Of a stretch of DNA of 25,871 nucleotides, positions 1 through 25,871 are shown in pieces. The stretch lies in IMG/VR virus record IMGVR_UViG_3300036719_000911, positions 1 through 25,871 of that record; one strand, given 5' to 3'. Each line of letters opens with the position of its first letter. The stretch's first letter is position 1. Origin of the DNA: a virus. A model generated the notes under the pieces. It was not told where the DNA came from. It ran no database searches and saw nothing but the letters and a program-made list of their open reading frames with translations. The position numbers and the translations under genes are program-made.

Positions 1-119
1 ACAAGGAACAAAAGGCTGATTCTTTGCAGGCAATCTCTTCTGTCTTTGACAGGATGGCACTGGAGAAGCTGAAGATGAAGGACCCCGATCTCGCAACCCG
101 TTTAAGGCTTGAGGACTAA
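1..119 (+). CDS. C-terminal fragment of an upstream virion protein (partial)
   Basis: An open frame enters from the left edge (first full codon at base 3) and stops with TAA at 117-119. The 38 visible residues are charged and look helical (for example LEKLKMKDPDLATRLRLED). They are too few to assign a family. The position directly before a T7-type tail fibre, which in T7-like phages follows the large internal virion protein, suggests the end of an internal core or ejection protein. That is inference from gene order. Eleven bases, including an AGAGGT ribosome binding site, separate it from the fibre gene, so the two are probably co-transcribed. Confidence 0.6.
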   Translation, partial: KEQKADSLQAISSVFDRMALEKLKMKDPDLATRLRLED

Positions 120-130
120 GAGGTAACAAT

Positions 131-2293
131 ATGGCAATCGATATTTCTGATGTACTGCGTAGAGTTGTCTATGCGCCTAATGGTACAGGACCGTATCAGT
201 TTACCTTCGAGGTTCTCGCGCAGACAGACATTGCTGTCTATCGTGGCTCCACGTTGCTGACACTAACGACTGACTATACCGTCAGTCTTAATGTCGATGG
301 CACTGGCTCGGTTACGCTGGTAACTACCGCAGGCACAAGTAACATCACCATCGTTGGGGACCGTGGTATTGCCCGGTCTACTGACTTCGTGACTGGTGGC
401 GACTTGCTGGCTAACTCGCTGAACGAAGAGTTAGATGCTCAGACGATCTTCAATCAGCAGACATATGAGTTGGCGCTGCGTGGTCTAAAGGCTCCGGTCT
501 ATGACCCGACAGACATCAACATGACACTGCCTGCAAAGTCATCGCGTGTTGGCAAAGTGCTTTCATTCGATGCGACGACAGGTGATCCTGTTGCATCGAT
601 TACTGCAACTGAAGTAATGAACGCGCAGACGTATGCTACTAACGCTGCTAACAGTGCTACAGCGGCTGCATCCTCAGCTTCTTCGGCATCCACCTCGGCC
701 TCAAGCGCCAGTAGCTCTGCCAGCACAGCTACGACTCAAGCCAGCAATGCTTCGACCTCTGCGTCGAATGCTTCGACCAGTGCGACGAACGCATCCAACT
801 CGGCCAGCTCGGCATCGACCAGCGCCAGCAACGCAGCAACCTCGGCGACGAACGCATCCAACAGCGCGAGTGCAGCTAGTACGTCGGCGACCAACGCATC
901 GAACTCAGCAACAGCTGCCAGCACGTCTGCCAGCAATGCCAGCACAAGTGCAACAAACGCATCGAACAGCGCCACTGCTGCGGCCACAAGTGAAACAAAT
1001 GCAGCGACATCTGCTGCGGCTGCTGCGGCTGCGTTGGATAACTTTGATGATCGCTACCTTGGTGCGAAGTCTAGTAACCCGACGGTGGACAATGACGGCA
1101 ACGCACTGCTGACAGGTGCGTTGTACTACCGCACGACCACGCCTGTGGGCATGAAAGTCTACGACGGCGCTCAGTGGCTGGAGGCTTCTGCTGCCCAGCA
1201 GTCGCTGATGGTGACCTATGAGTATGTCGCCACCTCAGGCCAGACTACTTTCTCCGGCACAGATGCCAATGGCGCGACTCTCTCCTATGTCGCCAACAGC
1301 ATCAGCGTATCGTTGAACGGCGTGACGCTGCGTCCGGGTGATGACTACACCGCGACCAACGGCACCAGCGTTGTGCTGACTTCTGCTGCCGCGCTGAACG
1401 ACGAGCTGATGGTAATCGCCTTCGCTGTGTTCAACGTGGCAAACGCTGTCGCCAAGACCGGCGACACAATGACGGGTGCGCTGAATCTGCAAGCGAACTT
1501 GGTATTCGACGGCAACGCACGGCGCATCACTGGCGACTTCAGCAATGCGACGATTGCTAACCGTGTGTTGTTCCAGACGAGTACGGCTAACTCTAATTCC
1601 TCTCTGGGTGTTATCCCAAACGGAACAGCGCAACAAGGAAACATTCGCTTATACAACAACTCAGACCCAACTAACGCATCAATTCTTGAAGCGCTTTCTG
1701 GCGGCGGCGGCGAGGTTTCCGTTCGTTCCGGCATCACAGGAACCGGCACCTACCTCCCCATGACCTTCTGGACGAATGGCAGCGAGACAGCGCGTTTTAG
1801 TGCCACGGCAAAGACTTTGATTTTGTCTGGTGGTGACACAACTGCAAACGGCACAGGCATCACCTTCCCTGCTACGCAATCTGCATCATCTAACGAAAAC
1901 ACGCTAGATGATTATGAGGAAGGAAGCACAACCATCTTTTTTGCAGACAACACTTCTGGCGGAAACGCCTATGGAGTAAATTGCCGATACGTAAAAATCG
2001 GGAAGTGGGTGTATATAAACTTTTCTGCTTATTATGATTCAACCCCAACTTGGACAGCGGGAAACGCAATTTATATTCGAGGGTTGCCTTTTACTACTCA
2101 ACATGAAGGTTGTGCTGGGGCGTTCATGTTGTGGACTACATTAGGAAATAGCGTTCCAATTTACGCTTGGCAGCCAAGTGGACAGACTTACTTTGTTCTT
2201 AGACAACTTGACTGGGGCGTCACCATTGTTGGGTCAAATATGCGGTCGCAATTGCTGACGTATGGAAATCTTATGTACATAACAACAACCTAA
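131..2293 (+). CDS. Tail fibre protein with T7-type N-terminal attachment domain
   Basis: A 720-residue fibre that should bind the tail at its N-terminus and the host surface at its C-terminus. Residues 1 to about 120 resemble the T7 gp17 N-terminal domain (YQFTFEVLAQTDIAVYRG, then a GDRGIARSTDF-like end). Residues 170-300 are an Ala/Ser/Thr/Asn repeat shaft. Residues 311-350 resemble a common fibre adapter (ALYYRTTTPVGMKVYDGAQW), and about 360-440 form a beta-rich LNGVTLRPGDDYTATNG module. The C-terminus carries the LDDYEEGST and YVKIGKWV motifs seen in many phage fibre tips. Bases after about 1900 are more AT-rich than the shaft, consistent with an exchanged receptor-binding tip. The start is ATG after AGAGGT. 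Domain assignments are by motif recognition only. Confidence 0.93.
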   Translation: MAIDISDVLRRVVYAPNGTGPYQFTFEVLAQTDIAVYRGSTLLTLTTDYTVSLNVDGTGSVTLVTTAGTSNITIVGDRGIARSTDFVTGGDLLANSLNEELDAQTIFNQQTYELALRGLKAPVYDPTDINMTLPAKSSRVGKVLSFDATTGDPVASITATEVMNAQTYATNAANSATAAASSASSASTSASSASSSASTATTQASNASTSASNASTSATNASNSASSASTSASNAATSATNASNSASAASTSATNASNSATAASTSASNASTSATNASNSATAAATSETNAATSAAAAAAALDNFDDRYLGAKSSNPTVDNDGNALLTGALYYRTTTPVGMKVYDGAQWLEASAAQQSLMVTYEYVATSGQTTFSGTDANGATLSYVANSISVSLNGVTLRPGDDYTATNGTSVVLTSAAALNDELMVIAFAVFNVANAVAKTGDTMTGALNLQANLVFDGNARRITGDFSNATIANRVLFQTSTANSNSSLGVIPNGTAQQGNIRLYNNSDPTNASILEALSGGGGEVSVRSGITGTGTYLPMTFWTNGSETARFSATAKTLILSGGDTTANGTGITFPATQSASSNENTLDDYEEGSTTIFFADNTSGGNAYGVNCRYVKIGKWVYINFSAYYDSTPTWTAGNAIYIRGLPFTTQHEGCAGAFMLWTTLGNSVPIYAWQPSGQTYFVLRQLDWGVTIVGSNMRSQLLTYGNLMYITTT
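638..1030 (+). repeat. Low-complexity SASNAST/SATNASNS repeat in the fibre shaft
   Basis: About 130 codons made almost only of Ser, Ala, Thr and Asn, with recurring heptad-like units such as SATNASN and STSASNA. This is the usual appearance of a trimeric fibre shaft or coiled-coil spacer. The repeat makes all other frames open too, which produces long spurious reading frames on both strands. Synonymous codons vary between units (agc, tcg, tca), so the array is not a fresh DNA-level tandem duplication. Confidence 0.85.
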
Positions 2294-2295
2294 TT

Positions 2296-2318
2296 ATCTA
2301 CACCGGACTAGTGTAGAT
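2296..2318 (+). other. Hairpin between fibre gene and next gene
   Basis: ATCTACAC and GTGTAGAT form a perfect 8-base-pair inverted repeat around a 7-base loop, starting two bases after the fibre stop codon. No T-tract follows, so it is not a typical intrinsic terminator. An RNA processing or mRNA-end stabilising role is possible. Confidence 0.6.
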
Positions 2319-2339
2319 GGACTCTGAAAGGAAACAGAA

Positions 2340-2591
2340 ATGGCAATTACCAAAGAAACGGTTGTAGACCAAATCACCGTAACAGAGAACGGTATTGTGC
2401 TGTATCGCGAAGCCACTAGGATCATTGAAGACGGCAAGGTGCTGACACAGACTTACCACCGCACAAGCCTGACACCGGGGCAAGACCTTGCTGGTCAGCC
2501 AGCAAATGTGGTCGCCATCGCGCAAGTGGCATGGACTCCTGAAGTGATCGCTGCGTATCAAGCACAGCAAGCCGCATTGGAGGCCAAATAA
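2340..2591 (+). CDS. Small fibre-associated hypothetical protein
   Basis: An 83-residue protein preceded by AAAGGAAAC, a good ribosome binding site. It has a two-part look: a beta-rich N-terminal half (TVTENGIVLYREATRIIEDG, followed by YHRTSL) and an Ala/Gln-rich helical end (TPEVIAAYQAQQAALEAK). Similar small proteins are common beside tail fibre genes in phages, but I cannot name a function. Its stop overlaps the start of the next gene by one base (TAATG), so translation is probably coupled. A chaperone or minor tail role is conceivable from the context only. Confidence 0.8.
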   Translation: MAITKETVVDQITVTENGIVLYREATRIIEDGKVLTQTYHRTSLTPGQDLAGQPANVVAIAQVAWTPEVIAAYQAQQAALEAK

Positions 2592-3589
2592 TGCCACGAT
2601 CCAGAGAACTAGCAGAACTTGCCACCAGCTATGACAGCGGTGGCTCACTTGGTTTCCGTAACCGCATCATTAACGGTGACTGTAGGATCGACCAGCGGAA
2701 TAACGGGGCGAGTAGCACTATTGCAGGGACTCGTACTTATTATCTCGATAGATGGAACTCTGTGGAGACTACGGACGGCGCTGCAACTATTCAACAAGTA
2801 ACGGATGCCCCTTCTGGTTTCAACAACTCGTTAAAAGTTACCGTGACTAGCACAGACACAAGTCTGGGAGCCACGCAATTTATAGATGTTCAAACACGCA
2901 TCGAAGGATTCAACATTGCTGACCTCGGGTGGGGAACTGCATCTGCAAAGCCGGTAACTCTGTCGTTTTGGGTTCGCTCAAGTTTGACTGGGACTTTTGG
3001 CGGTTCCTTCACAAACGACTCCGACAGGTCTTATCCTTTTACGTACACGATTTCATCCGCAGACACATGGGAACAAAAATCTGTCACTGTTGTTGGTGAC
3101 ACAACTGGAACGTGGGCAACAAATAACGCAAAAGGCATCTTGGTCACTTTTGGGTTGGGTGTCGGCTCTACTTATAGCGGCACAGCCGGAGCATGGGCTG
3201 GTAGTTTTTTGTTGTCAGCCACGGGCGCAGTCAACCTAATGGCAACCAACGGAGCCACCTTCTACATCACTGGCGTACAACTAGAAGCTGGCTCAGTAGC
3301 AACACCATTTGAGCGCAGAGATTATGGGCGTGAGTTGGCGATGTGCCAGCGGTATTACGAAGTGTTGGATTTGAAATCACTGATGGGTACTGCTGGTGGA
3401 TTTACAGTAGCAACTGCATATTTCAAAACAGACAAAAGAGCTGCCCCTACTTTGGGTACATACGTTAATAGTCCGCAGGGGGCGCTTGCAGCCCCGACTG
3501 GAACAGATTTTATCGGCACTAGGTCTGTCGCTTTTGTTACTAACACTACCTCTATGAACTTTTCTGTACCTGCGTCTGCGGAGCTATGA
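2591..3589 (+). CDS. Second tail fibre or tailspike-like carbohydrate-binding protein
   Basis: A 332-residue protein with the recognisable fibre signature [16 protein letters not shown] near residues 22-37, followed by a YYLDRW motif. A jelly-roll-like carbohydrate-binding region follows ([57 protein letters not shown]). After residue 248 the [11 protein letters not shown] motif leads into a short C-terminal domain ending PASAEL, a normal ending for this fibre class, so the gene looks complete. It probably binds host or capsule polysaccharide. It starts one base inside the preceding stop codon and lies two bases before the next gene, which places it in the fibre transcription unit. Confidence 0.85.
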
Positions 3590-3591
3590 CA

Positions 3592-3765
3592 ATGTATAAA
3601 AAGTTAAACCATCCAATAACAAAGCAACCAGCGGAATGTGTAAGCCGCTTAACAGATGGCGCTTGCATTCCATTCGACCCAGCCAACACGGATTACCAAG
3701 CCTATCTAAAGTGGCTTGCCGAGGGCAACGAACCATTGCCAGCAGACGAGGTGTCAGGTGAATGA
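3592..3765 (+). CDS. Small fibre-tip-associated protein
   Basis: A 57-residue gene starting at ATG 3592, just after the fibre stop at 3587-3589. The C-terminal half, with the motif [20 protein letters not shown], matches a stretch common at the ends of phage fibre or fibre-assembly proteins. It may be a detached fibre-assembly or adapter module. Its last codons overlap the GTG start of the next gene (GTGAATGA), which supports active translation. The function is not known. Confidence 0.75.
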
Positions 3766-4036
3766 TTGGCTGACTAACCTTGGCGTTGGTGCTGGTGCTG
3801 CTGTTGCCGGTGCCTATGCCATGTACCGCAAGGTGCTGGCTGACAACCGCGAAGGCCGCATCAACAGCACGACAGACGCTGCTACCCAGCAGGTCATCCA
3901 GATGCTGCGGGAGGAAGTGTCACGCCTGTCTGATCGGCTGGCTGCGGTCGAGGAACAGAACCGTCGGTGCGAGGAGATGAACGATAGCCTGCGCGAAGAG
4001 ATCATCAGCATGAAGAAGCAGCTCCACCTGTTCTGA
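3758..4036 (+). CDS. Small membrane-anchored coiled-coil protein
   Basis: A 92-residue protein. I chose GTG at 3758 because GAGG lies about six bases upstream and it overlaps the previous stop; a longer TTG-initiated version has no such support. Residues 1-22 hold a glycine/alanine-rich hydrophobic segment ([16 protein letters not shown]). The rest is a charged heptad-like helix ([20 protein letters not shown]). The layout suggests an inner-membrane anchor with a coiled coil, reminiscent of phage lysis accessory or spanin-like proteins. A clear spanin pair exists downstream, so this role is not assigned. The next gene follows after one base. Confidence 0.75.
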
Positions 4037-4037
4037 T

Positions 4038-4736
4038 GTGCTTGACCCGATCACAATTGCTGCGGCCTACAAGGCCTGTACCACAGCAATCGATCTTGCC
4101 AAGAAAGGCGTTGAGTTATACAAGCAGATTAAATCCACGAGCGGGGATGTCAGCGATGTACTGAAAGACCTGCGAGAGCAGTACAACAGAATAGCCAGCC
4201 CGAGTAAGGAGCAGACGAAGCAGTACAACGAAGAGGTAAAGAAGGTGCAGGAGGTGGCGAAGGCCGCGCCAGATGATGTGCTGAATGACATCTGGTCAAA
4301 CCTTGGCAACTTCATTGACCAGTATGAGGCGCTGGCAAAGATTTATGTACAGAGCGAGGCAGCAGCGAAAGAGGTTTACAAGGGTGATCTGTCGCTAGGT
4401 CGCAGGGCTCTGGAGCGTATCCGTCTGGAGTCTAAGCTGGACGAGATGCTGGCGCAGGTGCGAGAGCAGATGGTCTACAACACGCCACCAGAGCTGGGGT
4501 CTGTGTGGTCAAGGTTCGAGAAGGCATGGCATGACATACAAAACGAGCAGGCAGATGCGCTGGCAATAGAAACCAGAAAGATTCAGGCAGCTAGATGGCA
4601 ACGAAAGCAGGCGGTAAATCGGCTCAAGGCGCGTCTGGTATACGTTGGGGCGACCGTGTTCGTGATTCTATGGGCGGTGGGAATAATGCTTCTGGTGGTC
4701 AGAAGCGCGACAATGAGGATGTACCTTGGTCACTGA
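4038..4736 (+). CDS. Helical protein with C-terminal transmembrane segment, unknown function
   Basis: A 232-residue protein starting with GTG, one base after the upstream stop. The N-terminus (LDPITIAAAYKACTTAIDLA) is amphipathic. The body is long, charged and helical, and a single strong membrane span lies near residues 203-224 (LVYVGATVFVILWAVGIMLL). Its position between fibre genes and the endolysin is compatible with a lysis or envelope role, but no catalytic motif is visible. The last 142 bases are shared with the following gene in another frame, and the membrane span of this protein is encoded inside that overlap. Confidence 0.8.
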   Translation: MLDPITIAAAYKACTTAIDLAKKGVELYKQIKSTSGDVSDVLKDLREQYNRIASPSKEQTKQYNEEVKKVQEVAKAAPDDVLNDIWSNLGNFIDQYEALAKIYVQSEAAAKEVYKGDLSLGRRALERIRLESKLDEMLAQVREQMVYNTPPELGSVWSRFEKAWHDIQNEQADALAIETRKIQAARWQRKQAVNRLKARLVYVGATVFVILWAVGIMLLVVRSATMRMYLGH

Positions 4737-4900
4737 TTGCTACGGTCATGGCTGTGGTGCTGATGTTCTTTATCGTCATGCCGATCTTGGCCTTCATGTA
4801 CTACGATATGTGGTTCGCCACGCAGGCGGCAGTGCATGAGGTTAGGAAGATGCGAGAGCTGCGGCGTGAGATTCAAAGCGAAAGGATGTATGGCAAATGA
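4595..4900 (+). CDS. Overlapping single-span membrane protein
   Basis: A 101-residue frame starting inside the preceding gene. The first ~46 residues are Gly/Ser/Asn-rich and soluble-looking (MATKAGGKSAQGASG, GGGNNASGGQKRD). A transmembrane helix (LIATVMAVVLMFFIVMPILA) and a basic helical tail (VRKMRELRREIQ) follow. The first base of the unique region is near the start of the membrane span. An AGG sits seven bases before ATG 4595; an internal ATG at 4670 is an alternative start. The stop overlaps the endolysin start (ATGA), which supports translation of this frame. A holin or antiholin-like role is possible but unproven. Confidence 0.72.
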   Translation: MATKAGGKSAQGASGIRWGDRVRDSMGGGNNASGGQKRDNEDVPWSLIATVMAVVLMFFIVMPILAFMYYDMWFATQAAVHEVRKMRELRREIQSERMYGK

Positions 4901-5553
4901 TTGATCGCAACGCATTCAGAAAGTTTATTCCTAAGAGCAAGTACGCTGACCAGTGGTACGACGCATTGTTCAGTCCGCAAATAGAGTTTAGCGGGAAGTC
5001 TTTGCTCGAAGAGTACGAGATCAACACACCGAAGCGCATTGCTGCTTTCCTTGCCCAGACTAGCCATGAGTCAGGCGGCTATGTATTCCTGACAGAGAAC
5101 CTGAACTACAGTGCAGAAGGTCTGGTCAGAATATTCAACAAATACTTTCCTGACTTGGCAACGGCCAAGCCCTATGCCCGTAACCCTGAGAAGATAGCGA
5201 ATAAAGTTTACGCTAACCGCATGGGCAATGGCGATGAGGCCAGCGGAGATGGGTTCAAGTTCCGTGGCCGAGGAATTTTGCAGCTCACCGGCAAAAATAA
5301 TTACTTTTGGTTTGCTGCTTCGCTTGAGATTACACCTGAAGAAGCGGCTGAATATTTGCAGACCTTCGAGGGAGCAGCGCAGAGTGCTTGCTGGTACTGG
5401 AGTGAAAATAAACTCAATCGTTTCGTTGATGCGAATGACTTTAAGGCATTAACCAAGGCAATCAATGGCGGCTACATAGGACTGGAAGACAGGGAACATC
5501 ACTATGAAATTGCGCTCAATAGCTTTAATACTTCTGGCACTCGCATGGCTTAG
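4897..5553 (+). CDS. Endolysin, glycoside hydrolase family 19 (chitinase-like)
   Basis: A 218-residue peptidoglycan hydrolase of the GH19 lysozyme/chitinase fold. AFLAQTSHESGGY (catalytic Glu at residue 58), ENLNYSAEGL (Glu 67 as the probable second acid), YANRMGNGDEASGDGFKFRG and GRGILQLTGKNNY are the family landmarks. No signal peptide or anchor is visible, so release would need a holin. The start is ATG at 4897, overlapping the previous stop by four bases. The last 50 bases overlap a lipoprotein gene in another frame. Length is normal for single-domain phage GH19 endolysins. Confidence 0.93.
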   Translation: MIDRNAFRKFIPKSKYADQWYDALFSPQIEFSGKSLLEEYEINTPKRIAAFLAQTSHESGGYVFLTENLNYSAEGLVRIFNKYFPDLATAKPYARNPEKIANKVYANRMGNGDEASGDGFKFRGRGILQLTGKNNYFWFAASLEITPEEAAEYLQTFEGAAQSACWYWSENKLNRFVDANDFKALTKAINGGYIGLEDREHHYEIALNSFNTSGTRMA

Positions 5554-5701
5554 TGGGTGTGAGGACCGCTTCAGGTACCCTTGTATGGATAACAAGAACT
5601 GGAGTAAGCCCGAATGCCAACGACCAACTTGCGCCATCACGGGTACTTGCCCTGACCAGCTAGTACCTGCTGCTGACTTTAAGCCGGAGGAACAAAAATG
5701 A
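5504..5701 (+). CDS. Small lipoprotein in the lysis cassette
   Basis: A 65-residue protein with a lipoprotein signal peptide: a hydrophobic core (IALILLALAWLSGC) and a lipobox LSGC with Cys at residue 19. The +2 residue is Glu, not the Asp that retains lipoproteins in the inner membrane, so outer-membrane sorting is likely. The mature part has four further cysteines and is short. Because a separate Rz1 lipoprotein is present downstream, this is not clearly the o-spanin. It overlaps the endolysin end by 50 bases and the next gene by four. Confidence 0.8.
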   Translation: MKLRSIALILLALAWLSGCEDRFRYPCMDNKNWSKPECQRPTCAITGTCPDQLVPAADFKPEEQK

Positions 5702-6138
5702 AGTGGAGTCCTGACCAAATTGATTCTGTCATCAAGCTAATTATTGGTACCACATTCTGCTTGGTACTTTTAATGATGAGTACATTGTCAATGTACAGTG
5801 TTGTATTCGTCACTCAAAGTATGACCTCTATTGCGCCTGCGGATAAGCAGTTCTTTATGTTGCTATCCGATATGTCGAAATACATATTGGGTGCATTGGC
5901 AACATTGCTTGCCATCAAAGGTAAGGACGGCGTTGCCAAATTGATTGACCCACCACCCGGTGTTAGCAAGGCAAGTGACTGGGCTGATCCGACTCCACCT
6001 AAGTCGCCACCACCGTCGCCTACTCATGCGCCTGTCCGCATGGAACCTACGATTGATCCAATCTCTGCCACACCTGTAGCCACAGGCTATGGCGGTAAGG
6101 CAGCACCTGTTCAACCACCTCACCCGGAGATTTCATAA
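5698..6138 (+). CDS. Two-span membrane protein, holin candidate, with proline-rich tail
   Basis: A 146-residue protein with a long hydrophobic segment at about residues 10-40 (IIGTTFCLVLLMMSTLSMYS) and a second at about 58-70 (YILGALATLLAIKG). A basic stretch (KGKDGVAK) and a long Pro-rich C-terminus (DPTPPKSPPPSPTHAP) follow. Two spans with both ends in the cytoplasm is the class II holin topology. The position directly after the endolysin supports that role. The 70-residue proline-rich extension is longer than usual for a small holin. It overlaps its neighbours by four bases and one base. Confidence 0.7.
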   Translation: MKWSPDQIDSVIKLIIGTTFCLVLLMMSTLSMYSVVFVTQSMTSIAPADKQFFMLLSDMSKYILGALATLLAIKGKDGVAKLIDPPPGVSKASDWADPTPPKSPPPSPTHAPVRMEPTIDPISATPVATGYGGKAAPVQPPHPEIS

Positions 6139-6326
6139 TGCTGATCTATGCGCGTATGGCTGTCACAGTTATTGCCAGCTTGTTCTTGGCTTTCCAAATC
6201 CATGCTGGCGAGACAAAGAAAGTTTGCCACGCTGAGAAGGATAAGAAGGGTAAGGAAGTACAGGTCTGCCGCGAGGTAAAGATTCATAAGAAGCTTGATG
6301 GCACAAAAGTGCCGCCATCAAAATGA
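6138..6326 (+). CDS. Small exported periplasmic protein
   Basis: A 62-residue protein with an N-terminal signal peptide (hydrophobic MAVTVIASLFLAFQ and a likely signal peptidase I site after IHA at residue 23). The mature peptide is short and very Lys-rich, with two cysteines at residues 30 and 44 that could form one disulphide (VCHAEKDKKGKEVQVC). No family is recognised. It is embedded in the lysis cassette, sharing one base with the holin candidate and four with Rz, so a periplasmic accessory role in lysis is a reasonable inference. Confidence 0.72.
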   Translation: MLIYARMAVTVIASLFLAFQIHAGETKKVCHAEKDKKGKEVQVCREVKIHKKLDGTKVPPSK

Positions 6327-6787
6327 ATCCCTATTTTGTGGCCGGTGCCGTTATCGCTGTCGCCCTTGCAGGCGCTGGTGGCTATGTCAAAGGTACGGCG
6401 CACGGTAAGGCAGAGGTCCAGTCTGCGTGGGATCAGGAACGTGCCAAGCAGGCAGAGGAATATGCGAAGGCACAGGCTGCTGCGCGTGAGAAGGAGCAGG
6501 AACTACAGGCACAGGCTGACCAGTTAAGGAAGGAATCGTATGAACAAATCAGGGATATTAATGCTCGGTCTGACAAGCTTATTAACAGCTTGCGCCAGCG
6601 CCCCGAGCGTCCCACCACCTCGGCAAGTGCCGTGTCCGGTGCCACCCAATCTTGCGGTGGAGCGAGTGGAGCGGAACTGGCAAGCCGAGATGCAATCTTT
6701 CTTGCAGGGTACAGTGCCGATGCCCAAAGACTCCAAGCAGCCCTCGACACCTGCGTCAAACAATACGAAGCCTTGAGGCCTAAGTAG
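6323..6787 (+). CDS. Rz: Inner-membrane spanin, Rz-like
   Basis: A 154-residue protein with an N-terminal membrane anchor (FVAGAVIAVALAGAGGY) followed by a long charged coiled coil (residues 32-90) and a C-terminal part with two cysteines. This is the i-spanin plan: anchored in the inner membrane, with a periplasmic helix that bridges to an outer-membrane lipoprotein to fuse the membranes at the end of lysis. The decisive support is a second gene nested completely inside, in the +1 frame, encoding a proline-rich lipoprotein. It ends convergently with the leftward operon, overlapping it by eight bases. Confidence 0.9.
   Translation: MNPYFVAGAVIAVALAGAGGYVKGTAHGKAEVQSAWDQERAKQAEEYAKAQAAAREKEQELQAQADQLRKESYEQIRDINARSDKLINSLRQRPERPTTSASAVSGATQSCGGASGAELASRDAIFLAGYSADAQRLQAALDTCVKQYEALRPK
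6540..6776 (+). CDS. Rz1: Outer-membrane spanin lipoprotein, Rz1-like, nested inside Rz
   Basis: A 78-residue frame wholly inside the Rz gene. It has a lipoprotein signal with lipobox LTAC (Cys 18), followed by a proline-rich mature protein (SVPPPRQVPCPVPP), the usual o-spanin composition. AAGGA lies five bases before ATG 6540. It pairs with Rz to span the periplasm. Complete nesting in the +1 frame is the arrangement known from lambda Rz/Rz1. The Pro-rich part coincides with the linker region of Rz in the overlapping frame. Confidence 0.9.
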   Translation: MNKSGILMLGLTSLLTACASAPSVPPPRQVPCPVPPNLAVERVERNWQAEMQSFLQGTVPMPKDSKQPSTPASNNTKP

Positions 6788-7199
6788 CGCGTCTGAAGTA
6801 GTCAGTCGGGATATGGACCACTGGTTCTATATCCTGACTGTCCCCTCTATCTTTCCTGCCGCCTACGCCGTAGGTAACATCGCACCAGCCTTGCTTGTGG
6901 TAGAAGATACCGTCGCTCCACCGGACGATGACAATGAACTTTCCCCCGATCTCTTGTGCCATTGCCTTGCCGTGCATCCACTTGTGCATTGATAGCATCA
7001 AGGTAGGATACTGACTGCGAGGATTGTTTCGGCACTTGAGTTCAGCAAATCCTTTGGCTTGTCCTTTCTTTGTCAGCATCCAGTCTACATGGTAGGCGCG
7101 AGGCAGCTTGTGAAAGTCCACTTCCCACATGAGGTACAAAGCTTCTTGTACTTCCTTCTCTCGCTTTAAGTCTGCCTGTGTCTCATAGATGGGGCGCAT
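6780..7199 (-). CDS. PD-(D/E)XK-like nuclease candidate
   Basis: A 139-residue protein, the last gene of the leftward operon. Residues 37-55 (HVDWMLTKKGQAKGFAELK) contain Asp 39 followed by Glu 53-x-Lys 55, the spacing of a PD-(D/E)XK nuclease core. Helices and strands around it (LMLSMHKWMHGKAMAQEIGG, then KFIVIVRW) fit the small restriction-endonuclease-like fold. The assignment rests on this motif only. It could be a Holliday junction resolvase-like or other structure-specific nuclease working with the RecT/YqaJ proteins. Its stop lies inside the Rz end; its start overlaps the upstream gene by 17 bases. Confidence 0.75.
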   Translation of the reverse strand: MRPIYETQADLKREKEVQEALYLMWEVDFHKLPRAYHVDWMLTKKGQAKGFAELKCRNNPRSQYPTLMLSMHKWMHGKAMAQEIGGKFIVIVRWSDGIFYHKQGWCDVTYGVGGRKDRGDSQDIEPVVHIPTDYFRRAT

Positions 7200-7383
7200 T
7201 CTTTTCCTTCAGCTTGGCTTCGATTGCACGGGCAAACTCTGTCTGCTTTTCTTCGCTGCAATAGTTCACCAGCGTAATGTTGCAGTCGCCAATGACAGTG
7301 CCGATTTCATCATCCGTTAATGATTGCCATTCGCGTTGTGGCGGCATAGAGCCTTTCTGATACTGGTTGTGGTCTCCACTCAT
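7183..7383 (-). CDS. Small hypothetical early protein
   Basis: A 66-residue protein. The middle (REWQSLTDDEIGTVIGDC) and the C-terminal charged helix (EFARAIEAKLKEKNAP) resemble small phage proteins often found in early operons, but no function is known. The ATG overlaps the upstream gene's stop by four bases (ATGA), indicating coupled translation. No catalytic motif or membrane segment is visible. Confidence 0.7.
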   Translation of the reverse strand: MSGDHNQYQKGSMPPQREWQSLTDDEIGTVIGDCNITLVNYCSEEKQTEFARAIEAKLKEKNAPHL

Positions 7384-7610
7384 GGCGCACCCCTTTCGCG
7401 GATAGCTAATGCGTATTGGCTACCAAAGTAAAGGTCATCATCTTCAACCATCTCACATAGCTTCGCGCACTCCTCTCGTTCCGCTTCCAATAGCCGTTTG
7501 ATGTCATGGATACTTGCTGTGTAAAGAGAAACTGGGAATTCAAATCCTTGCACTTTGACTTCTGTGAATCCAGCCTCTCGCGCCATGCGGATAATGTCAT
7601 CTCTGGTCAT
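7380..7610 (-). CDS. Small hypothetical early protein
   Basis: A 76-residue protein when started at ATG 7610, which is preceded by AGGGA about six to seven bases away. A longer version starting at 7652 lacks this support. The N-terminus MTRDDIIRMAREAGF is a short helical motif common in phage hypothetical proteins, and the centre (ASIHDIKRLLEAEREECAKL) is helical. Function is unknown. It lies within a run of overlapping leftward genes between the VRR-NUC-type nuclease and the terminal nuclease candidate. Confidence 0.7.
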   Translation of the reverse strand: MTRDDIIRMAREAGFTEVKVQGFEFPVSLYTASIHDIKRLLEAEREECAKLCEMVEDDDLYFGSQYALAIRERGAP

Positions 7611-7648
7611 TTTTTTCCCTGTGTTTAGTTGCCGCTTACGCCACAGAC

Positions 7649-7963
7649 TCATTTCAAATCGTCCAAATCAGACAAGTCTCTGGCTGTTGTGAGTACCGCT
7701 ATGATTGCTTGTTCTGAACTGTTGACAACATTGACATGGCCGCGCCAGTCTCTATGCCAGATTATTTGGTCTGGCGTTAGCTTCTGTTGCGACGGTGACT
7801 TGTTGCCATCCTTCAACTCCAACAATATGTTGAAACCTTTATAGCCGACTAACAGGTCCGGGCATCCAGCGCCTACGCTGTGCAGATGCTGAACGGAACA
7901 GCCGAGAGTCCGCAATGCTTTGACGATCTCCTTCTGGTTGTCATCTACCTTTGCGGCTCTCAT
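7649..7963 (-). CDS. VRR-NUC-type PD-(D/E)XK nuclease
   Basis: A 104-residue single-domain protein. The motif GCPDLLVGYKGFNILLELKD gives Pro35-Asp36 and Glu49-x-Lys51, with Gln66 in LTPDQ. This is the canonical order for the VRR-NUC branch of PD-(D/E)XK nucleases, in which small stand-alone phage members are known. It probably cuts branched or structured DNA. Its position in the same operon as RecT and YqaJ proteins supports a recombination or replication-intermediate role. It overlaps the upstream gene by 23 bases. Confidence 0.85.
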   Translation of the reverse strand: MRAAKVDDNQKEIVKALRTLGCSVQHLHSVGAGCPDLLVGYKGFNILLELKDGNKSPSQQKLTPDQIIWHRDWRGHVNVVNSSEQAIIAVLTTARDLSDLDDLK

Positions 7964-8165
7964 TCCATTCCTTTCTTTTTATCAACACATCATCTTTTAC
8001 TGAGTCGTACTTGTCGCATTCATGAACGGTTCGGATCGGCATGAAGACAGCGCCTTTGCTATACAAGTCCGCTGCCATACATCTACCGAATCCGACTCGA
8101 ACATGAGATGGATAGTCTCTCAGGTTAAAGTTCACACAGTGTAGGCAGAACATTATTTTTTCCAT
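7941..8165 (-). CDS. Cysteine-containing hypothetical protein
   Basis: A 74-residue protein beginning MEKIMFCLHCVNFN. The first CxxC (Cys 7 and 10) plus later Cys 29 and Cys 50 in the TVHECDKY stretch could bind one zinc. ATG 8165 is the outermost start; ATG 8153 has a better-placed GGA upstream, so the true protein may be four residues shorter. It overlaps the upstream zinc-ribbon gene by 29-41 bases. Function is not known. Confidence 0.65.
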   Translation of the reverse strand: MEKIMFCLHCVNFNLRDYPSHVRVGFGRCMAADLYSKGAVFMPIRTVHECDKYDSVKDDVLIKRKEWNESRKGR

Positions 8166-8316
8166 AGAAACTAGGTGACTTTAGTTCTTTGCACGATAGG
8201 CAGACCCAGCGTCTTGTCCTTCTACACTCTTTCCACTCGCCACCTTCAGTCTCTCGGTGGCTGTTGCAGGCGCTGCACCACTTTAGGTTTGCGCTTGTCT
8301 TCGCACTTTGGCTCAT
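8125..8316 (-). CDS. Zinc-ribbon-like small protein
   Basis: A 63-residue protein with two CxxC pairs (WCSACNSH and VCLSCKEL) separated by about 22 residues, plus another Cys between them. Four-cysteine zinc ribbons of this spacing often bind nucleic acid or protein partners. Conserved Lys/Arg residues between the pairs support nucleic-acid contact, but this is inference. The gene overlaps both neighbours (71 bases upstream and up to 41 downstream) in different frames, so both ends are shared coding sequence. Confidence 0.65.
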   Translation of the reverse strand: MSQSAKTSANLKWCSACNSHRETEGGEWKECRRTRRWVCLSCKELKSPSFYGKNNVLPTLCEL

Positions 8317-8449
8317 CGATTATTCTCTGTTGACTTGAGATGCCGTCGTTATATCCACGCTTGTACTCGCCGATGCTTTTGTCAGCGAGTACGATAGCAC
8401 CCCAGTAGATTACCGCCATCGTGCTGGCGATTGCGACTAGGTTCATCAT
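8246..8449 (-). CDS. Small single-span membrane protein
   Basis: A 67-residue protein. Residues 3-21 form an N-terminal membrane span (NLVAIASTMAVIYWGAIVLA). The rest is basic and proline/glutamine-rich. Two adjacent ATG codons (ATGATG) overlap the stop of the upstream HTH gene, so translation is probably coupled. It may be an early membrane-directed protein such as a superinfection or host-envelope modulator; no sequence feature decides this. Its 3' third overlaps the zinc-ribbon gene. Confidence 0.65.
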   Translation of the reverse strand: MMNLVAIASTMAVIYWGAIVLADKSIGEYKRGYNDGISSQQRIIDEPKCEDKRKPKVVQRLQQPPRD

Positions 8450-8664
8450 AAGAGTGCCTTGATGTCTTTGATGGGTACCTCGAATGTCTCATGCACTTTC
8501 AGGATGAGGTTGGCTGTGACTGGCCTGCCTGACCTGAACTTACTGACGGCAGATGGTCCGACCTCTAGCATATGTGACAACTGATAGTCACTTCTGATAC
8601 CGAATCTTTCGATCAAAAAATCGAATAGGCGATGCGGCTTGTTGTTTACTTTTATTTTGCTCAT
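8446..8664 (-). CDS. Cro/CI-type helix-turn-helix DNA-binding protein
   Basis: A 72-residue regulator starting at ATG 8664, chosen because GGGGAG lies nine bases upstream; a longer start at 8694 has no such site. The motif DYQLSHMLEVGPSAVSKFRS is a typical XRE helix-turn-helix, followed by RPVTANLILKVHETF, which fits helices 4 and 5. It is a single-domain Cro-like protein with no protease or dimerisation domain. It may act at the divergent promoter region at 12318-12360, but it is far downstream in the same operon. Its 5' end overlaps the upstream gene by 77 bases. Confidence 0.85.
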   Translation of the reverse strand: MSKIKVNNKPHRLFDFLIERFGIRSDYQLSHMLEVGPSAVSKFRSGRPVTANLILKVHETFEVPIKDIKALL

Positions 8665-8815
8665 GTTGGTATTCTCCCCATGTTTGTTTGACATCTGTCT
8701 CTACTGATTTGCGCGGAACAAAGCGAGTCGGATCGCTCTGATCCTGTTCGCATATGTACTTCTTGCGGTCCCGTAGATACTGCTTTGCTATCTCAAGTTT
8801 GACGTTGTGGTCCAT
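8588..8815 (-). CDS. Small hypothetical protein overlapping recT and the HTH gene
   Basis: A 75-residue basic, helical protein (LEIAKQYLRDRKKYICEQD near the N-terminus). It fills the space between the RecT-type gene and the HTH gene, overlapping the former by 23 bases and the latter by 77. The C-terminal part falls in the overlap and has a less typical composition. Function is unknown. The moderate confidence reflects the long overlap. Confidence 0.6.
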   Translation of the reverse strand: MDHNVKLEIAKQYLRDRKKYICEQDQSDPTRFVPRKSVETDVKQTWGEYQHEQNKSKQQAASPIRFFDRKIRYQK

Positions 8816-9815
8816 GATCTTCCTTCACGTTGTCAGATTTGCCTTCCTCTTCCCGCATCTGGTGGCCTAGCCAAGCCAGTCTGGTCTGGTGGCCTTGCGT
8901 TAGCACCACCTTGACTAGCGTGGGTGTTCGCTTGATCGTTGGATCGTTGGCTTCTCGCAGTTCACGCAGGGCTGTCATCCTTGCTCTGGGTGCTGCCCTG
9001 CCTGCACCAGCGGTCTTGTCTGCCAGCGCGTTGTACTCTTTGAGCCACTCTTCCAATGACGATAATTCCTGCGGGTCTTTGCGAGGTGTGTACAAAAGCC
9101 ATCCACCACCAGAAGTTTCTGCTTCCTCTGGTTCTGCGACGACTTCTACTACCTCTGCTTCAACGGTAACTGTACCATCGACCACTTCTACAGCGGCTTC
9201 CTGATAGGAAGGTTCTATTACTTCAGGCAAAGCGATAGCATCCAATGGATTCTTAGGCGTGATGTCCTTGGCTTCTTGCTTGGCTTCTGCTGGGTAGTCA
9301 TCTGCTTCCTCAGTAGTTATCAAACCTTTAAGTGCATCTGGGAAAGCATCTCTCAGGGCAAAACCTCTGGCTCTCATTTGCAACATTCTCTTTGGGTAGG
9401 ATGTCCAAGGACCTTGTTTATTCCACAGTCCTGCCCTCTTTGCGTCCTCGACTGAGAACTTGGCTGTGACGGGCTTACGGCCCCTTCTGTGGGCGATACA
9501 GACAGCGATAGGGTTCGGTGTACCTTCGCCCTCAAAGAACTCTTCGACGCCCTCACAGGCTGGGTGTGCCTGTACCAGTGCCATTGCTGCGTCACCATAG
9601 ACTGATGGCTTGCCGTTGATGACGCTGATGTTTTGCAATGCCTGCATGGGTGCTAGTCCAATCTCGTTGCCCCATTGGATAGCCACCAGTATGTCCAATG
9701 GCTTGCCTGCATAGGCTTTGGGGACTAGATTGGATGCTGCTAATTCGCCTGCGAAGGTCTTAGCTTCTGAAAAGGTTGTCGGCAGGAAGCCGTTTCTAAC
9801 TGTCACGTTGCTCAT
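8793..9815 (-). CDS. recT: RecT-family single-strand annealing protein
   Basis: A 340-residue protein. The N-terminal two thirds carry the RecT core: PKAYAGKPLDILVAIQWGNE, then IGLAPMQALQNISVINGKPS and VYGDAAMALVQAHP, with a downstream YPKRMLQMRARGFALRDAF. RecT proteins anneal complementary single strands and can initiate strand exchange, usually with a partner 5'-3' exonuclease, which is encoded immediately upstream here. The C-terminal region beyond about residue 190 is acidic and variable, as is common. It starts at ATG 9815 and overlaps the exonuclease gene by four bases. Confidence 0.92.
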   Translation of the reverse strand: MSNVTVRNGFLPTTFSEAKTFAGELAASNLVPKAYAGKPLDILVAIQWGNEIGLAPMQALQNISVINGKPSVYGDAAMALVQAHPACEGVEEFFEGEGTPNPIAVCIAHRRGRKPVTAKFSVEDAKRAGLWNKQGPWTSYPKRMLQMRARGFALRDAFPDALKGLITTEEADDYPAEAKQEAKDITPKNPLDAIALPEVIEPSYQEAAVEVVDGTVTVEAEVVEVVAEPEEAETSGGGWLLYTPRKDPQELSSLEEWLKEYNALADKTAGAGRAAPRARMTALRELREANDPTIKRTPTLVKVVLTQGHQTRLAWLGHQMREEEGKSDNVKEDHGPQRQT

Positions 9816-10768
9816 TGTTTTTTCTCCTTGATGGTTAGGCTTGACTGCCGGATTGAGTAACCCTCTTTGGCGGGGATGACTCTCTCTGTTGTTGCTTTGT
9901 AGTGGCGCATCGGCCAGCTTACTTGGTACTTCCCGATCTCAGCTTTGGTGGCTGTTTGCATTGCTTCTTTGATACGTTTCTCTCTGTCATCTATGATCTC
10001 TTCACATTGCTTGATGTCCTGCTTGGCTTCGTAGATGTCTCGCGCCCACGTTTCGAACTCACCACCTAAGTGGACTGTGGCATCTTCGCCTGCGCCCCAT
10101 GTCCTGTTGGCATCGTCACTGTTGACAGGTGGATAGTAGTCAATATGCATATCTGCTTTCCAGATGTCAAGTCTACGTTGGAAGTCGAGCGTAGCTTTTT
10201 CGATTGCCCGAAGGGTAGGCTCGTGCGGTTTGAAAAGGAAAATCCGCAACTCTGTACCGCGATAGAGGACTGCCAGAGCGCCCCATTTAGCGCCTGTGAT
10301 ATCCATCTGTGCCTGTAGTTGGATTGGTCCCCTGTACAGGGCTGGCGTATGTTCTGGGGCGACTGAGGTTAGCTTGGCTTCGATGATGCCGACACCTGTT
10401 AGCTGCATGATGTCGCCGTCCATGACCATGATTCCCTTGTCTGGATCATTGGAAACCACTATTGCGTTTCCATTTGCTACAGCATCTATGCTACAGGCCA
10501 GCGGCAGCAAAGGATGAAAGCGTGGTTCAGGGTGATGCGTTATCAGATCGGTAACGCCTAATCGCTCTGCTGCTTTTTCAATGATGATTCGCTCGAGCGT
10601 GTCGCCCCACTGCATTGCTTCATTTTGTGCTGATGTTGAATCGATGCCGTTTATAGCTTCTATGCCAGCTTGTAGCTCGTCATTAGGACTGCGGTATTTG
10701 CTATACCCCATGATTGAGGGCAAGCGGGATGCTGAGAGCATTGTGTTAGGTGTAACTTTTCCGACCAT
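9812..10768 (-). CDS. YqaJ-type (lambda exonuclease-fold) viral recombinase exonuclease
   Basis: A 318-residue protein when started at ATG 10768, which has AAGGGGTC about eight bases upstream; a longer start at 10819 lacks this. Landmarks are LSASRLPSIMGYSKYRSPND near the N-terminus, WGDTLE (Glu 59), CSIDA (Asp 95), GIIEAKL (Glu 130 and Lys 132) and IQLQAQMD (Gln). These match the YqaJ/lambda-exo nuclease core. It should make 3' single-stranded tails for RecT to anneal. The gene pair YqaJ plus RecT forms a complete recombination module and may replace a phage-encoded replicase in repair and concatemer formation. Confidence 0.9.
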   Translation of the reverse strand: MVGKVTPNTMLSASRLPSIMGYSKYRSPNDELQAGIEAINGIDSTSAQNEAMQWGDTLERIIIEKAAERLGVTDLITHHPEPRFHPLLPLACSIDAVANGNAIVVSNDPDKGIMVMDGDIMQLTGVGIIEAKLTSVAPEHTPALYRGPIQLQAQMDITGAKWGALAVLYRGTELRIFLFKPHEPTLRAIEKATLDFQRRLDIWKADMHIDYYPPVNSDDANRTWGAGEDATVHLGGEFETWARDIYEAKQDIKQCEEIIDDREKRIKEAMQTATKAEIGKYQVSWPMRHYKATTERVIPAKEGYSIRQSSLTIKEKKQ

Positions 10769-10781
10769 GATAGACCCCTTA

Positions 10782-10973
10782 TTAAAATGGAAAGATGACA
10801 CGTTCGATGATGCGTTCAATCATTGAATGATTGATTGAATAACCCTGTTGCTCTGATAAATGCAATAAATGCAATACTTGGTAAGCGTCCTGCTCGGTAA
10901 TGTCCGGGTTTATTTCCTGAACAATGGCAAGGGATACAGGGATTGAGGGTTGCTTGGTTAGGCAAATAGGCAT
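10782..10973 (-). CDS. Small helical hypothetical protein
   Basis: A 63-residue protein started at ATG 10973, with GGGAG seven bases upstream; a TTG four codons earlier is less likely. It is helical (SLAIVQEINPDITEQDAYQV, then LHLLHLSEQQGYSINHS) and ends MIERIIERVIFPF. No function is recognised. It lies 13 bases upstream of the exonuclease gene and downstream of an intrinsic terminator, so its expression may depend on terminator read-through or a local promoter. Confidence 0.65.
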   Translation of the reverse strand: MPICLTKQPSIPVSLAIVQEINPDITEQDAYQVLHLLHLSEQQGYSINHSMIERIIERVIFPF

Positions 10974-10983
10974 GATGGCTCCC

Positions 10984-11074
10984 AAAGGGTTTATAGGGCG
11001 GTAAAAAAGGGCTGTGAAGCCCTGAAAGTAATCCGGCAGGGGTTAGCTACCGGATCGGGTGAAAAGGGTTTATA
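10984..11074. repeat. 12-base direct repeats flanking a two-hairpin element
   Basis: AAAGGGTTTATA occurs at 10984-10995 and again at 11063-11074, 79 bases apart. Between the copies lie a terminator hairpin (11003-11023) and a second stem, ATCCGG/CCGGAT, at 11031-11036 and 11050-11055. On the leftward strand the repeat reads TATAAACCCTTT, so each copy also contains a -10-like hexamer. The element may be a non-coding RNA or a regulatory insertion. Confidence 0.7.
11003..11023 (-). terminator. Intrinsic terminator in the leftward operon
   Basis: Read leftward, AGGGCT-TCAC-AGCCCT is a six-base-pair stem with a four-base loop followed directly by a T-run (A-run 11003-11008 on the given strand). 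It sits after the six small promoter-proximal genes and before the exonuclease/RecT genes, so it can reduce or gate expression of the recombination block. Confidence 0.8.
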
Positions 11075-11083
11075 TGGCCTGTA

Positions 11084-11173
11084 TTAGAACGACATAAGGA
11101 CAAAGAGAAAGGCCCATAAGTACAGAAAAGCTATCAGACCTAATAACATTTCGAAAATAGTTTGTTTCATCAT
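11084..11173 (-). CDS. 29-residue membrane microprotein
   Basis: A short frame starting ATGATG at 11173/11170, with GGAGG just upstream and the upstream gene's TGA inside the start (ATGATG). The peptide (MMKQTIFEMLLGLIAFLYLW and nine further residues, ending FLFVLMSF) is one hydrophobic helix with almost no soluble part. This is the composition of small phage membrane toxins or modulators. Coupling to the upstream stop and the strong ribosome binding site favour real translation. Function is unknown. Confidence 0.6.
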   Translation of the reverse strand: MMKQTIFEMLLGLIAFLYLWAFLFVLMSF

Positions 11174-11430
11174 GCCTCCGAGTAATCTTCGATCATATGC
11201 TCGGCGATTTCATGCCAATTAACCTCACTCAGGAAAGCCAGCGCGTAATCTTTGGCGAGTCCGTCATTGGTGGTGCAATCGATCAATGATTCGGCATGAT
11301 CTTTTAGTGCTTGCCCTAGATCGTAGGAATCTAGCCCGGTGCCGAAGTCGCTCGGTTCCATGCCATCAATCATCTCCAGATTGACGCGCCAAGTCGCGTA
11401 ATTAGTCCAGCCATTGTATTTGTTGTCCAT
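11170..11430 (-). CDS. NGWTNYATW-motif small protein
   Basis: An 86-residue protein started at ATG 11430, preceded by AAAAGGAAATGCAAA. Reading frames extending further upstream only overlap the neighbouring gene. The N-terminal motif NGWTNYATWRVNLEMIDG is shared by a widespread family of small phage and plasmid proteins (I believe DUF7249), with no settled function. Central helices (ALKDHAESLIDC) and a C-terminal NWHEIAEHMIEDY follow. It is one of several small promoter-proximal genes, each with its own ribosome binding site, a typical place for host-takeover or anti-defence proteins. Confidence 0.85.
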   Translation of the reverse strand: MDNKYNGWTNYATWRVNLEMIDGMEPSDFGTGLDSYDLGQALKDHAESLIDCTTNDGLAKDYALAFLSEVNWHEIAEHMIEDYSEA

Positions 11431-11449
11431 TTTGCATTTCCTTTTAGGT

Positions 11450-11662
11450 TTAAGCGTTGATAGAGAATTTCTCAATTTCGGCGGTAAGTTGCTCCACCGT
11501 GTAGATTTTGTTGATGCGCTTGCCGCTGCCGAAGAAGTGAGTGACGGTGTACTTACCATCTCGGCGAACGCCATAGATTCGCATCTCATGGCCTGATAGT
11601 CTGCCGTCAGCTTGACGATTCATGCTGCCGTAAACATCTTTAAATACTTTCATATTGTTCAT
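11450..11662 (-). CDS. Small hypothetical early protein
   Basis: A 70-residue protein started at ATG 11662 with GAAAGGAAATAGCAA upstream, the same translation-start layout as its neighbours. The central part, GHEMRIYGVRRDGKYTVTHF, looks like a small beta-sheet. The C-terminus (YTVEQLTAEIEKF) is helical. No family is recognised. It lies between two other small genes with 19- and 25-base gaps. Confidence 0.72.
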   Translation of the reverse strand: MNNMKVFKDVYGSMNRQADGRLSGHEMRIYGVRRDGKYTVTHFFGSGKRINKIYTVEQLTAEIEKFSINA

Positions 11663-11687
11663 TTGCTATTTCCTTTCAGGGTTAGCG

Positions 11688-11846
11688 TTATGCTTCGGGG
11701 TGAGGGTTTTCGTATGCGCTACGGGCTACGGCTAAAAGCATTTCAGCCTCGCTGTCTGTTAGACCAAAATGATCAGCAAAGCCGCCGATAGTCAGAAAAT
11801 CATTGACCCAGACCATGTATAAATTTGTTAATTGTTCGCGTGTCAT
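11688..11846 (-). CDS. Small hypothetical protein with FLTIGGFADHFGL motif
   Basis: A 52-residue gene starting at ATG 11846, with GGGGGAG about four bases upstream. The sequence reads MTREQLTNLYMVWVNDFLTI, then GGFADHFGLTDSEAEMLLAV. The 'NDFLTIxxFAxxxGLTxxEA' pattern looks like a compact helical, possibly helix-turn-helix-like domain and recurs in small phage and plasmid proteins. The function is not known. It follows the two-span membrane protein gene after 12 bases. Confidence 0.75.
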   Translation of the reverse strand: MTREQLTNLYMVWVNDFLTIGGFADHFGLTDSEAEMLLAVARSAYENPHPEA

Positions 11847-11858
11847 TTGCTCCCCCGA

Positions 11859-12029
11859 TCAAACTATCGATTGTTCGTGATTTAGGGCAACGAAGCCGCC
11901 ACCCATCAATACAGCGCCACATAGGCAGAGAATTCCGCAGGCACTAACAGGGGCTGAGATGATGACAGCGAAGATGGTGAGGATGAAAAATACTAATGAC
12001 GAGAGGATGAGAGCTGTTGAATCTTTCAT
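11859..12029 (-). CDS. Small two-span membrane protein
   Basis: A 56-residue protein starting at ATG 12029. Two hydrophobic stretches (ALILSSLVFFILTIFAVIIS and CGILCLCGAVLMGGGFVAL) are joined by a short APVSA turn, giving an integral membrane hairpin with three clustered cysteines. The start lies in a repeated translation-initiation segment identical to that of the gene before it. An early phage membrane protein of this size could act on host envelope functions, but no specific role can be assigned. Confidence 0.72.
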   Translation of the reverse strand: MKDSTALILSSLVFFILTIFAVIISAPVSACGILCLCGAVLMGGGFVALNHEQSIV

Positions 12030-12057
12030 GATGTCGTTTCCTTTTAGGTTTAGACAG

Positions 12058-12070
12058 GCCCCGAAGGGGC
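12058..12070 (-). other. Short GC hairpin between early genes
   Basis: GCCCC and GGGGC form a five-base-pair stem with a three-base loop just after the stop of the first early gene. No T-run follows leftward, so it is more likely an RNA processing or stability element than a terminator. Confidence 0.45.
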
Positions 12071-12077
12071 GGATTGT

Positions 12078-12269
12078 TTAGTTGCTTAATTCGTTGGCAG
12101 CTTCGATCAGGTTTGCAGCGTAGAACCCGACAATGTGCGGTTTTGCAACAGAGTACGCACCATCGTCTAAGTAGTTGGCACGATATAGCCAATATGCGCG
12201 CTCACCTGATAATCCGGTTTCTTGATATATCCAGATGGCTCCGCACTGTTCTGTGATTATGTTTTCCAT
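12078..12269 (-). CDS. First gene of the leftward early operon, unknown function
   Basis: A 63-residue protein started at ATG 12269, with AAAAGGAAACGACATC upstream. The sequence (CGAIWIYQETGLSGERAYWL, then VGFYAANLIEAANELSN) has a beta-rich front and a C-terminal helix. No family is recognised. As the promoter-proximal gene, about 50 bases from the leftward -10 hexamer, it should be the earliest and strongest expressed protein of this operon. That is where phages often place host-takeover or anti-defence factors. Confidence 0.75.
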   Translation of the reverse strand: MENIITEQCGAIWIYQETGLSGERAYWLYRANYLDDGAYSVAKPHIVGFYAANLIEAANELSN

Positions 12270-12317
12270 GATGTCGTTTCCTTTTAGGTTTGACGTTTAT
12301 CAAGTGATGCGGAACTA

Positions 12318-12345
12318 AGTATAGGCATTGCTTGGCAAATGACAA
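12318..12345 (-). promoter_or_regulatory. Strong sigma70-type leftward early promoter
   Basis: Read leftward: TTGTCA (12345-12340), a 16-base spacer and TATACT (12323-12318). Both hexamers match five of six consensus positions. It is well placed to drive the whole leftward operon beginning at 12269. The -35 lies within a dyad at 12331-12346. Confidence 0.75.
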
Positions 12346-12346
12346 G
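12331..12346. promoter_or_regulatory. Dyad operator candidate between divergent promoters
   Basis: CTTGGCAAATGACAAG is symmetric as CTTGnCAnnTGnCAAG (12 of 16 positions). It covers the -35 hexamers of both the leftward and rightward candidate promoters, so one bound regulator could control both directions. The ribbon-helix-helix protein encoded 44 bases away or the Cro-like HTH protein are the obvious candidates. Confidence 0.6.
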
Positions 12347-12360
12347 TAATATATTTTAAT
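12332..12360 (+). promoter_or_regulatory. Rightward sigma70-type promoter candidate
   Basis: TTGGCA (12332-12337), a 17-base spacer and TTTAAT (12355-12360) point toward the ribbon-helix-helix gene, giving a leader of roughly 23 bases. The hexamers are weaker than those of the overlapping leftward promoter. Confidence 0.5.
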
Positions 12361-12389
12361 CATTGCCTGCATTGTGATAGATTCCGCAA

Positions 12390-12572
12390 ATGGCACATAA
12401 GGCTACATTACTTAGGTTGCGTCCTGAGATACGCGAGATGCTCGACAAGCTTGCGGCAGATCAGCGTCGAAGCAGAGTAAGCATCGTTGAGGCGGCAGTA
12501 CGGGAATATTACCGCAGCAGAGAGAGTACAGAAGATAAACTTAGCAGGATGATAACTAATGCAAAGCTTTGA
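12390..12572 (+). CDS. Ribbon-helix-helix (CopG/Arc-type) regulator
   Basis: A 60-residue protein. The N-terminal strand ATLLRLRPEI is followed by two helices (EMLDKLAADQRRSR and SIVEAAVREYYRSR), which is the CopG/Arc ribbon-helix-helix plan; such proteins bind DNA as dimers of dimers through the strand. No clear ribosome binding site precedes ATG 12390, so translation may be weak, as suits a repressor. It sits beside the divergent promoter dyad and overlaps the initiator-like gene by 14 bases. Autoregulation at 12331-12346 is the simplest hypothesis. Confidence 0.85.
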   Translation: MAHKATLLRLRPEIREMLDKLAADQRRSRVSIVEAAVREYYRSRESTEDKLSRMITNAKL

Positions 12573-13314
12573 GTTACCAGAAGCCCCGAGGATAAGGGAA
12601 GCGAAGCCGATTGATCGGAGAATGTATTCAGTAGTGCCGATCAGGGCAGCGAGTGACAAGCGGCTGAGAGCTACAGCATGGCGAGTATTGGTTAGCGTAT
12701 GCAGCTATGCGAACAGGGCAGGCCTCTGCTGGCCGGGATATGAAAACCTAGCCGCAACCCACGGAGTAACTCGGCAGGCAGTAGGCAGGCAGATCAAGAA
12801 GCTTATCGCTTACGGCTATTTGCAAAAGGTTAAGAATCATTCATGGGGCAGGACAGCGCAAATACTCAGAGTTATCTATGATGAAACATTGTCTGATAGG
12901 CAATTGCTTGAGCGCATACCCTTCGAAGAGAAACCGCCGGGGCATCAGTGGAAAGTGTTAAAAGATGCGGAGGAAGAATTTAACAATCCCGAACAAATGG
13001 GGACACACCAAGAGGTTGCTATAACGGCAAGCAGGAAGGATGAGGGGGAGCTAGTAACAAAAGCATATATAGCAAGATGGATATCTCTCAATCGTCAGGC
13101 AGGCTTTAGCAGGTTAGCAACGCCTGAGGATGAGGTAGTCATTGCTGAGTTAGCAGCGGCAGGGGTGACAGTGCCTGTACTTGATGACATCGTGAGGGCT
13201 GTCCTTGCTGCTGTAGCAGGGACTAGCCGTGAGCCGCCACATAGAATCAGTGCATTTAGGCGGCAGGCTATCGATGCCGTATCGAAAGAGGACCATGCTC
13301 CCCCCTTACCGTAG
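12559..13314 (+). CDS. Winged-helix replication-initiator-like protein
   Basis: A 251-residue protein. Residues about 36-100 form a winged helix-turn-helix: WRVLVSVCSYANRAGLCWPG, then YENLAATHGVTRQAVGRQIK and KLIAYGYLQKVKNH. This matches the HTH domain of phage and plasmid replication initiator proteins. The C-terminal part (ISLNRQAGFSRL onward) is helical and unlike the N-terminus. It probably binds the origin and brings in host helicase factors, but no helicase motif is present. It starts at ATG 12559 with AGGA eight bases upstream. The following 536 bases are non-coding and may hold its target. Confidence 0.75.
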   Translation: MQSFELPEAPRIREAKPIDRRMYSVVPIRAASDKRLRATAWRVLVSVCSYANRAGLCWPGYENLAATHGVTRQAVGRQIKKLIAYGYLQKVKNHSWGRTAQILRVIYDETLSDRQLLERIPFEEKPPGHQWKVLKDAEEEFNNPEQMGTHQEVAITASRKDEGELVTKAYIARWISLNRQAGFSRLATPEDEVVIAELAAAGVTVPVLDDIVRAVLAAVAGTSREPPHRISAFRRQAIDAVSKEDHAPPLP

Positions 13315-13850
13315 GTATGTGGGCGTGGGTACTCCGCTCAATTTTTCCCAGCTTTTTAGCCGTTTGCAGGCTGGTTTTTGCCGAGCGGCAGCCGAGAAAC
13401 TGCTGCGATGGCCTTGTTCCACTGCCTTGTTTATAACGTGACGGCCCGGAACCGAGGGAGGTTTAGAACTTTTAATTATATAAAATGGGGAGTCTCGGTT
13501 CCTCTGGGCTGGGTGCTGGCCCGGCAGTGGTGAGGTTGAGGCTAGGTACCTCACGGGGTGGACGATAGAACACCTAACCCATATTTTTTTATGGGTAGAA
13601 TCCATTGCTGGATGCTTGCTCTTGTTTATCTAGGCTAACAGAGGTGTCAGTCTCTGCAAGAACTATGTGTCCCGATATTCTCTACCTGATCCCATCCGGG
13701 GGTATGAATAAGGAGTACCGTCCTATTCGCCACGTTTATTCCCTTGGTCGCAAGCTACCTACGGGAGGGCTGGGTCATAGCCCCGAAATGAAGTATAGTG
13801 GATGAGCAGAATACTGCAAATAACTTTTAGTAATCTCTTTGGAGAGCCAT
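13315..13850. other. Non-coding region with several hairpins
   Basis: No convincing gene is present. Inverted repeats include GGAACCGAG/CTCGGTTCC (13448-13502), ACCCATA/TATGGGT (13577-13596), CAGAG/CTCTG (13639-13656) and GGGCT/AGCCC (13767-13783). A 46-codon frame from ATG 13665 (ending at 13805) is possible but lacks a good ribosome binding site. The spacing after an initiator-like gene suggests an origin, a regulatory RNA or both. Confidence 0.6.
13448..13502. other. Candidate replication origin: AT-rich core within inverted repeats
   Basis: Perfect 9-base arms GGAACCGAG (13448-13456) and CTCGGTTCC (13494-13502) enclose 37 bases whose centre, TTTTAATTATATAAAAT, is the most AT-rich run in the region. 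It lies about 135 bases after the initiator-like gene. An initiator-binding dyad around an unwinding element would look like this; a structured RNA is the alternative. Confidence 0.4.
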
Positions 13851-14138
13851 ATGAACTACGGTAACAAGCCATATGAATTGCAGGATGACAATGGGAATTT
13901 GTTTAAGAATAAGAAGAAGGGTGAGAATAGCCCGGACTGGTCTGGGAAGATAAAGTTGAACAGCCAGTTGTTTTATTTGTCTGCGTGGGAGAAGAAGACG
14001 AAAACTGGCGATGTGTTCTTTTCGGTAAGGCTTGGGAAGATGGTACCAGCAGAACCTAGTCAGCATAGTATAGATAAGGGCAATGGGTATGCCCCCGGCG
14101 ATAGGAAAGACACGCTGGATGAGGAAATCCCATTCTGA
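13851..14138 (+). CDS. Small single-stranded DNA-binding-like protein with SSB-type acidic tip
   Basis: A 95-residue protein started at ATG 13851, with GGAG six bases upstream. The front (YELQDDNGNLFKNKKKGE) leads to a beta-rich core (WSGKIKLNSQLFYLSAWEKK, then TGDVFFSVRLGKM), compatible with a short OB-fold. The protein ends DTLDEEIPF, which mirrors the C-terminal tip DFDDDIPF of bacterial SSB, the peptide that recruits PriA, RecO, RecQ and other repair proteins. It probably coats phage single strands and calls in host replisome and repair factors, working with RecT and YqaJ. The OB-fold assignment is by pattern; the tip is seen directly. Confidence 0.75.
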   Translation: MNYGNKPYELQDDNGNLFKNKKKGENSPDWSGKIKLNSQLFYLSAWEKKTKTGDVFFSVRLGKMVPAEPSQHSIDKGNGYAPGDRKDTLDEEIPF

Positions 14139-14142
14139 TATA

Positions 14143-14170
14143 TTGACAGGGGGAAAGCGGATTTTACTGT
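14143..14170 (+). promoter_or_regulatory. Rightward promoter candidate before the late genes
   Basis: A perfect TTGACA (14143-14148), a 16-base spacer and TACTGT (14165-14170), which keeps the key T, A and final T of the -10 hexamer. It begins five bases after the SSB-like stop codon and could drive the cysteine-rich microprotein and part of the late region. Confidence 0.45.
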
Positions 14171-14172
14171 TC

Positions 14173-14182
14173 GGCATATGCC
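14173..14182. promoter_or_regulatory. Palindrome at the predicted start site
   Basis: GGCATATGCC is a perfect 10-base palindrome beginning two bases after the candidate -10, so it would cover the transcription start. That is a normal place for an operator. A similar palindrome follows the capsid promoter. Confidence 0.4.
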
Positions 14183-14244
14183 CCCACGCGGCAGAAGTTC
14201 AGTAATGGAGCGAGTACCCATCCTATAACCCCAAGGGGAGCCAC

Positions 14245-14391
14245 ATGACCTACCTGTTAGCAATATCACTAAGCCTGCCACCGCCAGATACTTTAGAGAA
14301 GTGCTTCTGGCGACACTACTGTACGCTAGAGAAGTGCGTCAGTTGCTCAATCTGCTGTTATGAGTCATCCTGTATGAAAAGCTGTTTCTGA
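14245..14391 (+). CDS. Cysteine-rich microprotein
   Basis: A 48-residue gene starting at ATG 14245, with AAGGGGAG four bases upstream. The N-terminus (MTYLLAISLSLPPPDTLEK) is mildly hydrophobic. The last 29 residues contain eight cysteines (pattern CFWRHYCTLEKC, then VSCSICCYESSC and MKSCF), about 28% of that stretch. Such density suggests a metal-binding cluster or a disulphide-rich peptide. The strong ribosome binding site and closed reading frame support it as a gene. No family is recognised, and the flanking intergenic regions are long. Confidence 0.6.
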   Translation: MTYLLAISLSLPPPDTLEKCFWRHYCTLEKCVSCSICCYESSCMKSCF

Positions 14392-14472
14392 AATACGGGG
14401 GAAAGCTGTGTCGATCATTAGTAGGTCGTCAAGGGTTACAGTGAGTACCCCACCCGATATTTTGGAGTATGC

Positions 14473-14522
14473 CCTGCGACTAGCGGGGTTTAGCCCAGCC
14501 GCAGGTGGCGCAGGTTTTTTTT
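14473..14522 (+). terminator. Terminator-like hairpin with T-run before terminase
   Basis: CCTGCG (14473-14478) can pair with CGCAGG at 14509-14514, directly followed by eight T residues, and an inner GGG/CCC stem can form. A second CGCAGG copy at 14500-14505 competes for the same partner, giving mutually exclusive folds. It would separate the replication block from the terminase block. Confidence 0.5.
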
Positions 14523-14571
14523 GTTTGTTTTTCCCTGCTAACAGCGGCAGTGTGGAACCGGCCCCTATACT

Positions 14572-14611
14572 GGTGAGACTACACGGACACCTCGGAAAGA
14601 CGAGGATCACC
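14572..14611 (+). other. Two-tier hairpin upstream of the small terminase gene
   Basis: GGTGA (14572-14576) pairs with TCACC (14607-14611). Inside, CCTCG (14590-14594) pairs with CGAGG (14601-14605) around a six-base loop. A TATACT hexamer (14566-14571) directly precedes it but lacks a good -35. It could be a packaging recognition site or a structured leader. Confidence 0.4.
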
Positions 14612-14621
14612 CTAAAAGACT

Positions 14622-15065
14622 ATGAGCGTAAGCAAACAAATACCATCGATTAAGAACTGGGGCGGCGTTCGCAGAATCCAAGAACGATTAGGCGGCTCCA
14701 CCACCATCGCTAAAAACAGAGAAGCAGTGGCCTATGCGCTGCTGACCATCGCTAATACCAAGTTGACCGACATCATGGAGTGGGATGAAACCGGCAACAT
14801 TAAGGTCAAAGCCAGCAAAGACATCCCTGAACACGCCCTGCAAGCTATCAAGTCCATCAAGGTCAACGAACGCTACGACAAAGAAGGCGGGTGCGTCAGA
14901 ACACTAGACATCGAACTGTACGACAAAGTGGGTGTGCTACGCATCTTAGCCAAAGCCTCTGGCCTATTGGATACGGTCGAGGATTCCGATAAACCGAGCG
15001 TGATCGGCATTAACGTCAAAGCCCCTGAGATTATCGACGCAGAGGAAGTCCGTGAGCAAAACTAA
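14622..15065 (+). CDS. terS: Terminase small subunit
   Basis: A 147-residue protein. The C-terminal half matches the Terminase_2-type small subunit: KDIPEHALQAIKSIKVNERY, then TLDIELYDKVGVLRILAKAS. The small subunit recognises the packaging site and loads the large subunit. The N-terminus lacks the usual HTH signature and instead carries a helical, Arg-rich stretch (GGVRRIQERLGGSTTIAKNR). The immediately following terminase large gene overlaps it by 14 bases, confirming the assignment. The start is ATG 14622; no strong ribosome binding site precedes it. Confidence 0.85.
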   Translation: MSVSKQIPSIKNWGGVRRIQERLGGSTTIAKNREAVAYALLTIANTKLTDIMEWDETGNIKVKASKDIPEHALQAIKSIKVNERYDKEGGCVRTLDIELYDKVGVLRILAKASGLLDTVEDSDKPSVIGINVKAPEIIDAEEVREQN

Positions 15066-16608
15066 AGAAGCAGGTACCAAAGAGATGCCCGTAACTGGGC
15101 TGAACTTAGACTTTTCCACCAGCCCAATGGTGTGGAAGTTCCTGCAATCCAAAGCATTCGTTCGTGGAGTCATGGGGCCAGTAGGTTCCGGCAAGTCATA
15201 CGCCTGCTGCGCTGAGATCATGATGAAGGCCGTGCAGCAAAAGCCTTCTCCGATTGACGGCATTAAGTACAGCCGCTTTGCGATTGTCCGAAACAGCTAC
15301 CCGATGCTGAAAACAACGACCATCAAGACATGGCTCGACCTGTTCCCAGAAAATACCTTCGGGCCACTGCTATGGACACCACCGATTACCCACCACATCC
15401 GACTGCCTGCGAGAGAAGGTGCCGCTGGAATCGACTGCGAAGTCATCTTCCTTGCACTGGATCAGCCAAAGGATGTCAGAAAGCTGCTGTCGTTGGAGTT
15501 GACAGGTGCATGGGTCAACGAGGCACGGGAACTACCCAAAGCCGTCATCGATGGACTAACACACCGAGTCGGACGATATCCGACTAAGCGTGATGGTGGG
15601 GCAACTTGGCACGGCATCATCATGGATACCAACCCAATGGATGACGACCATTGGTGGTTCAGACTGGCAGAAAAGGAGAAAATGAGTGGGGCGTTTAAAT
15701 GGGAGTTCTTCAGACAACCCGGTGGAGTCGAAGAAGCAGATGTTGCAGAACTTCCAGAAAATCCTGAAGCTAACGATTGCATCTATAGTGCAGGAAGGTG
15801 GTGGAAAAAGAATAGCAAAGCTGAAAACATCGGCAATCTACCAGCAGGCTACTACCAGCAAATGCTCCTTGGAAAAAACCTAGACTGGATTCGCTGCTAC
15901 GCCGAAGGTAAATACACTTATGTGCAGGAAGGCAGACCCGTCTGGCCTGAGTACGACGACAACATGATGTCATCCGACTTGGATTACGACTCCAGCCTGC
16001 CCATCCACGTTGGCCTCGACTTCGGTTTGACCCCAGCCGCCGTCATCGGACAGAAAACAGGCGCAGGTACATGGAATATCCTGCACGAAATCGTTACCTT
16101 CGACATGGGCCTTGAGCGTTTCGGCCAGCAATTACTGGGTGAACTGAACGCTAGATACCCAAAAGCCCAAGTATTAGTGTGGGGCGACCCCGCCGGTATG
16201 CAACGTGACGCTATCTACGAAGTCACTGCCTTCGATCACCTGCGAACACTGGGTTTACGAGCCCAACCTACCCCCAGTAACGACTTCAAAGTACGTCGGG
16301 AAGCCGCAGCCGCACCCATGCAACGCCTAATCGGCGGTAAACCCGGCCTGCGTGTGGACAAATCCTGCAAACTTCTTAGGAAATCCCTAGCCGGTGGCTA
16401 CCATTTCAAGCGAATCTCAGTCGGCGCAGGGCAAGAACGCTTCCGAGATGCACCCAACAAGAATGAACACTCCCACGTTGGCGACGCATTCGGGTATTTG
16501 CTACTAGGTGGCGGCGAACACCGCAGAATGACCAAGAATTCCCACCTGCCTACAGGAACTTTCACCGCACAAACCATCGCTAACAGCGACTTCGATGTCT
16601 TCGCATGA
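15052..16608 (+). CDS. terL: Terminase large subunit (packaging ATPase/nuclease)
   Basis: A 518-residue packaging motor. Walker A is MGPVGSGKS (Lys 48), and Walker B with the catalytic Glu is GAWVNEA (Glu 157). The C-terminal RNase H-like nuclease has LDFGLTPA (Asp 323), VWGDPAG (Asp 379) and HVGDAFGY (Asp 478), the three expected metal-binding acids. All key residues are present, so it should be active. The start is GTG 15052 (MSKTKEAG) with AGAGGA upstream, overlapping the small subunit gene. The next gene overlaps its stop by four bases. Confidence 0.96.
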   Translation: MSKTKEAGTKEMPVTGLNLDFSTSPMVWKFLQSKAFVRGVMGPVGSGKSYACCAEIMMKAVQQKPSPIDGIKYSRFAIVRNSYPMLKTTTIKTWLDLFPENTFGPLLWTPPITHHIRLPAREGAAGIDCEVIFLALDQPKDVRKLLSLELTGAWVNEARELPKAVIDGLTHRVGRYPTKRDGGATWHGIIMDTNPMDDDHWWFRLAEKEKMSGAFKWEFFRQPGGVEEADVAELPENPEANDCIYSAGRWWKKNSKAENIGNLPAGYYQQMLLGKNLDWIRCYAEGKYTYVQEGRPVWPEYDDNMMSSDLDYDSSLPIHVGLDFGLTPAAVIGQKTGAGTWNILHEIVTFDMGLERFGQQLLGELNARYPKAQVLVWGDPAGMQRDAIYEVTAFDHLRTLGLRAQPTPSNDFKVRREAAAAPMQRLIGGKPGLRVDKSCKLLRKSLAGGYHFKRISVGAGQERFRDAPNKNEHSHVGDAFGYLLLGGGEHRRMTKNSHLPTGTFTAQTIANSDFDVFA

Positions 16609-17096
16609 TTGCCTTCGACTTAAACGAGCAAGTCCGTCGCCCCAATGGGGCGATTTTTATGCCCTACGCCCCAGACCATGTTAGTTACATAAATACTAAC
16701 AACAAAGACATCCTCTGTATTGGGGATAGCGTTTCTCGTGAGCAACTGGTAACGGCTCAAGCCAACATGGGCGAGGCCACAACCGTCATGATCCACGGTC
16801 AACCCGTCGGCGTGTTCGGCATGGTGCCACTTTGGCCGGGTGTTGCCGAGATGTGGTTCATCCCAGATGAACGTCTACGCGCCTATCCTATATTCATGAC
16901 CCGTGGCGGCAGAGCATTTATGGATATATGCGCGATATCCTACGGTTTACACCGGCAACAGATTACAGTAAGGTGCGACCACGAAGCAGCGGTTAAATGG
17001 GCGAATGCTATTGGATTTAAGCAAGAAGGTATCTTAAAAGCCTATGGAACCGATAAGGCTGATTTCTACATGATGAGCATTGTGAGGCAAACATGA
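16605..17096 (+). CDS. GNAT-fold protein, T7 gp13-like
   Basis: A 163-residue protein. GQPVGVFGMVPLWPGVAEMW and the C-terminal EAAVKWANAIGFKQEGILKA are acetyltransferase-fold signatures and match the T7 gp13 (DUF2833) family, a protein needed for virion assembly. Whether it has enzymatic activity cannot be told; the acetyl-CoA loop is not obvious. In T7 this gene lies with the internal virion genes, while here it follows the large terminase subunit. It overlaps its neighbours by four bases on both sides. Confidence 0.85.
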   Translation: MIAFDLNEQVRRPNGAIFMPYAPDHVSYINTNNKDILCIGDSVSREQLVTAQANMGEATTVMIHGQPVGVFGMVPLWPGVAEMWFIPDERLRAYPIFMTRGGRAFMDICAISYGLHRQQITVRCDHEAAVKWANAIGFKQEGILKAYGTDKADFYMMSIVRQT

Positions 17097-17344
17097 GCGG
17101 ATTATTTGGCGGTGGCTCAGATCGGGCTGTCCGCGCACAAATGGAACTACAGCGCCAAGCTAATGAGCGCGAGTCGGCACGGATTAAAAAACAAGAAGAC
17201 GATATTGCTGAACTGAAAACAGAAGAAGCGATGCGGATGCAAGCGCAAGCCAGAGCTAGACGGCGTGGCGGTCAACGCGCATTGCTGTCTGCCGAGCGCA
17301 TGGACGCAGAGGCGGGTATACCACAATTGGTTGTAATGGAATAA
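17093..17344 (+). CDS. Small late protein with RALLS motif
   Basis: An 83-residue protein. MSGLFGGGS at the N-terminus is followed by a long charged helix (QRQANERESARIKKQEDDIA) and a C-terminal motif RRRGGQRALLSAER. Small proteins of this type sit between terminase and portal genes in many podoviruses and are probably minor virion or assembly factors. The next gene carries the same C-terminal motif. No enzymatic features are visible. Confidence 0.82.
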   Translation: MSGLFGGGSDRAVRAQMELQRQANERESARIKKQEDDIAELKTEEAMRMQAQARARRRGGQRALLSAERMDAEAGIPQLVVME

Positions 17345-17354
17345 GGAGCTAATC

Positions 17355-17642
17355 ATGAGCGGTGTAGCAAAAGGCGTTGGAAATGTATTTGTAAAAGCAG
17401 GTCAGGCTTTAAGCGGTAAGAAAAAGGCTGCACCTGCTGAAGCAGCTATGTCAGCACAGGCCGCAGCGCCACAGCCAGCAGGCGCTCAAGCTGCTGGTTC
17501 TGCTGCTGCTAGAGTAGCGCCACCAGAAGAACGTGCGATTGCTTTGCGTCGTCGTCGCGGTTCTCGCGCATTACTATCACAAGAGCGTGTCAATGCGGAA
17601 TCTGGCCTTGGCGGTGAAATGACAACGCTCGGAGGAATGTAA
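17355..17642 (+). CDS. Small late protein with Ala/Pro linker and RALLS motif
   Basis: A 95-residue protein preceded by AAGGAG. It has a short N-terminal region (MSGVAKGVGNVFVKAGQALS) and an Ala/Pro/Gln-rich linker (residues 26-55). The C-terminal motif RRRRGSRALLSQERVNAESG closely matches the end of the preceding protein. The shared motif suggests both bind the same partner, perhaps a virion component. Function is otherwise unknown. The next gene starts inside its stop codon (TAATG). Confidence 0.82.
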   Translation: MSGVAKGVGNVFVKAGQALSGKKKAAPAEAAMSAQAAAPQPAGAQAAGSAAARVAPPEERAIALRRRRGSRALLSQERVNAESGLGGEMTTLGGM

Positions 17643-17800
17643 TGGAAAAGTCCGACAAGATGAAGAACAAAGTCACGAAGGTGATGCGCGAGTACAAAGC
17701 TGGCAAGCTGAAATCATCGAGCGGACAAAAGGTTAAGTCACGCGATCAGGCTGTGGCGATTGCTATGTCCGAAGCTGGATACAAGCAGAAAGGCAAGTGA
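17642..17800 (+). CDS. Small basic protein, DUF6496-like
   Basis: A 52-residue Lys-rich protein. The sequence KVTKVMREYKAGKLKSSSGQ, then KVKSRDQAVAIAMSEAG, matches a small family found in phages and bacteria (I believe DUF6496), with no known function. The strong positive charge would allow DNA or RNA contact. It starts one base inside the previous stop and its own stop overlaps the next start (TGATG), so this run of genes is translationally coupled. Confidence 0.82.
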   Translation: MEKSDKMKNKVTKVMREYKAGKLKSSSGQKVKSRDQAVAIAMSEAGYKQKGK

Positions 17801-17955
17801 TGAAAGAAGTCTGGGATAAACCACGCCCTAAAGACTTGGGCGAACCAAAGAAGCTTTCTCCTATGCAGAAGAAGGCAGCACAGATGATGGCAAAGAAAGC
17901 TGGCCGTCCGTACCCAAATCTCGTGGACAACATGAGAGCCGCTAAAGGGAAATAA
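17800..17955 (+). CDS. Small basic protein, first of a tandem pair
   Basis: A 51-residue protein. The C-terminal two thirds, LSPMQKKAAQMMAKKAGRPY then PNLVDNMRAAKG, align with the following protein at matching spacing (QKKxAQxxAKxxGRxxPN…MRAAK). This points to a tandem duplication. The helix-plus-basic-loop appearance suggests nucleic-acid or virion-protein contact. No family name is recognised. It starts at ATG 17800, overlapping the preceding stop by one base. Confidence 0.78.
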   Translation: MKEVWDKPRPKDLGEPKKLSPMQKKAAQMMAKKAGRPYPNLVDNMRAAKGK

Positions 17956-17956
17956 G

Positions 17957-18133
17957 ATGCTAAAGATTGAACTTGAAATGGGCGATGACGACGAAGAAGA
18001 GATGAAGAAACCGTCAGCCCTGCAAAAGAAAGTGGCGCAGATTATTGCCAAAGAAAACGGCAGGAAGAAGCCCAACAAAGAAGACATGATGCGGGCTGCG
18101 AAAGTAGACGAGGAAGAAGAAAATGGCGACTAG
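17957..18133 (+). CDS. Small protein, second of a tandem pair, acidic ends
   Basis: A 58-residue protein. The middle (PSALQKKVAQIIAKENGRKK, PNKEDMMRAAK) is paralogous to the preceding protein. It differs by an acidic N-terminus (MGDDDEEEM) and an acidic C-terminus (DEEEENGD), so the two copies have opposite charge outside the shared core. It starts at ATG 17957, one base after the previous stop, and overlaps the next gene by 11 bases. Function is unknown. Confidence 0.78.
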   Translation: MLKIELEMGDDDEEEMKKPSALQKKVAQIIAKENGRKKPNKEDMMRAAKVDEEEENGD

Positions 18134-18479
18134 AGCATTGCAGTTCGTGTCTGGCGATAGACACGCAAGGATTTACAAGTGGGAAGGTCTTCTGCAAAAC
18201 GACGATGGTGCCGCGCTTCAGGTCGATGAATTCCACCACATCACAATTCATGGCTTCGGTAGCTTTTCTGGTAGCGCAAACCTCAATATCCTCGGCTCGA
18301 ACAGCGGTACAAACTTTGCTGTTACTAAGAAACATGACGTTGGATCAATGATCCTGACGGCTGACTCGATAGAAACTTTGCTAACAGAGCCACGGTTTAT
18401 TAAGCCATCGATTACTTCTGGTAATGGAAGCACGGATATTGATTGCTGGGTGATCTTAAGGACTGACGGGACGACATGA
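18123..18479 (+). CDS. Small beta-rich late protein, possible virion component
   Basis: A 118-residue protein with AGACGAGGAAGAAGAAA upstream. The composition is Ser/Gly/Thr/Asn-rich with alternating hydrophobics (HITIHGFGSFSGSANLNILG), as in small beta-sandwich virion proteins such as head fibres or decoration proteins. No known motif is present. It lies between the tandem pair and the DUF6321-like gene, in a coupled series (ATGA overlap at its end). Confidence 0.72.
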   Translation: MATRALQFVSGDRHARIYKWEGLLQNDDGAALQVDEFHHITIHGFGSFSGSANLNILGSNSGTNFAVTKKHDVGSMILTADSIETLLTEPRFIKPSITSGNGSTDIDCWVILRTDGTT

Positions 18480-18796
18480 GTAAGCTGAAGGACCCTGAAG
18501 GTGGTTTGACAGCCGCAGGCCGAGCGCACTTCAAGCGTAAAGAAGGCGCAAACCTAAAGCCGGGTGTCAAAGGCGCAGCCGATACGCCAGAAAAGATGCG
18601 GCGTAAGGGGTCGTTCTTGACGAGATTCTTTACCAATCCGTCTGGCCCGATGAAGAAGCCCAGCGGAGAGCCAACTAGATTGGCGTTGTCAGCAAAAGCA
18701 TGGGGCGAACCAGTGCCAAGCGACCGTTCTGCCGCAGCAAAACTGGCAGCAAAAGGCAGGGCTTTATTGAAACGATACGAAGCGAGTAAAAAATAA
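18476..18796 (+). CDS. DUF6321-like late protein
   Basis: A 106-residue basic protein. The N-terminal LKDPEGGLTAAGRAHFKRKE, then NLKPGVKGAADTPEKMRRKG and SFLTRFF, is a strongly recognisable signature of a phage family (I believe DUF6321). The C-terminus is Ala/Lys-rich. It is usually found near terminase and portal genes, as here, which suggests a packaging or head role; none has been shown that I know of. The next gene begins inside its stop codon (TAATG). Confidence 0.85.
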   Translation: MSKLKDPEGGLTAAGRAHFKRKEGANLKPGVKGAADTPEKMRRKGSFLTRFFTNPSGPMKKPSGEPTRLALSAKAWGEPVPSDRSAAAKLAAKGRALLKRYEASKK

Positions 18797-20385
18797 TGGC
18801 TTACTCAGTTGAAGAGATCATCAAGCGTCACAAGACCGCACGGGCAAAGAAAGAATTGTTCCGCGATTTGTACGAAGACGCTTACGAATTCTGCTTACCC
18901 CAGCGTAACCTCTACGGTGGGGAATACGAGGGCAAAAGCCCCGGCCAAAAAAAGATGGCACGGGTGTTTGACTCGACCGCAATCAACTCCATCCAACGGT
19001 TTGCGAACCGGATGCAGTCTGGTGTCTTCCCGCCACAGCGCAAGTGGTGCCGCCTAGAGCCGGGTCCTGATATTCCAGATGATCGTCGCTACGAAGCGCA
19101 GGTTGCACTCGACCAGTACACAGAGAAGATGTTCGCTGCCCTAAAGCAGTCGAACTTCGATATGGTCATTGGCGAGTTCTTGCTGGACCTGTCCATCGGT
19201 ACCGCTGTCATGATGGTGCAGCCGGGCGATGATGACAATCCGATCAACTTTACCCCTGTGCCACAGTTCTTGGTGAGCTACGAGGAAGGTGCGAACGGTC
19301 AGGTAGACAATGTTTACCGCATGATGCGTATCAAAGGCGAGGCAGTCTTCCAGCAATGGAAGGGCGCTAAAGTTACAGGTGACCTTGCCCGGATGATTCA
19401 AGACAAGCCGACTGATGATTTCGACTTTGTTGAAGCTACCATCTACGACTATCGCCGTGGCGAATACCACTACTGCGTGATCCATGAGCAATCAAAGCAG
19501 AAGATTTATGAGCGTCTGCTAAAGCGTAGCCCGTGGGTCGTTAGCCGTTACATGAAGGTAGCTGGTGAAATCTATGGTCGTGGTCCTGCGATTACCGCGC
19601 TGCCTGACATCAAGACACTGAACAAAACACTGGAACTCCTGCTAAAGAACGCATCGCTAGCAATCAGTGGTGTGTACACAGCAGCAGATGATGGCGTGTT
19701 GAATCCGCAGACAGTGAAAATTATCCCCGGTGCGGTTATACCTGTGGCGAGAAACGGTGGTCCGCAAGGCGAGTCTCTCAAAGCATTGCCCCGTGCTGGG
19801 GATTTCAATGTTAGCCAGATCGTTATCAATGATCTGCGTCAAAGCATCAAGCGTACCCTGCTAGATGAGTCGTTGCCACCAGACAATATGTCGGCACGGT
19901 CGGCCACCGAAGTCGTTGAGCGCATGAAAGAGCTGTCGCAAAACCTTGGCTCTGCCTTCGGACGCTTGATTAACGAAACCATGATTCCTTTGGTATCCAA
20001 AATCCTTGAGGTGATGGATGAAAAAGGTTTGATCGTAATGCCGTTAAAGGTCAACGGTATGCAGGTCAAGGTGTCGCCAGTAGCTCCGCTGGCAATGGCA
20101 CAGAACATGGAAGAGATCAGCAACATTATGCAGTTCAAGCAGCTTGCCGAAGCGTTTGGTCCTGAAGGCCAGATGGCATTGAACAACGGTGAGACAGTCG
20201 ATTACATCGGTGACAAGCTAGGTGTACCTGCCACACTGCGGATGAGTTCGATTGAACGTCAGCAGGCAATGGCGCAGCAGGCACAGATCGCCGCAGCAAT
20301 GGCTGAACAGCAAGGTATGGTGCCAGCCGGTGCAACGCAAGTAGTAGAGCAAGCGTCAGGTGAAATGGAAGAGGGGGTGATGTAA
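18796..20385 (+). CDS. Portal (head-tail connector) protein, T7 gp8-like
   Basis: A 529-residue protein, close to the T7 connector length (536). The N-terminal SVEEIIKRHKTARAKKELFR, then DAYEFCLPQR, and later ARVFDSTAINSIQRFANRMQ are strong signatures of the podovirus head-tail connector family. The C-terminus is Gln/Ala-rich helical (QQAMAQQAQIAAAMAEQQG). It forms the dodecameric ring through which DNA is packaged. It lies upstream of the scaffold and capsid genes, as in T7. It starts at ATG 18796, overlapping the previous stop. Confidence 0.95.
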   Translation: MAYSVEEIIKRHKTARAKKELFRDLYEDAYEFCLPQRNLYGGEYEGKSPGQKKMARVFDSTAINSIQRFANRMQSGVFPPQRKWCRLEPGPDIPDDRRYEAQVALDQYTEKMFAALKQSNFDMVIGEFLLDLSIGTAVMMVQPGDDDNPINFTPVPQFLVSYEEGANGQVDNVYRMMRIKGEAVFQQWKGAKVTGDLARMIQDKPTDDFDFVEATIYDYRRGEYHYCVIHEQSKQKIYERLLKRSPWVVSRYMKVAGEIYGRGPAITALPDIKTLNKTLELLLKNASLAISGVYTAADDGVLNPQTVKIIPGAVIPVARNGGPQGESLKALPRAGDFNVSQIVINDLRQSIKRTLLDESLPPDNMSARSATEVVERMKELSQNLGSAFGRLINETMIPLVSKILEVMDEKGLIVMPLKVNGMQVKVSPVAPLAMAQNMEEISNIMQFKQLAEAFGPEGQMALNNGETVDYIGDKLGVPATLRMSSIERQQAMAQQAQIAAAMAEQQGMVPAGATQVVEQASGEMEEGVM

Positions 20386-20711
20386 TGGACTACGGCAAGC
20401 GACCAGACGGTAGCCCAAAGGGCAAAGGATTCTTTGGTGAAATCCCACGCCCAGACGGCAATGTGATGACCGAGGTTAGCATTGGCGTAGGCTTAAACGG
20501 CAAGGAAACGCTGATCCCGTTGATCGTCCCAACACTAACCAAACAAGAGTTGGATTACTTGCGTAAAAGCAATGTTGATTCACCTGACTTTATGAAGAAC
20601 ATACCGCCATCGATCATCGACAAGGCGGTTGATTATGCGGCAGGGAGAGTCAAACAGAACAAATCTCCCTTTGCTGATTCCACGGAGAAGTTTAGTTTGC
20701 CAACAAAATAG
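20385..20711 (+). CDS. Conserved hypothetical phage protein
   Basis: A 108-residue protein. PRPDGNVMTEVSIGVGLNGK, ETLIPLIVPTLTKQEL and SIIDKAVDYAAGRVKQNKSP form a pattern I associate with small phage proteins near head genes, some fused to lytic enzymes. No catalytic residues are seen. It starts one base inside the portal stop (TAATG), so translation is coupled to the portal. Function is not known. Confidence 0.78.
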   Translation: MDYGKRPDGSPKGKGFFGEIPRPDGNVMTEVSIGVGLNGKETLIPLIVPTLTKQELDYLRKSNVDSPDFMKNIPPSIIDKAVDYAAGRVKQNKSPFADSTEKFSLPTK

Positions 20712-20719
20712 GGAGAGTT

Positions 20720-20980
20720 ATGGCTGGGTGGGATGATTTAGAAGCAATTCCTACAGTCGATGCGGCTGAAGTTATATCAAAAAGAGAAGAACTAGACCGC
20801 TTAGTGCAGCGCGTGTTTGGCACTGAGGACGGTAAAAAATTGCTGCAATGGATGCGAGGGGCTTACCTTGAGAATCCATCGTGGCAACCCGGTGCGGATA
20901 ACAGTTATGGCTACTGGCGCGAAGGCCAGAACGCCGTTATCCGCGATCTTGAAGCTCGAATAAGGAGAGCCCTGCAATGA
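20720..20980 (+). CDS. Bbp19-like small phage protein
   Basis: An 86-residue protein preceded by GGGAGAG. LVQRVFGTEDGKKLLQWMRG, then YLENPSWQPGADNSYGYWRE and GQNAVIRDLEARI, match the Bbp19-like domain named after a protein of the Bordetella podovirus BPP-1. Members lie next to capsid assembly genes. The function is not established. Four bases overlap the scaffold gene. This similarity supports a podovirus of a non-T7 replication lineage. Confidence 0.85.
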   Translation: MAGWDDLEAIPTVDAAEVISKREELDRLVQRVFGTEDGKKLLQWMRGAYLENPSWQPGADNSYGYWREGQNAVIRDLEARIRRALQ

Positions 20981-21759
20981 CAGACACAGCAGATACTGGT
21001 GGCCTTCTCGCTGGTGAATCGATTGATTCCGCTGACGAGGCGACAACCCCGGAGGCTGGTGTAAGTGTTCCACATATTGACCAACCAACATCCCAAAACC
21101 TGTCCGCTGAGATCGATGACGATCCGCTAGAGCGGCCAGACTATTGGCCCGAGAAGTTCTGGGTCAAAGACAAGAACGAACCCGACCTCGAAGGGCTGGC
21201 AAAATCCTACTCGGAACTGGAGAAAAAGTTTCGTGCAGGAAAGCACAAGGCTCCTGAAGGCGGTAAATACGATACTTCCGTGCTGGGCGAAGACATCTCC
21301 GATGATCCTTTGGCAAGTGCTTATGTGGGCTGGGCTTCAAAATACGGTCTAAGCCAAGAAGCATTTGACGAAATGGCAAGTCAGTTTGGCGAGATCATGG
21401 GCGCTCAGTCCGAGATGACCCAGCAAAGTGCCGAGCGGGAACGGGCATTACTGGGTCCTAAAGCCGATGCCATCATCCAAGGCCATGCCCAGTGGGCAAG
21501 AGGGCTGGTGCAAAAGGGTATTTGGTCTGCGGACGACTTCGAAGAGTTTAAGGTCTGGGGCGGCACAGCCAAAGGTCTTAACGCTTTGACAAAACTTCGT
21601 GAGGCTTATGAAGGCCGGGTTCCTGTAGAATCCGTTCCTCTTGAGGGTGCGCCTAGCAAGGACGAACTCTACGAGATGGTAGGTCGCCCAGAGTACAAGA
21701 CCGATCCACAATATCGGCGCAAAGTCGAAAAGCTTTTTCAGCAGGCGTTTGGCAGCTAA
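20977..21759 (+). CDS. Capsid assembly scaffold protein, T7 gp9-like
   Basis: A 260-residue acidic protein. The conserved part DYWPEKFWVKDKNEPDLEGL, followed by KSYSELEKKFRAGKHKAPEG, is the scaffold family landmark. The remainder is helical and charged with a C-terminal basic helix (YRRKVEKLFQQAFG), fitting transient binding to capsid subunits. It lies directly before the capsid gene, as in T7. An intrinsic terminator follows after 21 bases. Confidence 0.88.
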   Translation: MTDTADTGGLLAGESIDSADEATTPEAGVSVPHIDQPTSQNLSAEIDDDPLERPDYWPEKFWVKDKNEPDLEGLAKSYSELEKKFRAGKHKAPEGGKYDTSVLGEDISDDPLASAYVGWASKYGLSQEAFDEMASQFGEIMGAQSEMTQQSAERERALLGPKADAIIQGHAQWARGLVQKGIWSADDFEEFKVWGGTAKGLNALTKLREAYEGRVPVESVPLEGAPSKDELYEMVGRPEYKTDPQYRRKVEKLFQQAFGS

Positions 21760-21780
21760 CCTCTTCCTTCGTGGAGATTT

Positions 21781-21802
21781 CCCCGCTTCGGCGGGGTTTT
21801 TT
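21781..21802 (+). terminator. Strong intrinsic terminator before the capsid gene
   Basis: CCCCGC-TTCG-GCGGGG, a perfect six-base-pair stem with a UUCG tetraloop, is followed by six T residues. It ends the portal-scaffold transcript and insulates the capsid gene, which has its own promoter candidate directly after it. Confidence 0.92.
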
Positions 21803-21804
21803 AT

Positions 21805-21833
21805 TTGCAATTTCCAAAAATGTAGTGTATAAG
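21805..21833 (+). promoter_or_regulatory. Sigma70-type promoter for the major capsid gene
   Basis: TTGCAA (21805-21810), an optimal 17-base spacer and TATAAG (21828-21833) lie immediately after the terminator. The predicted start lies near 21840. An 11-base palindrome, CTTGT-C-ACAAG (21834-21844), covers it and may be an operator. Confidence 0.65.
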
Positions 21834-21839
21834 CTTGTC

Positions 21840-21974
21840 ACAAGGACAACCCTCGTGGCCCTTTATGGAGGTGAACCTTCCCGCATCGGCGTGGCGTAAA
21901 CGCAAGTCGCGGCCCAGTAAATCTGGATAACCAAGGCAAAGAGTGTTTTTTTAACTTTTTGACGAGGTAATAAT
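21840..21974 (+). promoter_or_regulatory. Structured capsid leader with overlapping mini-ORFs
   Basis: The ~135-base leader holds two short frames. GTG 21855-21899 (14 codons, peptide ALYGGEPSRIGVA after the start) has AAGGA eight bases upstream. ATG 21865-21930 (21 codons) runs in the +1 frame. Possible hairpins include GGAGG/CCTTCC (with a bulge) and GCGT-AA-ACGC. A +1 slip at the TAA stop (21897) would fuse the two into a 24-residue peptide ending KRKSRPSKSG. Confidence 0.4.
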
Positions 21975-22820
21975 ATGGCAATCTCAGTATCTAATGCCTT
22001 TGTTACCCTGTTCGATGCCGAAGTTAAGCAGGCTTATCAAGCTGAGTCGGTCCTGCGTAACACGGTTCGTCTTCGTACAGGTGTAGAGGCTGCAACCCAC
22101 AAGTTCCCGAAAATCGGCAAGGGCGTTGCAACAGTTCGCGTTCCGCAAACTGATGTTACTCCGCTGAATGTTACTTACTCGCAGGTAACAGTTACTCTCA
22201 GCGACTACATCGCTGCTGAGTATTCGGACATTTTCAACCAAGCTAAGATCAACTTTGACGAGCGTCAAGAACTCGTTCAAGTTGTGTCGAAGTCAATTGC
22301 TCGTCGTCAAGACCAGCTTATCATCGATGCTCTGACAAACTCCAGCACTGGCTTGACCGTTGCTTCCAGCGTGGGTGGTGCAAACACCAACCTGAATCTG
22401 GACAAGCTGCTGTCGGCTAAGAAGCAGTTGGATGCCAAGAACGTCCCACCGACTGATCGCTTTATCGTTATCCATGCCAACAACCTCGCGTCGTTGCTGG
22501 ACGAGACAGAAGTGAAATCGTCTGACTTCAACACCGTCAAAGCACTGGTGGCTGGTCAGCTTGATACCTATCTAGGCTTCAAGTTCATCACCATTGGCGA
22601 CCGCGACGAAGGTGGTCTTGCAATTTCGTCGGGTGATCGCAAGGTCTATGCGTTCCACAAGCAAGCAGTTGGTATGGCTGAAGGCATGGGCCTGACCACT
22701 CGCATCGATTACATCCCAGAGAAGACTTCGTATCTGGTTGCTTCGATGTTCTCGGCTGGTGCTGTGGCTATCGACGCTGAAGGCATCGTGGAAATCACTT
22801 GCGATGAAAACGGCGCGTAA
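21975..22820 (+). CDS. Major capsid protein
   Basis: A 281-residue protein with GACGAGG upstream. It has the usual order for a HK97-fold podovirus coat: an N-terminal helical arm (FVTLFDAEVKQAYQAESVLR), a long beta-hairpin region (VATVRVPQTDVTPLNVTYSQ), the helix FDERQELVQVVSKSIARRQD and a C-terminal KTSYLVASMFSAGAVAIDA. It is smaller than T7 gp10. Its own promoter and terminator-insulated position suit the high copy number of a coat protein. Placement between scaffold and tail tubular genes confirms it. Confidence 0.9.
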   Translation: MAISVSNAFVTLFDAEVKQAYQAESVLRNTVRLRTGVEAATHKFPKIGKGVATVRVPQTDVTPLNVTYSQVTVTLSDYIAAEYSDIFNQAKINFDERQELVQVVSKSIARRQDQLIIDALTNSSTGLTVASSVGGANTNLNLDKLLSAKKQLDAKNVPPTDRFIVIHANNLASLLDETEVKSSDFNTVKALVAGQLDTYLGFKFITIGDRDEGGLAISSGDRKVYAFHKQAVGMAEGMGLTTRIDYIPEKTSYLVASMFSAGAVAIDAEGIVEITCDENGA

Positions 22821-22832
22821 AGGAGAGTAATC

Positions 22833-23111
22833 ATGGCATTTTCAGCAACTGGCTTTACTGCCTACTCCACGTCAAAGCGTGGCAATGCGCCTTCGATGTA
22901 TGCTTACAAGACAACCGATGCAATTGCGGATGTCAATACATCTGGGTATTTCAACTCACTATCAAGCACCCTTGAAGTGGGCGACATCATTCACTGCGTG
23001 ACTTCGACCGGCACGACCGCCGTCGTCACTCTGGTGTATGTCGTTTCCAACGCAAGCGGCGTTGTTGACGTAACCGACGGCACCACGCTGTCGGCTACCG
23101 ACGGCGATTAA
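22833..23111 (+). CDS. Small beta-rich head protein, decoration-like
   Basis: A 92-residue protein preceded by AGGAGAG. It is Thr/Ser/Val-rich (TSTGTTAVVTLVYVVSNASG, then VVDVTDGTTL) with alternating hydrophobics, as in capsid decoration or head-fibre proteins. It lies 12 bases after the capsid gene and is followed by a strong hairpin, so it is probably expressed with the capsid. No family is named with confidence. Confidence 0.78.
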   Translation: MAFSATGFTAYSTSKRGNAPSMYAYKTTDAIADVNTSGYFNSLSSTLEVGDIIHCVTSTGTTAVVTLVYVVSNASGVVDVTDGTTLSATDGD

Positions 23112-23131
23112 GTCGTCATCATTGAAGTGTC

Positions 23132-23163
23132 GGGGGCTGGTCTCTTTTAAGGGATCGGCCCCT
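23132..23163 (+). terminator. Long hairpin after the capsid operon, possible weak terminator
   Basis: GGGGCTGGTCTC and GGGATCGGCCCC form a 12-base-pair stem (three G-U pairs) around a six-base loop TTTTAA. The following TTCTCACATT is a poor T-run, so it may end only part of the transcripts or protect the capsid mRNA 3' end, lowering tail gene expression relative to capsid. Confidence 0.6.
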
Positions 23164-23183
23164 TCTCACATTAAGAGGTTTAC

Positions 23184-23798
23184 ATGGCAGCAGGCGATAC
23201 ATCAATTCGAATCTGTTCTGATGCGTTACTGCTGATCGGAGCAAAACCTATTTCGTCGTTCAGTGAAGGTACAGACGCAGCCAACATTTGCGACCGTATC
23301 TATCCCAACGTCCGCGATTCACTGCTACAGCAGTATCCGTGGGCCTTTTCATTTAAAAAAGTCTCACTATCCCAGATTCTTACTACCCCAATCAATGAAT
23401 GGCGGTACGCTTATCAGCTTCCTGCGGATCGTATTGGCCCACCCCGTGCTGCATTTACCAGCACCGCTGTCGGTGAGCGCCCGTTCCAGCAATGGGAGCT
23501 TTATGAAGACAAGCTATTAACTAACTCGACAACAATAGTTGTTGACTATCAGTTCTCGGTACCTGAAAACAAAATGCCGGTGTACTTCGTTCAGTTGCTG
23601 AAGTACATGATGGCATGGCACTTGGCAGAGCCGCTGACCGATCAGGCCAGCAAGGCACAGTATTGGCAAGGTGTTGCGGTTGGCGCTCCGTCTGAGAATG
23701 GCCGTGGTGGCTACTTCCGGATTGCTGCCAACATTGAAGGCCAAGGCCAGCCACCGCAGTCGATTGAAGATTACAGCCTAATTGCTGTGAGGTATTGA
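23184..23798 (+). CDS. Tail tubular protein A, T7 gp11-like
   Basis: A 204-residue protein preceded by AAGAGG. The start (SIRICSDALLLIGAKPISSF), followed by YPNVRDSLLQQYPWAFSFKK and WRYAYQLPADRIGPPRA, is the recognisable signature of the gp11/tail-tube family that forms the ring below the portal. The length matches T7 gp11 (196). It lies directly upstream of the gp12-like gene, with stop and start sharing one base (TGATG). Confidence 0.9.
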   Translation: MAAGDTSIRICSDALLLIGAKPISSFSEGTDAANICDRIYPNVRDSLLQQYPWAFSFKKVSLSQILTTPINEWRYAYQLPADRIGPPRAAFTSTAVGERPFQQWELYEDKLLTNSTTIVVDYQFSVPENKMPVYFVQLLKYMMAWHLAEPLTDQASKAQYWQGVAVGAPSENGRGGYFRIAANIEGQGQPPQSIEDYSLIAVRY

Positions 23799-25774
23799 TG
23801 ACACGCTTCATCAACATTCAGACCAACTTTACTTCGGGTGAGATTGACCCGTTGCTCCGTGCGCGTATTGACTTAAAGCAATACGAGAATGCCTGCGAGA
23901 AGTTGACGAATGTTATTGTGCAGCCACAGGGCGGTGTAAAGCGTCGTTCAGGCTTAAAGTACATTGCAGAGATTGCTAATGCCTCGTCTGGCGCACGGCT
24001 AGTTCCGTTTGAGTTTTCGGTAACAGACAGCTATATGCTGTGCTTTACCAATAACCAGATGGCTGTCTTTAAGGATGGCGTACTGATTACGAACATCAAT
24101 GCGTCTGGCAACGATTATCTAAGCACCAGTGGCGTTGGTTTGACAGGTTCTCGTTTAAACACCATCTGCTACACGCAGTCAGCAGATACAATGATTATTG
24201 TCCACCCGGACGTTGCTCCAGTTAAATTAGTGCGTGGTGCCAATGATGCGTCTTGGACAATATCTACGATCACTTTTGATTCGATCCCGTTTTACGCATT
24301 TACTCAGACCTTTACGAATCCTGCTGCGACGCTTACCCCTGATAAGACTTCTGGGACGGTTAAGGTTACGGCATCCGCTTCGGTGTTTACGTCTGGCAGC
24401 GTCGGGCAATACATCAATGCTACGCCGCAGGGACGGTTAAGGATAACGTCCTATGATTCTGGCACGGTGGTACGCGGAATTACTGAGATTCCCTTCTTTG
24501 ATACAAACGCCATTGCCAGTGGTTCATGGGAAGTCGAAGGCGGCTACGAAGCTGTTTGGTCTAGCACTAAAGGCTGGCCGAGAACCGTCACCTTCCACGA
24601 AGGACGGTTGTACTTTGGCGGCAGTAAGTCCAGAGTGTCAACGATCTGGGGCAGCAAGGTAGGTTTGTTCTTCGACTTTAGACCGGACAGTGGATATGAA
24701 GACGATGCGCTTGAGGCAACTCTGGACACGAACCAGCTTAATACCATCGTTGATCTTATTTCAGCTCGTGATCTTCAAGTGTTTACTACTGGTGCTGAGT
24801 TCTATGTGCCGCAGTCTGGTCTGGACCCTATCACGCCGACCAACTTCTTTGTCAAAGGCGCAAGTAAGAACGGAGCAAAAGAAGGTGTCCGAGTTCAGCA
24901 GCTTGACGGCAGTACCATCTACCTACAGCGCCAAGGCAAATCGCTTAACGAATTCCTCTACACGGATACCGAAGCGACTTATGTAACGCAGCGCGTATCG
25001 CTGTTATCTTCGCACTTGATGAAGAACCCAAAGCGTCTTGCTTTGCGGAAAGCAACGTCTACCGATGAAGGTGACTTGCTGCTGATACCGAATGTAAGTG
25101 ATGGCACAATGGCGGCTTACACGGTGCTAAGAAGCCAACAGATTGTTGCTGCCACAGAGTTTACAACCGACGGGACGTTTGAAGAAGTCGGCGTAGATGT
25201 AACTGATATTTATGTACTTGTGAAACGAGTTATTGGTGGAACGAATCGTTACTTTGTTGAGCTGTTTACCGATGGTACTTTCACCGATTGTAACAAGACT
25301 GGTGGTGCTGGTTCTGGTGCTTCAGGCCTGCCGCTTAATGGCAAGACTGTTAATGTCATAGCCGATGGCGTTGTGCTGGAGAACGAGGTGGTGGCAAGTG
25401 GTGCGGTGACATTTGAACGCCCAGCTGCAACTAGCTACGAGGTTGGCTTGCCGTTTACCACTCGCGTCAAGACCATGCCTGTCGAGGTGAAGACAACGGC
25501 TGGCGTTAGAACATCATTCAAGAAACGCATTGTTGAAGTCAATGCGATTGTTTACGAGACACAGCACTTTGTTATCAACGACAAGCTGGTGACGTTTAAG
25601 AAGTTTGGTGAAGACATTCTTGACCAACCTGAACCGTCATATACTGGCATCAAGGAACTTGAGGGCATCCTTGGCTACACCAGAGAAGCATACGTCGATG
25701 TCACGCAGACTTTGCCGCTGAAGATGACATTGCTTGGTCTTGAATATAAAGTGTCTACTTACGCGGGGACATAA
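23798..25774 (+). CDS. Tail tubular protein B / tail stabilisation protein, T7 gp12-like
   Basis: A 658-residue protein. The ATG at 23798 is used in preference to the TTG three bases earlier, because it overlaps the gp11-like stop. The N-terminus FTSGEIDPLLRARIDLKQYE, then ACEKLTNVIVQPQGGVKRRS, is the strong family landmark. The middle is beta-propeller-like (WSSTKGWPRTVTFHEGRLYF, then GGSKSRVSTIWGSK), and the C-terminus has the KTMPVEVKTTAGVRTSFKKR motif. It forms the nozzle of the short tail. Its stop overlaps the next start (TAATG). Confidence 0.92.
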   Translation: MTRFINIQTNFTSGEIDPLLRARIDLKQYENACEKLTNVIVQPQGGVKRRSGLKYIAEIANASSGARLVPFEFSVTDSYMLCFTNNQMAVFKDGVLITNINASGNDYLSTSGVGLTGSRLNTICYTQSADTMIIVHPDVAPVKLVRGANDASWTISTITFDSIPFYAFTQTFTNPAATLTPDKTSGTVKVTASASVFTSGSVGQYINATPQGRLRITSYDSGTVVRGITEIPFFDTNAIASGSWEVEGGYEAVWSSTKGWPRTVTFHEGRLYFGGSKSRVSTIWGSKVGLFFDFRPDSGYEDDALEATLDTNQLNTIVDLISARDLQVFTTGAEFYVPQSGLDPITPTNFFVKGASKNGAKEGVRVQQLDGSTIYLQRQGKSLNEFLYTDTEATYVTQRVSLLSSHLMKNPKRLALRKATSTDEGDLLLIPNVSDGTMAAYTVLRSQQIVAATEFTTDGTFEEVGVDVTDIYVLVKRVIGGTNRYFVELFTDGTFTDCNKTGGAGSGASGLPLNGKTVNVIADGVVLENEVVASGAVTFERPAATSYEVGLPFTTRVKTMPVEVKTTAGVRTSFKKRIVEVNAIVYETQHFVINDKLVTFKKFGEDILDQPEPSYTGIKELEGILGYTREAYVDVTQTLPLKMTLLGLEYKVSTYAGT

Positions 25775-25871
25775 TGCAGGCTATTCCTTATATTTTTGCC
25801 GCAGTTGCCGCTGGCTCCAAGATTTATGGTGGCATCCAGCAGCAGAAAATGTACAACTTTCAGGCCGAGCA
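25774..25871 (+). CDS. Internal virion protein, N-terminal fragment (partial)
   Basis: A frame from ATG 25774 to the window end (32 full codons). The start MQAIPYIFAAVAAGSKIYGG, then IQQQKMYNFQAE, has an Ala/Gly hydrophobic segment followed by a charged helix. This resembles the beginning of T7 gp14-type internal virion (ejection) proteins, which follow the tail tubular genes in that order. The similarity is short and the call depends mostly on position. Confidence 0.7.
   Translation, partial: MQAIPYIFAAVAAGSKIYGGIQQQKMYNFQAE

Follow-up and report, generated by a model that had tools for sequence, protein, structure and literature searches.

A divergent early control region with a proposed operator and a predicted leaderless first gene in a MEP301-like phage

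The divergent early genes of the phage sequence analysed here raise the question of how one short intergenic region might govern transcription in both directions, and whether that region belongs to a switch of the lambda type. The window, which is the whole stretch of DNA analysed (25,871 bases), is an IMG/VR virus record and represents an incomplete genome; it has no DNA-level match in the phage collection. The comparison with relatives favours, with a probability of about 0.68 for the model as a whole, a divergent early control region that combines a leftward promoter, a leaderless rightward extended -10 promoter and an operator, O1 (Table 1).

The closest cultured phage is Methylophilales phage MEP301 (MW452941), with a TerL identity of 77.5%, and both TerL and the early gene order place the window among MEP301-like phages. 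MEP301 is short-tailed and was reported to be without RNA and DNA polymerases (PMC8024684). The window phage is read as MEP301-like, probably short-tailed, and dependent on host RNA polymerase. MEP301 shares with the window a gene order in which a divergent YqaJ operon faces an O-like gene, but its O-like gene is not separated from the control region by a ribbon-helix-helix (RHH) gene, and its dyad (AACACG-6-CGTGTT) differs from that of the window. Further relatives were drawn from viral contigs via O-like, RHH and YqaJ proteins; the longest are 33-36 kb, and some of these have one gene family represented at each of their two ends, a pattern that fits near-complete permuted genomes. If the model holds, this lineage of aquatic phages, related to a phage of streamlined methylotrophs, would offer a directly testable case, seen across the lineage, of a first early gene (for the RHH protein or the replication initiator) without a leader, together with a defined proposed operator and a cultured relative in MEP301. 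It would also probe whether phages with no apparent lysogeny make use of divergent control in the lambda style.

Table 1. Coordinates of the features of the early control region and its neighbouring genes in the window
Feature	Position	Strand	Remarks
Cro/HigA-like HTH protein	8446-8694	-	candidate O1 binder; leftward operon; PHROG regulator
First leftward gene, 63 aa	12078-12269	-	unknown function; SD-bearing leader AAACCTAAAAGGAAACGACATC
O2, TTTGACGTTTATCAAG	12289-12304	.	weaker second copy, 9/10 core; candidate second operator
Leftward promoter -10, TATACT	12318-12323	-	16-nt spacer; start predicted near 12311
O1, 16-bp dyad CTTGGCAAATGACAAG	12331-12346	.	core TTGnCRnnYGnCAA at -58 to -45 from RHH ATG; proposed operator
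Leftward promoter -35, TTGTCA	12340-12345	-	inside right arm of O1
Earlier rightward -10, TTTAAT (rejected)	12355-12360	+	lacks A at position 2; ATTGAT, TTCTAT in relatives
Rightward promoter, extended -10 TGTGATAGATT	12373-12383	+	TRTGnTAnnnT; replaces earlier TTGGCA-17-TTTAAT
Predicted rightward transcription start	12390	+	A of RHH ATG; spacing from -10; no Shine-Dalgarno; in-frame TAG
RHH (Arc/CopG-like) protein, 60 aa	12390-12572	+	first rightward gene
Lambda O-like replication initiator	12559-13314	+	overlaps RHH end; SD-like AGGA upstream; PHROG O-like E 6.5e-9, HTH_36 E 5.6e-11

A sequence-only reading of the window had named an RHH gene as the first rightward gene and a Cro-like HTH gene in the leftward operon, and both genes lie in those positions, the first being a probable RHH gene. 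The RHH protein scores 20.3 bits against PF01402 (cut-off 20.5) and matches an Arc-like PHROG at E 2.5e-4, with weak PDB matches to CopG; its AlphaFold monomer (pLDDT 79) has a helix in place of the expected ribbon strand and was set aside. The HTH protein matches a PHROG regulator and has a lambda-repressor-like fold, its closest solved structures being HigA, GraA and Cro (Foldseek probability 1.0 but E about 0.1). Its gene lies 3.6 kb from O1, behind RecT and YqaJ.

Upstream regions of 41 RHH loci were compared and sorted into five operator classes: class A, the window type; class B, with TATCTTG-12-CAAGATA; class C, TTGATTGTTACTATCAA-like; class D, with GTGTCAC/TGTTACA repeats; and class E, with ATTGGCGAACGTCAAT. 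Class B and class C control regions (L026, L066) share the 14-mer TTTTCCTGCCGTCA, in opposite orientation with respect to the genes, as though the operator had been turned round, an arrangement seen by eye that would link class C to A and B.

On the rightward side, the distance from the end of the motif TGATAnnnT to the RHH ATG is exactly 6 nt in all 23 distinct relatives, a set with members of all five operator classes; of 530 other conserved gene starts, none has the motif at this distance. The window sequence matches the extended -10 consensus, TRTGnTAnnnT, of which TG and TAnnnT are kept in all 23, the first T of TRTG being missing in class E, L035 and L084; no conserved -35 was found for this promoter in the relatives. 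The RHH gene has no Shine-Dalgarno (SD) sequence, as judged by anti-SD duplex energies (median +0.6 kcal/mol in 21 relatives, compared with -5.5 at 152 core gene starts); the longest-SD-match measure, contaminated by GTGA, was ignored. There is an in-frame TAG at 12378, 12 nt upstream of the ATG. Together, the lack of an SD sequence and the extended -10 at a fixed 6-nt distance predict a leaderless RHH mRNA, which would begin at the gene's own ATG.

The same placement recurs where the RHH gene is absent. In MEP301 (TATAAT), L115, L121, L123 and L128, a -10 of the TATAAT/TATACT type lies 6 nt before the O-like ATG, as it does in 12 of 21 further novel upstream sequences that were retrieved via an unrelated DNA pattern, several of them with TTGACC-16-TATACT. 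Exceptions in this distant set are a 7-nt distance in L114 and L194, other departures from the exact 6-nt spacing in L211 and others, an insertion in L120, and other genes directly upstream in L224, L227 and L246. These RHH-less relatives bear on the proposal that TGATAnnnT is a binding site of the RHH protein and not a promoter, the message starting elsewhere. Arc-type proteins bind short TAGA-like sites, and the A at -13 is invariant though the promoter consensus does not require it, but canonical -10s at the same distance from the first gene where no RHH gene exists, and the lack of an SD sequence to serve a longer leader, make this proposal distinctly unlikely.

The rightward promoter had earlier been placed at TTGGCA (12332-12337), 17 nt and TTTAAT. 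These letters are present, and in the reading built on them two overlapping sigma-70 promoters have their -35 hexamers face to face in one dyad and a single occupied site silences both. This reading is very unlikely: the hexamers occur at legal spacings and TTTAAT is retained in class A and L009, but this -10 is replaced by ATTGAT or TTCTAT in relatives where the left arm of the dyad stays, it lacks the A at position 2, and the extended -10 downstream is invariant in all operator classes. TTGGCA-17-TTTAAT was rejected as the rightward promoter on conservation, and a consensus scan also declines the pair. The invariant extended -10 lies some 40 bases beyond the left arm of the dyad, on its downstream side, and sets the start at the RHH ATG. 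The left arm is therefore not a -35 and the dyad is not shared by two -35s, so that the conservation of this arm points to an operator.

The leftward pair, TTGTCA-16-TATACT, is present where it had been described, and conservation in relatives supports it. Class A, L009 and class E keep a -35 of TTGTCA, TTGCCA or TTGACG, a -10 of TATACT, TATAAT or TATCCT, and a spacer of 16, while class B has TTGATT or TTGTTT, the same spacer, and TATAAT or TATACT; in L084 the promoter fits at spacer 15 only. A consensus scan of 9-16 kb found promoter-like sites at background (8 found, 7.8 expected). It is the comparison with relatives only that lifts this promoter and the dyad above chance.

The O1 dyad contains both of the hexamers formerly read as -35s and pairs at 6 of 8 positions, its letters and coordinates having been given correctly. 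Within the window alone it is not beyond chance, dinucleotide shuffles of the 120-bp intergenic region giving the palindrome a P of 0.47 at 16 bp and of 0.055 at 24 bp. Among relatives, 11 class A sequences, L009, L021, L022 and L084 have the complete core TTGnCRnnYGnCAA (10/10), in each case located exactly at -58 relative to the RHH ATG. Between the four diverged groups, identity is 80-90% at the ten specified core positions, compared with 36-59% at the other positions of the 90-base region. Within class A, the 16 bases vary at position 12 only, on which the dyad sets no constraint. Class E has two of six dyad pairs altered on both sides with pairing retained (C-G to A-T, A-T to G-C); L009 and L084 retain only 4 of 8 dyad pairs despite the core match. 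Classes B, C and D, which are more diverged, have other operator sequences and lack the exact dyad. An extension to 24 bp (ATTn...nAAT) was dropped, its left arm being variable inside class A.

Whether the dyad or just its flanking hexamers persisted in related phages had been put forward as a test, and its outcome favours the dyad in groups A, L009, E and L084. The dyad is conserved together with its position relative to both transcription units, and can reasonably be read as an operator common to the two. The dyad could instead be a by-product, its right arm being just the leftward -35 and its left arm chance or a secondary rightward -35, with no operator at all. Facing -35 hexamers yield a TTGnCA..TGnCAA dyad automatically, and the dyad is not significant in the window alone, but groups E and L084 keep the left arm without a good -10 after it, and the compensatory changes in E and the fixed position at -58 also argue against this explanation, which is unlikely.

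A weaker copy of the core, O2, has its centre 42 bp from that of O1 and lies a short way downstream of where leftward transcription is predicted to start. In class A, L021, L022 and L084 it is located at -100 to -103 and matches the core at 9/10, or at 8/10 in some members of class A, and the distance between the two copies, taken from match positions, is 42 bp in class A and L021, 43 in L084 and 45 in L022. Further copies were searched for with a relaxed pattern, which matched exactly once, within the capsid gene (22254), and not at other promoters.

In the proposed model, TTGTCA-16-TATACT would drive the leftward recombination and accessory operon, whose genes are SD-led, and the rightward extended -10 would start transcription at the A of the RHH start codon, so that the RHH message is leaderless and continues into the O-like initiator. 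The comparison shows conservation, positions and spacing, whereas the use of the promoters, the leaderless state of the message and protein binding are inferred. O1 overlaps the leftward -35 and spans -59 to -44 of the predicted rightward start. A dimer bound there would cover the leftward -35 and block initiation to the left, and may modulate, possibly activate, the rightward promoter; we infer the sign of this rightward effect from the location of O1, from which an activator could contact RNA polymerase from the upstream side, and from the lack of a conserved -35 at this promoter. O2 may bind cooperatively with O1. Control of both directions by one occupied site, as first suggested, would still be possible under this model, although not via overlapping -35s.

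O1 is probably bound by one of the small regulators that the phage itself encodes. The RHH protein was rejected as sole cognate of all operators, its ribbon KATLLRL being unchanged across classes A, B, C and D while the operators of B and D are unrelated. The HTH protein was rejected in the same role, being identical in the window (class A) and in G004/L015 (class C), and also between L084 and L086, whose operators differ. Each candidate thus fails one test of covariation with the operator, and neither explains all operator classes; the chances are some two in five for the RHH protein, slightly over one in three for the HTH protein, and one in four for a host or unrecognised protein.

Of the features of a lambda-type lysis-lysogeny switch, divergent promoters with proposed operators between them are present, as judged by sequence, but searches of 14 related records, several of them near full length, found no tyrosine integrase (PF00589), no serine recombinase (PF00239) and no S24 (CI-type) repressor (PF00717), the last search being positive in control genomes. 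A lysogeny switch is unsupported because neither an integrase nor a CI-type repressor was found. It has also been stated that a functional integrase may be missing from MEP301 (PMC8024684). A true lambda-type switch in a temperate phage with unrecognised integration genes would agree with the leaderless regulator facing an early promoter, as in lambda cI/PRM, and with the occurrence of one distant TerL relative (65%) inside a 186-kb Hyphomicrobiales MAG contig, but given these absences it is highly improbable. That contig (L164; JAIXTP010000026.1, 186,520 bases) also holds related portal, capsid and tail genes and is possibly a prophage of the wider lineage. Four other MAG matches are short contigs with conflicting taxonomy, probably mis-binned phage.

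Comparison with known systems places the window region as resembling part of a lambda-type region; by the tests made, it is not a member of the lambda switch. Lambda immR (PRM/PR, OR1-3) and PaaR2/YdaS of the Escherichia coli O157:H7 prophage CP-933P likewise have a short divergent intergenic region with operators between the promoters. The lambda cI and paaR2 messages start at their own AUG, which is unusual and is also predicted for the window RHH gene, and for PaaR2 this was proven by 5' RACE and N-terminal sequencing (PMC8630535). The window differs from both in having an RHH gene in place of a CI/PaaR2-type regulator, a leaderless operon that runs on into the replication initiator, an HTH gene that is distant and not first in its operon, and a phage group in which no integrase or S24 repressor was found. 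A leaderless regulator opposite an early promoter is therefore already known, and what is predicted here is an RHH protein or an initiator in that role. In P22 immI, the arc/mnt region, an RHH repressor gene lies at a divergent early promoter region; the likeness to the window is at the level of the RHH family only, and no antirepressor gene was recognised in the window. It is conceivable, though doubtful, that a lineage without lysogeny genes keeps immunity-like operator modules (A to E) and swaps them as cassettes, while the leaderless early promoter that they accompany stays invariant. Their purpose would then be the timing of replication relative to recombination, or the exclusion of related phages, and not the maintenance of lysogeny.

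Downstream of the control region, a non-coding conserved block (13549-13839) between the O-like and SSB-like genes contains a 172-nt structured RNA candidate (13613-13784). Relatives with an O protein of only about 46-49% identity are 85-90% identical in this block. Covariation was seen in a closing helix (GCTTGC/GCAAGC), a crossing, pseudoknot-forming helix (TCCC/GGGA) and a GGGCT hairpin; over these three helices, which were picked on the same alignment used for the covariation test, pairing extends to 98.3% of cells, both partners have changed in 10 of 15 pairs, and none of 500 shuffles scored as high. Sliding the helix partners by one base destroys the pairing signal. About ten variants of the closing helix are fully paired among 103 viral-contig matches, and terminase or O-like relatives accompany 86 of the 103 loci. 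Rfam gave no match to 13613-13784 even at E 5, and the element is a candidate for a new phage RNA family with a pseudoknot. In the close relatives L016/L020 (G006), L008 and L046 the block after 13547 is unmatched, as if missing or replaced.

In the leftward operon, the first gene varies even among close relatives, and similar SD-bearing leaders (AAACCTAAAAGGAAA...) precede four leftward genes, at 11423-11452, 11655-11684, 12023-12052 and 12263-12292, as if early accessory genes travelled as cassettes, each with its own leader.
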